The position numbers and the translations under genes were made by a program. The notes below the pieces were generated by a model, which did no database searches, had not been told where the DNA came from, and saw only the letters and a program-made list of their open reading frames with translations. Below are positions 1 to 57,048 of a stretch of DNA of 57,048 nucleotides, piece by piece (within the stretch, counting starts at the first letter, position 1; every line of letters begins with the position of its first letter). Source of the DNA: Anaerolineae bacterium (lineage in GTDB: Bacteria; Chloroflexota; Anaerolineae; Aggregatilineales; Phototrophicaceae); the NCBI GenBank assembly GCA_022843745.1, contig JALHNB010000019.1:1-57048 (forward strand), written 5' to 3'.

Positions 1-294
1 TTCAACGGTCTTACAGCGGAACAATCAAAAGCCATCGAGGAAGCCTATCAGAAGGTTCTGCTGGATACCCGCCAGGCGCTCCGTGAAAACAAGGAAATCG
101 TTCACGCGCTGGTGGAACTGCTGCTTGATAAAGAAGAACTCCTGGCCGACGAGGTTCGCGCGTTCTTCGACCAATACGGCTTGTTTACGCCCGACCCAAT
201 GGTGCTCCGCAACGGCGAGGAAATCAGCATTCTACCGCCGACCCAAACCCGCAAATTGCCCGGTGGTGAACAGACTGTCGCGGGCGGCGATTGA
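1..294 (+). CDS. Partial CDS, C-terminal end, possibly FtsH-like metalloprotease
   Basis: An open frame runs from the first base of the window to a TGA at 292-294; the start lies outside. The visible 97 residues are a helical, acidic stretch (EEAYQKVLLDTRQALREN, then VHALVELLLDKEELLADEVR) followed by a short Pro-rich tail. This pattern of a long helix ending in LLDKEEL-type residues with a loose tail resembles the end of the peptidase M41 domain of FtsH-type AAA+ proteases, but the HEXXH and AAA parts are not in the window, so the family call is an inference. An intrinsic terminator follows at 316-348. Confidence 0.45.
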   Translation, partial: FNGLTAEQSKAIEEAYQKVLLDTRQALRENKEIVHALVELLLDKEELLADEVRAFFDQYGLFTPDPMVLRNGEEISILPPTQTRKLPGGEQTVAGGD

Positions 295-315
295 TCTCAT
301 AAGCGCAAATTGCTC

Positions 316-348
316 ACACCCCGTCAATTTGGCGGGGTGTTTTTGTTC
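316..348 (+). terminator. Intrinsic terminator after the first CDS
   Basis: Perfect 8-bp stem ACACCCCG (316-323) / CGGGGTGT (333-340) with a 9-nt loop, running into a T-rich tract TTTTTGTT. It sits 22 bases after the stop at 294 and ahead of the SRPBCC gene. Confidence 0.85.
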
Positions 349-388
349 TCGCTGAGGATTTTTACGACGATTTTATACTTTTTCGGGC

Positions 389-394
389 TATAAT
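389..394 (+). promoter_or_regulatory. Candidate -10 element (TATAAT) for the SRPBCC gene
   Basis: A perfect TATAAT lies 42 bases upstream of the start codon at 437 and downstream of a terminator, so a promoter is expected here. No convincing -35 at 16-18 bp spacing was found. Confidence 0.5.
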
Positions 395-436
395 TCTCAA
401 AATCGTTTTGATAATAGGTATTAGGGGGACACCATC

Positions 437-889
437 ATGCCGTTTGTCGAGCAATCTATCCTGATTAACGCTCCGGCTGAAACCGTGTTTGGGCTGATCG
501 CTCATGAGCCTGAACGGATGGCGGAATGGTGGCCGCCCATTGAATTGCAAGAGCGCGTTACCCCCCCGCCGACTGCCGTTGGCTCGATTGCGCACTATGT
601 CTATAACATGATGAATGTGAGCATCCGGGGTGAGCATGAAGTTTTGGAACTGGTGGAAAACCACCGTCTCGTGGTTAAGACCATCAGCGGTATTGACAGC
701 CGTTTCGAATTTGATTTTGTGCCTGAAAATAAAGCGACCCGAATCACAATTCGAGTCGATTACAGCCTGCCCGGTTCGGTGATTGGTCAATTGATGAATC
801 GGTTGATTATCGAGGAACGTAACTTAAAAGATTTACAGGAAGGTCTGGAAAATCTTAAAAAGATCGTTGAGAGCGAAATCCGCGTCTGA
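437..889 (+). CDS. SRPBCC-family (START/polyketide-cyclase-like) protein
   Basis: 150 residues, the full length of a single SRPBCC domain. The N-terminus has the family pattern: a beta strand (EQSILINAPAETVFGLI), then a helix and the typical E..AEWWP turn. The middle is alternating beta strands and the last 35 residues form the long C-terminal helix (LMNRLIIEERNLKDLQEGL). Such proteins bind hydrophobic ligands in a helix-grip cavity; the ligand cannot be told. The start at 437 has a good ribosome site (AGGGGGA, 8 bases upstream). It is a single-gene unit with a terminator before it and a palindromic repeat at 911-939 after it. Confidence 0.8.
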   Translation: MPFVEQSILINAPAETVFGLIAHEPERMAEWWPPIELQERVTPPPTAVGSIAHYVYNMMNVSIRGEHEVLELVENHRLVVKTISGIDSRFEFDFVPENKATRITIRVDYSLPGSVIGQLMNRLIIEERNLKDLQEGLENLKKIVESEIRV

Positions 890-910
890 AATTTGGGGTA
901 CATGAATTTT

Positions 911-939
911 GTAGGGGCAGGTCTCAGACCTGCCCCTAC
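911..939. repeat. Dispersed palindrome, GTAGGGGCAGGTCT arm
   Basis: A 29-base palindrome: a 14-base arm GTAGGGGCAGGTCT, one central C, and the exact reverse complement of the arm. It lies between the convergent genes ending at 889 and 968. It belongs to the same GTAGGGGC/GCCCCTAC family as the copies at 7548, 7785, 8199, 18120 and 34593. It could act as a bidirectional hairpin at converging transcripts, but there is no T tract. Confidence 0.85.
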
Positions 940-967
940 GGTTAAATCTGAAGGCCGATCTTCAACC

Positions 968-2638
968 TCACGACCCCCCGGTACACAAATTTTCTTCGCA
1001 GGGTATGCCATCCCCATTGATGTCGAGCGTGAAATTACCCGCTGTCAGACACGCAATAGCCTGATCGCAGGTGGTCAATTGGGTACAGTTGAACGCCAGG
1101 GATGGACATGTCACCGCGCCCTGGACTGTTGGCGTAAGGCCGGGCATGGGTGTTAAACCGCCAAATGTGCTTGGCGCGATAATCGGTTGACCTGTAACCG
1201 GATCAAGTACGAGGCCAGGGCCTGTCACGGTGAGTCCGGTAATGTTGGAAACCAGTATCGCGAAATCGCTTTGTGGTGCCGCGCTGCCTGTGTCACTGAT
1301 AATCAGCAGATAGCGCCCACCTGTGGCGATCAAGACTGGGCCAACAGTCAGCGTAGCGGTTCCTGTGCTGCGCCCATTGGCAATGAAATTCGTCGGGTTA
1401 TCGAATGGGCTGACCGAGAGCAGCGCCGAGATATTGCCTGTAACCTGCAAAAACTCGAATCGCAGTGATGTTCCGGCAGCGACATCGAAGCAGTAGCCCG
1501 CCACAGGCTTACCTGGGTCAATCGTGTCACGAACGATCTGACCGAGTGGAATAATCTTCAAAACGTCGCTGGCAGTGCCGAAGGTAAACAGACATTCGTC
1601 TGGGCCGAGGCCGCCATTAGCCGGTAACAGTTCGGTGATTCGGCGGCGCAGTTCGCTAAATTGACCATCGGCGGCGTTTACGGCTTCCAGAGCGCCCTGA
1701 ACGGTGGCCTGCCCCACCACGCCTCGATCAGGCTGTGGACGGCTGCACACGTCGATCCAGAGATCAATCGCCAGCCGCACATTGGACATCGCCGCGTTAA
1801 AAAATTCCTGAATAGGACTGAGCGTTGGATAAAAAGCTGCCAGCAGCGGATTTGGAATATTATAGTCAGTAGGACGTGCCGGGTATCCGCCACAGGCTGA
1901 TAACTGACCGAGCGCGATAGTCGTCCATATGGCGCGGATGCCGTCCAGCGATGGCTGCGCCAGATTGACACGATCCAGCAAAAAGCGCAGAGTTGCTTCA
2001 TAATCTTCGAGTGTTCCTTCAGAAACGGGGAGCGAATCAGCCACAACACCATCTACGGGCAAGCTGATAATGCTCGCGCCATTCTGAATTTCGACATATC
2101 GCGTTGCGATCCAGCCAAGTGTGCCTTCAAAATTGACTTGCAACCAGGCGTTATTGCTCGTGCGCCCCAGCAGTGGGAAGATCGTATAACGCGGGGCGTT
2201 CGCCAGTACGGGATAAGCCTGGCTTGGGCCGCCACGCACACGGATGCCGCTTTCCCATAATTTCCCGCTGATCGGGCTGGACGCGCTGGTCAAACCAGAG
2301 CGTGGACTTTCGAAGCCACCATACGGAATGGTGCGCGGGTCAGCCACTGGTAGCGCATTAATGTCGCCAAAAAGGTTGATGACTGGAAATCCGATCCAAC
2401 CTTCTTCGCCGTTAAAATCAATTCGAATCCACTGATTATCGGGGCTGCGACCTGTAGCAGGCGCACGCCATCCAGCCTGTACGTTGCCGAGGACTTCTGC
2501 GCCGATAGCTGGAAACAGGCGCACATTCACCCCATCGCGATTGACCAGAATTGTTGCGCTGTCCTGGGCAAACACAAATCCTGTCCCCAGACACAGAGTC
2601 GCAAACAGAGTCATCAACCAGAATGCCGTTTTACGCAT
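968..2638 (-). CDS. Secreted SH3b-domain protein with C-terminal Excalibur domain
   Basis: 556 residues. Residues 1-24 are a Sec signal peptide (RK, hydrophobic core, VFA-Q). Two bacterial SH3-type repeats follow at about 28-95 (VNVRLFPAIGAEVLGNV) and 125-185 (GIRVRGGPSQAYPVL), each with the conserved NVR...P pattern. The middle 300 residues are unassigned. The last 45 residues are cysteine-rich and end in DINGDGIPCE, the calcium-binding signature of the Excalibur domain, preceded by a TCDQAIACLTAG segment typical of that family. SH3b and Excalibur domains usually sit on cell-surface proteins and bind wall material or calcium. The ribosome site GGGAGG is 9 bases upstream of the ATG. The gene is convergent with the SRPBCC gene. 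Confidence 0.8.
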   Translation of the reverse strand: MRKTAFWLMTLFATLCLGTGFVFAQDSATILVNRDGVNVRLFPAIGAEVLGNVQAGWRAPATGRSPDNQWIRIDFNGEEGWIGFPVINLFGDINALPVADPRTIPYGGFESPRSGLTSASSPISGKLWESGIRVRGGPSQAYPVLANAPRYTIFPLLGRTSNNAWLQVNFEGTLGWIATRYVEIQNGASIISLPVDGVVADSLPVSEGTLEDYEATLRFLLDRVNLAQPSLDGIRAIWTTIALGQLSACGGYPARPTDYNIPNPLLAAFYPTLSPIQEFFNAAMSNVRLAIDLWIDVCSRPQPDRGVVGQATVQGALEAVNAADGQFSELRRRITELLPANGGLGPDECLFTFGTASDVLKIIPLGQIVRDTIDPGKPVAGYCFDVAAGTSLRFEFLQVTGNISALLSVSPFDNPTNFIANGRSTGTATLTVGPVLIATGGRYLLIISDTGSAAPQSDFAILVSNITGLTVTGPGLVLDPVTGQPIIAPSTFGGLTPMPGLTPTVQGAVTCPSLAFNCTQLTTCDQAIACLTAGNFTLDINGDGIPCEENLCTGGS

Positions 2639-2711
2639 CGCCCCAATTCCTCCCGGTGAAGTTGATGTGTAGTATATATCCAGCGGGAGATTAGCGCTAC
2701 CGGACGGATGG

Positions 2712-2765
2712 CCTACGGATAATTGCCCTTACCATAGATAGATGTGAAAACCTACGGATAATTGC
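2712..2765. repeat. Short tandem duplication of the asnS 3' end
   Basis: CCTACGGATAATTGC occurs at 2712-2726 and again at 2751-2765, a period of 39 bp. The second copy holds the last codons and stop of asnS (on the minus strand, RNYP then TAG). The other copy lies just beyond the stop. The bases between show weaker similarity. Confidence 0.8.
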
Positions 2766-4089
2766 GATTCAACATACGCGCGTAGGGAATGGTTTCACGG
2801 ATATGGGGCAAGCCGCACATCCAGGCAACTGTTCGTTCCAAACCGATGCCGAATCCCGCATGTGGCACACTCCCAAAACGCCGCAAATCCAGATACCACG
2901 CATAAGCTTCACGCGGCAGGCCGATTTTGCTTACCCGTTCTTCGATGAGTGCCGAATCATAGATGCGTTCGCTGCCGCCTGTAATCTCACCATAGCCTTC
3001 TGGCGCAAGCAGATCGACGCTGCGGCAGACTTCCGGGCGGCCTTCGACGGGCTGCATGTAAAATGCCTTGACCGCCGTCGGATAGTGATAAACAAATACG
3101 GGCTTATCGAACATTTCGGCAATCGCGGTTTCGTGCGGGCTGCCAAAGTCGCCGCCCCATTCCATATCAAGGAGCGCTTTTTGTTCAGGGTCTTCCGTTT
3201 CAGCCGCCAATTTTTGCAGCCGCGCGACTGCATCGTCATAGCTGATGCGTGGGAAGGGCGCGGTAATTTTCTCAAGCTGCTTGATGTCGCGTTCGAGAAT
3301 TGCCAGCTCCGGCTGATGTTTTTCCAGTACGCGCTGGACGATATGGCCGATGAACTGCTCTTCCATGTCCATCATTTCTTCCAACGTGCAGAAGGCGATT
3401 TCCGGCTCCAGCATCCAGAATTCCATCAGATGGCGGCGCGTTTTCGATTTTTCGGCGCGGAAGGTCGGCCCGAAGCAGTAGACTTTGCCGAACGCTGCCA
3501 TATTCGCTTCGTTATATAGTTGTCCGGTCTGCGCCAGATATGCAGGTTCACCAAAATAGTCAATTTTGAACAAAGTGGTGGTTTCTTCGCCTGCCGCCGG
3601 GGTGAGGATGGGCGTATCGACCAGCAGGTAGCCGTGATCGTCCAACCAGTTGCGCATGGCGTTGATAATCGTGGCGCGGATTCGCAAAATTGCCCATTGG
3701 CGGTTGGAACGCACCCACAGGTGGCGGTTGTCCATCAGGAATTCGATGCCATGTTCTTTGGGTGTAATCGGGTATTCGTCAGCCAGCTGCACCAGTTCCA
3801 GTTTGCTGATCCCGATTTCAAAGCCGCCGGGTAAGCCAGGTGCGCGTTCGTCTTTGCGGACAGAGCCAGTAATGATGATCGACGATTCCTGCGAGAGTTT
3901 GCTGGCGACCTCAAACTCCGATTCACTCAATTCTTTTTTGAAGGCCACGCATTGGACGATGCCATCACCATCGCGCAATTGTATAAATTGCAACCGGCCT
4001 TTATCGGTACGGTTATAAACCCACCCATGAACCGTTACTTCCTGACCCTCGTATTTTGCAATGTCCCCAATTCGAATTGGTGTTGCCAC
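2752..4089 (-). CDS. asnS: Asparaginyl-tRNA synthetase
   Basis: 445 residues, the usual length of bacterial AsnRS (class IIb). An OB-fold anticodon-binding domain fills about 1-110 ([21 protein letters not shown]). The catalytic domain carries motif 2 ([19 protein letters not shown]) and motif 3 ([19 protein letters not shown]), followed by the class-typical RETIPYAR. It charges tRNA-Asn with asparagine in the cytoplasm. The start is a GTG at 4089 with AAGGATAG upstream. An extended -10 promoter lies about 50 bases further upstream. A functional AsnRS alongside GatC (36162) suggests GatCAB may serve mainly tRNA-Gln, which is inference. Confidence 0.96.
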
Positions 4090-4137
4090 GCTATGTCTAT
4101 CCTTAACTGTGCAATCTAAACGAATTTTCGATAACTG

Positions 4138-4146
4138 ATTATATCA
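4138..4146 (-). promoter_or_regulatory. Extended -10 promoter for asnS
   Basis: On the minus strand the sequence reads TGATATAAT, a consensus extended -10 (TGnTATAAT), 49 bases upstream of the GTG start. No good -35 is present, as is usual for extended -10 promoters. Confidence 0.65.
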
Positions 4147-4430
4147 CGCTGCTTCCCGACATATAAAAGATCAATCATATTTTTAACCTATATAGCCGCA
4201 GCTGACGACTGAAATCCATGAAATGATTAAGGCGCGTATTACCAATTGTTGATTATGCTGCAAGAACTAGCCGGAAATTCGTAAGCCAGCCAAGTGACTA
4301 TCGGGGGTTTAAAGGATTAGAATAGAATTAACAAAATGAGTTTTGGACAGAATACAATCTGTTAAGCAAATTTAACCACATTCTTATTCCAATTTTATCA
4401 AAATCAACGATTCTTTATTGTGGAAATGTA

Positions 4431-4436
4431 TATAAT
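4431..4436 (+). promoter_or_regulatory. Candidate -10 element (TATAAT)
   Basis: Perfect TATAAT 33 bases upstream of the ATG at 4469, with an upstream TG two bases away. No clear -35 is seen. Confidence 0.5.
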
Positions 4437-4468
4437 CAAAGTAAGAGTAGAGTGACAGGAGAATCTTC

Positions 4469-4795
4469 ATGGTTACATTTGACGCGACCAATTCACATTT
4501 TGAGTACATGGACGTGACCTGCCACTGGAGTGCCGATTCACAGAAATATGCGGGTGGTGATGCACTCGTCACATTCCTGCATGACGGTTGGGAAATGTGT
4601 GAGACCGTTTCTTACGAAGAATATTGGCACGCAGGTGGTCGTTTGGTGATGATTTATTATTTCGAGTTGAAACGAGAAGGCGAGACGCTTGCCATGCCCG
4701 TCCTCGGTAATCCATTTGTTCACCGCATGGTTCACAGCCTGCCCCTTCAGCTTCTGGCTGTTGGAGAACGCGAACAGCACAAGGAAGAGAGCTAA
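4469..4795 (+). CDS. Small conserved-looking hypothetical protein
   Basis: 108 residues, no signal peptide or membrane segment. It is rich in aromatic residues and has alternating beta strands (MDVTCHWSADSQKYAGG, RLVMIYYFELKREG). I do not recognise the family. A good ribosome site (ACAGGAGAA) lies 8 bases before the ATG, and a -10 element lies upstream, which supports it as a real gene. Its stop overlaps the stop of the converging 4.2-kb membrane gene by four bases (4792-4795). Confidence 0.65.
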   Translation: MVTFDATNSHFEYMDVTCHWSADSQKYAGGDALVTFLHDGWEMCETVSYEEYWHAGGRLVMIYYFELKREGETLAMPVLGNPFVHRMVHSLPLQLLAVGEREQHKEES

Positions 4796-7700
4796 CGGCT
4801 CAAAAGACGGATGCTTCGAAGTCGAGCGGGAACTAGTGGTAATAAACGCTCACTTTCGTCCGCGCTGAACGGACGGAGCATCAGCAAGGCTGTTGGGTAG
4901 ACCAATATGCCAAATACGAGCGCCAACACAGGTTGTGCGCTCCAGCTAATCAGCATGACCCCTAACATAGCCCCACCCGCTAAGATAGACCGCCAGATAA
5001 TATCCAACCAATTGATTTGCCCCACAGCGCGGGCCAGAAGGATTCCGAAGGGAATCAGGAGTATCGCTTCGGAGGCGATAGTCGTTAACGCCGCCGCACG
5101 ATAGCCGTAAAGCGGGATCAGGATCAAATTTGCCGCGATATTGAACGTGACCGCAATGATAAACGCCCAGGTGATGAGCCGCTGAAGATTGAGCGCGATC
5201 AGGACATATTGCGTCAGGCTGTTGATCCAGCCAATCGGGATGCTCCAGATCATTAACTGGGTGGCAATTGCGCCATCTGGCAAATATTCTGCCCCACCCA
5301 GAATGGTCGTTAGAGCGTAGGCCGTAAATGTGAATATCACCGCTGTCGGCAGCGCGATATTGACGAGCAGCTTTACCGCCAATGTGTACGTTCGTTTCAG
5401 CGAGGGTGGGTCTTCCTGCGCCTGACGCGACATCACGGGCAGCATCGCCATCGTGAAAAAGGCTGGAATCACGTTGATCGCGGAAATCCACTTATAGGCG
5501 ACACTGTATTGTGCGACCATTTTGCCGCCGTGTATCGCCTCTATCAGTACCACGTCGATCTGGAAAAAAATCGTCGCCAGAAAATGATTGAGCATCAGCG
5601 GCCAGCTTTGACCTGCCATGCTGCGCATCAGCGGCCAATCGACGGTGTAGGCGTAAGGGCGATTTGGCGAGTCACCCTTACGAATCAACTCCCGCCCGCC
5701 GTAAAGCAGAATCGCCAGCGTGATGAAATTTGTGAAAATACTCACTGCTGCCAGCCCGATAATGCCATAACCAAGCACCAGCACCGCCACACCGCACACG
5801 ACTTTATTGACGGTTGCGATGGTGGATACTGCTGATGGATATTCGGCTTTTTCGAAAGCGTAAAAGACCGCTGTCATGCCTGTACTGAGGCTGTTGGGTA
5901 ATAAACCGAGATAGAGCAAACCCAGCGCCAGCAGCCCTTCCGGGTTCAAGGCTGGCGAAACGAACGCTTGCCGTGCGCTGATAAACCCGATCAGTGGCAG
6001 CACACCGATAACGATCAAAACCAGCCGCATGATGCTCGTGTTAAAAAAATAATGCCCTGCGTGACTTCGATCCCGGCTGACTTCGCGCGTGAGAAAGGTG
6101 TTCAGGCCGAAATTGGTGAGAATATCGAACCAGACAAAAATGACGACAGCATATTGATATAACCCGGCATCGGTGGGGTCGAGGATGCGGAACATGACCG
6201 CCGCGAACGCGAAATCCAGCCCGCGATTAAACAGGTTGAGGATGATGGGCGCGAGGCTGTTGCGGGCTACCCGTGATACGGCGCTCGCTTCCTGCTCCTG
6301 CGGCGCAACTGTCAACTGCCACGCCCAAACGCCAAACATAAACAGGATGAGAACAGCGCTGATGAAGGAGGTAAACCCGCCAATCTGGAAGCTGGTCGGG
6401 CTGTAGACCAGTCGCACTGTCCAATCGCCAGGTCTTGTGATGTGAACGCCTTGAAAATTACCCTGCACAAGCTGCACTTCCAAAGCCGTTTCCTGATCGT
6501 CAGGTTCGCCTTGTGCGCGGATATAGGCTCGCCAGCCGGGAAAATACGACTCGCTCGCCACTAGCCACGAAGGGTCATCAATCGACACATCGACAAATTT
6601 TTCGCGCCCGCTGTCCTGCGTGATCGTCGCGGGTTCAAAACTTTCCGGCACACGGATCGGTTTGCGCGGGACAGCCAGAGTCGAAAGATCGGCAAAAAGC
6701 GTTCCGTCATTTTCCGGCAAGAGATAGGCGCGGGGAACCATCGAGTCGTTTTCCCAGATTCGCACGGCCTCATCTTCATAGGCCAGCTTCCATTCCTGGA
6801 AATTTACCGACGTGTTTTTATGCGTGATGACGTAGCGTACATTGAGCAGATCGAAAAGGGGCGAATCGAGCGTCCGGTGATAGCCGCCGAAGTGGTTGTA
6901 ATTATCGGGCGTATAAAATGGCGCGACACGGTTATATTCAAGTTGCACCTGTGGCGCGAGTTGCTGCATGTAATCGACATACTGCTTGGGGATGATACTC
7001 TCGTAGCCGCGAATGTCGTAGAGATCGTAGCGCCAGCCCATATTGGCGTTCATGAGGGGGCGCTGATTTGGGTCGTCGAGCGTTGTGTAGCGCCAATACC
7101 CCGGCTGGCCTTGCAGCCATTCAATCGCAGGTGGCTTGAAATCCAAAAGCGCTGGGTCAGAGGCCGGATTAAAACCCCATGACGCGACCATCAAGTCCAG
7201 CGCGACCACGCCAACCGCGAGAATTTGCCAAAAATATGAACCCCATCCTTTTATCCCTCCCCTTGCAAGGGGAGGGGATGGGGTGGGGTTCTGACCTGCC
7301 AGCCAAAACATCACGCCCGCGCCGAGAACGAAAAATCCGAGCGTCATGATGTTCGTATACTGGTAGCTGTAAAACATACGCGCATCGGCGAAGGTTTCCG
7401 GCGCTTTCGCCAATGCCTGAAGCAGACGATCAACGATGGACTCGATCTGCGGATAAACGAAGATGCTGATTCGTGTAGTGATTAAAACAAATGTGCCGAT
7501 AAGCATCAGCGCGAGGCCGATTCGTTTGACCCATTTGGGCGCGTTTTGTAGGGGCGACGCATGCGTCGCCCCTACGTCAATTGTGTCATGGATTTTCGTA
7601 AGTGCATCCGCGCCGAAACCCGCCAGCACCGCGACACCTAACGTCACGGCGAAAATCCAGCGAAACGGCGAATGCAGTTGGTCAATACCGGGGAGAAAGT

Positions 7701-9003
7701 AGAGCAGTCTGTAAGTGGGCAGGCCGAACATAAATGTCAGGCCGAATAATGCCAGCAAAACAAAAATCAAGCGATAAGGTGGCTGTAGGGGCGTATCGTG
7801 ACGCGCCCTACGACGGATGACCCACGCATCGATCAGCGCGTAGGCCGCCAGCAGCAGCGGCAAAATGCCCAGGTACAATGCGCCTTCGACGTAATTTTTG
7901 ATGCCCCAGTCAATCGTGTTGATCGGTTGACCGAGCGCGTTGGTCGTCGCTGGCACACTTTGCCATGTAAACACATCCACATAACTGTGATGCGTCGGAT
8001 TGCCATAGAAATTCGGCATGATGAATTGGACAACATCGCGCGATTTATGCGCCCAATCAATGACTTGCTCATAGCTGGCAGACCCGGCGCGGAAATTTTT
8101 GCTTGCTAGTTCGAAAAGTGGCACGAACTGCACCGCTCCTAGGCCGATGCCGAGCGCGACCATAACCATCAGCCATATACCACGCGAAATAAGGTGCTGT
8201 AGGGGCAACGTTGCCCTGTGTTTCCACAACTCCCATACCAACCGCACTGCCGCATAGTAGGCCATGATGAGCAGCGTGTAGTAGGTGATTTCGACGTGTC
8301 CGGCGAGAATATTGCAGCCGAGCGCCACCGCGCCAATCGCGACCCAGGGAACACTGGCTGGACGACCTCGCCATGCCGGACGCTGCTGGATCGTAAATTC
8401 GATCATCAACAGCAAAAGTGGCAGCCATGCCGCCGCACCGATAATCATCGGAAAAACCGCGCTGATGACAAAAAATGCCGAAAGCTGATAAACAACGCCG
8501 CTGATCGCCGAGCCGAATCGCCCGATATGGAGGCCACGCGCGAAAAGATACATAAACACGCCTGCCAGCCACAACTGCACAACCGTGAACCAGCCATAGG
8601 CACTGGTCAGCGGCAGGACGTAATAGAGGATGCTAAAAGGATAAAGCGTCGATTGCTGCCCGGCGGCTAAAAATGGAATGCCAGAGAACTGATAGGGATT
8701 CCACAGTGGAATCTCGCCCTTCGATATGCTTTCACGAATGAATGATTTCCACTGATAATTTTGGAGAATCAGATCAGATACCAGCGCGTTGTGCGGAACG
8801 GCTGGCGCTTTGGCGACTTCGCGGTAGGTGGCGAAAGGCTCAAACTGGTAGAGATTCTCGGTGGGAAGCAGCGTGTATCCACCAACGGTTTGCTGCCAGA
8901 ACATGATAAGCGGCAGCACAAACAGCAGGGCGATAATCAAAATGTCAGGTAAGCGGCGGCGTATCAATCGGCGTGTCCTTCTTTGCGGCGTTCGGCAGTC
9001 CAA
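4792..9003 (-). CDS. YfhO-like multispanning protein fused to a polysaccharide flippase
   Basis: 1403 residues in one frame. Residues 1 to about 880 look like YfhO/glycosyltransferase-C type membrane proteins: many membrane spans, an extracytoplasmic loop with the family-like FEPFATYREVAKAP and PLWNPYQFSGIPFLA segments, then a large soluble part. From about residue 910 (NSLAPIILNLFNRGLDFAFA) to the end it is a second, 12-14-span protein of the MATE/Wzx oligosaccharide-flippase type. The two parts are normally separate genes. A role in making and exporting a surface glycan or glycolipid is inferred. Four palindromic repeats lie in frame, at about residues 262-268, 397-406, 476-485 and 571-588, all in the YfhO half. 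Confidence 0.8.
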   Translation of the reverse strand: MDCRTPQRRTRRLIRRRLPDILIIALLFVLPLIMFWQQTVGGYTLLPTENLYQFEPFATYREVAKAPAVPHNALVSDLILQNYQWKSFIRESISKGEIPLWNPYQFSGIPFLAAGQQSTLYPFSILYYVLPLTSAYGWFTVVQLWLAGVFMYLFARGLHIGRFGSAISGVVYQLSAFFVISAVFPMIIGAAAWLPLLLLMIEFTIQQRPAWRGRPASVPWVAIGAVALGCNILAGHVEITYYTLLIMAYYAAVRLVWELWKHRATLPLQHLISRGIWLMVMVALGIGLGAVQFVPLFELASKNFRAGSASYEQVIDWAHKSRDVVQFIMPNFYGNPTHHSYVDVFTWQSVPATTNALGQPINTIDWGIKNYVEGALYLGILPLLLAAYALIDAWVIRRRARHDTPLQPPYRLIFVLLALFGLTFMFGLPTYRLLYFLPGIDQLHSPFRWIFAVTLGVAVLAGFGADALTKIHDTIDVGATHASPLQNAPKWVKRIGLALMLIGTFVLITTRISIFVYPQIESIVDRLLQALAKAPETFADARMFYSYQYTNIMTLGFFVLGAGVMFWLAGQNPTPSPPLARGGIKGWGSYFWQILAVGVVALDLMVASWGFNPASDPALLDFKPPAIEWLQGQPGYWRYTTLDDPNQRPLMNANMGWRYDLYDIRGYESIIPKQYVDYMQQLAPQVQLEYNRVAPFYTPDNYNHFGGYHRTLDSPLFDLLNVRYVITHKNTSVNFQEWKLAYEDEAVRIWENDSMVPRAYLLPENDGTLFADLSTLAVPRKPIRVPESFEPATITQDSGREKFVDVSIDDPSWLVASESYFPGWRAYIRAQGEPDDQETALEVQLVQGNFQGVHITRPGDWTVRLVYSPTSFQIGGFTSFISAVLILFMFGVWAWQLTVAPQEQEASAVSRVARNSLAPIILNLFNRGLDFAFAAVMFRILDPTDAGLYQYAVVIFVWFDILTNFGLNTFLTREVSRDRSHAGHYFFNTSIMRLVLIVIGVLPLIGFISARQAFVSPALNPEGLLALGLLYLGLLPNSLSTGMTAVFYAFEKAEYPSAVSTIATVNKVVCGVAVLVLGYGIIGLAAVSIFTNFITLAILLYGGRELIRKGDSPNRPYAYTVDWPLMRSMAGQSWPLMLNHFLATIFFQIDVVLIEAIHGGKMVAQYSVAYKWISAINVIPAFFTMAMLPVMSRQAQEDPPSLKRTYTLAVKLLVNIALPTAVIFTFTAYALTTILGGAEYLPDGAIATQLMIWSIPIGWINSLTQYVLIALNLQRLITWAFIIAVTFNIAANLILIPLYGYRAAALTTIASEAILLIPFGILLARAVGQINWLDIIWRSILAGGAMLGVMLISWSAQPVLALVFGILVYPTALLMLRPFSADESERLLPLVPARLRSIRLLSR
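7238..7290. repeat. In-frame GC-rich palindromic repeat (CCCTCCCC/GGGGAGGG type)
   Basis: A perfect 22-base palindrome at 7255-7276 (arm CCCTCCCCTTG) is flanked by CCCCATCC on one side and GGATGGGG on the other. It lies inside the 1403-residue CDS and is translated there as NPTPSPPLARGGIKGWG. A related element is at 54661-54712 inside the glycosyltransferase gene. Confidence 0.85.
7548..7575. repeat. 28-bp perfect palindrome, in frame in the membrane-protein gene
   Basis: A 14-base arm GTAGGGGCGACGCA followed by its exact reverse complement. The same 28 bases occur at 18120-18147. Here the element is read as VGATHASPL within the YfhO-like half. Confidence 0.95.
7785..7811. repeat. Degenerate GTAGGGGC palindrome, in frame
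   Basis: GTAGGGGCGTATCG followed by an imperfect complement ending GCGCCCTAC. It lies within the membrane-protein CDS (about residues 397-406, RRRARHDTPLQ). Confidence 0.7.
8199..8218. repeat. Short GTAGGGGC palindrome, in frame
   Basis: Core GGGGCAACGTTGCCC, a short member of the GTAGGGGC family, within the membrane-protein CDS and read as HRATLPLQ. Confidence 0.7.
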
Positions 9004-9035
9004 TATACACGTTGACGCATTTTTTCGACAGCCTT

Positions 9036-9416
9036 TTAGTCCGCGACCAAATGGAAATGGAGGTGCGCCACATCCTGGTATTTCCCGCCATTCGCGATCA
9101 GTCGATAACCACGCGCTTCTAAATCAAGCTCGGCAACGAGACTTTGAACATTCTGGAAAAGATCGACCATAAAATCGGAGTCGGCTGCGGTTAATGCGCC
9201 GAGTTGGGCGATATTGCGTTTCGGGACGATCAGAATATGCAGCGCGTAGCTCGGTTTAGGATGATAAAAGGCGATCAGCGTCTTTGTCTCACGGAGTCGA
9301 TTGACGGGGATGGCAAAACTCATATACGTGAATGCCCAACCAATCAGAAATTTCCCAAATGAAGATCGCGATGAAGATCGCGCCACTCTAAAAAGAATTT
9401 TTGAAAGCTGACGCAT
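9036..9416 (-). CDS. HIT-family (histidine triad) hydrolase
   Basis: 127 residues from the ATG at 9416, which is one base from the stop of the upstream GNAT gene and so favours this start over an earlier in-frame ATG at 9473. The triad HLHFHLV sits at the C-terminus, preceded by HPKPSYALHILIVPKRN, as in HIT enzymes that cleave phosphoramidate or phosphoester bonds of nucleotides. The N-terminal 30 residues (with RVARSSSRSSFGKFLIGWAF) are unusual for the family and could be a short amphipathic or membrane-contacting segment. The substrate is unknown. Confidence 0.8.
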   Translation of the reverse strand: MRQLSKILFRVARSSSRSSFGKFLIGWAFTYMSFAIPVNRLRETKTLIAFYHPKPSYALHILIVPKRNIAQLGALTAADSDFMVDLFQNVQSLVAELDLEARGYRLIANGGKYQDVAHLHFHLVAD

Positions 9417-9417
9417 C

Positions 9418-9894
9418 TCACAAACGTATCTCCAGCTCGATCTCATCGCGCAGCGGAATACCGTCGATGCCAAAAAGCGGAATTTCCGGCTTGAGCTTAC
9501 GTGATTGTTCGAGCGCGTTGGGGTAGACGGCGATCAGGTGGAAACCGCGTTTTTGATAGAATCGTAATGCCCGCATGTTGTCATTAGTGGTAATCAGCCA
9601 CATTCGCTTGCAACCCTCAAGGATGACTGCCTGCTTGACCGCTTCGATCAAGGCGCTGCCGATTCCCCCACCCTCAACTGTGCTGTTGATGGTCATAATT
9701 TCACATTCTGTACCTTCGAACCGATAGGTGATTAGCCCGATACGTGCATCATCTTTCATCGCAATAAAACCCGGCAGTAAATGCGCGAGATAGACTTCTC
9801 CGCGTGTGACAATGCGCGTAGACCCCCATTGTTCGTCTAAAAATTGCGCGACCCAGTTGCGATCTTCTTTCTCTGCTGGTCGGATTGTAAACAT
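9418..9894 (-). CDS. GNAT-family N-acetyltransferase
   Basis: 158 residues from MFTIRPAEKED; an earlier in-frame ATG at 9930 would add 12 residues unlike the family. The acetyl-CoA binding motif is visible as VEGGGIGSALIEAV, and the C-terminal half has the usual MRALRFYQKRGFHLIAVYP strand-helix-strand. It transfers an acetyl group from acetyl-CoA to an amine; the acceptor cannot be predicted. It is followed immediately by the HIT gene on the same strand. Confidence 0.85.
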   Translation of the reverse strand: MFTIRPAEKEDRNWVAQFLDEQWGSTRIVTRGEVYLAHLLPGFIAMKDDARIGLITYRFEGTECEIMTINSTVEGGGIGSALIEAVKQAVILEGCKRMWLITTNDNMRALRFYQKRGFHLIAVYPNALEQSRKLKPEIPLFGIDGIPLRDEIELEIRL

Positions 9895-10074
9895 TTTTCT
9901 TAGACGCCTCGGCTTTCTGTAGTCAGTCAACCTGTTTTACACTCGATAATAATATCGCTTTTATGCCCTTTGATGCCAATTTTTGACCGACGGCTGATCT
10001 ACGTTAGACTCATCAGGGTATAAATTCCAGATTAAAATGATTGTATTCGATTTGGAAAATGAGGTTATTGAACA

Positions 10075-10419
10075 ATGGCTGACATAATACATGAGCGAAT
10101 CGATATAGCAGCACTGGTTGAAATTACACGCCGTGAAGTTGAGATGTATGCTGGCTATTCACCAACAGCAAATCTGTATCCCGTGTTAGACGATCAGAAT
10201 CTTACTTATGCTGTTGTGATTGTCCCCAATTGGCCGAAACCGTTTTCCTCAGAAATCGTCGTCTTAGCGCGAATTGTGGACGATTTAATTGTCATTGAAG
10301 AAGATACAACGGATAAACCCTTGCTCGATGCCCTGATGGTGAATGGAGACATCCCTCGTGAACAAATCGTGCTGGCATACATCGGTGAAACTATTCCTCA
10401 TGTGGAAACCAACTCATGA
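10075..10419 (+). CDS. XisI-like protein
   Basis: 114 residues. The C-terminal half has the pattern of the XisI family (PF08869 type): a beta-rich core, then EEDTTDKPLLDALMVNG, then IPREQIVLAYIGE at the end. XisI is named from the cyanobacterial fdxN excision element, where it acts with XisH, but most family members are outside such elements and of unknown function. No XisH and no element ends are seen. The stop overlaps the sbcD start (ATGA at 10416-10419), so the two are probably cotranslated. The alternative is an unrelated fold with the same spacing. Confidence 0.55.
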   Translation: MADIIHERIDIAALVEITRREVEMYAGYSPTANLYPVLDDQNLTYAVVIVPNWPKPFSSEIVVLARIVDDLIVIEEDTTDKPLLDALMVNGDIPREQIVLAYIGETIPHVETNS

Positions 10420-11657
10420 CTGAAGCGATTCGCGTTCTCCACTTTGCCGATGCCCATATCGGCATGGAAAATTACGGCAAAACCGACCCCAACACGGGAT
10501 TGAGCAGCCGCGTGGTCGATTTTTTGCGCCGCATGGATGAGATGATCGAGTACGCCAAAGCGCATGATGTCGATTTGACGATTTTCGCCGGGGATGCTTT
10601 CAAAACGCGAACGCCGAACCCGACTTTTCAGCGTGAATTCGCATGGCGTGTGCGCGATCTTTCAGAAGTCGCGCCGCTGGTGATGCTCGTGGGCAATCAT
10701 GATCTGCCGCCAACCGTGCTGAAAGCGTCCAGCATCGAAATTTACGATACGCTGGCGGTGCATAACGTCTGGGTCGCGTCGGATTATGAGCTACGAGTCA
10801 TCGAAACCAAACGTGGGCCAGTCGCGATTGGCACCGCGCCGTACCCGATTCGCGCCCGTGTGTTGGAACTTGTCGATACGACGGGCATGACGATTGCCGA
10901 GACGGATGCCCGCTTGCAGGAACAGCTTACGGATATTATCGAAAATTTATCGCAGCAGGCTGACCAACTCGACATGCCGCGTTTATTTACCGGCCATTTT
11001 ACGGTCAGCGGCGCGGTGGTTGGCAGCGAACGCTCGATCATGCTGGGGCGCGATGTGGCTGTCGGCTTGTCGTCACTGGCGGATTCGCGTTGGGATTACG
11101 TCGCGCTGGGACATATTCACAAACATCAGAATCTCACAAAAGGCCGTGCGGGTGCGCCGCCCGTTGTCTACAGCGGCAGCATCGAGCGAATCGACTTTGG
11201 CGAGGAGGGCGATCCAAAGGGTTTTAGCTGGGTCGAACTTGAACGTAACGCGACGCAATGGAAATTTATCGAACTCAACAGCCGTCCATTTGTGACGCTG
11301 CGCGCCGACCTCCGGGACAGCGAAAATCCCACACAGGAAATTGTACAGGAAATCCAGAAGCATAATCTGAAGGGTGCGATTGTCCGCATCATCGTCGATA
11401 TGACACCTGAAACCGAACCGCTGCTGAACGAAATCGTCATTCGTGATATGCTGCGTCAAGCGGATGTCTATCATGTCGCCGGAATTCGCAAAGAGATCGA
11501 GCGCGTGGATCGAGCGCGGTTGGGTGCGAATCCAGAAGGGCTAACTCACGCCCAACTTTTGGATCGTTACCTGTTGAGCAAAGAAGTGTACGCAGATCGC
11601 CGTGAAGAACTTCTCATTGCTGCACAGGAGATTTTTGACGGCGCAGCGCGGGAGTAA
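10416..11657 (+). CDS. sbcD: SbcD/Mre11-type DNA exonuclease
   Basis: 413 residues, normal for SbcD. All metallophosphoesterase motifs are present: FADAHIG, FAGDAFKTRTP, GNHDLPP, TGHFTV and ALGHIHKHQ. It should be the nuclease half of the SbcCD (Rad50-Mre11) complex that trims DNA hairpins and protein-blocked ends. The D of the usual GD in motif II is kept. No sbcC follows; the next gene is on the other strand, so the ATPase partner must be elsewhere or absent. It overlaps the XisI-like gene by four bases. Confidence 0.9.
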   Translation: MTEAIRVLHFADAHIGMENYGKTDPNTGLSSRVVDFLRRMDEMIEYAKAHDVDLTIFAGDAFKTRTPNPTFQREFAWRVRDLSEVAPLVMLVGNHDLPPTVLKASSIEIYDTLAVHNVWVASDYELRVIETKRGPVAIGTAPYPIRARVLELVDTTGMTIAETDARLQEQLTDIIENLSQQADQLDMPRLFTGHFTVSGAVVGSERSIMLGRDVAVGLSSLADSRWDYVALGHIHKHQNLTKGRAGAPPVVYSGSIERIDFGEEGDPKGFSWVELERNATQWKFIELNSRPFVTLRADLRDSENPTQEIVQEIQKHNLKGAIVRIIVDMTPETEPLLNEIVIRDMLRQADVYHVAGIRKEIERVDRARLGANPEGLTHAQLLDRYLLSKEVYADRREELLIAAQEIFDGAARE

Positions 11658-11670
11658 TAACAAGGCAACA

Positions 11671-11727
11671 GTGCTGAGTGAAAAGTTCAAAGTGCTGAGT
11701 TTCAGAATGCTGTATTTTACTCAGCAC
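11671..11727. repeat. GTGCTGAGT direct and inverted repeats after sbcD
   Basis: GTGCTGAGT occurs at 11671 and 11692, and its reverse complement ACTCAGCAC at 11719-11727, so the second and third copies can form a 9-bp stem. There is no adjacent T run, so it is not called a terminator, although it sits between convergent genes. Confidence 0.65.
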
Positions 11728-11788
11728 CCGATACCCAGTACTTTGTTTTTAGCGGAAAGGCTGACTGGCTGACTCGCTAACCAGCTTC

Positions 11789-13312
11789 TCACGGCCTCCA
11801 CGTCAGCGGATAGGCGAAGCGCTGATCAGTGACTTTGCCATCAACCAGTGTCGCGCCCTCAAACAAAGTCGTCGTTTCGCCGCTGTCCACATGAATCCGA
11901 ATGAGATTCAAGTAGGGTGGTTGCGCTGTGTCTTCCAAAACCTGATAATCCAGCGCCGCGATCATATTGCCATCCGGCGAAACCGCCAACCCTGGCGCGA
12001 AATGCCCACGTTTGACGCGCACATTGCTGCCACTTGAAAGCTCAATCGTGCTGAGTGAATTATTGGCTTCCCGACCACCGCCGCCTGCCCCACCGATAAA
12101 AATGAGATGCTGGCTGTCAGCGCTGAAGGCCATATCGGAAATGACATCATTCTGGCTTCCCGCTTCGGCGGTAATCGGCGCGGCGGACCGATCGGACAAA
12201 TCGAGAATCGTAAGCGTATTGGTGTTATTGGGCGAAGTCACGACCAACGCTAACCAGCGACCATCCGGCGAAAGACGTGGAAAGGCATTGGGTGCGCCGC
12301 TGAGGGAGAACATCAGGGCTTGCTGCGGAATGACAATCGACGTTTCCATACTGGCGATGTTGACGGCCTGTACCGAGACAGTATTGGCGGTAATGCCATC
12401 CGGGACAGTGAAAAATGCCGTTTCGCCATCCGGTGAGAAAAAGATGTTATTGGTACGGGCATAGGGAGCGAATGTGCCAGACTGGAAATCCGTTGCGGCC
12501 ATCGTCGCGCTGCGGGCTTCAACCTCGATCATGTAAATCTGCCAGCTTGTGCGCGTATCCCCAGTCTGGCAGCGATGCCCCATGATGACCATCAGATTGC
12601 CATCCGGTGCGATGCCGATGCTGGCGCTGGTGTATTTGCAACCCGCATCAGATCGAAGCGTGGCAACTTCGCGCTCAGCGCTGCCACTCCACCACAATAC
12701 AGCCGCTTCATCAGCCTCATTCTGGTCGTTGGTAAAAAAGCTGACGAACGCCACCCCATCATTGTTGATGTCAAAGGCCGTGACGTTGCCATAGCTGAAT
12801 TCTTCGCTCATGCTGCTGGTGCTGACGACATTGAGAAAACCATCGGCAAATTCGCTGGTGCTTGCGTCCGGCTCGTAGGCGATATAAGCCAACCATGCGC
12901 TGTCCGGTGAATATCGGAACGTGCCTCCACCCAGGCAGGTGAGCGCGTTCACATTCTTGACCAGCGCAGGTGGGTTGCTGTCGGACATCAGATAGAGATC
13001 GCCATCATCTAGCCCCATATAAAATGCGAACAGTGACCCATCCGGCGATGTGGCCTCATCACCACAGGCCATTAAACGGCTGGTCTGCGCAGGAACAGGC
13101 ATCGCGCCCAGAATTTCGCCCGTGTCATTGATAAGCGCTAGTCTTCCCTCAACCGATGGTGATGTGTCGGCAGGGGTTGCGCCATTTTCGACCCACGCGA
13201 GAATATGTTCGGGCTGAGATGTACCTTCTTCGTCATCTTCCTGTGCCAGAACCGGAATAGTTGTCAGTAAAAAAATAAGGCATATGAGGGCAAAGTGTCG
13301 TTGCCGGGACAT
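11789..13312 (-). CDS. Secreted TolB/WD40-like beta-propeller protein
   Basis: 507 residues. A signal peptide covers 1-23 (LICLIFLLTTIPVLA-Q). The rest has repeated blades with the S-P-D-G-x-W/L signature (SPDSAWLAYIAY, SPDGETAFFTV, SPDGRWLALVV, SPDGNMIAAL), the sign of PD40/TolB-type propellers. Such proteins are outside the cytoplasmic membrane and bind proteins or glycans; the ligand is unknown. It has no lipobox, so it is probably released or wall-associated. It is convergent with sbcD. Confidence 0.8.
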   Translation of the reverse strand: MSRQRHFALICLIFLLTTIPVLAQEDDEEGTSQPEHILAWVENGATPADTSPSVEGRLALINDTGEILGAMPVPAQTSRLMACGDEATSPDGSLFAFYMGLDDGDLYLMSDSNPPALVKNVNALTCLGGGTFRYSPDSAWLAYIAYEPDASTSEFADGFLNVVSTSSMSEEFSYGNVTAFDINNDGVAFVSFFTNDQNEADEAAVLWWSGSAEREVATLRSDAGCKYTSASIGIAPDGNLMVIMGHRCQTGDTRTSWQIYMIEVEARSATMAATDFQSGTFAPYARTNNIFFSPDGETAFFTVPDGITANTVSVQAVNIASMETSIVIPQQALMFSLSGAPNAFPRLSPDGRWLALVVTSPNNTNTLTILDLSDRSAAPITAEAGSQNDVISDMAFSADSQHLIFIGGAGGGGREANNSLSTIELSSGSNVRVKRGHFAPGLAVSPDGNMIAALDYQVLEDTAQPPYLNLIRIHVDSGETTTLFEGATLVDGKVTDQRFAYPLTWRP

Positions 13313-13519
13313 AATTTTTCCTTAGTTCGTTGAAATAAAATACGACAAGGCATCGAGAGCCTGTCTATATTTTATACATTCTTAATTGTTTGGGAAAGGT
13401 GACTGTGGTCATCGCTGCACTCCATAGAATCTGCATCACTTTTGCACAAGTTCTGAACACCTCTTTGGCATGATGAAGTCACAGTATCTTATATCGCAGA
13501 TCAACTCAGGAGATTTATC

Positions 13520-13954
13520 ATGCGTAGTTTTAAAGTGATTATCATGTTGTGCGGCTTGCTACTTTTAGGTGTTGGCGTAATTTATGCGGAGGATGAACCT
13601 GTGCCGGATGGTCATATTGATGATGGCCGTGTGAATTACTGGGATCTGGCGGCACCTGTCGCCGTTTACTGCGATTTTGATAACCCGGATACGGACGACC
13701 CGGATTACAGCGTTTTCGAATCCGTTGATTTATGGGGTATCAATTCTGAAGGCAGTGGCTACCATGTGCTGACCGTCACCAGCGATGAAATTGATGAGAT
13801 CGGTTACAGCACGGACGAAAATATCGAAATCAGCAATGAAGATGGTTTCAGCCTGAATCGTGGTACAGATGGATCACTGTACGTGGTTTCTCCAGCAAAT
13901 TCTGAAGGCAAAGTTTACACTTTCTCTTGGGAACGGGGCGACCAGAACTGCTAA
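13520..13954 (+). CDS. Small secreted acidic protein of unknown function
   Basis: 144 residues with a clear signal peptide (MRSFKVIIMLCGLLLLGVGV, cleavage near YA-ED). The mature part is very acidic, beta-rich, and has two cysteines (CDFDNPD and the C-terminal NC). No family is recognised. The ribosome site CAGGAGA lies 7 bases before the ATG and an intrinsic terminator follows at 13978, so it looks like a complete single-gene unit. Confidence 0.75.
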   Translation: MRSFKVIIMLCGLLLLGVGVIYAEDEPVPDGHIDDGRVNYWDLAAPVAVYCDFDNPDTDDPDYSVFESVDLWGINSEGSGYHVLTVTSDEIDEIGYSTDENIEISNEDGFSLNRGTDGSLYVVSPANSEGKVYTFSWERGDQNC

Positions 13955-13977
13955 TTAGTGTTTAAATCATAAGGTGG

Positions 13978-14006
13978 GCGCGGAGGCGATTGTCCCCGCG
14001 CTTTTT
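13978..14006 (+). terminator. Intrinsic terminator
   Basis: GCGCGG (13978-13983) pairs with CCGCGC (13996-14001), followed by TTTTT. It ends the small secreted-protein transcript. Confidence 0.7.
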
Positions 14007-14017
14007 GATTCACGCTT

Positions 14018-15619
14018 TTAGCCAAGCAAACAGCTCGCCGCCCGTTCACCGCCCAGCGCCCAGCCGTCCATTGTGACGAGCGACAGAAATCCTGCCCCAA
14101 AATGGACACGCTCGTTAGCGTCCACTTGCAGCAGTCGTGCGCGCGGGCTGCCTGTCTGGTCGCCCCCAGCATAAAGCTTGATCTGGTTAACCATGTCGCC
14201 ACTGGCGGTATCGAACACATTTAACATGCCGTCCATATCGAGCGTATACAGCAGGCAACCATTGCCCGTTTGCATCAACGGTGGCAGTGACAGCGGCGGG
14301 AACGGATATTCCATGCGCCAGCGAACCTGACCTGTTGAATCCAGCGCCACCAGCATGTTATCGGCATCCGCCATGTAGATGTAGCTGTTACCTAAAAGGT
14401 CTACTGTCGCGCGGGCAGCGCGTCCCGGCATGGTACTGAGCGAGGCAAGATCGTGATTTTCACCATTCGTGAATCGTTTAACGCTCGATCCATCCAGTGC
14501 GATCCAGCTTCCATTTCGATCTGACGCGATGACCGGGAGGTTGTCAAAATCCGTCTCAAATTGAATCTGTCCATCGGCATCAATCAATCGCCACAGGATG
14601 TGTCCATCATCGGCGCGGACACCAAGCGCGATCTGCTGACCATTGGTTTCAAATTCGACGGCGCGGGCGGTAGAACTCAGCGCTGGCAATGTCCATAAGG
14701 ATGTTCCTGCCGCATCAAAGGCTGCTAATCCCCCGCCATCGGAGAGGAAAATGAGCCGTTCACCCAACAGCAAAAAAGGTTCTTCCGGCCCCTGGAGAGT
14801 CCATAACGCCATATAGCGTCCATTCTGGAGGGTGATGACCTGCCCATTGCGGGTATGCGCCACCACCCGACCATCCGGCAGCGCGGCGAGTCCGGTAATG
14901 ACACCATCGGTTTCCACGCGCCAGAGAATATTGCCTAACTCGTCCGTTACCTGAATACTGTTGTTGCTGGCAATCGCGTACATGCCGCCGCTTAAAGTCA
15001 ATGGTGGCAGCCCTGGTACGGATCGAAATGTCATGGAACTGATGTAACCGGGCGAGAGTTTGGCCTGCCACAGTTCGGTGAAATCCAATGGATGATACCA
15101 GCCATCCGTCATTGGGTTATCGGTGACGTAGCCGGGGCCGCCGTCGTTGGGGAGAAAACGACGCAGTTCGTAATGGAGATGGGGTCTACCGCGCGAAGGC
15201 CAGCCGATCCCACCGACTAAATCACCTTTTTCTACACAATCGCCAACGCGCGGGAAAAAAATCGTATCGGTTTGCTCCATATGTCCATAGACGCTGTAGG
15301 CGATGCTTCCATCGGGAAAAGTATGCTCGACGATAACGACACCTTTTTCGGTATCCCATCCGGCGGGGTCGGCATAGGTGACACGGCCACGCGCTGCGGC
15401 ACGTACCGGATCGCCCCAACGGTCAAAACCGATGTCGATGCCAGTATGATTGCCGCCAAAACGCGCACGAAACAGGGCAAAATCATCATAACCCTGTACG
15501 AGCCTATCAATCGGATAGTCAATCGAATCGACCACGCCGCAGGGAGCGGTGGTCACTTGTGCATTCAGCGGCGAAGACGAGAGAACGGCTAACAGTAAAA
15601 AAATAAAACCGAGTCGCAT
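14018..15619 (-). CDS. Secreted M23 (LytM) peptidase with C-terminal PQQ-like propeller
   Basis: 533 residues from MRLGFIFLLL, which starts a signal peptide (cleavage near LNA-Q); an upstream in-frame ATG at 15733 would hide the signal. Residues about 35-170 are a LytM/M23 domain: HTGIDIGFD gives the first metal ligands and HLHYEL the HxH motif. From about 200 to the end there are PQQ/outer-membrane BamB-like propeller blades (ILWRVETDG, SLWTLPALSS, VRWRMEYPFP). It should cut peptidoglycan peptide links outside the membrane. The peptidase-propeller combination is uncommon. Confidence 0.85.
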   Translation of the reverse strand: MRLGFIFLLLAVLSSSPLNAQVTTAPCGVVDSIDYPIDRLVQGYDDFALFRARFGGNHTGIDIGFDRWGDPVRAAARGRVTYADPAGWDTEKGVVIVEHTFPDGSIAYSVYGHMEQTDTIFFPRVGDCVEKGDLVGGIGWPSRGRPHLHYELRRFLPNDGGPGYVTDNPMTDGWYHPLDFTELWQAKLSPGYISSMTFRSVPGLPPLTLSGGMYAIASNNSIQVTDELGNILWRVETDGVITGLAALPDGRVVAHTRNGQVITLQNGRYMALWTLQGPEEPFLLLGERLIFLSDGGGLAAFDAAGTSLWTLPALSSTARAVEFETNGQQIALGVRADDGHILWRLIDADGQIQFETDFDNLPVIASDRNGSWIALDGSSVKRFTNGENHDLASLSTMPGRAARATVDLLGNSYIYMADADNMLVALDSTGQVRWRMEYPFPPLSLPPLMQTGNGCLLYTLDMDGMLNVFDTASGDMVNQIKLYAGGDQTGSPRARLLQVDANERVHFGAGFLSLVTMDGWALGGERAASCLLG

Positions 15620-15756
15620 AAACCTCAACCCAAAACAATAATCCACTTCAGTCTCTAGTTTACCACTTGGGAGGAAGATGAGAACCTTAGAATTTGTCTT
15701 ATTTGAGAATCGAACAATCGTTGCTACCATCAATCGAAAGTTTTGAAGGATGTTTT

Positions 15757-16506
15757 ATGACTTTTCGATTTGACCACGCTGTTATCGCAGTGAATGATCT
15801 CGATCAGGCCGTTGCGGATTATTGCGCCTTAGGATTCACGACGACTTACGGTGGCGAACATGCCACTGGCACGACTCATAATGCCTTGATCTGCTTTCAG
15901 GATGGCAGCTATCTCGAATTGCTTGCACCGACCAACAAACCTGCGCGTCCTGGCGTGAACGCTGCCGATTTTCGGCGTGTGCTGGAAAGTGGCGAGGGCT
16001 TGATCGGCTATGCCTTATTTTCCGAGCAGCTTTCCGACGAAATAGCGGTGATGCGTGGTCGAGGTATCGCCGTGAGCGATATAACCCCTGGCGGACGACT
16101 GCGCACCGATGGCGTTGAACTGCGCTGGGAGTCCGCCATGATCGGCATGAGCATGTCGCCATTTTTCATCCGCGATGTCACACCCCGTAACCTGCGCGTG
16201 CCGGATTCGACGACTCGCCATGCGAATGGTGTAACAGGTGTGAGTGTGGTGGTTTTCGTGGTATCGGATTTAGACGCGGCGGTGCAGCGCTATCAAAATA
16301 TGCTGGGTGTTGAGGGTGAACGCAGCGAAAACGGCATTTCGTTTGTGATGGATGAGGCTCGATTAACGCTCACTATGCCAGCCGACGAGAACGCGAAGCT
16401 GCATATCGCGACTCGTGGCGATGCGCCCTACATTTTGAATTTAACCAGCGAGAAGCTCGTTTCGATAGACCAGAGTCAGACACACGGGGTGCGTTTTGCG
16501 GGTTGA
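15757..16506 (+). CDS. VOC/glyoxalase-like domain protein
   Basis: 249 residues from MTFRFDHAVIAVNDL, preceded by GAAGGA; an earlier ATG at 15694 overlaps the divergent upstream region and is less likely. The beginning is a VOC half-domain (FDHAVIAVNDLDQAVADYCALGF) and a second one starts near residue 165 (VTGVSVVVFVVSDLDAAVQRY). It resembles the glyoxalase-like family (PF13468 type) in which metal ligands are often partly lost; His9 is kept here. Substrate unknown. Confidence 0.75.
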   Translation: MTFRFDHAVIAVNDLDQAVADYCALGFTTTYGGEHATGTTHNALICFQDGSYLELLAPTNKPARPGVNAADFRRVLESGEGLIGYALFSEQLSDEIAVMRGRGIAVSDITPGGRLRTDGVELRWESAMIGMSMSPFFIRDVTPRNLRVPDSTTRHANGVTGVSVVVFVVSDLDAAVQRYQNMLGVEGERSENGISFVMDEARLTLTMPADENAKLHIATRGDAPYILNLTSEKLVSIDQSQTHGVRFAG

Positions 16507-16513
16507 TGTCGAT

Positions 16514-17131
16514 TTATTTGCCCTCAATTTTGACGGTAAAGACGCGATCTCCGGCCTGAATGGTGGCGGTAGAAAATGGCGTTGCGTAAAAACCCCGTAT
16601 CCCATCATTCAGAAATTGCAGCGTCGCCTTGAGTTGGTCAGGGGATAGCGGTGAGGATTCCAGATTAGCTTTGTTGACGTAATGGCTGAACTCCACACAC
16701 GGCGCGGCGACTATCAGATCGTCCAGATAGGCGACTTCTCCGGTGTGCGCGTTTTCAAATGCCAACCGAACACCAAGATCGGCTAACGAAAATTTGCGAT
16801 CTGCTTCGATCAAAATGTTTTCGCCCGCGATGCCATCCGCGAGATGTGCGCCATACTGATTGCGCATTTCGCGATAATGCCCGGTAAAGTTGACGGAAAC
16901 GCCGTTGACACCCGAATTTTTGGTGTTGGGATGCTGCGCGTTATGAACATCAATAATCTGCCCGCCATCCGCCATCAATCCCGTAACGCCGTGCGCATTT
17001 ATAGCGACATTATCGACGACCAGCAGCGGCGCGGGATCATAAATGCGGTTCGGTTTTTCGCCACGCTTGAGCGATGAGCGCTGGATTTGCACCTGTTTCA
17101 CGCGGCCAATTTCGCGCATAATTTCCGCCAT
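16514..17131 (-). CDS. MOSC-domain-like protein
   Basis: 205 residues from MAEIMREIGRV. The middle has a MOSC-like order: GVNGVSVNFTGHYREMRNQYG, then HLADGIAGENILIE, then a conserved-looking cysteine in VAAPCVEFSHYV, which would correspond to the single invariant Cys of MOSC domains. These domains carry sulfur on cysteine and bind molybdenum cofactor. The divergence from well-known members is large, so the call is tentative. It is convergent with the VOC gene by 7 bases. Confidence 0.55.
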   Translation of the reverse strand: MAEIMREIGRVKQVQIQRSSLKRGEKPNRIYDPAPLLVVDNVAINAHGVTGLMADGGQIIDVHNAQHPNTKNSGVNGVSVNFTGHYREMRNQYGAHLADGIAGENILIEADRKFSLADLGVRLAFENAHTGEVAYLDDLIVAAPCVEFSHYVNKANLESSPLSPDQLKATLQFLNDGIRGFYATPFSTATIQAGDRVFTVKIEGK

Positions 17132-17219
17132 GTGAAGACCTCTATTCATTGTATTCGTTGTCTGATTATTATTCCTGTGAGTTTATCACGCCGTTTGCCG
17201 CCCCGCATATGCCCACCAT

Positions 17220-17228
17220 TGATATAAT
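17220..17228 (+). promoter_or_regulatory. Extended -10 promoter for the nucleotidyltransferase-TIR run
   Basis: TGATATAAT, the consensus extended -10, lies 31 bases before the ATG at 17260. It also argues against the upstream in-frame ATG at 17149. The genes from 17260 to 21095 are co-directional with short gaps and may share it. Confidence 0.65.
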
Positions 17229-17259
17229 AGATAAAACTGACCAGCCGAAAGATAGAAAC

Positions 17260-18123
17260 ATGACCAATAAAAAAGGCCGTCTATGGCGAACCGATAGCGA
17301 CGGTAATATCCTCAATGATGCCAGCCTTGAATATATCAAGCCACCCTATGATGCCATGATCGCCGATGTTGTTGCTCTGTATACCAGAAATATCGTCAAT
17401 GATATTCACAGCATTTATGTGACAGGTTCGATTGCACGTGGTCTGGCGGTGGAGGGTATCTCGAATCTGAATATGTTTGCTGTGCTAACCGAGGAAACAG
17501 ATGCCGATCTCGTCCTCCAGGATTGGATACCGTCGGCTGAAGAGGAACTTCTTGCCAAATATCCCTCGCTGTCCGATGTCGTTTTAGAAATATGGCCCTA
17601 TAATCACGTTTTCAGCGATCCGGGGCGCTTTTCGATTGGCGCGTTCATCATCAAGACTCACAGCATTTGTATCTGGGGCAGCGATGTTGCGCCCGAACTA
17701 GCCGATTACAAAGTCGAGTCTGCTATCGCCAACGACGATCTGGTGCAGATTGAGCTGGACATCAACGAGGCCGTCTCGAAAATCAAGCGAAATTCGAGGC
17801 CGGAAAATGTGGCCTATTGGTGTCGGGAGGTCATGAAGCAAATTTTACGCGCCGGGTTTGCGCTGGTGATGGTTGAGGAAGGCGTTCATACCCGCGACCT
17901 GGATTTGTGCTGCGAATATTTTGTCAAGCATTACCCGGAGCGCGTGGTCGAAATGCGCCAGGCTTTGGTGTTTGCCGAAAATCCGTCGATGGATGCAATG
18001 GAAGTTCTCGATTACCTGTCTAATATGGGCGCATGGATGATCGCTCGTGCTGACGTATGGCTCGACCAGCATAACCCTGACCGCGACCTGGCGATAATGG
18101 TCGAAAGCGAAGAGGAGATGTAG
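17260..18123 (+). CDS. Nucleotidyltransferase-domain protein
   Basis: 287 residues. VTGSIARGLAVEGISNLNMF near residue 60 has the GSxARG motif of the polymerase-beta/MNT nucleotidyltransferase fold, but the metal-binding DxD that should follow is replaced by the SNLNMF stretch, so catalysis is doubtful. The C-terminal half is helical. The stop codon TAG is the first part of a 28-bp palindromic repeat at 18120-18147, so the original C-terminus may have been different. It precedes the acyltransferase gene in the same direction. Confidence 0.65.
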   Translation: MTNKKGRLWRTDSDGNILNDASLEYIKPPYDAMIADVVALYTRNIVNDIHSIYVTGSIARGLAVEGISNLNMFAVLTEETDADLVLQDWIPSAEEELLAKYPSLSDVVLEIWPYNHVFSDPGRFSIGAFIIKTHSICIWGSDVAPELADYKVESAIANDDLVQIELDINEAVSKIKRNSRPENVAYWCREVMKQILRAGFALVMVEEGVHTRDLDLCCEYFVKHYPERVVEMRQALVFAENPSMDAMEVLDYLSNMGAWMIARADVWLDQHNPDRDLAIMVESEEEM

Positions 18124-18147
18124 GGGCGACGCATGCGTCGCCCCTAC
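18120..18147. repeat. 28-bp perfect palindrome, supplies the stop codon of the preceding gene
   Basis: Same 14-base arm (GTAGGGGCGACGCA) and complement as at 7548-7575, identical over all 28 bases. Its second to fourth bases are the TAG stop of the nucleotidyltransferase gene. Confidence 0.95.
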
Positions 18148-18154
18148 GGAATTT

Positions 18155-18814
18155 ATGTTACCAGATCACGAAACCGCGCCGCCTGATTCGCTCGCGTCGA
18201 TTTCTGCCGCGCGTATGGCAATGGATACACCCTGGAAAGCGCGAAACGAAATCGAACGTCTGCTGCTGCTGCCACTGGCACGGATGCAATTTGCGTTAGC
18301 GAGCGTTGAGTGGGGTGAAAATTGGCGGCTGTACGGCCTGCCGATTATCCAGAAGCACCGCCGCAGCATCTTGACGATTGGCGCACGTTTAGAACTGCGC
18401 TCAACCGTCCGCAGCAACCCGCTTGGCCCGAATCATCCGGTTTTTTTTAGCACACGCAGGCCGGGGGCAGTCCTGAAAATTGGCGACGATTTCGGCATGA
18501 CGGGCGGCTCGATTATCGCCGAACAGAGCATGATGATTGGTAATCGAGTGACCGTTGGCGCGAACAGCATCATCGCCGATACCGATTTTCACCCATTGGA
18601 TGCGCTGGCACGCCACAATCTGCCGCTTGACGGAGCAACTGCGCCCATCGTGATCGAAGATGACGTGTTCATCGGGATGCAGTCGTTGATTCTCAAAGGT
18701 GTGACGATAGGCGCGGGCAGCATCATCGGCGCAGGCAGTGTGGTGACACGCGATATTCCTGCGGGTGTGATCGCCGCCGGAAATCCAGCCAGGGTGATTC
18801 GGGAAATCAACTAA
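18155..18814 (+). CDS. Hexapeptide-repeat (left-handed beta-helix) acyltransferase
   Basis: 219 residues. The C-terminal 110 residues are hexapeptide repeats of the [LIV]-G-x4 kind (IGDDFGMTGGSIIAEQ, IGNRVTVGANSIIAD, IEDDVFIGMQSLILKG, IGAGSIIGAGSVVTRDI) and end with the classic IPAGVIAAGNPARVIREI. The likely catalytic His is in DFHPLD. It is a WcaF/LacA-type O-acetyltransferase, probably acting on a sugar. The ATG follows the palindrome at 18120-18147 by 8 bases; no strong ribosome site is seen. The TIR gene starts 8 bases after its stop. Confidence 0.85.
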   Translation: MLPDHETAPPDSLASISAARMAMDTPWKARNEIERLLLLPLARMQFALASVEWGENWRLYGLPIIQKHRRSILTIGARLELRSTVRSNPLGPNHPVFFSTRRPGAVLKIGDDFGMTGGSIIAEQSMMIGNRVTVGANSIIADTDFHPLDALARHNLPLDGATAPIVIEDDVFIGMQSLILKGVTIGAGSIIGAGSVVTRDIPAGVIAAGNPARVIREIN

Positions 18815-18822
18815 GGGATTTT

Positions 18823-20205
18823 ATGTCGCATATTTTTATCAGCTACAGTAAAGAGAATATCGACTTCGTGCGTTATTTGCGGGCGCTGCTGGAAAACGAA
18901 GGTTTTGCCGTCTGGATGGACGAGGCGCAGCTCACGCCCAGCGCACGTTGGTGGAAAGACATCGAGCAGAATATTGACTCGTGCAGCGCCTTTGTGGTCG
19001 TTATGTCGCCAGAGGCTTACGAATCCGATTGGGTCGAACGTGAAATTTTGCGTGCCGAAAACAGGAAAAAGCCGCTTTATCCGGTTTTATTGGCAGGCGA
19101 CCCCTGGTCACGGCTGGCGAATATCCAATTTGAAGATTTGCGCACCGGACTGCGTTCGCGACCATCGACTCATTTTTTGAACAGCCTGCGCCAGATTATC
19201 GCCCCAGGGAAGCCGCGCACGGTGCAGTTCACCGTTGTTGAGGGCGATATTACCCAAATTGACGCAGATGTGATCGCATTGAAATATGCGCGAAAATTTC
19301 ATGGCGCGGATGAGATCGTCGCGGTTCGGTTGACGGTTGGTCAGGCTATAAGTCTCGATCAGGTGTGGCCGGAAACGGGCGACTACGTTTATCTGGACAC
19401 GAGGGGGAGCGTCAAAGCTGTACATACTCTCTTTGTTGGAACGCCTATTCTCAGGCAGACGGATTACAAGCAGCTTCGTGAATTTGCCGCGCGAGTCCTC
19501 AGTGCATTAACCGAAGTTGCACCGCAAACGCAGCATCTGGCGATGACTATTCACGGCCCCGGCTTTGGGTTGGACGAAACCGAGTCCTTGTTATCGCAGA
19601 TCGGCGGCTATTTTGATGCGATTCAATCGGGGCAAATTCCTTCAGCTTTGCAGCGCATCACGATTGTCGAGATGAGTGCCAAACGAGTCGAACGACTGCG
19701 CACAACATTAGAGAATTATTTTGCAGATGGATCAAAAGCAGCACCAATGGCCTCGGATTGGGGCTATGAATTAAAAATCGCCGATCTCCAATCGAATACA
19801 CCGACCCCGCCGAAGCCAGCCAAACCCCATGCTTTTGTGATCATGCCGCCGGATAAAGACCTGGAAGATGTATTTTATTTCGGCATCCAGGGATCAATTC
19901 ATGCGCTTGGCCTGTTGTGCGAGCGCATCGAGGGCAAAATTGCGGATGAAGATTTGCTGAATCAGGCAAAGTCGCGTATTTCGACAGCTTCACTAGTGAT
20001 CGCTGTTTTGACGAATGCGGATTCAATCATCTATTTGCAACTTGGTTATGCCTGGGGCGCAAACCGCCCGACAATCATGCTTATGAAAGAGGGGATATCG
20101 CTGCCATTTGAGACTTCGGCGGCACTGGCCTACGGATCGCTCAAAAGCCTCGAAAGCACGTTAGCCGGGGCGTTGGATGATCTCAAAGCGAAAGGTGTTT
20201 TATGA
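18823..20205 (+). CDS. TIR domain / macro-like / NDT-like three-domain protein
   Basis: 460 residues. Residues 3-125 are a TIR domain (HIFISYSKENIDFVRYL, then SPEAYESDWVEREI); Glu74 in the WVERE motif fits the NADase glutamate. Residues 132-300 begin like a macro domain (FTVVEGDITQIDADVIALKY) and later show LAMTIHGPGFGLDETE, but lack the GGGV loop, so macro-like is the strongest fair call. Residues 335-455 match the nucleoside 2-deoxyribosyltransferase/TIR-like nucleotide-binding fold (HAFVIMPP, ISTASLVIAVLTNAD, LGYAWGANRPTIMLM); the catalytic Glu of the YELG motif is Gln406 here (YLQLG). This suggests NAD cleavage or sensing coupled to binding of a product; function is inferred. The stop overlaps the methyltransferase start (ATGA). 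Confidence 0.8.
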   Translation: MSHIFISYSKENIDFVRYLRALLENEGFAVWMDEAQLTPSARWWKDIEQNIDSCSAFVVVMSPEAYESDWVEREILRAENRKKPLYPVLLAGDPWSRLANIQFEDLRTGLRSRPSTHFLNSLRQIIAPGKPRTVQFTVVEGDITQIDADVIALKYARKFHGADEIVAVRLTVGQAISLDQVWPETGDYVYLDTRGSVKAVHTLFVGTPILRQTDYKQLREFAARVLSALTEVAPQTQHLAMTIHGPGFGLDETESLLSQIGGYFDAIQSGQIPSALQRITIVEMSAKRVERLRTTLENYFADGSKAAPMASDWGYELKIADLQSNTPTPPKPAKPHAFVIMPPDKDLEDVFYFGIQGSIHALGLLCERIEGKIADEDLLNQAKSRISTASLVIAVLTNADSIIYLQLGYAWGANRPTIMLMKEGISLPFETSAALAYGSLKSLESTLAGALDDLKAKGVL

Positions 20206-21095
20206 GCGATTATGAACAACAGCTTGCCCAGGAAGCCGAACTCTGGGGCAGTGATGCCGAACGCTCGGCGCAGACCGTCCCCCCGGATTGGCGCTATCAT
20301 CGCCATTTGCGCCATAACATCGTTTATCACACCCACGATATTGACGAATTTTTAAGTCATGTCCATCCGGGGATGACCGTTTTAGAACTCGGCTGCGCGT
20401 CCGGTTGGCTGACATTGGCGATGGCGCAGCGTGGCGCAAAGGCCGAGGGAATCGACATCAGCGAAAAATCACTCAACGTTGCCCGCCAGTATTACGATTC
20501 GATTCGCGACTCGGTGAGTGGCAGCGTTATTTATCGCGCCGCCGATCTGAATGCGCTGGAACTGCCTGCCGAAACCTATGATGTGATCGCCGTCAAAGGG
20601 ACGCTCCACCATCTGATGCGCATGGATCATGTCATCGCTGAGATTCACAAAGCGCTCAAGCCGGGTGGCCTATTATGGGTGTCGGATTCTGATGGCGAGG
20701 AAAAGATGTCTACCGCGCTGGTCGCCAGCGGCCTGATGTTCGTGCTGCCGACACACGTTAGCTACCGCGACAAAATCAGTGGCCTGATTCGCTTCGGGAC
20801 ACGCGCACCGTCACGGATTAAAGCCAGCATCGAAGCAGAAGGATTATCACCTTTCGAGGGCGCAGGCCGCGAACATGATTGGGTGAAGTTGATCGGCCAG
20901 CGTTTTCAGGTTGAACGCCGAATTGATGCCCCGGCAGTCACAGGTTATATCACGCACCAGCTTAGAATGCCGGACATGCTGGCACTGCCGCTGCTGCGAG
21001 TTCTGTGCGCAGTAGACCGTCTGCTGGTGCGGCTGAAAATTCTCCGCAACACCGGGGTGATTTTATACGCGCGGAAATCTATTACGACGATGTAA
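20202..21095 (+). CDS. Class I SAM-dependent methyltransferase
   Basis: 297 residues. SAM-binding motif I is VLELGCASGWLTLAMAQRG, motif II is EGIDISEKSLNVARQYY, and AVKGTLHHLMRMDHVIAEIH plus ALKPGGLLWVSDSDG complete the fold. The last 110 residues are helical and may bind the substrate. The start codon overlaps the TIR gene stop by four bases, so the two are probably translated together. Its target is unknown; a small molecule is more likely than DNA given the fold type. Confidence 0.85.
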   Translation: MSDYEQQLAQEAELWGSDAERSAQTVPPDWRYHRHLRHNIVYHTHDIDEFLSHVHPGMTVLELGCASGWLTLAMAQRGAKAEGIDISEKSLNVARQYYDSIRDSVSGSVIYRAADLNALELPAETYDVIAVKGTLHHLMRMDHVIAEIHKALKPGGLLWVSDSDGEEKMSTALVASGLMFVLPTHVSYRDKISGLIRFGTRAPSRIKASIEAEGLSPFEGAGREHDWVKLIGQRFQVERRIDAPAVTGYITHQLRMPDMLALPLLRVLCAVDRLLVRLKILRNTGVILYARKSITTM

Positions 21096-21576
21096 TTTTC
21101 GCGTCGGCGAGAATGCGCGTAATTTGCTCGATGTGGGTGATGTCGTGTCGGCTGACCTGCATGACGGCATCGGTCATCGTAAAATGACCTTCTTCTGGGT
21201 GCATCCCCGCGCGTTCCCAATCGGGGTCAGGTAACAGCGTAAAAAACTCGGCAAATCGCTGACGTGCCTGTTTCAGTTCCGCATAAACCTGCACGATACT
21301 TTGCTTGTTGTACTCGCGTTCCGCCGCCAGCGCCTCCTGGTCATAGCCGGGGAGCATCGGGTATTCCTGCTCGATAATCATTCTGGCGCGTTCATAGAAA
21401 ATGCCTTCAAAATCACGCAGGTGGCACATCACCTCCAGAATTGTCCAACCGTTGTCACGATCACGGAGTGTAGTCGCCTGCTCTTGAGTGATCGACTGGG
21501 TGATATTCGCGAGAACATCAATCGTTTTCTCCATGAGCGCAATATGGCGTTTACGAATTTTTGTCATTAATCCCAT
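21082..21576 (-). CDS. DinB-family protein
   Basis: 164 residues from MGLMTKIRKRHIA. The DinB/YfiT four-helix bundle is seen with its metal-ligand histidines in ILEVMCHLRDFE and VSRHDITHIEQI. Family members are metal-dependent enzymes, often thiol transferases or uncharacterised. Its 3' end overlaps the converging methyltransferase gene by 14 bases. Confidence 0.85.
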   Translation of the reverse strand: MGLMTKIRKRHIALMEKTIDVLANITQSITQEQATTLRDRDNGWTILEVMCHLRDFEGIFYERARMIIEQEYPMLPGYDQEALAAEREYNKQSIVQVYAELKQARQRFAEFFTLLPDPDWERAGMHPEEGHFTMTDAVMQVSRHDITHIEQITRILADAKITSS

Positions 21577-21761
21577 GACGAAGTTCCTCAAATGTCTGCG
21601 ATGTGCTTTCTATTGTAACAAATGTACGCGATGTGGGGAGTGTTTAGATTGGAATCAGTATCAGTTTTTATGCGGCGCTAGGTATTTCGGCGTTGTTCGA
21701 GGATCGACAGGAACGCGAGAACGTTGATAATTTGGGTGTTGTGATGCTATTTTAAAACGAG

Positions 21762-22610
21762 CTATACATCCTTATCAATCGCCTTGATAATGAAATCTTG
21801 AAGTTGATTTTGGAGATGTTTTAACCCTGCCGCATTATTTTTATATTCAATAAAGCGCTTACCTTGAACGTCAAATGGTACATCTTTTATATCTTGAGTA
21901 ATGAGTATGGTCGGTTTACCAAGTGTATGTGCAACTCCAAGCTCGTAGAAAACATTGGCGTTTCGATTTGTGCAATCAGCAATTACCAAACGTGAGGCAA
22001 AAATTGCCGACCAAATTTCATGGACAATGTCATGATGTGAGAAGAAATCATCTCCACGTTTGATCGTTAGATTCAAATTTTCAACTATCGACTTGATGTA
22101 GTCTCTATAAATTGATGTAAACTCATCGGCAAAAGGCATAACCATAAACACATCACATTGAAATTGGCTTGATGGGGAGGGGAGGCCAAAAACAGGGTTC
22201 ATTAGAATTTTGGCCGGATCATCTGGTTTTATTGATTGCACACCTATTTCAACTCTCGAATCAACAAACCTTTTCATTCTCTCTGCAAGCGATTTTGCCT
22301 CGGCTTGATCTCGCTCTGTTTCTTCACCAAAATTGTCATGAACAGCATCAATTATCTTCTGTGCGTTGATCGTATAAGTTTTTTCGCTTTTTTGTCTGAA
22401 AAAACCACAATCAACGAAATCATCAAAGTCTGCTTTCGTAACTCCTTGCCAATTCATCTCCCAGAGTTGTGGATTTAGACCTTTGATAAATTTTATTTCA
22501 CCTCTATCATCGCCATATATCCATTCTTTGTTAAGAGTTTCATCTTCCAAGCTTGGAACAATGGAACGCAGCATGTCTTTCTGCTTTTCAGTTAACGAAT
22601 ATTCTGCCAT
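21762..22610 (-). CDS. NDT-like (TIR-like) nucleotide-binding protein with N-terminal wHTH-like region
   Basis: 282 residues, and more AT-rich than its neighbours. Residues 1-100 are helical and winged-helix-like (LTEKQKDMLRSIVP, TKADFDDFVDCGFFRQ). Residues 148-282 form the nucleoside deoxyribosyltransferase/TIR-like fold: CDVFMVMPFADEFTSIY, SRLVIADCTNRNANVFYELG, then AHTLGKPTILITQ and VPFDVQGKRFIEY. Here the catalytic-type Glu (FYELG) is intact. Many proteins of this kind are nucleotide-binding sensors or hydrolases in stress or defence loci. It lies 26 bases downstream of radA on the same strand; the base composition suggests it was acquired separately. Confidence 0.75.
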   Translation of the reverse strand: MAEYSLTEKQKDMLRSIVPSLEDETLNKEWIYGDDRGEIKFIKGLNPQLWEMNWQGVTKADFDDFVDCGFFRQKSEKTYTINAQKIIDAVHDNFGEETERDQAEAKSLAERMKRFVDSRVEIGVQSIKPDDPAKILMNPVFGLPSPSSQFQCDVFMVMPFADEFTSIYRDYIKSIVENLNLTIKRGDDFFSHHDIVHEIWSAIFASRLVIADCTNRNANVFYELGVAHTLGKPTILITQDIKDVPFDVQGKRFIEYKNNAAGLKHLQNQLQDFIIKAIDKDV

Positions 22611-22636
22611 TGTTTTGCTCCCTAACTTTCTAAATT

Positions 22637-24013
22637 CTAATCCTTCGGTACAGCGACAGCTAACGCCTCGGCCAGATTTCGCACTTCGATCAGCTTGATG
22701 GTCGGCGGCACGTCCTCGACTTTGCGACGCATTTTGGGGATCAACGCGCGTTTAAAACCCAATTTCGCTGCTTCGTTGAGCCGAATCGACAACTGACCGA
22801 CAGTGCGCAGTTCCCCGCTGAGGCCGACTTCGCCCACAATCGCGAGATCAGCCGGGACAGCCTTGTCGTAATAGCTGGATGCCATCGCGATTGCCATCGC
22901 CAGATCGGAGGCGGGTTCGCTGACTTTCAAGCCGCCGATGACGTTGACAAAAATATCCTGCTCATGGAGCTTCAAGCCGACACGCTTGCTCAACACGGCG
23001 CTGATGAGCAGCAGACGGTTAAAATCGACACCGTTGGGTGTCCGGCGTGGGTTGCCGAAAGCTGTCGGGCTGGTGAGCGCCTGCAATTCCACCAGTAGCG
23101 GGCGTGTGCCTTCCATCGTGATCGCAATCGCCGACCCCGGCGCGTTGATGACTCGCTCTGCTAAAAATGCCTCCGATGGATTACTGACCTCAGTCATGCC
23201 GCCGCTGCCCATCTCAAAAACGCCGACTTCGCTGGTCGCACCGAAACGATTTTTTACGCTCCGCAGTAGCCGGAAGGCCTGGAACGGATCGCCTTCGAGA
23301 TATAACACTGTATCGACGATGTGCTCCAGCACACGCGGCCCGGCGATATTGCCTTCTTTGGTGACGTGTCCGACTAGAAACACGCTGATTCCGCTGGATT
23401 TGGCGAGGGCTTGTAAGCGGCTGGCACACTCACGCACCTGTGTCACGCTGCCGGGGGAAGATTCGCTGTCTTCGGTGTAGGTTGTCTGGATCGAGTCGAT
23501 GACCAGAATCAACGGATTTACCTGATTGACGTGTTCAAAAATGCTGCCCAGGTTGGTTTCAGTCAGCAGAAATAAATCTTCAGCGTGGAGGTCGAGCCGA
23601 TCTGCACGCATTTTGATCTGCCGCGCTGATTCTTCGCCGCTGACGTAAAGTACCGTGCCGAGTTCATCAGCCAAAATTGAACACACCTGAATCAGCAGCG
23701 TACTTTTGCCCACGCCAGGTTCCCCGCCTATTAATATAATACTTCCTGGCACGATACCACCGCCGAGAACACGGCTGAACTCTTCCATCGGCACATACAG
23801 CCGTTCGCCAACCTCCGCGCTGACCTCGGTCAAACGCTGCGGGGCAGTTCGTAAAGCGGCGGAGGGATGTTTCGCAGAGGGCGAGGCTTTTTTGATCTCC
23901 TCGATTTCTTCGACCATCGTGTTATATTCGCCGCACGATGGGCAGCGACCCATAAAACGGGGGGACTGCCGCCCGCAGTTTTGACAAATATATTTGACGC
24001 GCGTTTTCGCCAT
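22637..24013 (-). CDS. radA: DNA repair protein RadA
   Basis: 458 residues from MAKTRVKYICQ, the family's usual length. It has the N-terminal zinc finger (CQNCGR...CPSCGEY), Walker A GEPGVGKSTL, Walker B LVIDSIQTTY, the RadA-specific KNRFG motif, and a C-terminal Lon-protease-like domain (VGEVGLSGELRTV). It processes branched recombination intermediates and is widespread and single copy. The start is divergent from the small membrane protein at 24083. An earlier in-frame ATG (24037) adds 8 residues unlike the family. Confidence 0.95.
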   Translation of the reverse strand: MAKTRVKYICQNCGRQSPRFMGRCPSCGEYNTMVEEIEEIKKASPSAKHPSAALRTAPQRLTEVSAEVGERLYVPMEEFSRVLGGGIVPGSIILIGGEPGVGKSTLLIQVCSILADELGTVLYVSGEESARQIKMRADRLDLHAEDLFLLTETNLGSIFEHVNQVNPLILVIDSIQTTYTEDSESSPGSVTQVRECASRLQALAKSSGISVFLVGHVTKEGNIAGPRVLEHIVDTVLYLEGDPFQAFRLLRSVKNRFGATSEVGVFEMGSGGMTEVSNPSEAFLAERVINAPGSAIAITMEGTRPLLVELQALTSPTAFGNPRRTPNGVDFNRLLLISAVLSKRVGLKLHEQDIFVNVIGGLKVSEPASDLAMAIAMASSYYDKAVPADLAIVGEVGLSGELRTVGQLSIRLNEAAKLGFKRALIPKMRRKVEDVPPTIKLIEVRNLAEALAVAVPKD

Positions 24014-24082
24014 AAGGTTTAATCTCGATTTGAACAAGTGTGCTACGGCACAAATTATAACATATTCAGAAGGTTGTCAGAA

Positions 24083-24628
24083 GTGAATAATCTGTGGTGG
24101 AAATTGTTTTGGCGCGTGGCATCGCGGATAACAGGTACGGGATTCGTACTGGGTGGCATGTATGCACCGATTTTTTACACGCTTATTTTCATTCCGAGCC
24201 TGATCTTCAACCACGCGGCTTATGAAAATGTCGTCGCGATTTTAGGATTTTACGTTGTTACAGTGCTGATCGGCGCGGTATTTGGCTGCATCTTTGGCGC
24301 GATACTCGGCGCGATTTTGGGCGTGGTACAAGGCGCGGTGATATGCGGAATCGCACGATATTTTTTCTTCCCGCCACAGGACGAGATTCGACTCCAATAC
24401 AGCCTCGCTGCCTCAAGTCTGATTGTCTCGCTGGTCGTGAGCTATCTATACTTCGCGAAAGTGTTGGCTGGTATGTCGAGTCTGATGTTTATCGTTCTGC
24501 TCATCATGACCGTCATCACAAATGTGTGGATTATTCGAAAAATCGGCGATTGGTATTTAAACGAGGCTGCTTTTTTCTTTACGCTTGCGAATGAATTCCA
24601 ACACGCCGATACAGGTGATGAGCCATAA
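24083..24628 (+). CDS. Small polytopic membrane protein
   Basis: 181 residues with about five membrane spans. The second block is a glycine-rich GxxxG zipper (GAVFGCIFGAILGAILGVVQ). No family is recognised. The start is taken as GTG at 24083, which has AGAAGG 10 bases upstream; an in-frame GTG at 24038 is possible but lies in the likely divergent promoter. Its 3' end overlaps the converging PAP2 gene by 72 bases, a long overlap. Confidence 0.65.
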   Translation: MNNLWWKLFWRVASRITGTGFVLGGMYAPIFYTLIFIPSLIFNHAAYENVVAILGFYVVTVLIGAVFGCIFGAILGAILGVVQGAVICGIARYFFFPPQDEIRLQYSLAASSLIVSLVVSYLYFAKVLAGMSSLMFIVLLIMTVITNVWIIRKIGDWYLNEAAFFFTLANEFQHADTGDEP

Positions 24629-25258
24629 GCCGCCTGCGGCATATCCCGCCGCCACATCGCTGAAAAAATGCACACCCAGGTAAATACGGCTGTATCCGAT
24701 CAAGATGATGAGGAGCGCCACCGTCAGGGTGATGCCAAAACGCGCCCACCGATTTTGCACTCGAAGCAGCGCGAAATAGGTCAGCATCCCATAGCCGATC
24801 ATGGACATCATGGCATGACCACTGGGGAAGCTGAAAAAATTCGCGACGATAATTGGATCATCAAAAGAAGGTCGGGGACGGGCAAACCACGCTTTTAATC
24901 CCAGGTTGAGCAGTTCGCCGCCGCCAAATGCCCCTATCCAAACGAGCATTTCCAGCCATGCCCGCCGCCATGCCCAAACCAATACGACGAGGATGCCCAA
25001 ACCCCACATGAGGCGAGGGCCATAGTCGGTGATAAATCGGAGCAGATTGATTGTGTCTGGTTGCGCATTGAAGTGTAAAAAATCGGCAAGCGCCAGATCG
25101 AACTGTACCAGCAACTCGTTTTCGACCACACTGTCTGCGATTTTTGCGAACAGCCATAGGCAAATCGCGCTAAGGACGAAGCCTATGGCTAAACGCAAAC
25201 CGACAGTGGTCAGCAAAAATGCCTGTAAACGCTGGCGCTGACGATGAAATATGTCCAA
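24557..25258 (-). CDS. PAP2-family membrane phosphatase
   Basis: 233 residues, six predicted membrane spans. The three acid-phosphatase motifs are all present: KAWFARPRP, PSGHA and SRIYLGVHFFSDV. The family removes phosphate from lipid or isoprenoid phosphates (phosphatidate, undecaprenyl pyrophosphate) at the membrane. It starts 4 bases after the FKBP gene stops, so probably shares its transcript. Confidence 0.9.
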   Translation of the reverse strand: MDIFHRQRQRLQAFLLTTVGLRLAIGFVLSAICLWLFAKIADSVVENELLVQFDLALADFLHFNAQPDTINLLRFITDYGPRLMWGLGILVVLVWAWRRAWLEMLVWIGAFGGGELLNLGLKAWFARPRPSFDDPIIVANFFSFPSGHAMMSMIGYGMLTYFALLRVQNRWARFGITLTVALLIILIGYSRIYLGVHFFSDVAAGYAAGGLWLITCIGVLEFIRKRKEKSSLV

Positions 25259-25262
25259 ACGC

Positions 25263-25649
25263 TTATTTCACGCCCAATAATTCGACTTCAAAAATGAGTG
25301 TGGCATACGGTGGGATCGCGCCACCCGCGCCGCGTTCGCCATACGCCAGATTGTATGGGATGTAGAATTCATATTTTGAGCCGACGGGCATGAGCTGCAA
25401 GCCTTCCGTCCAGCCTGCGATGACGCGATTCAGCCCAAATGAAATCGGCTCACCACGTTTGATTGAACTATCGAACTCGGTGCCGTCGATCAACGTGCCG
25501 CGATAATGTACCGTCACGGTTTCTGTTGCTTTGGGTTTCTTGCCCGTGCCTTCGGTCAGCACTTTGTACTGTAGGCCGCTTGATGTGGTTTTTACGCCCG
25601 CTTTTTTGGCGTTATCTTCCAGAAATTTCTTGCCTGCATCGCTACTCAT
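25263..25649 (-). CDS. FKBP-type peptidyl-prolyl isomerase
   Basis: 128 residues: a short helical N-terminus ([19 protein letters not shown]) and one FKBP domain with the pattern [41 protein letters not shown]. This is like the FkpA/FklB type but with no signal peptide, so cytoplasmic. It catalyses cis-trans isomerisation of proline bonds. It lies between the oxidoreductase and PAP2 genes in a minus-strand run. Confidence 0.93.
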
Positions 25650-25682
25650 TTTGGTATCCTTTGTCTCTCTGTGGTTTAAAAA

Positions 25683-26792
25683 TTAGAGTTTTAGGGCTGT
25701 TGATTTCGATTTTTCGCGCACTTCCGCCGCCGTCACTTCACGCCCAAGCTGATCGGCCATGTACATGCCTTCTGAAATCAGCATCGTGTTCAGCGCGATC
25801 TCCGCCGTCGGCAGCAGCGGGACTCGTCCCTGAAGCGCCGCCACCCAATGCTCCTGCCCGCTGTCGTAGGCATCGCCATTTTCACCCACGTTGTGCAAAC
25901 GCCACTTCAAGCGCTCCATGTCCGCAGTGCTATCGAGGTCGAGGTCGCCCGCGCTGCGGAAATAGCCGAATGGGTCGATGCGAACGCCGCCCTCACTGCC
26001 GACAATGGTTGAGCCTTCAATCGTATCCAGGTGAATCGCCCAGGCTTCGATAATATCCAGCGAGATATTGTCTGCCAATCGCACGAAACCAACGCCCAGT
26101 TCGTCTACATTATAGCCGCTGATCTGCTTGCGCTTCTCGTCCATCGGCGTTTCCTGATAGATTCGCCCGGTGATGGTCATCACGTCGGGGTTGCCGAGCA
26201 GATATAACATGCGCGAAATGTGATACACGCCCATATCATAGAGCGCGCCACCACTGGCATGTTCTTTTTGTACAAAAAATGTGCTGCCATAGCCATCGAC
26301 GAACGGGCGACCCCGGCGGCGATGTCCGGTTGAGCGTGCGTGATAGACCTTGCCCAGATGACCATTGTCGATCAGATATTTAGCCGCTTTCGTTTCTTCA
26401 TAAAAGAGCGATGCAAGCTGGATGCTCAATTTGCGACCTAATTCTTTTGCGCGTTTAAACATCGTTTCCGCGTCACGGTACGACCCGGCCATCGGCTTTT
26501 CACAGTAAACATTTTTGCCTGCTTCCAACGCCGCGACTGTCATCGGCATGTGCAGGTTGTTGTGCAGGCAGACATCGACGGCTTCAATATCGTCGCGTTT
26601 CAGAAGGTCACGAAAATCGGTATAAATGTCGGAGATATTGTGAATACCAGCGACACGGTGCGCTTCCGGCTCGTTGATGTCGCATATCGCAACGATTTCT
26701 GCATCGGGAATTTTGCGATAATTATCCAGATGATATTTGCCGATTTGCCCGACACCGATAACACCTATTCGGACTGGCTTGCGTTCAGACAC
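25683..26792 (-). CDS. Gfo/Idh/MocA-family sugar oxidoreductase
   Basis: 369 residues. The Rossmann start [19 protein letters not shown], the [11 protein letters not shown] and [13 protein letters not shown] motifs identify the family; EKP holds the catalytic Lys. It oxidises or reduces a sugar or cyclitol with NAD(P). The TIM-barrel isomerase lies 6 bases upstream, and the pair looks like a sugar/inositol-type catabolic unit. Confidence 0.92.
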
Positions 26793-26798
26793 GATTTT

Positions 26799-27641
26799 TT
26801 ATCTCCCCGCTGCATGAAGGGCGCGTTCAATCAGCGCCGCCGTTTTTGTTACCGCACCGTGCTCATCACCATCTTTCGGGCAGCTTTCGATGCCCCACAC
26901 GCCATCGTATCCCGCCTCGACCAGCAACCGGATGCACTTAAAGAGGTCAACTGATGGGTCATTGCCGTTTTCGTCAAACGAGAAGGTCTTGATGTGCGTG
27001 CTGGTCGCGCGGCTGGCGCACATCGCCCATGCTCGTTCTTCCATTCCTTTTGCCCAATTGTTGCTGTCAAAGAGCAGCCCCAGCCCCGGCACAGCATCCA
27101 GAATCTGGATAAGCTTTTCAGGAATGGGCGATGGCCCCCAATGATTTTCGATCACGATCCGCACGCCTTTTTCCTTGCCCCGTGCCACCAGATCGTTATA
27201 ACCTTCGACGATGATCGCAAAAATATCGTCCGGCAATTCTGGTGGGCCACCCGCGTCGATTCGGACTTCCTGCGCACCGAGTTTGGCGGCGACATCCAGC
27301 CAGCGGTAGGCCGAAGCACGATGTAAGGCGCGTTTTTCCGGCGTTGGCTCATAAATATGCGCACCATCGACGGCGATACAGCCAAACGGCAGTCCGGCGG
27401 CATCCGCAGCGGCCTTTACGCGGGCGATGTAATCATCACTTTGCGCGGAAAGCTGTGCGCCTTCGGGGTCGTTCCCGGCTTTTATCACCGTGTCTTCGCT
27501 GCTGATGATCGACAGATGTGCGTTCCAGGGATCAAGCTGTGCAGCACCCAGGTCTTTGGAATCCTGGATGTACTTAAACATATCCTGCTTGCCGTCCGCC
27601 AGGAGTCGGTGAAAACTGTACGAGCCAATGCTAAATTTCAT
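26799..27641 (-). CDS. Sugar phosphate isomerase/epimerase (AP-endonuclease-2 TIM barrel)
   Basis: 280 residues. The barrel shows the usual metal-site order: RIDAGG, RIVIENHWGPSPI (Glu), LLFDSNNWAKG (Asp), THIKTFSFDENG (His), and GVWGIESCPKDG (Glu). It belongs to the xylose-isomerase-like TIM barrels that isomerise or epimerise sugars and inositols. It is coupled to the Gfo/Idh gene by a 6-base gap. Confidence 0.88.
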   Translation of the reverse strand: MKFSIGSYSFHRLLADGKQDMFKYIQDSKDLGAAQLDPWNAHLSIISSEDTVIKAGNDPEGAQLSAQSDDYIARVKAAADAAGLPFGCIAVDGAHIYEPTPEKRALHRASAYRWLDVAAKLGAQEVRIDAGGPPELPDDIFAIIVEGYNDLVARGKEKGVRIVIENHWGPSPIPEKLIQILDAVPGLGLLFDSNNWAKGMEERAWAMCASRATSTHIKTFSFDENGNDPSVDLFKCIRLLVEAGYDGVWGIESCPKDGDEHGAVTKTAALIERALHAAGR

Positions 27642-27661
27642 TTTTTGCTCCTCAAGATAAG

Positions 27662-28153
27662 TTAATTGTCTAAATCGGCCGCCAGCAGGATACGCCGCGC
27701 CACCACACTTTCGATTTCCTCTGGGTCATGTTCAATCGCTTGCCGCAGATAGGCGCGATAACGCAGATCGCCCAGCGCCGCGATGAGTGCTGAAGCCGAG
27801 GCGATGCGTAGTTCGGCATTGGCTTTTTCGTTAGCCATTTCTAAAAAATCGGAAGTCGATTCCCAACCCGGCATATCGGTCATGGTCGTTTTGAGCGATT
27901 GTTCAAAGGTGAGATTCCAGTTGGCTAAAACGGCTTCACTTTCGGCAACGATCTGAATCAGCCTGTCGCGTACCGCAATCGCCTGCGAATCCGGTGTTAA
28001 CTGCTGCGTAATGCTTTGTGCGATATGTTTCATAGCGGTTTCGGTCAGCTCGATTCCGCGCTCGGCTAAGAGGCGTTTATATTGCCGCAGCAGGATAATA
28101 AGCAAATCGTCCAGTGGCGCGTTATTGAGCATTTCAGCCCGATCAGATCGCAT
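27662..28153 (-). CDS. Hypothetical helical protein
   Basis: 163 residues, nearly all helical, acidic, no signal or membrane span. The last third (ASASALIAALGDLRYRAYLR, then EEIESVVARRILL) has the look of HEAT-like helical pairs. I do not recognise a family. It is the first gene of the minus-strand run and is 20 bases from the sugar isomerase. Confidence 0.6.
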   Translation of the reverse strand: MRSDRAEMLNNAPLDDLLIILLRQYKRLLAERGIELTETAMKHIAQSITQQLTPDSQAIAVRDRLIQIVAESEAVLANWNLTFEQSLKTTMTDMPGWESTSDFLEMANEKANAELRIASASALIAALGDLRYRAYLRQAIEHDPEEIESVVARRILLAADLDN

Positions 28154-28294
28154 CAAAACGGCCTTTCATAATTTACGCAAAATTCGGACATTATTTCGGA
28201 ATTTTTGACACACAACAGTACAAATTTCCCTTAAACTGAAGCTAGAAATAAAACGTCATCCAAAATTAGGCGTTAATTTGGGAGCTATTTGAAA

Positions 28295-28714
28295 ATGTCT
28301 GTAACTTTAACATGGGATGCGCCTGACCAGAGTATTATACGGCTGATTTATGGGCGCAATTGGACTCAGAAAGACTTCCAAATTGCTCTGGGACAGGTTT
28401 CCTCCACGCTCGATTCGCTGAAGCGTTCCGTCCACATTGTTATCGATCAGGATCAGGCTGAAGTGTCGCCGGGTGTTTTCCTGACCCATGCCAAATCGTT
28501 GTGTGCGATTACCGATCATCCCAATGTTGGCGCTGTCGTCGTCGTTGGCGCGTCGGATGCTGCGCGGGAATTGTGCGAAATGGCTGCTAATCGGCATACA
28601 TTTTGCCACAATCTTCGTTTCGCGCCTATGCTGGACGATGCTTATAACATCCTCTATCACCTCGATTTTGTCGCCAGCGTCAATAATCTCGTGCCGGATG
28701 ACTGGCCGCGCTAA
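28295..28714 (+). CDS. STAS/SpoIIAA-like single-domain protein
   Basis: 139 residues with alternating strand-helix order: SVTLTWDAPDQSIIRLIYGRN, then SVHIVIDQDQ, then VGAVVVVGASDAARELCEMA. This resembles STAS or SpoIIAA-like domains, which bind partners rather than catalyse. GGAGC lies 10 bases upstream of the ATG at 28295. The next gene is convergent. Confidence 0.55.
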   Translation: MSVTLTWDAPDQSIIRLIYGRNWTQKDFQIALGQVSSTLDSLKRSVHIVIDQDQAEVSPGVFLTHAKSLCAITDHPNVGAVVVVGASDAARELCEMAANRHTFCHNLRFAPMLDDAYNILYHLDFVASVNNLVPDDWPR

Positions 28715-28745
28715 CGCTTTGTGGTCAGTCAGATGACTGGCCACA

Positions 28746-29237
28746 CTAGGTCATTGTATTCAGCCGGATAAATTCGCGAGTCTTGTTCGGCAGCCCATCC
28801 CAATACTTTTTCTGAAATTCCGGGTCGAGACAATCACGGTTGGTGATAACTTTGCGGCAGTTGGGCGCACCGCAGCGGCATTCCCAACGCGGACGGAATC
28901 GCTCATCGACTTCGACAGTCGCATAATCATAGGTCACTTCTTCACCCGGCTGAATATCCCGAATGACAACCTGCTCATTATCCCCCAGCCCATTGGTGTT
29001 GGGGTCGCAGCTATGATTCATGTGCTGACTGCCGTCGGTGACGACGACAAACTGATCGTCCTGCTGATAAGCATATTTTTGCTCCTCAACGGGCAGCTTT
29101 TGCAACTCTTCAAACGTATACCATTTTTCACTGCCATCGAGTGTCCAGATAATTGTGCCTTTGGGGATAAATTCAGTCGCGATTAACCCCTTGCCTTCGA
29201 TAGCACTTTCACGCACTTTTATTGCTGGGTGCAGCAT
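28746..29237 (-). CDS. SET-domain lysine methyltransferase-like protein
   Basis: 163 residues. The SET core is visible: KGLIATEFIPKGTIIW, then HMNHSCDPNTNGLGDN (NHSCxPN motif), then IQPGEEVTYDYAT, and a cysteine-rich post-SET segment CRCGAPNCR. It would transfer methyl groups from SAM to lysine in a protein. Such bacterial SET proteins are scattered and their targets are unknown. Confidence 0.88.
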   Translation of the reverse strand: MLHPAIKVRESAIEGKGLIATEFIPKGTIIWTLDGSEKWYTFEELQKLPVEEQKYAYQQDDQFVVVTDGSQHMNHSCDPNTNGLGDNEQVVIRDIQPGEEVTYDYATVEVDERFRPRWECRCGAPNCRKVITNRDCLDPEFQKKYWDGLPNKTREFIRLNTMT

Positions 29238-29340
29238 CGTTTGACCCTCCGAGTTTTCAATAATTTCAAATTGATTATAGGTCGTAATGGATCAATATCA
29301 AGCAACTTATGGTGGGCAGGATTGTGCATCACGATGGCGT

Positions 29341-30306
29341 TCAGCTATTGCAGGCTTGTGTATTTCCCGTCAGCCAACACTGAAGCGCCATAATCCCATT
29401 CAGATTGCGCTCAAACTCACTTTCCGTCCAGGTTTGCAGTTCGACATCTGCCGATGGAATGCCCTGCCCATCCACCCAGGCTGCCGCTGTTCCAGTGACA
29501 GGATAAGCCGTAAATGCCTGACCATAGGTGTAACCTGTGGCTTCACCTAAGATTTGCGACATCAGCATCGAGCCGTGATCGCCTTCGCAACCGCCTGCGA
29601 ACACACCCCCCGCCGCACTGTGATAAAACAGAGCCGTCGCTGGTCGTAAATCGCGCACCAGGGCGGCGATAGCCTGGGTTTCTGGCTCCGAAAAAGGCTG
29701 TTCGCCAGGGTTAACGGCCTGGTCGCGCCATTGTGCATTCTCCGACCATTCGCAGCCCCAGTTGCGATTCAGGTCAACGCCGTTCGCGTTGAAGCGACCA
29801 TCTTCTTCGCGTCCGCGTATCAGCCCATCGGGGTTCGCTACGGGAATCAGCACCAGTGACATACCGGGCAGAATATCCGCCGGATTTTCTTCAAAATGGG
29901 TAATCAGCTCATGGATGAGTGTCACCGTGTTGCCTTCCCAGCCGCCGTGAATACCGCCGACCAGCAGTAAAATACGCTCACCATTTCCAAGCTGGCGGGC
30001 AACAATCGCGCGGCCTTCCACCGAGTAGCCGACCAGAATCGTATTAGGTGCAAGCATCGCCGTCGGGATGGGGATTTGTGTCGAAAGGGGTGTTTCAGGC
30101 GGCGCAACCGTAAAAATCAGGTCGTTCGTATTGGGAGGGCGTGTCGCGATTTCCCGTGCTGCTCGTGTGGGCCGGAGTACATTCGGCTCTGGTGTCAGTG
30201 ATGGTGAGGGAAGTACGTCGGGTAATACCAAAGTCTTCTGGCAACCTGTCGCAGATATGAGTATCATTAAAACAAAGATTTCTAGAAGCAATGGTCTTAT
30301 TTTCAT
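29341..30306 (-). CDS. M14-family zinc carboxypeptidase lipoprotein
   Basis: 321 residues. The N-terminus is a lipoprotein signal with lipobox ISATGC, so it is anchored outside the membrane. The zinc site is LLVGGIHGGWEGN (HxxE) and the later FYHSAAGG gives the third ligand; NANGVDLNRNWGCEW is the substrate-binding RN motif. It is closest to gamma-D-glutamyl-diaminopimelate (MpaA-type) peptidases that trim peptidoglycan peptides. The next gene, on the other strand, begins 35 bases away. Confidence 0.87.
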   Translation of the reverse strand: MKIRPLLLEIFVLMILISATGCQKTLVLPDVLPSPSLTPEPNVLRPTRAAREIATRPPNTNDLIFTVAPPETPLSTQIPIPTAMLAPNTILVGYSVEGRAIVARQLGNGERILLLVGGIHGGWEGNTVTLIHELITHFEENPADILPGMSLVLIPVANPDGLIRGREEDGRFNANGVDLNRNWGCEWSENAQWRDQAVNPGEQPFSEPETQAIAALVRDLRPATALFYHSAAGGVFAGGCEGDHGSMLMSQILGEATGYTYGQAFTAYPVTGTAAAWVDGQGIPSADVELQTWTESEFERNLNGIMALQCWLTGNTQACNS

Positions 30307-30340
30307 CATCTATTATCTATCCACCTGCTGGAGGTGCGCG

Positions 30341-31420
30341 ATGTCCTCAAAAGCGAACGGTTGGAACTTGTGGTTATTCATTGCTGTGCTACTTGTGGCA
30401 CTTATGGCTGCATCCTGCACCCCGCAGGATAGTCAGACATTGGCGGACTTACCGACAGTGGCTGTCCTGCCCAGCCTGACACCCAGCAATACACCCACGC
30501 CTACGAATGTAGCAACCAATACGTCGACGCCAACTTCAACGCATACGCCCACGATCACGCCGACATTTACACCCTCTCGCACGCCAACGCCAACCGTAAC
30601 CGTTACATCGTCGATCACGCCGACCTTTACGCTGACCCATACACCGACGCAAACGCCCACATCGACGGCAACGGAAACGCCTCTGGCCTCGGCGACACCT
30701 AATGTACCGCAAATTGTCTCATTTACTGCCAGCGCCAGCAATGCCGCGCCCAATACTGTGATTACGCTGCAATGGGTGACGATCTCCGACTCCACACGCA
30801 TTGACCTGCTCAACGCGCAAAGTGCGGTGATTCAGACGTTCGCGACGATCACGCCATCCGGCCAGATTTCCGTCACCGTTCCCGGCAATATGGGGCGGCA
30901 GGTCATTTATCGTCTGGTTGCCATTCGCTCCGGTCAGGAAGTGACTCAATCGGTGCCGATTGTCATCAACTGCGCGATTCCCTGGTTCTTTGGGGATGCT
31001 GTCGGTGTTACTGGTTGTCCGTCGTCAGTCGGCTCGATTGCTGGAGGTGCGTTCCAGAATTTCGAGCGCGGCCTGATGATCTATGTCACCGCCAACGGCA
31101 TGAACAAAATTTACGGCCTGCAAAACTCAGACAGCCGTTATAGCGCTTATCAAAACGCCTGGAACGGAAGCGCACTGACGTATGAAAGCGCCCCCGGCGG
31201 CTTCTTCCAGCCACAGGATGTGTTCCGCTGGGCATTCATCAATACGCTTGCACCTGTCGGCACCTGGCAAAATTCGATTGGATGGGGGACGAGCGATATA
31301 AACCGTGATGCCCGCACCTATCAACTGGAAGAGGGAACAGGCGCGTTTTACATCGATTCGCCGATTGGTGTCTATCGTTTTTCGGGCGGCGATAATGGCT
31401 CGTGGCTCAAAGTGAAATAA
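30341..31420 (+). CDS. Thr/Pro-rich-linker lipoprotein
   Basis: 359 residues. The start at 30341 follows GGAGG at 8 bases; an upstream in-frame ATG at 30068 is inside the divergent gene. The lipobox is MAASC. Residues about 45-110 are a T-P repeat linker (TPTNVATNTSTPTSTHTP style), then a beta domain with Ser/Thr-rich strands and a final domain ending SGGDNGSWLKVK. Chloroflexota surface lipoproteins often have such linkers. Function unknown. Confidence 0.7.
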   Translation: MSSKANGWNLWLFIAVLLVALMAASCTPQDSQTLADLPTVAVLPSLTPSNTPTPTNVATNTSTPTSTHTPTITPTFTPSRTPTPTVTVTSSITPTFTLTHTPTQTPTSTATETPLASATPNVPQIVSFTASASNAAPNTVITLQWVTISDSTRIDLLNAQSAVIQTFATITPSGQISVTVPGNMGRQVIYRLVAIRSGQEVTQSVPIVINCAIPWFFGDAVGVTGCPSSVGSIAGGAFQNFERGLMIYVTANGMNKIYGLQNSDSRYSAYQNAWNGSALTYESAPGGFFQPQDVFRWAFINTLAPVGTWQNSIGWGTSDINRDARTYQLEEGTGAFYIDSPIGVYRFSGGDNGSWLKVK

Positions 31421-31469
31421 ATTTACGAAAATCGCCATTTTCAATTCTGGAATTTCAGCGATACTTGAT

Positions 31470-31498
31470 GAGGGGTACGTTTTTTAAACCTACCCCTC
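31470..31498 (+). terminator. Possible hairpin after the TP-rich lipoprotein
   Basis: GAGGGGTA (31470-31477) and TACCCCTC (31491-31498) form an 8-bp stem with a T-rich loop. There is no T tract beyond it, so this is a weak call. Confidence 0.35.
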
Positions 31499-31536
31499 TT
31501 AAGAAAAATTACAGCCTGAAATGACATGTACCCTTC

Positions 31537-32100
31537 ATGATTGATACCACGTTAATTTTGTTCGCCGGGATGCCGGGAAGTGGCAAAACGACGCTGGCGC
31601 GTATGGTTTCCCGTGAGCTGCGACTGCCGATTTTTTCCAAAGATCGTGCGCAGCGGATTTTGCGCGATCACCACCTTGCTGCCGAAAATACAGGTGATGG
31701 TTACTACATCATCCTCGATATGGCTGATGAGCAGTTGGGTTTGGGTGTGAGCGTTATCCTGGATGCGACGTTTCCCCTCGACCATTTCCGCACAGTTGCC
31801 AGCGAAATTGCAGCGCGACATCAGGCAAAATTCTGCGCCGTTTACTGCCACTGTTCCGACGATGAAGTCTGGCGCAAGCGGATGGAACAGCGTGTGCAGT
31901 ATGTCCCTGGTTGGAGGCCTGTCGGTTGGGATGATGTGCAGCGGATGCGGAGTTATTATCAGCCCTGGGCCAATAATGCGCTGGTGGTCGATTCGATGGT
32001 GCCTCCCGAAGAAAATTTTACGCAGGTACTGGCGCAAATTCGAAATGCAACACAGCAGCAGTATGTGCCATATCAGCCAAAAGACCGTCGCGATACTTAA
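31537..32100 (+). CDS. P-loop kinase-like ATPase
   Basis: 187 residues. Walker A is FAGMPGSGKTTLARMV at the N-terminus, and VSVILDATFPLDHFR has the Walker-B-like Asp. The rest (DDEVWRKRMEQR lid) matches the small AAA/kinase family related to chloramphenicol phosphotransferase and zeta-like kinases. It phosphorylates an unknown small molecule or RNA end. No toxin-antitoxin partner is adjacent. Confidence 0.8.
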   Translation: MIDTTLILFAGMPGSGKTTLARMVSRELRLPIFSKDRAQRILRDHHLAAENTGDGYYIILDMADEQLGLGVSVILDATFPLDHFRTVASEIAARHQAKFCAVYCHCSDDEVWRKRMEQRVQYVPGWRPVGWDDVQRMRSYYQPWANNALVVDSMVPPEENFTQVLAQIRNATQQQYVPYQPKDRRDT

Positions 32101-32124
32101 ACCCGTTCTGCAACTCGATTTCGA

Positions 32125-32155
32125 TGATCGCGTATACATTTCATATGATCGCGTA
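32125..32155. repeat. Direct repeat TGATCGCGTA, 21 bp apart
   Basis: TGATCGCGTA at 32125-32134 and 32146-32155, followed in both by similar CATTT. A spacing of two helical turns, upstream of the lipoprotein start at 32213, would suit a dimeric regulator, which is inference. Confidence 0.55.
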
Positions 32156-32212
32156 ACCATTTTTTGAATTATAGTTGAGCTATTGCGTTTAACGATACGG
32201 AAGGACTTTTGT

Positions 32213-32950
32213 GTGCGACGTTTAACGTTAATCGTGTTTCTCATGATGATGGTTTTGATGGCTTTGTCTGGCTGTACTGGAAATCCGACTGAAGTACCGC
32301 CGCCCAGCCCCACTGACTTGATTACTGAAGCGGCGAACAATATTCGCGCCAGCCAGACATTTCGAATGGATGTTGAGCGCACCGGCGCACCTTACAGCGT
32401 CGAAACAGGCCTCGGCAGTGTTATTTTTCGGCGCGCGGTAGCCCAGTATGTCGCACCCGATATTTTGCAGGCCACTGTCCGGCTGATTGCGGCGGGACTC
32501 CCGGCAGATGTCGATATTTTTTCGCGCGGAGATGATCAGTGGTTTCGTAACGCGATTTTGACAGCGAATGCGTGGTTCAATGCGCCGTTTGCCGTTGGCT
32601 TTAATCCGCAAACACTGATTGCGGAAGATACAGGTTTTAAGGCTGCACTTCATTCGCTCATTGATCTGACTTTCGTCGCTGGCGAAAATATGGCCGATGG
32701 TACATCCGTTTATCACTTGAAAGGGACTGCCAAAGGTGAGGACATCGCGGCGCTGCTGGCGGGGATGATCCAGGCGACAGGGAATGTACTGGTTGATGTT
32801 TATATCGATCAAACCCTGCGTATCCCGGTGCGATTTATTATCGTCCAGCCCGATACTGTCACCGAAGAAGAACCAGAACCGACGACCTGGACAGTGGACG
32901 TTTACGACATTAATGCCGAGCCGGAACTCGACGAGCCGGGAGATTCATAA
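32213..32950 (+). CDS. LppX/LolA-like lipoprotein
   Basis: 245 residues. GGAAGGA 8 bases before GTG at 32213 decides the start; the longer in-frame start at 32183 would put 10 residues ahead of the signal. The lipobox is MALSGC. The mature part matches the LppX_LprAFG type (antiparallel sheet with central ligand cleft): LITEAANNIRASQTFRM, VDIFSRGDDQWFRN, GTSVYHLKGTAKG. Family members carry lipids across the envelope. It is 4 bases from the transporter gene, which it may assist. Confidence 0.72.
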   Translation: MRRLTLIVFLMMMVLMALSGCTGNPTEVPPPSPTDLITEAANNIRASQTFRMDVERTGAPYSVETGLGSVIFRRAVAQYVAPDILQATVRLIAAGLPADVDIFSRGDDQWFRNAILTANAWFNAPFAVGFNPQTLIAEDTGFKAALHSLIDLTFVAGENMADGTSVYHLKGTAKGEDIAALLAGMIQATGNVLVDVYIDQTLRIPVRFIIVQPDTVTEEEPEPTTWTVDVYDINAEPELDEPGDS

Positions 32951-32954
32951 TTTT

Positions 32955-34580
32955 ATGATGCAGTCGAATAATAATCGCAGCAACCCCTGGTTGGTATTGG
33001 TCGTAATCTGCATTCCTGTTTTTATCGGATCGCTTGATTTGACCGTCGTTTCGGCCTTTTTGCCGGAACTCATCGTCGAGCTTGAACTACCGTTGCAGAC
33101 CGCGCTGGATGATGCCGCCTGGATTTTGAGCGGCTACCTGCTGGCCTACACCATCAGTCTGACCTTTATGGGACGAGTCAGTGATCTGATCGGGCGGCGG
33201 GCGGTATATATAGCCTGTCTGGTCATTTTTATCGCCGGGTCGGTGCTGGTGGCGACTGCGCACCAATGGCCGACGGATTTTCTATATTCAATTTATCGCC
33301 GCCTGGGGGAACGTCCCGACATCGGCTATGTGAATTTGCAGGCTATTATCATTGGTCGTGTGATTCAGGCGCTAGGGGCAGGTTCGCTCGTTCCGGTCAG
33401 TCTGGCGATGGTCGGCGATCTTTTCCCGCCGGAAAAACGCGCTCGTCCGTTGGGTGTGATCGGCGCAATTGACACGCTTGGTTGGGTACTCGGTCATCTC
33501 TACGGCGGTCTGCTGGTACAGGTCGTCCATTGGCACTGGCTGTTCTGGATCAATGTGCCGCTGACGATATTGACGATTATTTTGGTGATGCGGGCGCTGC
33601 GTAATGTGCCGCAGATTCGTGCCAAAGGTCGTTTTGACTTCTTAGGTACGATACTGATCGTTGGAGCGCTCCTCTGCCTGAATATTGGCCTGGGGGCGAA
33701 TATTGACGTTGCGGTGACGACCAGCGGTTTCGATGAATTATCACATCTCCCTGCCTATTTCACGCCGATGATGATTTTAACGGCTATTCTGCTGATTGGT
33801 TTTGTCCTGGTGGAGTCGCGCATCCGTGATCCATTGGTGAATCTTGCCATGTTCCGGCGGCGCAATCTCTCTGCTGGGTCGCTGGTGAATCTGTTCGTCG
33901 GTTTTTGTCTGGTGATCGGGTTGGTGAGCGTACCGATTCTGGTGAATGTGCGCCAGGAAGACGCGAGTCAATTGACTCAGGCCGCGCTGCAAGTCGGTTT
34001 GCTGCTTTCGACTCTCACTGTGCCGATGGCGTTGGCGGCGATCCCTGGCGGCTGGCTCTCGGATCGAATCGGCTACCGTCGAACAACGATACTCGGCCTC
34101 GGACTGGCGATCATTGGCTTCCTGCTGGTATGGCAAACCTGGAATCTGGAAATCGACAATGTGGTGATTGGCCTACAAATGGCCTTGATCGGTGTTGGGT
34201 TGGGAGTCACGTTTTCGCCGATCAGCGCGGCGGTCATCAATGCTGCCAGGGAGGATGAGCGCGGTGTCGCCTCGGCGCTGGTGATTATCCTGCGGCTTAT
34301 CGGCATGACCATCAGCGTGTCGGCGCTAACGACGATTTCGCTCCAGCGCGTCAATATCCTGGCTGCTGCGCAGTTGGGGGGGCAGGCCGTAGACCCCACG
34401 CAAGCGGTTGAAGTTTACGCGGGTGTGACGGTGAAAGTTTTAGCCGAATTGGGCTTGATCGGCGCGTTGGTCTGCGGCGTGGCACTCATTCCGGCGCTGC
34501 TCCTGAGTCGTGGCGACTCACCGATTGACGCGGCGCAAGAACAACCGGGTAAAGCGTTATCGCCTGTGGCCGGGGATTGA
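32955..34580 (+). CDS. DHA2-family (14-span) MFS drug exporter
   Basis: 541 residues, 14 predicted membrane spans. Motifs of DHA2 are visible: DLTVVSAFLPEL in span 1, motif A GRVSDLIGRRAVYI, and motif C-like GAIDTLGWVLGHLYGG in span 5. The start at 32955 lies just after the lipoprotein stop. A LppX-like lipoprotein plus a DHA2 exporter recalls the mycobacterial LprG-Rv1410c pair, which moves lipids to the outer layer. This pairing is an inference from gene order. Confidence 0.85.
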   Translation: MMQSNNNRSNPWLVLVVICIPVFIGSLDLTVVSAFLPELIVELELPLQTALDDAAWILSGYLLAYTISLTFMGRVSDLIGRRAVYIACLVIFIAGSVLVATAHQWPTDFLYSIYRRLGERPDIGYVNLQAIIIGRVIQALGAGSLVPVSLAMVGDLFPPEKRARPLGVIGAIDTLGWVLGHLYGGLLVQVVHWHWLFWINVPLTILTIILVMRALRNVPQIRAKGRFDFLGTILIVGALLCLNIGLGANIDVAVTTSGFDELSHLPAYFTPMMILTAILLIGFVLVESRIRDPLVNLAMFRRRNLSAGSLVNLFVGFCLVIGLVSVPILVNVRQEDASQLTQAALQVGLLLSTLTVPMALAAIPGGWLSDRIGYRRTTILGLGLAIIGFLLVWQTWNLEIDNVVIGLQMALIGVGLGVTFSPISAAVINAAREDERGVASALVIILRLIGMTISVSALTTISLQRVNILAAAQLGGQAVDPTQAVEVYAGVTVKVLAELGLIGALVCGVALIPALLLSRGDSPIDAAQEQPGKALSPVAGD

Positions 34581-34592
34581 ATTTGGCGATTT

Positions 34593-34616
34593 GTAGGGGC
34601 GCATAGCTATGCGCCC
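34593..34616. repeat. GTAGGGGC-family palindrome with a 20-bp perfect core
   Basis: GTAG leads into GGGCGCATAG followed by its exact reverse complement (34597-34616). It lies between convergent genes, 13 bases after the exporter stop. Confidence 0.85.
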
Positions 34617-34647
34617 AATATCCTGAAATTTAATCCCTTGTCGCGGG

Positions 34648-35175
34648 TCATGGACGCGGCGGCAGCGTACCGACGTTATAGCCCAGGATGATGAGCGCTT
34701 GCGAGGCTGCTTCCGCGACTGTCGTGTCTGCTTCAAAGCGTCGTCGGTGATCGTCCTGGATCGCCAGCAGCGGCGCAACCGCCCGCATATCCCCTAGCTG
34801 ACGCATCGCCAGAATCGCGCTCCGGCGTTCATCCACACCCGGCGATTGCAGCGCTTCGACCAGCACATCAAAATGATCTTTTCCCAACCGAGTCAGCGCG
34901 AAGGCAACCCAGATCACCAACTGCGGATTATCATCCTTGAGCAGCGGAATAAGATAGGGGATGGCATGTTGGCTGCCCAATGTGCCGAGCGCATTCGCCG
35001 CCGCGCCACGCACACCAACATGCTTGTCTGATAACGCTTCGATCAGCGGCTCAATCGCGCGTTCGTCGCCCGTTTGCCCCAGCAGATAAGCTGTGAATTG
35101 GCGAATTTGCTCGTCATCGCTTTTCAGGAGTTTAATTGCGCCGTCAATGTCAGGATGTGGATTTTCGAGCATCAT
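34648..35175 (-). CDS. HEAT-repeat (PBS lyase-like) protein
   Basis: 175 residues with five HEAT units of about 30 residues, each with the LG..GD.RAI.PLI.AL type pattern (LGQTGDERAIEPLIEAL, LGTLGSQHAIPYLIPLL, LRQLGDMRAVAPLL). Such proteins are scaffolds or chaperones. It starts 5 bases from the stop of the TrpC-like gene, on the same strand. Confidence 0.85.
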   Translation of the reverse strand: MMLENPHPDIDGAIKLLKSDDEQIRQFTAYLLGQTGDERAIEPLIEALSDKHVGVRGAAANALGTLGSQHAIPYLIPLLKDDNPQLVIWVAFALTRLGKDHFDVLVEALQSPGVDERRSAILAMRQLGDMRAVAPLLAIQDDHRRRFEADTTVAEAASQALIILGYNVGTLPPRP

Positions 35176-35180
35176 TATTC

Positions 35181-35984
35181 TCAGCGTCGCGGAAATTTTT
35201 CGCGTAATTTGGGAGCGCTTTGGGCGGCTTCAAGGATTTGTTCATCAATCATCATCGCATCTACGCGCAGACTTGCGACCAGAGCCGCGTCTTCAATCGT
35301 GCGTAAATTTTCCATCACCATCACGCGGATATGGCTGGGAATCAGGTCGCGCAGCCGTCGTGTGGCATCCAGATCAAGCTCAATTTCCGGCGTCATGGGA
35401 TTATCGCTGCTCAGGCCGATAACATGCGGGCTGAGAGTCAGCGCATAACGTAGTTCCACTTCGTTATGCACCTGGACAATCGCGGTCATCCGGTTACGCT
35501 GTGTATCCGAAATGAGCCGGCGCAGCGTTTGCTGGTCAAGCACCGCCGCCGATAAGACCAAAGCCGAAGCCCCGGCTGCCCGTGCCTCGATAATTTCATA
35601 TTCATCCAGGACGTAATCCTGACAAATCACCGGAACATCAACCGCGCGTGACACCAACATCAGATCATTCAGACCATTGTCGTAGATCACTTCGTCGGTG
35701 AACAGCGAAATAGCGTCCACGTGTTTTTGAGAATAGCGCAGCGCCATGCTCACCGGGTCATAAACGACCTGGCCGTTGCTGGATCGGGTGTGTTTAATCT
35801 GTCCGATTAAAATAACCGGTTCACTGGTATCCGCCACCGTTGAAAGAATCGGACTGGGACGATTTTGCATACTGGCGAGTGCGCGAATCGCTTCAATCGG
35901 GGTTTTGGCTTTCCGCTCGGCCAGCATATGGCGTTTTGCGGCAATAATCGTCTCAATGCTGGACGTAAGTTTTCGAGTGGTCAT
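35181..35984 (-). CDS. TrpC-like (indole-3-glycerol phosphate synthase fold) protein with lost active-site residues
   Basis: 267 residues, the length of TrpC. The fold markers are all there: VYDPVSMALRYSQKHVDAIS, AISLFTDEVIY, EYEIIEARAAGASALVL. However, compared with IGPS, the AEIK Glu is Gln (IGQIKHTRSS), the catalytic Lys of RKDF is Gln (ICQDYV), the Glu of VEVH is Gln (IVQVHN), and the Asn of INNR is Ser (GLSSDN); the second Lys of IK and the Glu near ESG (VMENLRT) are kept. A normal TrpC activity is therefore unlikely. No other trp gene is in the window. It could be a pseudoenzyme with a binding or regulatory role. Confidence 0.8.
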   Translation of the reverse strand: MTTRKLTSSIETIIAAKRHMLAERKAKTPIEAIRALASMQNRPSPILSTVADTSEPVILIGQIKHTRSSNGQVVYDPVSMALRYSQKHVDAISLFTDEVIYDNGLNDLMLVSRAVDVPVICQDYVLDEYEIIEARAAGASALVLSAAVLDQQTLRRLISDTQRNRMTAIVQVHNEVELRYALTLSPHVIGLSSDNPMTPEIELDLDATRRLRDLIPSHIRVMVMENLRTIEDAALVASLRVDAMMIDEQILEAAQSAPKLREKFPRR

Positions 35985-36105
35985 AAATTTGCCTCTATCC
36001 TCATATTATAGTCGAAACCGCCGCCCATTTATCAATTTTTTGTCAAGATATTGGTTTTCGGATAGGCAAAGGGTTAATAAAGTTTGCGTTTCGTTGGAAG
36101 AGTGA

Positions 36106-36114
36106 TGATATAAT
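36106..36114 (+). promoter_or_regulatory. Extended -10 promoter for gatC
   Basis: TGATATAAT, 48 bases upstream of the chosen GTG start (36162). No convincing -35 was found. Confidence 0.65.
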
Positions 36115-36161
36115 GTGAGGTATCATTCTCATATTCAATGCAATTTATTGGGGACGTATTT

Positions 36162-36455
36162 GTGGAATTATCACGCCAGGAAGTTCGCAATATCGCTGAA
36201 CTCGCCAAACTCGACCTCACTGACGAAGAAGTAGCGCTCTACGCGGGGCAGTTATCGAATATTCTGGGCTATTTTCAGCGTCTTCAAGAGCTGGATACCT
36301 CGCATATTGCGCCCACAGCCTCGGTTTTGCCGCTGAAAAACGTGCTGCGGCCTGATGTCAGCACTGAACCCCTGCCGCCGGAAAAAGTCGTCCTCAACGC
36401 GCCGGAGTCAGTCGATAATCAGTTTCGGGTTAGCGCCGTGTTAGATGGGGAATAG
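36162..36455 (+). CDS. gatC: Aspartyl/glutamyl-tRNA amidotransferase subunit C
   Basis: 97 residues from the GTG at 36162, with GGGGAC 7 bases upstream; the in-frame ATG at 36138 adds 8 residues unlike the family. The GatC pattern is complete: SRQEVRNIAELAKLDLTDEE, LSNILGYFQRLQELDT, LPLKNVLRPDV, and the C-terminal VLNAPESVDNQFRVSAVL. GatC holds GatA and GatB together to amidate misacylated tRNA. gatA and gatB are not beside it; the next gene is a response regulator, which is unusual. Confidence 0.93.
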   Translation: MELSRQEVRNIAELAKLDLTDEEVALYAGQLSNILGYFQRLQELDTSHIAPTASVLPLKNVLRPDVSTEPLPPEKVVLNAPESVDNQFRVSAVLDGE

Positions 36456-36458
36456 GTA

Positions 36459-37274
36459 ATGGCAAATACGCGAATCCTCGTAATTGAAGATGATTTTGAT
36501 GTGGCTGAAATGCTGCTCATGTATTTTGGCTCGCATCAGTTTGAAATTTTCCACGCGGAAGATGGCATGACGGGCATCCAGATGGCACGCTCACATTTCC
36601 CGACGCTGATTTTGCTCGATGTGATGCTGCCGAACATGGATGGATATGAAGTCTGTCGCAAACTGCGCGAGGTTTCGCTGACCAAATATATCCCGATTAT
36701 TTTCCTGACTCAGCGTGATGAACGTGCGGATCGGGTCAAGGGGTTGGAACTCGGCGCGGATGATTATATTACCAAGCCGTTTGATGTCGATGAACTGCGC
36801 CTGCGTGTCAAAGGCTCGATTCGTCGTGCGAATCGCATCAGTCTGCACGAAGGCCGTACCGGACTGCCGACTGGCCCCTTGATTAATGACGAAATCGCCC
36901 GCCGCGAGGAAAATCAGGTGACTTACACAGAAGCACGGCTTGGCATCGAAGGCTTTGAAGCTTACAGCGATGTCTATGGTTTTATGGCTGCGGACGAGGC
37001 TTTTGGTTTTGCTGCTCGCTGTATCCAGGAAGTCGTGAGTTCGAAGGGTACACCCAACGATTTTGTCGGGGTGATGGACAACGATTTTGTTGTGCTGCTG
37101 CACAATAATGCCACTGAACTTGAGGAAGAAATCAAAACGCGCTTTGTCGAGGGGATCAAAGCTTTTTACAGCTTTGCCGATGTTGAACGCGCCGGGGTCA
37201 TTCTGAAACCGGGGACAAGCGAAGAAAAAATTGCACCCCTGATGCGCCTCAGCTCAATCAAGGCGTTAGCCTAG
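36459..37274 (+). CDS. Response regulator with degenerate GGDEF-like output domain
   Basis: 271 residues. Residues 1-125 are a receiver domain with phosphoacceptor Asp in LILLDVMLPNMDG, the acidic pair EDD near the N-terminus and KPF at the end. Residues 135-271 follow the diguanylate cyclase fold (GLPTGPLINDEIARRE, SDVYGFMAADEAFGFAARC), but the GG[D/E]EF loop reads GVMDNDF, so it should not make c-di-GMP. It starts 3 bases after gatC. It may bind a nucleotide or a partner. Confidence 0.8.
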   Translation: MANTRILVIEDDFDVAEMLLMYFGSHQFEIFHAEDGMTGIQMARSHFPTLILLDVMLPNMDGYEVCRKLREVSLTKYIPIIFLTQRDERADRVKGLELGADDYITKPFDVDELRLRVKGSIRRANRISLHEGRTGLPTGPLINDEIARREENQVTYTEARLGIEGFEAYSDVYGFMAADEAFGFAARCIQEVVSSKGTPNDFVGVMDNDFVVLLHNNATELEEEIKTRFVEGIKAFYSFADVERAGVILKPGTSEEKIAPLMRLSSIKALA

Positions 37275-37285
37275 CGCGAAAAACT

Positions 37286-38104
37286 ATGATGAACGCGGAA
37301 AGAGCGCTCAAAAACCCCAAGCTTGTTTTTCAGGCGACAATTACGAAACAGCCGTATCGTCGGCGTTTTTGGTTCTCGGTGCTAATCATCGCCGCGACTC
37401 TGGGTGCATGGTTCGCGCTTGATAGGGTCGGGAAGCAGGGTTTGGTCGATAGCAAACTAACTGACATCGGCTGGTTGGCAGCGGCAGCCATCGTCGCCCT
37501 CATGACCGTGCGAGCTTTTCTCAGCCTCTACCGAATGATTACGCGCAAAAATGAAAGCCTGCGTTTTTTTGATCGCGGTTTTTCGTGGACGCGCGGCGAT
37601 GAGAAATATCAGTACGGTTGGGGGAAAGTCGATGTTTTCCGTGAAGGCGCGAGTGGGATTTATCTGGGGAAGCGGCCTCTACTGCAATGGGGCGCGCACA
37701 CTCTGACGATGACCGATGGGCAAATTTTTAAGGTAACGCCCATTTATGGCGATTTGCGCCGTTTTGCCCGCGTGGTGCGGCCTTATATTGCCGAAGCGAC
37801 AGGTGTACAGATGGCACGTGCGCTGCGAGATGAAAATGGGGTGCAGCTCCATCCAAATCTGACGGTCTGGCCGGGCGGTATCGAAATCGGCAAGCGCGAG
37901 ATTCCCTGGTCAGGCTTGAACGTCCGGCTGGAAAACAATCGATTGGTTATCCAGGCGAAAGATGCTAAAGGTAAATTCAAAACGGTGAAGCGCTACAGTG
38001 TGCGCAAAGTCGCTAATGTCGGCGGCTTTGTGGAACTGGCGACCAGCACGATCCGCAATCACCAGCGCGAGCGCTTTGAGAATAAGAAAGCTAAAGTTTC
38101 CTGA
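37286..38104 (+). CDS. Membrane protein with PH-like C-terminal part
   Basis: 272 residues: two membrane spans near residues 29-46 and 62-83, then a beta-rich soluble part of two similar halves (FFDRGFSWTRGDEKYQYGW and LTVWPGGIEIGKREIPWSGL), which resemble bacterial PH domains. I do not recognise a named family. ATGATG gives two possible starts. It is 12 bases after the response regulator. Confidence 0.6.
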   Translation: MMNAERALKNPKLVFQATITKQPYRRRFWFSVLIIAATLGAWFALDRVGKQGLVDSKLTDIGWLAAAAIVALMTVRAFLSLYRMITRKNESLRFFDRGFSWTRGDEKYQYGWGKVDVFREGASGIYLGKRPLLQWGAHTLTMTDGQIFKVTPIYGDLRRFARVVRPYIAEATGVQMARALRDENGVQLHPNLTVWPGGIEIGKREIPWSGLNVRLENNRLVIQAKDAKGKFKTVKRYSVRKVANVGGFVELATSTIRNHQRERFENKKAKVS

Positions 38105-38110
38105 GTGGCT

Positions 38111-39430
38111 TTAGTTTGATTTTTTAGTGCGCCGTTCCGCGACGGATTTTAAACTCTCCTCAATTTCCACATCCGACCATGCAGTTTTCGGTGTTCCCAC
38201 ACGCTGCGTGATATAAATTCCGCGATGTCCAGATGCCAGATACGCGATAAAACAGCCCACAATCAGGTAGATCGGTGAGCCTCCACTAAATAATTCTATG
38301 CCCATCAGCGCACATGCTAGTGGGGTGTTGCTTGCGCCCGCGAATACCGCCACAAAGCCAATCGAGGCCATGAATGCCGGGTCAACGCCGAGCAACCTGC
38401 CCAAGGTATAGCCAAGCGTCGAGCCGATCACGAACAGTGGAGTCACTTCGCCGCCCAGATACCCCGAACCCAATGTGATCGCCGTGAAGATGAGTTTGAG
38501 CAAAAAAGCCAATGTCATCACGCCTTCACCGCTGACACTCTGGTGGATTAACGGCAGGCTCAAGCCCAGATAATCCTGCGTACCGAGAAGTAGAGTCAGC
38601 GCGATGATCGCCACGCCGCCAACAACAGGTCGCAGCGGCGGATATTTCACAAAACGACTTTGCCAATGTTTGATCGTATGAATGAGTTCAACAAACAGGA
38701 TACTCGTCAGGCCGAAGGCAACACCCGCCAGCGCAACTTTGACCAGCAGCACCGGCTCGATTTCAACGTTAGCCAGCGCTGGATAATGCGAGTGTGTCAC
38801 GCCCCAGGCACGAGTGACGAGATCGCCCACGCAGGCGGACACCAGACAGGGGATAATTCCCTCATAACGGATGCGTCCAACACTTTGCACTTCCATCCCG
38901 AACACAAATCCGGCGACAGGTGTGCCGAAAACGGATGCGAATCCGCCGCTGATTCCTGCCATAATGATGAGCCGTCGATCTTCCGGTTGCAGCCGTAGCA
39001 CACGCCGCAGCGCATCCGCCAAACTCGCGCCCATCTGGATCGCTGTTCCTTCGCGACCCGCCGATCCACCGAAAAGATGCGTGACAACCGTTCCCAGCAG
39101 CACCAGCGGAGCCATGCGCAACGGAATCCGCGATTGATTAGAATGAACTTCCTCGATCACAAGGTTGTTGCCCTGCGAAGCGGTTCCGGCGAAGCGATGA
39201 TAAATCCAGCCGACAACGAATCCGGCCAGCGGCAGCAAAAAGAGAATCGCCGGGTTTGCCAGTCGGAAATGGGTCGCCCAATCCAGGCTGATGAGAAATA
39301 TGGCTGATGCCGTACCCGACAGCACTCCAATAACGCCGCCAATGAGCGACCATTTCGTGAGCATCCACAGGAAAAGTCGAAACTCCTGAAAGTCAACGCG
39401 AAGGGATGGATAGCGGTTGTCCCGAAGCAT
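38111..39430 (-). CDS. CLC-family antiporter, probably fluoride-type (CLC-F)
   Basis: 439 residues, CLC fold. The gating-glutamate motif is GGSAGREGTAIQM, and the third motif is YLGGEVTPLFVIGS. The first motif, GSGIP in chloride-type CLCs, reads GNNLVIEE here. These three features are what separates CLC-F (fluoride/proton antiporters) from chloride CLCs. The gene is 11 bases behind the MFS gene, and that operon begins with a fluoride riboswitch (40732-40780), which independently supports fluoride export. Confidence 0.88.
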   Translation of the reverse strand: MLRDNRYPSLRVDFQEFRLFLWMLTKWSLIGGVIGVLSGTASAIFLISLDWATHFRLANPAILFLLPLAGFVVGWIYHRFAGTASQGNNLVIEEVHSNQSRIPLRMAPLVLLGTVVTHLFGGSAGREGTAIQMGASLADALRRVLRLQPEDRRLIIMAGISGGFASVFGTPVAGFVFGMEVQSVGRIRYEGIIPCLVSACVGDLVTRAWGVTHSHYPALANVEIEPVLLVKVALAGVAFGLTSILFVELIHTIKHWQSRFVKYPPLRPVVGGVAIIALTLLLGTQDYLGLSLPLIHQSVSGEGVMTLAFLLKLIFTAITLGSGYLGGEVTPLFVIGSTLGYTLGRLLGVDPAFMASIGFVAVFAGASNTPLACALMGIELFSGGSPIYLIVGCFIAYLASGHRGIYITQRVGTPKTAWSDVEIEESLKSVAERRTKKSN

Positions 39431-39441
39431 GATTGACCTTT

Positions 39442-40662
39442 TTAAATCCGTTGATTACGCCAGCGTAGCGCCAGCATACCCGATGCAATCAATGAGAGAA
39501 CTGCGCCAGCGATGAACGGTGCGCTAGGGCCAAAGCCTGCCCAACTGCCGACACCCTGCCACAAAATACCTGCTACCAGACTCGCGGGCAGCGCCATCAG
39601 GCCAAGTGTCGCATTATAAAACCCATACGCAGTGCCGCGCTGTTCTTCGGGGATCAAATCTGCGACCAGTGCTTTGGCCGTTCCTTCAACCGCTGCATAG
39701 TAAAACCCGTAGAGCGCATAAATCATCCAGATTTGCCATGCCGTGTGCGCCACCGCAAAGCCCAGATATAACAGGCTATAGACTAACCATCCACCGATAA
39801 TGAGCCGTTTGCGCCCGATGCGGTCTGAAAGTGCGCCTAATGGGCTGGAAAAAATAGCGTAAATCACGTTAAAGGTGATGAGCATCCCCAGCACACCTGC
39901 TACACTCAAGCCGCGTTCCTGTGCCCTCAGTACCAGGAAGCCATCGGAGGAGTTGCCGAGCGTGAAAATAGCCGCAACCAGCAGGAAAAACTTGAAATCG
40001 CTGTTTAGCGCGGCAAAATTGAGTCGGACGCTTGCTGCCCGTGCCTTGAACGGGACTTCCTTCGCGCCAATTGTCAGGACAACTACGGCCAGGAATGCGG
40101 GAATGATGCCGATCAAAACAAGCTTTTGAAACGTTTCACGGCTGAGGTCGAGCGCTTGGGATTGTGTCGCAAGCACCACAAGCAGCGCGATAAGCAGCCC
40201 GATAACCGCGCCAGCCGTATCCCCCGCGCGATGTAAGCCGAAGGCTATACCGCGATGACGCTCGTCGATACTCCCGGCGATCAGGGCATCGCGAGGTGAT
40301 GTGCGGATGCCTTTCCCGGCACGATCCGCAAAGCGCACCGCTAGCACCCCTGTCCAGCTTGTGACAAAGTATAGGAAGGGTTTTGAGAATGACGACAGCG
40401 CGTAGCCGGACACGGTAAGCCACTTGCGCCCGCGCACTTTATCCGACAGCCAACCGGAAAATGCTTTTAACAGGCTGGATGTGGTTTCGGCTATCCCCTC
40501 GATTAATCCAATCACGGCGGTGGATACACCCAAAACATTCGCCAGATACAGTGGGATGAGATTCGTAATCATCTCGCTGGATATGTCGGTCAGAAAGCTG
40601 GTCAATGTCGTCACCCAAACATTGCGGGGCAGGGATTTCAGCCCGCCTGGGAGTAGAGTCAT
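39442..40662 (-). CDS. MFS transporter in the fluoride-riboswitch operon
   Basis: 406 residues and 12 spans, with signatures ADRAGKGIRTSPRDALI and SPLGALSDRIGRKRLIIG. The start is set at the ATG at 40662, with AGGAG 10 bases upstream. An in-frame ATG at 40701 would start inside the riboswitch terminator. It is followed by the CLC-F gene after 11 bases. The family (related to bacterial YfkF-type and other uncharacterised MFS) is not a known fluoride exporter; its link to fluoride is inferred from operon and riboswitch. Confidence 0.85.
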   Translation of the reverse strand: MTLLPGGLKSLPRNVWVTTLTSFLTDISSEMITNLIPLYLANVLGVSTAVIGLIEGIAETTSSLLKAFSGWLSDKVRGRKWLTVSGYALSSFSKPFLYFVTSWTGVLAVRFADRAGKGIRTSPRDALIAGSIDERHRGIAFGLHRAGDTAGAVIGLLIALLVVLATQSQALDLSRETFQKLVLIGIIPAFLAVVVLTIGAKEVPFKARAASVRLNFAALNSDFKFFLLVAAIFTLGNSSDGFLVLRAQERGLSVAGVLGMLITFNVIYAIFSSPLGALSDRIGRKRLIIGGWLVYSLLYLGFAVAHTAWQIWMIYALYGFYYAAVEGTAKALVADLIPEEQRGTAYGFYNATLGLMALPASLVAGILWQGVGSWAGFGPSAPFIAGAVLSLIASGMLALRWRNQRI

Positions 40663-40700
40663 GTTTTTACATCTCCTAAAAATGTTCATGCTCATGTTCA

Positions 40701-40743
40701 AAAGAAAAAGCCTCTACCCAACACAAATCACAGGGTAGAAGCT
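40701..40743 (-). terminator. Riboswitch-controlled intrinsic terminator
   Basis: On the minus strand AGCTTCTACCC (40743-40733) pairs with GGGTAGAGGCT (40719-40709) as an 11-bp stem with one G-U, followed by TTTTCTTT. The 5' arm overlaps the aptamer's pseudoknot strand (GCTTC), so the aptamer and terminator exclude each other, as in fluoride ON switches. Confidence 0.85.
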
Positions 40744-40780
40744 ATCAACCGTCATGGGTATAACGCGAGCCTCATCGCGG
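40732..40780 (-). ncRNA. Fluoride riboswitch (crcB motif) aptamer
   Basis: On the minus strand the sequence reads CGCGATGAGGCTCGCG, a 4-bp P1 stem CGCG/CGCG with the conserved ATGAGGCT loop, then about 15 bases with a short ACC/GGT stem, then TTGATAGCTTCTACCC. The conserved GATGA..G, TGAT.GC and TCTACC elements match known fluoride aptamers (for example Thermotoga). The GAGGCT loop can pair with AGCTTC as the pseudoknot (one G-U). It lies between the promoter and the MFS start; the operon carries a CLC-F gene. Decisive check: a covariance-model search against the fluoride riboswitch family. Confidence 0.9.
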
Positions 40781-40801
40781 GACGTTTTTACATCCAAAAA
40801 T

Positions 40802-40830
40802 AGTTTATTGCTATTTTGTGCATCTGGCAA
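40802..40830 (-). promoter_or_regulatory. Promoter for the fluoride operon
   Basis: On the minus strand TTGCCA (40830-40825), 17 bp, then TAAACT (40807-40802), with the start about 40795. The -35 lies inside the palindrome at 40825-40840. Confidence 0.65.
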
Positions 40831-40840
40831 GCGCTTGCCA
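40825..40840. promoter_or_regulatory. LacI-type palindromic operator TGGCAAGCGCTTGCCA
   Basis: A perfect 16-base palindrome with the central CG of LacI/GalR-family operators. Its halves overlap the minus-strand -35 and a possible plus-strand TTGCCA. No LacI-family gene is in the window. Confidence 0.65.
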
Positions 40841-40899
40841 AATCAGCTAGAGGTGCTTGCTATAGGGCAGCAGTTTCGATATGCTGGTGAAAAGATCAT

Positions 40900-40960
40900 G
40901 TGAGGTGAGCTATGAAACGCGAACCTGTCCCGTGTGGTGAATTATGAAACATGAACCTGT
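40900..40960. repeat. 32-bp tandem duplication over the start of the next gene
   Basis: GTGAGGTGAGCTATGAAAC (40900 on) and GTGTGGTGAATTATGAAAC (40932 on), each followed by GAACCTGT after two different bases: 29 bases, 5 mismatches, period 32. It creates a short upstream reading frame at 40912-40947 whose stop overlaps the true ATG at 40944. Confidence 0.8.
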
Positions 40961-41378
40961 TCTCAGCCGTCATCGCCTCCCACGCATCTATCGTGTAAGT
41001 CTAGCGGCTTTGTGGCTGACTCCGATTGTGATTTTTGTGCTTGTTTCGATTTTTCAGTGGGGATTCTCATTAACGCTGCTTGATCCGCGATTCGTTTTGC
41101 CGCTGGCTTTGATGGCTGTTCCGGCAATTTATGTGTGGCATGAAGGCGTGGATGTCCTGCCGAGTGGAATTATTCGGCGCATCCATTTGCCGCGCTATTA
41201 CGCATATGATTCTCTGGAAACGTGGTATTTTGACCGCCGCGCTGACCGTCATATTTTAACGATATGGGATGCGCAGAATTGCAAAATTTTTGAGTGCCGC
41301 GCGGGGCATCTGACCGATTTGCCCGATCTGCTCGATGCGCTGAAGACGCATGTGCGCTATCGACACTGGCCGAATTAA
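40944..41378 (+). CDS. Small membrane protein, PH-like
   Basis: 144 residues: two spans (about 18-40 and 47-65) and a beta-rich soluble part (VDVLPSGIIRRIHLPRYYAY). It resembles the C-terminal-PH membrane protein at 37286, both being of unknown function. The start carries the 32-bp duplicated segment described above, with an 11-codon upstream frame; GGTGA precedes it. The gene runs divergently from the fluoride operon across a shared palindrome. Confidence 0.65.
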   Translation: MKHEPVLSRHRLPRIYRVSLAALWLTPIVIFVLVSIFQWGFSLTLLDPRFVLPLALMAVPAIYVWHEGVDVLPSGIIRRIHLPRYYAYDSLETWYFDRRADRHILTIWDAQNCKIFECRAGHLTDLPDLLDALKTHVRYRHWPN

Positions 41379-41447
41379 ACGGCTTCAAAATACACTTAAT
41401 TCGCTTGGCGATTAAACAGCTTCGAAGCGCACATAATTTGCTTCAAA
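41374..41447. repeat. 37-bp tandem duplication at the 3' end of the next gene
   Basis: ATTAAAC begins both copies, at 41374 and 41411; the copies continue GGCTTCAAAATACACTTAAT and AGCTTCGAAGCGCACATAAT, then TCGCTT and TTGCTTC. The second copy carries the last codons (ANYVRFEAV and stop) of the 41412 gene on the minus strand. The first carries the stop of the plus-strand 40944 gene. Confidence 0.75.
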
Positions 41448-41873
41448 CCTGGCCCCATTTTGCGGCCACTGCTCCCCCTCGATGCCGACGCACAGGTAAT
41501 CCCCCGCTTTCGCGTTGACATCGCCTTCGATGGTCTTGATAACCATTGGGAAATCCAGCTTTTTGGCCCATGTCACCTGATGTTTCTGAAAAGGTTTAAA
41601 ACCTTGGCGGATCAGGCGATGCTGAAACGAACCTGATCTTAATGTCTCGGTATTGAGGGCAATGGTATAGGTGCGATTAAAAATATCGCGGTTTACAACC
41701 CAGCGCTCATTATTTTCCGGGCTGACACAGGCAAAATCACCCGCGCGTCCATAAATAATGTCGCCATTCAACAGCCGCACAGCAAAACCAGTGGGCATTT
41801 GCTTGGCATACGTGATGGTCGTTTTGCGATAGGGCAGAAAACCCTGTTTGCTCAGTTCCCCAGCGTCTATCAT
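41412..41873 (-). CDS. Hypothetical protein with two copies of a short domain
   Basis: 153 residues, no signal or spans. Two similar halves: GFLPYRKTTITYAKQMPTGF...GRAGDFACVS and GFKPFQKHQVTWAKKLDFPM...AKAGDYLCVG. Each half is about 70 residues and ends with a GD[FY].CV strand. I do not recognise a named family. The tail of the second copy is repeated again just downstream of the stop (see 41374-41447). Confidence 0.65.
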   Translation of the reverse strand: MIDAGELSKQGFLPYRKTTITYAKQMPTGFAVRLLNGDIIYGRAGDFACVSPENNERWVVNRDIFNRTYTIALNTETLRSGSFQHRLIRQGFKPFQKHQVTWAKKLDFPMVIKTIEGDVNAKAGDYLCVGIEGEQWPQNGARFEANYVRFEAV

Positions 41874-41988
41874 GCTTTCCCACTCTCAAAAATATAGGTT
41901 GTGCGTGTATTTAGCTCTCACGCTATTCTAATACAGAATCCTATTTTTTACTCCCAAATTTTGTGGGTTTTTAATAACCGCCGATCTC

Positions 41989-43866
41989 TCAATCTTGAAA
42001 CAATTTCTCATCAACCTCAACAGGCAGACCTTCAAGCTGCATGATCTTGAGCGCGTTGGTGGTCGGGGATGGCCCGGAGCGCAGGCGATAATCGAAAACC
42101 ATGCGTCCGTCGATAACATCCTCTTTAAAATGTTCGTTGCGGATATGCGGCAGTTCATCCGCGAGGCGAACCAGTTCCAGGTCATGAGTCGAGACTGCGC
42201 CCATGCCATTGCGTCCAACCAGCGCCCGGATATACGCCCGACTGCCGATTAAGCGTTCACGATTGTTCGTGCCTTTGAAAATTTCGTCGATCAAATAAAA
42301 CAGCGGATAGGGATGCTCGCGCTCCAGTTCGTTCAGCAGCGCTTTCAGCCGCCGCACCTCGGCATAAAAGTATGAGAAGCCGTCAGTTACGGAATCGCTC
42401 ACCTTGATACACGTAAACACACGGAATAATGAGATTTCCAGGTACGTGGCGTTCACAGGCGCACCTGCATAGCCCAGGCATAGATTCACGCCCAGAGTCC
42501 GCAAAAATGAGCTTTTGCCTGCCATATTCGAGCCGGTGATGATAACCGTTGAGCCGCGTTCAGTGAGCGTGAAATCGTTGGAGACTTTTGCGTCGAACGG
42601 AATCAGCGGATGCCCTAAGCCTTCGCCTTTGAATGTGCTGCCGCTGGTGATAACCGGAAAGCTGTATTCCGGGTTGAGATGCGCAAAATTCGCCAGCGCG
42701 TTGAGCGTTTCGAGTTCGAACCACACGTCTAACCACTTCGGCATCTGCGCCGCGATTTCCGCCTTGCGTTGGTTGAGCAGATAGGCAAAGTACAAATCCC
42801 AGGGGATGAAAAAGTTGATGACCCCCCACAGAATCGCGTTGGTGCGCAGGCTGACCGCTGAAACAATGAAGCCAATGCGCCGGAGCTGTGCCGAGGGGCG
42901 ATTTTGTGAGTCCAGAAATGGCGCACATAAGGCCTTCAGATTCACATTTGCGCCATAGCGATAGGTTTCCAGAAAGCGAAAAATCGCGTTCAGATTTTCC
43001 ACCACGCCGCCTAAAGACATGGATTGGCTGAATAAATCGCCCGCGCTTTGTAGCTTGCCACGCACATACAGGGCATAAATGATGAATGAAATAGGCCATA
43101 TCGGGGGAATGATGCTCAGACTCGACAGGATCATGAGGGCAATATTGAGCGCTGCCAATCCTGCCGCGATCAGCACATCGCTGCGCTGTGGGCCAGTTGC
43201 TTCGTTGTATTCAAACCATGTCAGCAATTTATTGCCGTCTAATCGCTGTTCCCGGCTGCCAGCCGCCATACGTCCATTCAAAATCAGTTTGTCGCGAAAG
43301 GTCGTTAGCGGCATGAGTTCGCGAAGCAGGATTTGGCGTTTCTCGATGGTTGGCAAATCCGGCACGGTATTCAGCAGCCAATCACGAAGTCTGGCGCTGC
43401 CCTCGCGCGAAACGGATGTGTCGATCAAGCGGTGAATCGAGCGTTCGCCCACCAGATCGAGATCAATCGCAAAGGGATGATCCGGCGGGATGGGCAAATT
43501 TTCCTCGGCGGGGATGCGCTCCCAGTCCAGCTTGATTCGCGCGATATGGGCAAATTTGATGCGCCGCCACGCGAGATGGCGCTGGATGCTGTTTTGCACC
43601 TGACGATGATAATAGGCAGCGATGTTGAATACAATGAAGGCGATCACGATACAAATTGACCCAGCCACGTTGCCAGCAGCCGAAAACGCCAGGAACGCCA
43701 GGACCACGCTTACCGCGACAATCGCCACACGCAGTCGCACAAACTGGTCGCTGCGGGAGCGGAGGTTATCAATACTGCCATTGAGTCGTCTGATATGGCG
43801 TTCGAGGGCGTGGAGACGGGTTTGCTTATCAATCAAGTCGAATATCTTTCTGGTTTTGTACAGCAT
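41989..43866 (-). CDS. MutS-like ATPase with predicted membrane spans
   Basis: 625 residues from ATG at 43866; the in-frame ATG at 43896 lies inside the crtI terminator hairpin. The C-terminal 250 residues have MutS/MSH ATPase motifs: Walker A TGSNMAGKSSFLRTLG, Walker B YLIDEIFKGTNNRERL, and STHDLEL. It lacks the MutS mismatch-binding domain I and the MutS2 Smr nuclease. Hydrophobic spans at about 45-85 (VAIVAVSVVLAFLAF, ICIVIAFIVFNIAAYY) and around 255-285 suggest membrane anchorage. The family is uncharacterised; a role in classic mismatch repair is unlikely. Confidence 0.8.
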   Translation of the reverse strand: MLYKTRKIFDLIDKQTRLHALERHIRRLNGSIDNLRSRSDQFVRLRVAIVAVSVVLAFLAFSAAGNVAGSICIVIAFIVFNIAAYYHRQVQNSIQRHLAWRRIKFAHIARIKLDWERIPAEENLPIPPDHPFAIDLDLVGERSIHRLIDTSVSREGSARLRDWLLNTVPDLPTIEKRQILLRELMPLTTFRDKLILNGRMAAGSREQRLDGNKLLTWFEYNEATGPQRSDVLIAAGLAALNIALMILSSLSIIPPIWPISFIIYALYVRGKLQSAGDLFSQSMSLGGVVENLNAIFRFLETYRYGANVNLKALCAPFLDSQNRPSAQLRRIGFIVSAVSLRTNAILWGVINFFIPWDLYFAYLLNQRKAEIAAQMPKWLDVWFELETLNALANFAHLNPEYSFPVITSGSTFKGEGLGHPLIPFDAKVSNDFTLTERGSTVIITGSNMAGKSSFLRTLGVNLCLGYAGAPVNATYLEISLFRVFTCIKVSDSVTDGFSYFYAEVRRLKALLNELEREHPYPLFYLIDEIFKGTNNRERLIGSRAYIRALVGRNGMGAVSTHDLELVRLADELPHIRNEHFKEDVIDGRMVFDYRLRSGPSPTTNALKIMQLEGLPVEVDEKLFQD

Positions 43867-43871
43867 CACGA

Positions 43872-43902
43872 TAAAACAAAACGCGCACTCTGACAATGCG
43901 CG
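43872..43902 (-). terminator. Intrinsic terminator downstream of the carotenoid gene
   Basis: On the minus strand CGCGCA (43902-43897) pairs with TGCGCG (43887-43882), followed by TTTTGTTTTA. It ends the crtI-type transcript. Confidence 0.75.
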
Positions 43903-43980
43903 AATTGAAGAATTGAACTACAGAGGTGCAAAGAACACAGAGATATAAAGAAATTTCTCCTGTACCTTTGCTCTTTATGT

Positions 43981-45504
43981 TTAACCTGCTGCTACCTTGA
44001 CTCCTGCATCCCGTCGCGCTTCAACACCCGCTGGGCCGATCAAATCCTGCACGATGATTGACGACGAGAGTACCCCCGGCAAGCCCGCGCCCGGATGAGT
44101 CCCTGCGCCGACGAAGTATAAATTTTCGAAGTCTTCCGAGCGATTGTGTGGCCTGAACCACGCTGACTGCGTGAGAATCGGCTGCACCGAGAAGGCTGAT
44201 CCCATACGGCTGTTAAGTTCGCCCTGGAAATGCAGCGGGTCGATAGTGTGTTCCGCGATAATGTTGGCCTGCAAATCCGGCAGGTAATTGTCCTCTAAAA
44301 ATTGCATGATGACATCGCGATAGGGTTTTGCGGCTTTCGTCCAGTCGATGCCCGAACCGAGATGCGGCACGGGTGAGAGGACGTAAAAATTCTCGCAGCC
44401 ATCCGGCGCAATCGAAGAATCGGTGAGGCTGGGCATGTGCAGATAGAGCGAAAAGTCTTCGGACAACTGCTGCTTGTTGAAAATATCGTTCAGAAGCCCT
44501 TTGTAGCGTTCTCCAAGAATAATGTTGTGATGCGCCAACCCCTGGTCGCGATACTGGCGCTTCGTGCCGAAATAGATCACGAACAGCGACATGCCATATT
44601 TCATCGCGCCCATCTTCGCCCGCATGTATAAGCTCTGATGCTCTTTGCGGATCAGTTTGTCGTAGGTGAAGCCCACGTCGGCATTCGAGACGACAGAATC
44701 GGCGCGGTGAATTACGTTATCAGCCATACGAATGCCCACCGTGCGCTTATTTTCGATCAGAATTTCATCGACAGACGCGCTAAGGTGGATTTTGCCGCCG
44801 AGGTCTTCGAACAGCCGCCCCATCGCTTTTACAATCGCGCCTGTCCCACCAATCGCATAATGGATGCCCCATTCGCGTTCGAGATAGTGAATCATGGCGT
44901 AAATCGAGGGTGCATCGAACGGGTTGCCACCGATGAGCAGGGGATGAAAGGAGAAGCAGCGCCGCAAAAAGTCGTCCTGTATGAACTGCGAAACGTAGCC
45001 GTAGACGCTTTTGTAGGACTGCATTTTGATTAAATCCGGCGCGACCCTGAGCATATCCGTAAAATGCAGAAACGGCTTATCCGCCAATTCGACAAAGCCT
45101 TTTTGGAAAATCGCTTTGGTGGTTCCCATGAAGCGTTGATAGCCATCACGATCCGCCGGATTCCACTTCCCGATCTGGTCAAGGATGAAATTTTCGTTGC
45201 CGTTGTAATCAAAGGCGCGTTTGTTCCAGTCGAAAATGCGATAGAACGGATCGCAGGCAACCATCTGGAAATAATCTTCGCGCCGCTTGCCCGCCGCCGC
45301 CCACAGGTCATCGAACATAAACGGTGCGGTGACAACGGTAGGGCCGCCATCGAATTTAAAGCCGTTGATCTCATAGACATAAGCGCGTCCGCCCAACTTG
45401 TCGCGCTTCTCAAAAATTTCGACTTCATGCCCCGCTGCCGCCAGCCGGATCGCTGCGCCCAATCCGCCGAAGCCACTGCCAATGACGATAATTTTCTGCT
45501 TCAT
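43981..45504 (-). CDS. Phytoene desaturase/CrtI-family FAD oxidoreductase
   Basis: 507 residues, CrtI length. The N-terminal FAD motif [13 protein letters not shown] and the C-terminal signature [20 protein letters not shown] are those of CrtI-type carotenoid desaturases (or the related CrtN/CrtD). [14 protein letters not shown] and [16 protein letters not shown] also fit. The exact step (phytoene, neurosporene, other) cannot be told. An inverted repeat overlaps its -10. A P450 gene and a haem-binding-domain gene follow upstream on the same strand. Confidence 0.88.
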
Positions 45505-45534
45505 GTTTTTCGTTTCTGAACTTGTGGTATTTCG

Positions 45535-45552
45535 TGATAATTTTCATTATCA
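45535..45552. promoter_or_regulatory. Inverted repeat TGATAAT-N4-ATTATCA over the carotenoid promoter
   Basis: A perfect 7-bp inverted repeat with 4-base spacer, 30 bases upstream of the crtI-type start; it overlaps the -10 at 45546-45551. This placement suits a repressor operator. No regulator gene is adjacent. Confidence 0.6.
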
Positions 45553-45574
45553 GGCTGATAGTCACGAATAGCAA
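45546..45574 (-). promoter_or_regulatory. Candidate promoter for the carotenoid gene
   Basis: On the minus strand TTGCTA (45574-45569), 17 bp, GATAAT (45551-45546). The transcript would begin near 45539. Confidence 0.55.
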
Positions 45575-45621
45575 CGAAAAATCACCGACCTCTTAACGAA
45601 GTGTCATTTTCCATTCATGTA

Positions 45622-45674
45622 GCGCGGCTTTATGGGGCGGATACAGCAGTAATTTATGGAGCGCCGCTTTATGG
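45622..45674. repeat. 39-bp tandem duplication at the 3' end of the haem-binding gene
   Basis: GCGCGGCTTTATGG at 45622-45635 and GCGCCGCTTTATGG at 45661-45674, within a longer imperfect repeat (about 29 of 38 positions match). The second copy carries the TAA of the haem-binding gene; the other lies downstream of it. Confidence 0.7.
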
Positions 45675-46154
45675 ACTGGGAACAGCAACAACTGTATTGA
45701 TAGGGTTATCGGCTGCCACGCGAATCGCATCCATCAGGATTTTCTTTTGGCTTTCGGTCAGGTTAGCCTCGGCGTGCATCATGCGATAACTCTGGGGTGG
45801 CATTAAATCCGAGCCAATGTAGGCGATCAATCGATAAGCGTTAATTTCCTGGAAATTTTGCTCGGAGAAATTAAGCGCCGCCCGTGCGGTATTCACATTT
45901 TGCGCGGCAACCCACGAAATCGGCGCGATTTGAGCATAGAACGGCAGGCGGGTTTCATTGCTGTGGCACACATAACAGGTCTGGTGCATCAATGCGATGG
46001 CTTCTGGGGATGACCACTCGATGGTATGTTGAACGGGCGGATTTTTAAGCTCCATCGACGGCACGATCCAGCCAATCGGGAAAATCTGTATCACGATAAA
46101 AATACAAAGCAACGTGCCGCCAACAATCCACAGGATTCTTTCTGTTGTCGTCAT
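45669..46154 (-). CDS. Membrane-anchored haem-binding-domain protein
   Basis: 161 residues from ATG at 46154, with GGAGG 7 bases upstream; the earlier ATG at 46208 is excluded by this. One N-terminal span (LWIVGGTLLCIFIVIQIFPI) then a soluble domain with a haem motif CYVCHSNE (CxxCH) and RLPFYAQIAPISW, as in the PF14376-type haem-binding domain. It may pass electrons outside the membrane. It lies between the desaturase and P450 genes, which suggests but does not prove a redox link. Confidence 0.82.
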   Translation of the reverse strand: MTTTERILWIVGGTLLCIFIVIQIFPIGWIVPSMELKNPPVQHTIEWSSPEAIALMHQTCYVCHSNETRLPFYAQIAPISWVAAQNVNTARAALNFSEQNFQEINAYRLIAYIGSDLMPPQSYRMMHAEANLTESQKKILMDAIRVAADNPINTVVAVPSP

Positions 46155-46329
46155 GATGCCTCCGTGAAGAACGTAAAAATTAACATATCGTTTAGAAGAT
46201 AATGCCATCTCACGTTTGCATCAATGGTTATAAAGTCCCACCATGACCATTGTTAAGGGTGTTTGAGGGCGGATACCAGTCATAGTCTCGCAGGCCGGGA
46301 AGCCTTTTCCGGCACGGGTGATCTCGTGA

Positions 46330-47679
46330 TTAGACGAAATTCAGCCGTGAGTTTTCACGCATTTTGACAGTCATGGGGATGCCATTTTTAGGACGCAGCG
46401 TGACCAGCGGCTCAGTTTCGATTTGCTGACCGGGCGCAAGTGAAACCGAATAGCGCTGCATAATAGTTGCCAGCACGAGATTGGCCTCCATAATCGCAAA
46501 TTGATTGCCAACACAGATGCGCGGCCCACCGCCAAATGGCAGATAGGCATATTTGGGGGTGCGATCTTCCCAACCCGGTGCAAAACGTTCCGGCATAAAT
46601 TTTTCCGGTTCGTCCCAGTAGTCCGGGTGATGGTGCATCACATAGGGACTCATCAGGACAACACTGCCTGCGGGGATTTCGTAGCCGCCGATGACGACAT
46701 TTTCCATCGCCTGCCGTGTGATGACCCATGCAGGAGGATACAGTCGCATCGACTCTTTAATCACTTTGTCGGTATAGTGAAGCTGACCCAAATCAGCCAT
46801 TGTTGGTGGGCGCCCACCCAGCACGCTCTGGAGTTCGTCAACGAGTTTCGCTTCGATTTCTGGATGCTGGGCCAGCAGGTAAAGTGTCCATGCCAGGGCA
46901 TTCGCTGTTGTTTCATGTCCGGCGATAAACAGAGTCACCACTTCGTCGTAAATCTGTTTATCGGTCATCCCCTCGCCGTTTTCGCCTTCGCCCATCAGCA
47001 GCATTGAAAGTAAATCACCCGTATCCTCACCTGATTCGCGCCGTGCATCAATAATGCTGAGAATGGTATTTGTGACGACTTCCGCTGCTTTGCGGCGTTC
47101 AATATTGCGCTGGGTTGGTATCCATTCAGGCAGCGACAGCGGTTTGGTAATGCGTTCGCTGGTAGCCTCGATACCAATACTGATCGCCTGCCCGATAGCA
47201 TCCATATCCGATGAAATGTTGGCATCAAACAGCGTTTTGGCGACGATCTGCATCGTCAGGCGCATCATTTCATGGTGAATATCCTGCTGTTGATTGGATT
47301 CCCATCCATCAAGCATGCGAGTCGTATAATCGACCATTGTGGTGGCATAGTTGACAATGCGGTTGTGATGAAATGCGGGCTGCACCATCTTGCGCTGCCG
47401 CTTGTGGAAGTCGCCTTCGCTGGTCAGCAGGCCATCGCCAATGGCTTTTCGGGTCGCGCGTTTCAACATCGGGCTTTTGTGGAATTTTTCCGCTCTTTTC
47501 ACCAGGACATATTGAATATCGTCAGGGTTATTGAGTTGGTACACCGGACGTGGGCCAAACCGCAGATAAGTAATGTCGCCATATGTACGCATATTAGACA
47601 TCAGAAAATTTAACGGTTGCTGGCGAAATTGACGGATGTTGCCGATAAGAAATTCACACTTTGGGCCGGGAGGTCTCAT
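46330..47679 (-). CDS. Cytochrome P450
   Basis: 449 residues, normal for a soluble bacterial P450. The I-helix is FIAGHETTANALAW, ExxR is KESMRLYPP, and the haem Cys loop is FGGGPRICVGNQFA. The N-terminus PPGPKCEFLIGNIRQF is the usual proline-rich start. It uses an external electron partner, not fused here. Two genes away from a CrtI-type enzyme, it may hydroxylate a carotenoid as Thermus CYP175A1 does, but that is inferred from position only. Confidence 0.94.
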   Translation of the reverse strand: MRPPGPKCEFLIGNIRQFRQQPLNFLMSNMRTYGDITYLRFGPRPVYQLNNPDDIQYVLVKRAEKFHKSPMLKRATRKAIGDGLLTSEGDFHKRQRKMVQPAFHHNRIVNYATTMVDYTTRMLDGWESNQQQDIHHEMMRLTMQIVAKTLFDANISSDMDAIGQAISIGIEATSERITKPLSLPEWIPTQRNIERRKAAEVVTNTILSIIDARRESGEDTGDLLSMLLMGEGENGEGMTDKQIYDEVVTLFIAGHETTANALAWTLYLLAQHPEIEAKLVDELQSVLGGRPPTMADLGQLHYTDKVIKESMRLYPPAWVITRQAMENVVIGGYEIPAGSVVLMSPYVMHHHPDYWDEPEKFMPERFAPGWEDRTPKYAYLPFGGGPRICVGNQFAIMEANLVLATIMQRYSVSLAPGQQIETEPLVTLRPKNGIPMTVKMRENSRLNFV

Positions 47680-47750
47680 TTACGCTGACTCGCTTCCAGA
47701 ATATACACAGGTCGTTTTCGAGTTCTTTATGGACATAAACTCTATAAAAA

Positions 47751-47779
47751 AGCATAGGTTGGAAGCGGATGCAGGTCAA
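47751..47779 (-). promoter_or_regulatory. Promoter for the P450 gene
   Basis: On the minus strand TTGACC (47779-47774), 17 bp, TATGCT (47756-47751); the start codon is about 72 bases downstream. Confidence 0.6.
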
Positions 47780-47829
47780 GACGGGGAGGTAAATAATGTG
47801 TAAATTGTTTGTGAATAATTTGTGGAGGT

Positions 47830-47864
47830 AAAAAAACCGCCAGGATTTTGTCTCCCGGCGGTTT
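47830..47864 (-). terminator. Intrinsic terminator after trxB
   Basis: On the minus strand AACCGCC (47864-47857 region) pairs with GGCGGTT (47841-47835), followed by TTTTT. It ends the FHA-sigma-zinc-protein-trxB run. Confidence 0.85.
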
Positions 47865-47878
47865 GAATTTCAGATTGA

Positions 47879-48862
47879 TCAGTCGCCTGCTGCGACGGCA
47901 TTGGTTTCAAGCGGCTGGAGCTGATCTTCCCGATCTTGCAGCCACTTGATCGCGATGAGGGCTGCCGCGCATCCCTGCCCGGAGGCGGTGATGGCCTGAC
48001 GGAAGATGCTATCGTGAATTTCGCCTGCCGCGTAAACACCTTCGACATTCGTGCGCATCAATTGGTCGATGAGCACATAGCCATTTTCGTCAGTCGCCAG
48101 TTGGCCTTTGAAAATGCCGCTGTTCGGATCGTAACCAATGAAGACAAACATGCCGTCGGTTGGTTTCTCGCTGACTTCACCTGTTTTGACATTGCGAAGC
48201 TTCAGCGCTTGCACGATACCTTTATCGCTGCCAATGACTTCATCGACAACGGTATCCCAGGTAAAGCTGATTTTGGGATCGGCGAACGCGCGTTTCTGAA
48301 GCGAAATGTCAGCGCGTAGTTCATCGCGGCGATGGATCACATTCACAGTTTTGCCAAATTTGGTCAGGAAAATAGCTTCCTGAAGTGCGGAGTCGCCACC
48401 GCCGATGACCGTGATGTCCTTGTTGCGGAAGAAGAAACCATCGCAAGTCGCGCAGTAGCTCACGCCACGTCCAACAAATTTGCGCTCGCCGGGAACGCCC
48501 AGTTCGCGCGGGTTCGCGCCGATAGTGACGATGACCGTATCGGCCAAATATTGATCGCCGCTGTCGGTTTTCACCAGGAACGGCGTTCCATGCTCGAAAT
48601 CGACTTCTGTAACCAGATCATAAGCAAATTGTGCGCCAAATTTTTCAGCTTGCGCACGCATCGCTTCGACGAGTTCCGGACCAGTCGTGCCATCGGGGAA
48701 GCCGGGAAAATTTTCAACTTCATGCGTGGTCGCGATCTGACCGCCAAGCTGTTTGCCAGTAATCACAACGGTACTGAGCTGTGCACGGGCCGTATAGAGC
48801 GCCGCTGTCAGTCCTGCTGGGCCTGAGCCAATGATAACCACACGCACTTTCTGGGTGTTCAT
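47879..48862 (-). CDS. trxB: Thioredoxin-disulfide reductase
   Basis: 327 residues. FAD motif IGSGPAGLTAALYTA, redox CATCDGFF (CxxC), NADPH motif IGGGDSALQEAIF, and the C-terminal EGVYAAGEIHDSIFRQA all match TrxB. It passes electrons from NADPH to thioredoxin. It follows the zinc-binding protein gene, ends at a strong terminator, and may be controlled by the adjacent sigma factor. No trxA is adjacent. Confidence 0.96.
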   Translation of the reverse strand: MNTQKVRVVIIGSGPAGLTAALYTARAQLSTVVITGKQLGGQIATTHEVENFPGFPDGTTGPELVEAMRAQAEKFGAQFAYDLVTEVDFEHGTPFLVKTDSGDQYLADTVIVTIGANPRELGVPGERKFVGRGVSYCATCDGFFFRNKDITVIGGGDSALQEAIFLTKFGKTVNVIHRRDELRADISLQKRAFADPKISFTWDTVVDEVIGSDKGIVQALKLRNVKTGEVSEKPTDGMFVFIGYDPNSGIFKGQLATDENGYVLIDQLMRTNVEGVYAAGEIHDSIFRQAITASGQGCAAALIAIKWLQDREDQLQPLETNAVAAGD

Positions 48863-48919
48863 ATTTTCGTTTGCCTTTTTAGTGCTTTTAAGTCGATTTT
48901 GTTTGTTGAGTTTCTAAAA

Positions 48920-49174
48920 TCAATCCGTAAGCTGAGAGGTTAAACCGCCATTTTCAGCGCGGATAATCAAAACCAGCGCTTCAAATTCCTCACGACAGTC
49001 AGAACAACAGGTAAGATGGGCTTCTACCGCAGGCAGCAGGGCGTGAATATCTCCCCCCGCAGCAACCTGCTCGGCGAGGCATTCAAACTCCGCATTGCAG
49101 CTTTCGCAGTCCATCCCATCCTCATGTGCTCTGAGGATTGATTGCAGTAGTTTATCAAGTTGATCCTGTAACAT
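48920..49174 (-). CDS. Small zinc-finger (zf-HC2) anti-sigma-like protein
   Basis: 84 residues from MLQDQLDKLL. HLTCCSDC (H53, C57, C60) has the HxxxCxxC zinc anti-sigma motif, and CESCNAEFEC adds another cysteine group. There is no membrane span, so it should be cytoplasmic, like RsrA rather than a transmembrane anti-sigma. It lies 69 bases behind the ECF sigma gene and before trxB, suggesting that it binds that sigma and may react to oxidation. Confidence 0.75.
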   Translation of the reverse strand: MLQDQLDKLLQSILRAHEDGMDCESCNAEFECLAEQVAAGGDIHALLPAVEAHLTCCSDCREEFEALVLIIRAENGGLTSQLTD

Positions 49175-49243
49175 TGGCCTCTGCGCTCCGCAAATCACTC
49201 ACGCATCATTAGGACGATCTTTTGTCACTCAATCTTACGTTTT

Positions 49244-49897
49244 TTAATCCTGAAACAGATCCATCATGTAATCCATCGACAATCCCTGCGCCTCCAGTGA
49301 TGTGCGCAGCTTACGACGGGCATCATGTACGAGCTTATAAAGCGCGTTGCGATTCGTCCCCATTTGTTCAGCGACGACTTCCAGCGGCACACCTCGCAGT
49401 GCTACCGCTTCAAGAGCCTGATACTGCCGGTCTGTCAGGGCTTCTCGCAGAGCGGAATCAATTTTTGTCATAACATCGGAACGTTCTGCGGCGCTTTCGG
49501 GGTTAGGCAATGGGTTATGGTTATTCAGATTGGCCGCTGCTGGCAAAAGTTCATCTTCAGCGGTCACATCATCCAGCCGAAAATCTTTATAGCGCGCGCG
49601 TCGTAAATCGCTGATTGCCACCCTCACGGCGATTTTGGTCGCCCAGGTTGTAAAACGGCTGTCACCACGAAAGCTATCCAGATTTTCCATGACACGCAGG
49701 GTTGCATCCTGTGCCAAATCTTCAGCCATCTGCGTCAATTCCTGGGTAGAAAGCTGTGCCAGATCGCTGCGTTCACGGCTGAGGTAATAAAAAATACCAC
49801 GCTGCAATCGTTCTCGCAGGTCTTGTAATGCTTGTGTTTGCCCAGCAGATGAGGTAGTTAAATCGGCGATCCACTGTTCATTGGTGCGTTCAATCAT
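49244..49897 (-). CDS. ECF-type RNA polymerase sigma factor
   Basis: 217 residues. Region 2 is seen as EDLAQDATLRVMENLDSF and FTTWATKIAVRVAISDLRRA; region 4 as LTDRQYQALEAVALRGVPLE and MGTNRNALYKLVHDARRKL. It lacks region 3, as in ECF factors. It is 60 bases behind the FHA gene and 69 bases ahead of the zinc-binding protein. It probably drives a stress regulon including trxB, by analogy with SigR. Confidence 0.87.
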   Translation of the reverse strand: MIERTNEQWIADLTTSSAGQTQALQDLRERLQRGIFYYLSRERSDLAQLSTQELTQMAEDLAQDATLRVMENLDSFRGDSRFTTWATKIAVRVAISDLRRARYKDFRLDDVTAEDELLPAAANLNNHNPLPNPESAAERSDVMTKIDSALREALTDRQYQALEAVALRGVPLEVVAEQMGTNRNALYKLVHDARRKLRTSLEAQGLSMDYMMDLFQD

Positions 49898-49957
49898 GAA
49901 TCAATTATCAGCCCGCTAGATGATGACCTGCGGCGAAGTATAACACAAAAACAGTGG

Positions 49958-50461
49958 TTAAAGCCGGGCAAATGAGATACGCAGCACCAGATGTCCCAGG
50001 CGCACTTCGTCACCATCGCGCAGCACACGAGGCTGGTGTGCGACCAGTCGCTGACCATTCAGGAAGGTGCCATTTGGGCTGCCCTGGTCAATGATATTCA
50101 GCGCGGTATCTCGCCGGGAAATGATGGCGTGTTTTCGGGAAACGCCTTTTTCAGCCGCATTATAGACAGCCAGGTCAATATCGGGAGTCTGACCAGTTTC
50201 CGGGTCTTGCCGTCCTAAAACAAGTTCTTCGATAGCATCAAAGTCGAAAACATGACGATCTCGTGAGTCGCGCTCGTTGACAATCAAACACATGCGAGAG
50301 TTAAAGCGGGCAGTTCCCCACTGCGGACGGCCTTCTTCATAATCGGTATCTTCGAGCGCACGGGTTGTCGAGACATGCCCTGGATCAATAGGGGCGCCGC
50401 AATAGACACAAATTTTTTCCGCGTCATCATTCTCACGGCCACAATTTGGGCAACTAGTCAC
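49958..50461 (-). CDS. Zinc-ribbon plus FHA-domain protein
   Basis: 167 residues. The N-terminus is a zinc ribbon (CPNCGR...CVYCG). Residues about 60-160 are an FHA domain: LVLGRQDPETG, SRKHAIISRRD, QGSPNGTFLNGQRL, which bind phosphothreonine. The gene starts a run with sigma, zinc protein and trxB on the same strand. No Ser/Thr kinase is nearby to be its partner. Confidence 0.9.
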   Translation of the reverse strand: MTSCPNCGRENDDAEKICVYCGAPIDPGHVSTTRALEDTDYEEGRPQWGTARFNSRMCLIVNERDSRDRHVFDFDAIEELVLGRQDPETGQTPDIDLAVYNAAEKGVSRKHAIISRRDTALNIIDQGSPNGTFLNGQRLVAHQPRVLRDGDEVRLGHLVLRISFARL

Positions 50462-50620
50462 AAGGATACTCCGATGATAATTTCTATAAATCTCTCTCTC
50501 ACATAGGTCATTCTATCATCATTTGCTGTGCAGCGGCGTAATATTCTCCATGAAATGGTTAGAAAATATTTACACGGCTTATTTCCCGATGCTTGAACAT
50601 GTCCGAATCATGCCTCGTCA

Positions 50621-52576
50621 TCAGGAAAACACCACATACTGCTGCAAGAATTTGACAACATTGGTGTAGTAATCCTCAATCGTTTCCGGCTTGCGCCATC
50701 CATGACCCTCACCAGCATAGACGTGGTATTCGTGCGGTACATTACGCGCCCGGAGCGATGCCACGATGCTGTCCGATTGGTTACGCGGTACGACTTCATC
50801 ATCTTCGCCCTGAAAAACGATGATCGGGTCAATAATTTTGTTGGCGTGGAAATAGGGTGAACGCTCACGATAAAGATCAGATGCCTGCGGCAGCGGCCCA
50901 AGCATTGAATCGAGGTAGCGCTCCTCAAATTTGTGCGTCTCCATCGCCAGCAGGAATTGATTCGATACGCCGTACAGACACACGCCCGCTTTATAAAATT
51001 TCTGCTTGTCGATCAGCGATTGCAGGACGGTAAATCCGCCCGCGCTGCCGCCGAGAATAACGAATTTGGTCGGATCAGCTAATCCTTCCTTTGCCAGATG
51101 TGCCGCGCCGCTGGCCGAATCTTCGACATCGTAAATACCCCAACTGGCAAGCAGCTTGTTCATGTAGGCTTTGCCATAGCCAGTGCTGCCCCGGTAATTC
51201 ACTTCGAGTACCGCGAATCCCCGGCTGGCGAAAAATTGCGCCGCGCCGCTGTAACTGGTCGTGACCTGTCCTGTTGGGCCGCCGTGTACGCTGACGATCA
51301 GCGGCGGCAAGCCTTCACCTTCGAAGCTATCATTGGTCGGCGCGTAATACAGGCCGTGTACGGTTTCACCATCATGTCCCGTCCAGGTAATCGGCTTGGC
51401 TTCGGCAAGCTGTGTGGGCAGCAGGCTTTCAGCACTGGAACGGCGATGAATTTTTAGTCTGTCGTCGGGTTCATCGACAATGACCTGAATCGACGGTATA
51501 TCCGGCGCAAGCTGTTGAGGGATAGGCATTGTATCCGGCACATAGCTGATGATGCGCGAGGGAATGCGCGATGAGCCAGCAATGAGCGCAATAGCGTTGT
51601 GTCGTGGCGAAACGGCGATCTGCGAAAAAAAGGTGTAATCTTCTAATCCGGGCAGGCGCGATTCTTCACGCTTTTGCATATCGTAACGCCATAGGCTGGA
51701 AACACCACGCTCATTGCGCAGGAAATAGAGACAATGGCTGTCAAATGACCATCCAAATGTCCGCATTCCCTGACCCCAGGCAGGTGCGCCATGTTCGGCT
51801 TCGGCACTCGTTAATGCGGTATGGGTCTTGGTTTCCAGATCATAAATATTGACTTGTCCCCAGCCTGTCGCATCGCCAATATAAGCCAGATAACGGCCAT
51901 CCGGCGAAAATTCCGGCTGGAAAATAGCGGTCTTGGTATCGCCAGCAATCGTCTGGTTGGAGATAATGCCGGGTGTGCCGTTGCTGTCATAATCCATCGA
52001 GAAGATGCGAAGTTCTGTGCCGTCCCAGGGCATTTGTGGGTGATTCCAGGCGACATAGGCCAGATATTTGCCCCGAGGGTGCCACGCGGGCTGCATCACG
52101 AAATCCGTGCCAAAGGCCATTTTTGCAGGCCACATCTCACCGCTGGTATCCACCAACGCCAGCCCATCCGTGCGTTCGTAAGTATGAGCATAGGTCAGCC
52201 AGCGTCCATCCGGTGAAACACGTGGCGAAGCTGCTGCACCGAATGCGGGTGTGATCGGTTTGGCGCTGCCGCCGGAAATGGCTTGTTTATAGAGCCGACC
52301 ATTTGGCCCGGCAAAATAGACGTAACCATGCGAAACGGTGAAATCGCCGCCGCCGTAACCCACACGCGCCCGCACTGAAAGATCGGAAGTCAAATCACGA
52401 GGGGCATCATTACCTTGCTGTACCACCAGCACACCCTGAGCGCCGCGTCCTTCGAGCCATACCAGCGTATCGCTTTCGCTGTCCCACTGAACATCATTCA
52501 GGCGCAGACTGCCTGCCAGCACTTTAGGGGATAGGGGGCTTGTCCAGGTACCGTAGGGTCGGATTTGCTTCCTCAT
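50621..52576 (-). CDS. S9-family (prolyl-oligopeptidase-like) peptidase
   Basis: 651 residues. Residues 1-370 are a beta propeller with SPDGRWLTYAHTY and SPDGRYLAYIGD blades; 390-651 is an alpha/beta hydrolase with Ser in ILGGSAGGFTVLQ, Asp in GEDDEVVP and His in GEGHGW. It cuts short peptides or acyl-peptides. There is no signal peptide, so cytoplasmic. GAGGAGA precedes the ATG. Upstream lies a predicted small RNA or leader with its own terminator (52667-52772). Confidence 0.92.
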   Translation of the reverse strand: MRKQIRPYGTWTSPLSPKVLAGSLRLNDVQWDSESDTLVWLEGRGAQGVLVVQQGNDAPRDLTSDLSVRARVGYGGGDFTVSHGYVYFAGPNGRLYKQAISGGSAKPITPAFGAAASPRVSPDGRWLTYAHTYERTDGLALVDTSGEMWPAKMAFGTDFVMQPAWHPRGKYLAYVAWNHPQMPWDGTELRIFSMDYDSNGTPGIISNQTIAGDTKTAIFQPEFSPDGRYLAYIGDATGWGQVNIYDLETKTHTALTSAEAEHGAPAWGQGMRTFGWSFDSHCLYFLRNERGVSSLWRYDMQKREESRLPGLEDYTFFSQIAVSPRHNAIALIAGSSRIPSRIISYVPDTMPIPQQLAPDIPSIQVIVDEPDDRLKIHRRSSAESLLPTQLAEAKPITWTGHDGETVHGLYYAPTNDSFEGEGLPPLIVSVHGGPTGQVTTSYSGAAQFFASRGFAVLEVNYRGSTGYGKAYMNKLLASWGIYDVEDSASGAAHLAKEGLADPTKFVILGGSAGGFTVLQSLIDKQKFYKAGVCLYGVSNQFLLAMETHKFEERYLDSMLGPLPQASDLYRERSPYFHANKIIDPIIVFQGEDDEVVPRNQSDSIVASLRARNVPHEYHVYAGEGHGWRKPETIEDYYTNVVKFLQQYVVFS

Positions 52577-52663
52577 CTTGATTTCTCCTCGTTAGGCAAT
52601 AACACCATTATGCCGCTGACCCAGCGAAGATGTCAAAAGATATTTAGTGATATGAACTAGGCA

Positions 52664-52698
52664 TAAACAAAAAATACGCCTCGCGTTGTGCGAGGCGT
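52664..52698 (-). terminator. Intrinsic terminator of the predicted minus-strand RNA
   Basis: On the minus strand ACGCCTCGC (52698-52690) pairs with GCGAGGCGT (52684-52676), 9 perfect pairs and a 5-base loop, followed by ATTTTTTG. Confidence 0.9.
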
Positions 52699-52772
52699 TT
52701 AGGTTTCGGTGTGTGGAGCGGAAAAAAGAATTCTTTATTAAATAATTTTTGGGTACTCCACACAGCTATCTA
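52667..52772 (-). ncRNA. Predicted small RNA or attenuated leader, about 105 nt
   Basis: The promoter TTGACT-16-TATACT (52806-52779) would start transcription near 52772 and the terminator at 52664-52698 would end it. Between them is a 9-bp stem TGTGTGGAG/CTCCACACA with an AT-rich 37-base loop. It could be a free sRNA, or the leader of the S9 peptidase gene (start 92 bases beyond the terminator) with an attenuator. I do not recognise a known RNA family. Confidence 0.65.
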
Positions 52773-52778
52773 CTGGTC

Positions 52779-52806
52779 AGTATACCTAGTTTCGCATTGA
52801 AGTCAA
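52779..52806 (-). promoter_or_regulatory. Strong sigma70-type promoter
   Basis: TTGACT (52806-52801), 16-bp spacer, TATACT (52784-52779), on the minus strand; 5 of 6 matches in each box. Confidence 0.8.
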
Positions 52807-53108
52807 AGCCTTTTTAACTGGCTTTTGTCTATAGTTACTTGTGAAAAATGCCATTATCGTTAATTCCTTTAAGAACAAATTAAATTTTGTCGCTCAATTT
52901 CGTCTCTTGTGAGGGCTGGGAGCGATCTCACAAACCTCCATCATGAATAAAGAATTGATAAACGGAATAAAAAAATATGTAGTCGCTATTCTTAGGCTAT
53001 TCTTGTGGTGCATCAACTTCATATACTATGCACAAAGCATTACAGTTTGACGAGAATTCTAACTATGATTTATGAGGGTTGGCGGCGGGGATTTTTACGA
53101 TATGCCAC

Positions 53109-53114
53109 TATAAT
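53109..53114 (+). promoter_or_regulatory. Candidate -10 element (TATAAT)
   Basis: Perfect TATAAT 36 bases before the ATG at 53150. No strong -35 at usual spacing. Confidence 0.45.
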
Positions 53115-53149
53115 CATCATACGATAGTTTTATTTGAATGGTGATTGAA

Positions 53150-53455
53150 ATGGCTTACTATCTGGTCAAAGCGAAACCGCCTAGTGATCTGTCAGCACTA
53201 CGCGCCTATCTGGACAGCGGCGAGATAGGCAAGATGCGCCCCTTCGGCGGCGAGTTGCAGCAGTGCTTGCTCAACGCGCGTATTGACTCCGAGGGTTGGG
53301 CGACCTGGGAGGAAAATTGTTACTGTAAGCCACCGCTGGCGCAGGAACGCGCAGTATTGGATGACTATTTCACAGACTTAACGACAAAAACGATCAATAA
53401 GGGTGAGGGATGGAGGGCTGTTGAAGCGCTGCCGATGTTATGGACTAAAGATTAA
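53150..53455 (+). CDS. Small hypothetical protein, MAYYLVKAKP type
   Basis: 101 residues from MAYYLVKAKPPSDL; an ATG at 53138 would add MVIE. GKMRPFGGELQQCL, then YCKPPLAQERAVLDDYF and GEGWRAVEALPMLW are strongly patterned segments, suggesting a conserved family, but I do not know its role. No signal or span. Its stop overlaps the converging small gene at 53452 by four bases. Confidence 0.65.
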   Translation: MAYYLVKAKPPSDLSALRAYLDSGEIGKMRPFGGELQQCLLNARIDSEGWATWEENCYCKPPLAQERAVLDDYFTDLTTKTINKGEGWRAVEALPMLWTKD

Positions 53456-53727
53456 AGTCGCCCCCAATTCGGAATAATCAAATTATTGCCCTCAAATAAA
53501 AAGACCGCGCGAAGATCATAACAGCAGTTTGGGACAAAAACATAACGCTGCGGCAATAAATTGGAGTCTGATGCTACATCACCGACGATTAGCCGATCTA
53601 CCCACAGTATTTCCACCGAGCCGTAACATTGCATCCAATTCAGGATTTCATCTTTTGTCCATGTCGCTACATATCGACAAGCGGTTTCACGTTGCGAGTA
53701 AAGGTCAATCAAAACAAAATCGCACAT
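53452..53727 (-). CDS. Small hypothetical protein
   Basis: 91 residues, no recognised family. Hydrophobic and aromatic throughout (SVEILWVDRLIVGDV, DLRAVFLFEGNNLIIPN). Its ATG overlaps the stop of the glycosyltransferase gene (TAATG), which suggests coupled translation. Confidence 0.55.
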   Translation of the reverse strand: MCDFVLIDLYSQRETACRYVATWTKDEILNWMQCYGSVEILWVDRLIVGDVASDSNLLPQRYVFVPNCCYDLRAVFLFEGNNLIIPNWGRL

Positions 53728-54962
53728 TAAATATGCTCTCGCACGATGTCCGCTAACTGCCGTGCGCGGTGGCGGAATGTATGTTCCTTCAGCACCCGTT
53801 CCCGCGCCGCCTGCCCGACAGCTTGACGTTCGGCATCGTGATCCAGCAAATAGCGATAGCGATCAATCGCTTCTTCCTGTGAATTCACGACAAAAAGCTC
53901 TTTCCCCGGCTCGAACCATTCCTCGATGCCTTCGTAGGGATTAGCGACGATGCAGCACCCCATACTGCTCAATTCAAACGGGCGCGACGATGATGAGCCA
54001 TAAACGCTGGCATGTGCGCGGCGGGTAATGCACAGGTTGATCTTGCTGCGGCAGGCATATTCGCGCAGTTTGCTAAAGCTCAGATAGGGCAGCGTCTTCG
54101 CCCGTCCCAGATCGCCCAATTTCGTGCCACGCACGGCAAAACGCGAATCGGGCATGGCGTTTGACGGCGCAGTAATCATATCCGCGACCCACTGCTGGCG
54201 ATATTCGCGCCCATGCCCATAAAACATCACGTCAATATCCTGCGCGGGTACATCAACCGGGCTAAAAACGTCGGGGTCTGCACCGTAATAGATGGTATGA
54301 ACTGCCCGTGCGCCGAGTTCTTTCAAGGCCGATTCGCCGCCCTTGCTGTTGCTGATGAACGCCGCGTATTCCGCCGGATTCGCGCCCTGATAAATGCGAA
54401 ATCCCGACGCGAATCCACTCATGTTCGGCAGGCTGGCAGGCACGTCGCCATCATAATAAATCACAGGCTTGTTGTGCTTTCGTTGAATTTCCGCCGCCAC
54501 ACCGACCAGATGATTCAGCGGCACGGTGAGAAAAATCACCGCGTCAATATCCGGCTGTTTGGTCAGAATGCGATCCAGATGGCGCTCCCACAATGGCGCG
54601 ATCACCGTCTGCGCGACTTGGCGGACAAGGCGATCCGAAAATGCCTCATTATCAATGACAGTCCCCATCCTAACCTCTCCCCATTGCGATGGGGAGGGGC
54701 TAAGGGGAGGGGATTGTACTGGCGGCGCTTCACCCGCGAATTTGCGATACAGATCACGCGCGGCCTTGAATCCATCACCCTGCCACTGTGCCGGGTTGGG
54801 TTCAGCACGCCACCACAGCGACTCAATCGTCGGGCCTTGATAGGGCGTAGCGACGACATCGACTCCGATTTCATAAAGCGCTTTGAGAAGCTGCCACCAG
54901 GCGGGTGTGGCGCTGAAGGGCTGTGTCAGGTCGAGCGATGCGCAGACGAAAAGCAGTTTCAT
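53727..54962 (-). CDS. Glycosyltransferase, CgeB/GT4-like
   Basis: 411 residues. The GT-B second half is clear: SRPFELSSMGCCIVANPYEG, then EEWFEPGKELFVVNSQEEAI and the terminal helix RERVLKEHTFRHRARQLADI. These fit the PF13524-type domain of CgeB-like glycosyltransferases. It presumably acts on a cell-surface glycan. A GC-rich repeat related to that at 7238 lies in frame at residues 83-102 (VQSPPLSPSPSQWGEV). Confidence 0.8.
   Translation of the reverse strand: MKLLFVCASLDLTQPFSATPAWWQLLKALYEIGVDVVATPYQGPTIESLWWRAEPNPAQWQGDGFKAARDLYRKFAGEAPPVQSPPLSPSPSQWGEVRMGTVIDNEAFSDRLVRQVAQTVIAPLWERHLDRILTKQPDIDAVIFLTVPLNHLVGVAAEIQRKHNKPVIYYDGDVPASLPNMSGFASGFRIYQGANPAEYAAFISNSKGGESALKELGARAVHTIYYGADPDVFSPVDVPAQDIDVMFYGHGREYRQQWVADMITAPSNAMPDSRFAVRGTKLGDLGRAKTLPYLSFSKLREYACRSKINLCITRRAHASVYGSSSSRPFELSSMGCCIVANPYEGIEEWFEPGKELFVVNSQEEAIDRYRYLLDHDAERQAVGQAARERVLKEHTFRHRARQLADIVREHI
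54661..54712. repeat. In-frame GC-rich palindromic repeat in the glycosyltransferase gene
   Basis: CTCTCCCCATTGCGATGGGG with flanking GGAGGGG and CCCCATCC blocks, of the same build as 7238-7290. It adds about 18 Pro/Ser-rich residues to the N-terminal domain. Confidence 0.75.
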
Positions 54963-55031
54963 ACAACAAGTTGAAACTGCTGAGTAATGAGTAATGAGTC
55001 AATCATGATAGGCCTTTGCGCTTTCAATGCT

Positions 55032-55526
55032 TTACTGCTGATCCGGCTTATCACCGAGCAATCGGCGTTTGCGTTCTTCGAGCGCGGCAGCCGGGTCGTA
55101 TTCAGCGTTTTTCTTAGTAAGTTCATCTTCGAGTTTTTTCGTCTCAGCCAGGACTTGTTCGCTGCTTTTGATTTCTTCAAAATCCTTGATATTCAATTTC
55201 GCGGCATCCAGGCGTTGAGTCTGCGCCAGTTTTCCGGTTTTGGGGAGTTCTTTTTGTGGTGCTTCTGGCGCGGTTTGTTGGAGAGGCGCGGCTTCGACAG
55301 GTTTCACAGCCGCCTGAACCGTCGATGCGCTTTTGGCGGCGCGGTTGGCGAGATTCATACCCGCTTGCAGCAGGTTTGTATGGGTGGACATGCGCCCCAG
55401 CATGAACGCCACCACCGCCACAATCGTCAGCGGCACAATCGCGTTCAAAATCGTGCTGAGAAATCCCAGAATTATTAATCCACCAACGACAGCGGCGGAC
55501 AAAATAAGCACATTTCGCGCGTTCAT
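55032..55526 (-). CDS. Membrane protein with coiled-coil tail
   Basis: 164 residues from MNARNVLILSAAVV; a longer frame up to 55679 overlaps nth and lacks a ribosome site. Two spans lie at about 6-26 and 30-45, then Ala/Pro-rich linker and a charged helical tail (LAETKKLEDELTKKNAEYD). Function unknown. Confidence 0.6.
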   Translation of the reverse strand: MNARNVLILSAAVVGGLIILGFLSTILNAIVPLTIVAVVAFMLGRMSTHTNLLQAGMNLANRAAKSASTVQAAVKPVEAAPLQQTAPEAPQKELPKTGKLAQTQRLDAAKLNIKDFEEIKSSEQVLAETKKLEDELTKKNAEYDPAAALEERKRRLLGDKPDQQ

Positions 55527-55588
55527 AAAAATGCCTCGCTCAAATTCGACTATAGGCTGATTATAACAAAATTTCAGGGAATGCGGCT

Positions 55589-56290
55589 TTAAGCGTAGCC
55601 CGCGTCTTTGAAGCGGTTGGGGCCAATCTTGATGACGTTGATCTGTGGGCATAGATCGCGAACCAGACATTTCGCGCACTGCGGATAAGTCGGCTGGCAG
55701 ATCACACGCCCGAACTGCACCATCAAGCCGTTCCAGTACGGCCAGTATTCGCGCGGCAAAACTTTTTTGAGTTCTTCGCTGATTTTCGGCGGCTGTTTGG
55801 TTTCCGGGTTGACCAGTCCCAAACGCTTGCCGATGCGATTCACATGAACATCAACGGTGATGTCTTCGTAAATGCCGTAGCCGACTGCCAGCGTCAGCAC
55901 GGCGACTTTCCAGCCAACGCCTTTGTATTCGGTAAGCGCATCGACGGTACGCGGTACAACGCCTTTGTCATGCTCGATCAGTCGTTGACAGATTTCGCGC
56001 ACATATTTGGCCTTATTTTCAAAATACATCACTGGGCTGACCGCTTCCCGTATCTGCTCATCGCTCAATTGCAGCATGTCTACGGGATTATCGGCTAGCT
56101 CGAACAGGGCGTTCATGGCTTTAAACGTCTGTTCCTCGCGGGTTTGTGCGCTCAACATGGACGCGATCAACGCCTTGAACGGCTGACCTTCGTAATAACT
56201 GAGCGTGGTGGGCGGCCAGGCTTTTGCAGCCTCGCTGATACGCTCGTAAATTTCGCGGATGCGCTCGTCTTCGGGCATATTGTTCATCAT
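55589..56290 (-). CDS. nth: Endonuclease III
   Basis: 233 residues. HhH-GPD domain: LTEYKGVGWKVAVLTLAVG keeps the catalytic Lys, and VDVHVNRIGKRLGL keeps the catalytic Asp. The [4Fe-4S] motif CQPTYPQCAKCLVRDLC has the C-x6-C-x2-C-x5-C spacing. It removes oxidised pyrimidines and nicks DNA. It overlaps the Nudix gene by 4 bases. Confidence 0.9.
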   Translation of the reverse strand: MMNNMPEDERIREIYERISEAAKAWPPTTLSYYEGQPFKALIASMLSAQTREEQTFKAMNALFELADNPVDMLQLSDEQIREAVSPVMYFENKAKYVREICQRLIEHDKGVVPRTVDALTEYKGVGWKVAVLTLAVGYGIYEDITVDVHVNRIGKRLGLVNPETKQPPKISEELKKVLPREYWPYWNGLMVQFGRVICQPTYPQCAKCLVRDLCPQINVIKIGPNRFKDAGYA

Positions 56291-56754
56291 GTTTGAAGAA
56301 GTTCCATTAAAATTTTGCCCTGACTTTGAAATTGTGTTTCGCTCAGACTTGCGATCTCAACCCATCGTGGTTTTTCATCGCCCTCGTCGATCACTTCATC
56401 GTCTTTTGCGAGATCAAATGTCAGCGGTGTGCAGAAATAGAAGAATAGAAACATTTGCAGCGCCGCGTCGATGGGGTCGATATAGAAAAAATACTCCTCG
56501 AAATGCGCGAACCGCTGCACTTCAATTGTTATCCCGGCCTCTTCTTGAACTTCACGTTTGAGCGCGTCTTCGAGGGGTTCGCCGACTTCGATGCCGCCAC
56601 CAGGGAGTGCGTATCTGCCTGTCTCGCGGTTGGTGAGCAGCAAAACTTTTCCCTCGTGAACGACAATTGCGTAAACGCTGGGGCGAAAAGCAAATTTCTC
56701 GCGAGGGATTTGTTTTTTGCCACCGAGCAGCGTCTCACATTCGACGAGAGTCAT
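56287..56754 (-). CDS. Nudix hydrolase
   Basis: 155 residues. Nudix box GGGIEVGEPLEDALKREVQEEAGI (only key residues given: G, E, REVQEE, G) with all metal-binding glutamates. It follows an RPSVYAIVVHEGKVLLLTNRE strand set. It cleaves a nucleoside diphosphate linked to another moiety; together with nth it could be part of a damage or nucleotide pool clean-up pair, which is inferred. Confidence 0.88.
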   Translation of the reverse strand: MTLVECETLLGGKKQIPREKFAFRPSVYAIVVHEGKVLLLTNRETGRYALPGGGIEVGEPLEDALKREVQEEAGITIEVQRFAHFEEYFFYIDPIDAALQMFLFFYFCTPLTFDLAKDDEVIDEGDEKPRWVEIASLSETQFQSQGKILMELLQT

Positions 56755-56759
56755 AATCT

Positions 56760-57048
56760 TTACTCGATATATCCAAGTGCCTTCAGATTATCCAGAATCG
56801 AATCGTCTACATCACCAAATGACTCCGAATCTCTGTTTTCACGCTCGGTGACTTTGACGAAGTTATTCAGCTTGCCCTGCAAATCTGCGACGAGCGCCGC
56901 CTGTCCGACGGATACATCGCGCATCTCGGTTGGATCACTGGCGACATCATAGAGCGCCTCCACGCGGTCATGGACGACGGTCAATTTGTTCGAGCCATCA
57001 TAAACGCCGCGCCGCACCTGCCGCAGATGTAATTTCTCGATCAGCGCC
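56760..57048 (-). CDS. Partial CDS, sulfatase-like C-terminus
   Basis: The frame runs to the window end, so only the last 95 residues are seen. LIEKLHLRQVRRGVYDGSNKL, then EALYDVASDPTEMRDVS and the final NLKALGYIE have the pattern of arylsulfatase/sulfatase C-termini (ELYDLxxDPxE..NL, LRALGY). No catalytic Cys/Ser motif is in view. Confidence 0.65.
   Translation of the reverse strand, partial: ALIEKLHLRQVRRGVYDGSNKLTVVHDRVEALYDVASDPTEMRDVSVGQAALVADLQGKLNNFVKVTERENRDSESFGDVDDSILDNLKALGYIE

Follow-up and report, generated by a model that had tools for sequence, protein, structure and literature searches.

A fluoride-riboswitch unit with an MFS gene ahead of clcF in an Anaerolineae bacterium, and the MFS clade that recurs in such operons

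The window, that is, the whole 57,048-nt stretch of Anaerolineae DNA that was analysed, carries on its minus strand a fluoride riboswitch with an overlapping terminator, followed by an MFS transporter gene and a clcF gene. The MFS protein belongs to a clade met repeatedly in the fluoride-riboswitch operons of this class and, as judged from the sequences, its place beside the riboswitch is not an accident of its own genome. The unit is probably fluoride-inducible, with the MFS protein as an auxiliary proton-coupled transporter, a role that we regard as more likely than that of a third fluoride exporter. The features of the unit are as follows.

40802..40830 (-): candidate sigma-70-type promoter, TTGCCA-17-TAAACT (consensus scan, 9/12 matches, weak)
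40841-40813 (-): alternative overlapping promoter match (weak -35/-10, 9/12)
40738..40780 (-): fluoride riboswitch aptamer core (RF01734; class model R1, described below; P2 and pseudoknot pairing conserved in 28 relatives)
40779-40776 / 40767-40764 (-): aptamer P2 stem
40773-40769 (-): aptamer loop strand of the pseudoknot, pairing with 40742-40738
40759-40757 / 40750-40748 (-): short aptamer P3, by eye
40701..40743 (-): intrinsic terminator (5' arm 40743-40733, 3' arm 40719-40709, T run)
40673..40677 (-): Shine-Dalgarno-like AGGAG ahead of the MFS start (sequence reading)
39442..40662 (-): MFS transporter gene, 406 aa (Pfam MFS_1; subfamily A of the fluoride-operon-associated MFS clade)
38111..39430 (-): CLC-F type fluoride/proton antiporter gene, 439 aa (6d0j match, signatures, Pfam Voltage_CLC)

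Riboswitch leader and genes of the unit

The RF01734 model was aligned over all 64 of its positions to 40729-40788(-) with 22.3 bits (E=4.4e-4 for a search of 351 nt), which is below the Rfam gathering score of 34 bits, a curator's cut-off and not a structural feature; RF01734 was not reported in either whole-window Rfam scan. A covariance model derived from 28 same-class riboswitches plus their terminators, with the window excluded (R1), matched 40701-40786(-), the riboswitch and overlapping terminator together, with 69.9 bits (E=1.9e-17). Its other matches in the window were a 15.7-bit reverse-strand one on the terminator arm and a next one at E=0.27. The 28 training elements precede crcB, CLC-F, mutS-like, enolase, and other genes; their P2 and pseudoknot cells are 100% paired and their terminator cells 98%, with compensatory changes present. 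Despite the low RF01734 score, it is very improbable that the leader is an ordinary attenuator merely resembling a fluoride riboswitch, given the R1 match from 28 other elements and the P2 and pseudoknot pairs, which are kept in 28/28 of them and can form in the window. At L314-L317, L319, and L325, no fluoride match was obtained at the gathering score, and R1 scored 50.7-61.2 bits for elements ahead of crcB or MFS. Rfam scores the fluoride riboswitch subtype of this class low in general, and its gathering cut-off misses fluoride riboswitches of these bacteria. The aptamer proposed in an earlier note on this DNA was thus recovered at full length, and the covariance-model check suggested there gave a clear match with R1 while coming close to no hit with RF01734.

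The terminator has an 11-bp stem plus a T run, and 40696-40748 folds with -18.1 kcal/mol (z=-4.77 against shuffled sequences). As 40742-40738 is common to the 3' strand of the pseudoknot and the 5' arm of the terminator, the two structures are mutually exclusive; both the terminator and this exclusion had been read correctly before. The promoter placed ahead of them is suggestive only: the two matches found are weak, and the consensus scan gave 5 promoter-like sites in 38000-41100 against 1.9 expected.

The MFS gene starts with the ATG at 40662 and comes first after the riboswitch and terminator, with 11 nt between its stop and CLC-F, in agreement with the order given earlier. Its product matched Pfam MFS_1 (E=6.1e-37), and its AF2 model (pLDDT 91.9) has the MFS fold. 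Among the best 25 of 34 matches, no NCBIfam model exceeded its own cut-off, the best being TIGR00880 with 65.9 bits against 131. Its helices contain the acidic residues D26, E30, D125, and D148, each conserved in 25-28 of the 28 clade members. The CLC protein has GNNLV at 87, GREGT at 125, and GEVTP at 327, which cover all three CLC-F signature regions named in the available part of PMC11139923 (GNNLI/GMGLI, GREGT/V, and GEVTP), the first ending in V and not in I. The closest solved structure is 6d0j, a CLC-type fluoride/proton antiporter (E=7.8e-63), with other CLC structures far behind (3nd0, 8.3e-11; 1kpl, 3.3e-9). By family, the protein is of the CLC-F exporter type, as had been claimed, and F-/H+ exchange and F- selectivity are predicted for it.

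When searched with the window CLC-F, the source genome gave a single CLC match at E<=1e-30; it gave no CrcB match and no further fluoride-clade MFS at E<=1e-40 or E<=1e-50. A second RF01734 match in this genome (G000:C26:44032-44100, 29.3 bits) was rejected by eye, as it is without the GAUG loop or a terminator; it overlies an open frame whose product presumably resembles a radical-SAM protein.

One MFS clade behind fluoride riboswitches

For the class, 81 of 96 distinct Rfam places were used as riboswitch sites, chosen regardless of MFS; 11 places were dropped by eye as false, and G026:C1179, G206:C338, the second G066 site, and G008:C9 were left out. Flanks were only 1.5 kb at 15 of the 81 sites, and the counts near riboswitches are therefore lower limits. 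All 11 same-strand MFS genes found in the 5 kb downstream of a site belonged to the clade of the window MFS (14/14 with the window, L178, and G046 added). No MFS of another family was detected in this position when 28 MFS of the source genome were used as queries at the 81 sites, and the six other-family MFS near these sites lay upstream, on the opposite strand. In the tree, the 16 riboswitch-linked MFS all fell into a single group with 12 relatives (SH-aLRT 99), apart from 28 other MFS of the source genome, which were drawn from 30 of its 47 MFS places. The contrast between 11/11 clade members near riboswitches and 1/29 among MFS of the source genome corresponds to a Fisher p of 5e-9, which is only rough because the sites and genomes are related.

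The riboswitch stands immediately ahead of the MFS gene in the window and at L178, L067, L243, L208, L195, L222, L235, L252, L319, L326, L339, L341, and L344; at L195, the MFS ORF is fused to a zinc-ribbon/HEAT domain. L315 and L316, with the order riboswitch, CrcB, DUF190, MFS, were counted as operon members only and not as direct riboswitch-MFS cases, and stop-to-stop frames overrun there. Riboswitch-linked MFS were found under 13 family labels (f1, f4, f11, f18, f23, f32, f34, f38, f42, f50, f52, f55, and f58), with CrcB, DUF190, DUF6062, CLC, or enolase as operon partners; same-strand neighbours included enolase (L339) and pyrophosphatase (L194). The recurrence of this clade, which can be read from the sequences themselves as can the RNA element, the gene order, and the CLC-F signatures, supports a genuine part for the MFS in the response to fluoride.

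Several automatic assignments were corrected. Of 28 downstream same-strand clade matches, 14 (54-217 bits) were not MFS and matched the zinc-ribbon/HEAT part fused to L195. The same fusion accounts for the ZnR-HEAT label of the MFS of G070, G136, and G240, which are MFS. A DUF190 label for the CLC frames of G318, G156, and G343 was rejected; these are CLC.

Conservation with fluoride genes, which the earlier note had made a test of its reading, held for the clade and little for subfamily A, to which the window MFS belongs. This subfamily comprised 80 loci (84 frames include repeats at L063 and L113), with full flanks for 30. A riboswitch was linked in 2/80 (L178 and L192) and CLC-F was nearby in 3/80 (L113, L114, and L130), so that the general job of subfamily A need not be fluoride; the other 75 were without riboswitch, CrcB, or CLC-F in the available sequence. 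At L178, in a Caldilineales MAG, the ortholog of the window MFS is first (riboswitch, MFS, zinc-ribbon/HEAT, DUF6062), and at L192 it is last (riboswitch, MutS_V, MutS_V, CrcB, DUF190, MFS, all on the same strand). At L130, the CLC frame follows the MFS gene and has an in-frame ATG overlapping the MFS stop. Weak zinc-ribbon/HEAT matches just ahead of the MFS at L135 and L147 (72 and 61 bits) were not counted as fluoride linkage. Another CLC-F/MFS pair was found in G318 (riboswitch, CLC, MFS). In the order relatives G043, G049, G054, and G059, it is CLC that follows the riboswitch; the MFS is two genes off, with one opposite-strand gene between.

In subclade C, a same-strand riboswitch was found upstream within 7 kb for 24 of 50 genes (of 58 found), the weakest being L323 at 5.5 kb; without the ten genes taken from riboswitch loci, the count was 14/40. 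No link was seen for about half of the subclade C genes. For comparison, riboswitches are reported to control about 15% of Flucs and about 30% of CLC-Fs (PMC11139923, in part).

Role of the MFS transporter

We propose a transcription unit consisting of promoter, fluoride riboswitch with its mutually exclusive terminator, MFS gene, and clcF gene, for which fluoride binding, the direction of switching, co-transcription, and all transport roles are inferred. Without fluoride, the terminator would form and transcription would end ahead of the MFS gene. When fluoride (and Mg2+) is present, 40742-40738 would be held in the pseudoknot of the aptamer and the terminator blocked, so that the MFS and CLC-F would be produced together. 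CLC-F would export fluoride by F-/H+ antiport, and the MFS would relieve a consequence of fluoride entry without being the primary fluoride exporter; candidate consequences are a cytoplasmic acid load or an anion accumulating behind fluoride-inhibited enzymes. The clade has been recruited into fluoride-riboswitch operons many times in this class. The co-occurrence of clade MFS with CrcB and CLC-F, the enolase and pyrophosphatase neighbours, the likeness to a Clostridioides difficile operon described below, and the acidic helix residues were counted in favour of the auxiliary role.

The leading alternative, unlikely but with some chance of being right, is that the MFS itself exports fluoride (or a fluoro-anion, HF, or a metal-fluoride complex) as a third family beside Fluc/CrcB and CLC-F. 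It is favoured by lineages in which the MFS comes first after the riboswitch and by G070, G136, and G240, where no other transporter was recognised among the genes of the riboswitch operon; these genomes (G070 is 98% complete in one contig) and that of L178 gave no CrcB and no CLC match at E<=1e-10. The available text of PMC11139923 names two kinds of bacterial fluoride exporter and describes them as usually mutually exclusive, with about 3% of strains carrying both. The MFS differs in this respect, since it also occurs in riboswitch operons of 13 genomes with CrcB (G321, G118, G257, G385, G236, G245, G293, G185, G347, G146, G339, G365, and G046) and of two with CLC-F (that of the window and G318).

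Neither CrcB nor CLC-F was found in 36 of 75 riboswitch-bearing genomes, an upper limit given that MAGs are incomplete and that the G184 riboswitch has a CrcB-like frame recognised by our own CrcB profile and unreported by the PF02537 search. Clade MFS were present in 7/36 of these genomes (G070, G136, G240, G075, G252, G400, and that of L178, with G082 as a weak possible eighth), compared with 13/30 CrcB genomes and 1/9 CLC-F genomes; these counts are lower limits, as the search for MFS covered only the surroundings of riboswitch sites and the clade-search matches. Judged by co-occurrence, the idea that the MFS replaces missing exporters found no support, there being no enrichment where neither exporter was found. 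In G105, G159, and G196, of the same genus as G070, a similar riboswitch operon is without the MFS, which is thus dispensable there, and no CrcB, CLC-F, or operon MFS was found; each carries a more distant, unlinked clade C copy. The suggestion in the earlier note that the MFS is a new fluoride transporter is so far unsupported. Its widest form, in which the clade is a third, unrecognised, riboswitch-induced family of fluoride (or fluoride-complex) exporters that replaces CrcB/CLC-F in some members (G070 and the L178 genome) and backs them up in others, seems to us slightly more doubtful still.

A passenger status for the MFS, as a general exporter captured by the riboswitch-CLC unit and without a role in fluoride resistance, is improbable. 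The 78 of 80 subfamily A loci without a same-strand upstream riboswitch fit such a capture, as do the order relatives with the MFS close to the riboswitch-CLC unit and outside it. Against it, one MFS clade stands repeatedly behind fluoride riboswitches, with no other MFS family detected there, and recurs under the 13 family labels with the fluoride-operon partners listed above.

The auxiliary role remains the preferred reading. With members that repeatedly come first behind a fluoride riboswitch, or are the only transporters recognised there, the clade gives a direct lead that can be tested, pointing to a third exporter or to transport functions in fluoride tolerance other than export. As a second transporter with relatives recurring in fluoride-switched operons, the MFS would add a testable new element to the bacterial handling of fluoride.

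Comparison with known systems

The leader shares P2, the GAUGR loop, the pseudoknot, the UGAU..CUAC segment, and a terminator overlapping the 3' pseudoknot strand with fluoride riboswitches (crcB motif, RF01734); it differs in its class subtype with a GAUGAGGC/GCYUC core and, together with several sister loci, in scoring under the Rfam gathering cut-off. The CLC protein shares GNNL, GREGT, GEVTP, and nearly full-length similarity with CLC-F (EriC-F) proteins such as 6d0j, while its gene is second in the unit, after the MFS. The window MFS shares its fold with the solved MFS exporters and anion MFS LmrP, NorA, YajR, and OxlT (Foldseek TM-scores 0.67-0.84) and has weak sequence matches to 3wdo and NorA; it differs from LmrP, NorA, YajR, and OxlT in its 15-19% identity and distinct clade, and from known NCBIfam MFS subfamilies in staying below every cut-off among the matches considered (the best 25 of 34).

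In the literature search, no title or abstract tied an MFS to a fluoride riboswitch, and neither did the available parts of PMC11477304, PMC12595759, PMC12452182, and PMC6281302; the gene lists of the 2012 founding papers, outside this comparison, could include an MFS. The fluoride-riboswitch operon of Enterobacter cloacae FRM (ppaC-uspA-eno-gpmA-crcB-orf5249; PMC5533749, in part) likewise has one riboswitch governing an exporter and accessory genes. No MFS is among its six genes as given there, whereas MFS, DUF6062, zinc-ribbon/HEAT, and MutS_V genes are additional members of the operons of this class. In C. difficile, a fluoride riboswitch precedes a CLC gene and a gene for an NhaP-type cation/H+ antiporter (PMC11477304, in part). 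The window shares with this operon the riboswitch, a CLC-F type exporter, and a second transporter of proton-coupled type, which is NhaP-type in C. difficile and an MFS in the window.

Leader RNA and genes of the predicted operon

The unit is read from the minus strand of the window and contains the following features.

40701-40786, minus strand: fluoride riboswitch and terminator (leader sequence CGCGATGAGGCTCGCG..ACC..GGT-TGATAGCTTCTACCC..GGGTAGAGGC-TTTTT)
39442-40662, minus strand: MFS transporter gene
38111-39430, minus strand: CLC-F gene

The leader aligned end to end with the Rfam fluoride model (RF01734) at only 22.3 bits, and fluoride riboswitches were unlisted in Rfam scans over the whole window. 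As this score is below the cut-off of 34 bits, a riboswitch set specific to the organism's bacterial class was assembled, and 28 members, excluding the window's element, were used to build a covariance model (class model). The covariance-model check thus stayed below the cut-off with Rfam and gave 69.9 bits (E=1.9e-17) in the window with the class model. The P2 and pseudoknot cells were paired in all 28 riboswitches and the terminator cells in 98%. In their alignment, column 63 co-changed with both column 16 (its pseudoknot partner) and column 100 (its terminator partner), and this double covariation indicates that the pseudoknot and terminator are mutually exclusive folds, as predicted from sequence; positions 40696-40748 in isolation adopted the terminator fold (-18.1 kcal/mol). 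The class-model score, pairing, and covariation agree with the earlier note, which had proposed a fluoride riboswitch with a mutually exclusive terminator.

Riboswitches below the Rfam gathering threshold (50.7-61.2 bits, class model) also preceded crcB or MFS genes at L314-L317, L319, and L325. Ahead of the MFS in family f8, the leader contains a short hairpin and T run (L063:7193-7279 and L003:2716-2802, both minus strand); this element scored only 11.7 bits (E=0.78) with the class model and could be a riboswitch that has decayed or a different attenuator.

A gap of 11 nt separates the MFS stop codon from the CLC ATG. The CLC gene, to which fluoride-type motifs had been ascribed, is confidently predicted to encode CLC-F from three signature regions and the closest solved relative. 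The genome gave no match in the CrcB search and one match to the window's CLC-F (E<=1e-30). This CLC-F has 439 residues; CLC-F open frames of ~750-810 residues with a long C-terminal extension were observed in G008, G156, G318, G343, and G351 (L070, L237, L249, L205).

MFS clade at fluoride riboswitches

MFS genes within 5 kb of 81 riboswitch sites, or 84 once the window, L178, and G046 were added, were scored against two query sets, 28 MFS from the window's genome and 28 members of the clade. On the riboswitch's strand and downstream of it, clade genes were found at 13 of the 84 sites, 14 in all (11 at 10 sites without the added three), and no MFS of another family. Three clade genes lay upstream on the same strand (G049, G293, G400), two directly preceded by separate riboswitches (L235 6679-6783, L208 1390-1490; class model). 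On the opposite strand, one clade gene lay downstream, inside a convergent riboswitch operon (G257), and six other-family genes lay upstream. All 16 riboswitch-linked MFS and 12 relatives formed one group (SH-aLRT 99) in a tree made by a quick method without bootstrap, with other MFS on long branches. The group comprises subfamilies A (the window's), A' (~45% identical to A), B (~30%), and C. In G075, a zinc-ribbon/HEAT domain, which has its own gene in other operons from the class, was fused to a subfamily B MFS; the single open frame of 601 residues is the first behind the riboswitch (L195:3300-5102, minus strand).

The earlier note had proposed a search for the same MFS beside CLC-F or crcB in other Chloroflexota genomes; such an arrangement was found for few of the subfamily A orthologs, taken as the best 80 loci (58-73% identity) of a larger candidate number. 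The order was MFS>CLC-F in L130, where the stop of the first gene overlaps the start of the second, riboswitch (83.5 bits)>MutS_V>MutS_V>CrcB>DUF190>MFS in L192, and riboswitch (58.1 bits)>MFS>zinc-ribbon/HEAT>DUF6062 in L178; in L113 and L114, CLC-F with its own riboswitch lay ~2 kb away. The remaining 75 loci showed no riboswitch or known-exporter linkage within the sequence covered. DUF6062 (PF19538; e.g., L178:7633-8391), zinc-ribbon/HEAT, and MutS_V were among the commonest non-exporter genes of the class's fluoride operons, and the word DUF6062 was not found in the literature searched.

Subclade C, searched by protein alone, was present in 53 of 396 genomes (58 places). For 24 of the 50 genes whose flanks were examined, or 14 of 40 when ten genes from riboswitch loci were removed, a class riboswitch lay on the gene's strand no more than 7 kb upstream. 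The order was riboswitch>MFS in eight loci (L222, L235, L252, L319, L326, L339, L341, L344), riboswitch>CrcB>DUF190>MFS in five newly found loci (L314-L317, L325), and CrcB>DUF190>MFS without a detected riboswitch in three (L313, L330, L331). Counting against the link, no upstream riboswitch was seen for the genes outside the 24, among them the more distantly related copies from G070's genus (L345-L349). In L235, L341, and L344, a same-strand riboswitch pair flanked the MFS gene, one 5' and one 3'.

Role of the MFS and comparison with known systems

Among 75 riboswitch genomes, CrcB was found in 30 and CLC-F in nine, and at most 36 had neither PF02537 CrcB nor CLC-F (E<=1e-30); these may hold an exporter not yet recognised, be incomplete MAGs, or reflect missed matches. 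Clade MFS occurred in riboswitch operons of at least 13 of the 30 CrcB genomes, at least one of the nine CLC-F genomes (the window's genome being an extra case outside the set), and at least seven of the 36 others. By these counts, the MFS is no simple stand-in for a missing exporter, while the clade's recurrence behind riboswitches favors the suggested part in the fluoride response.

The AF2 model of the window's MFS (pLDDT 91.9) has a plain MFS fold near LmrP, OxlT, NorA, and YajR (15-19% identity). D26, E30, D125, and D148 lie within helices and are conserved in 25-28 of 28 clade members, which would suit proton coupling. We favor an auxiliary proton-coupled transporter that would act alongside a fluoride exporter. 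That the MFS itself exports fluoride is unlikely: in G070 (one contig, 98% complete), it is the sole recognised transporter of its riboswitch operon and no known fluoride exporter was found in the genome, but the clade also occurs in CrcB and CLC-F genomes. A mere passenger, set against the recurrence behind riboswitches, seems more improbable still.

Titles and abstracts, a scope outside which the gene lists of the founding 2012 papers fall, contained no link between MFS and fluoride riboswitches. As riboswitch genes, a review lists exporters, Na+/H+ antiporters, pyrophosphatase, haloacid-dehalogenase-type proteins, enolase, and formate hydrogen lyase, and the portion of its text considered contains neither 'MFS' nor 'major facilitator' (PMC11139923). 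In the class, Na+/H+ exchanger family genes (PF00999) took the first or second position after the riboswitch at L236 (G342), L214 (G106), and L198 (G138), and neither CrcB nor CLC-F was found in these genomes. The auxiliary role has a precedent in the Clostridioides difficile fluoride operon, described as a CLC with an NhaP-type antiporter (PMC11477304), an exporter with an auxiliary proton-coupled transporter, although the second transporter is MFS in the window. The switch type and the CLC-F exporter are already known, and what we regard as new is the recurrent MFS transporter clade beside them.
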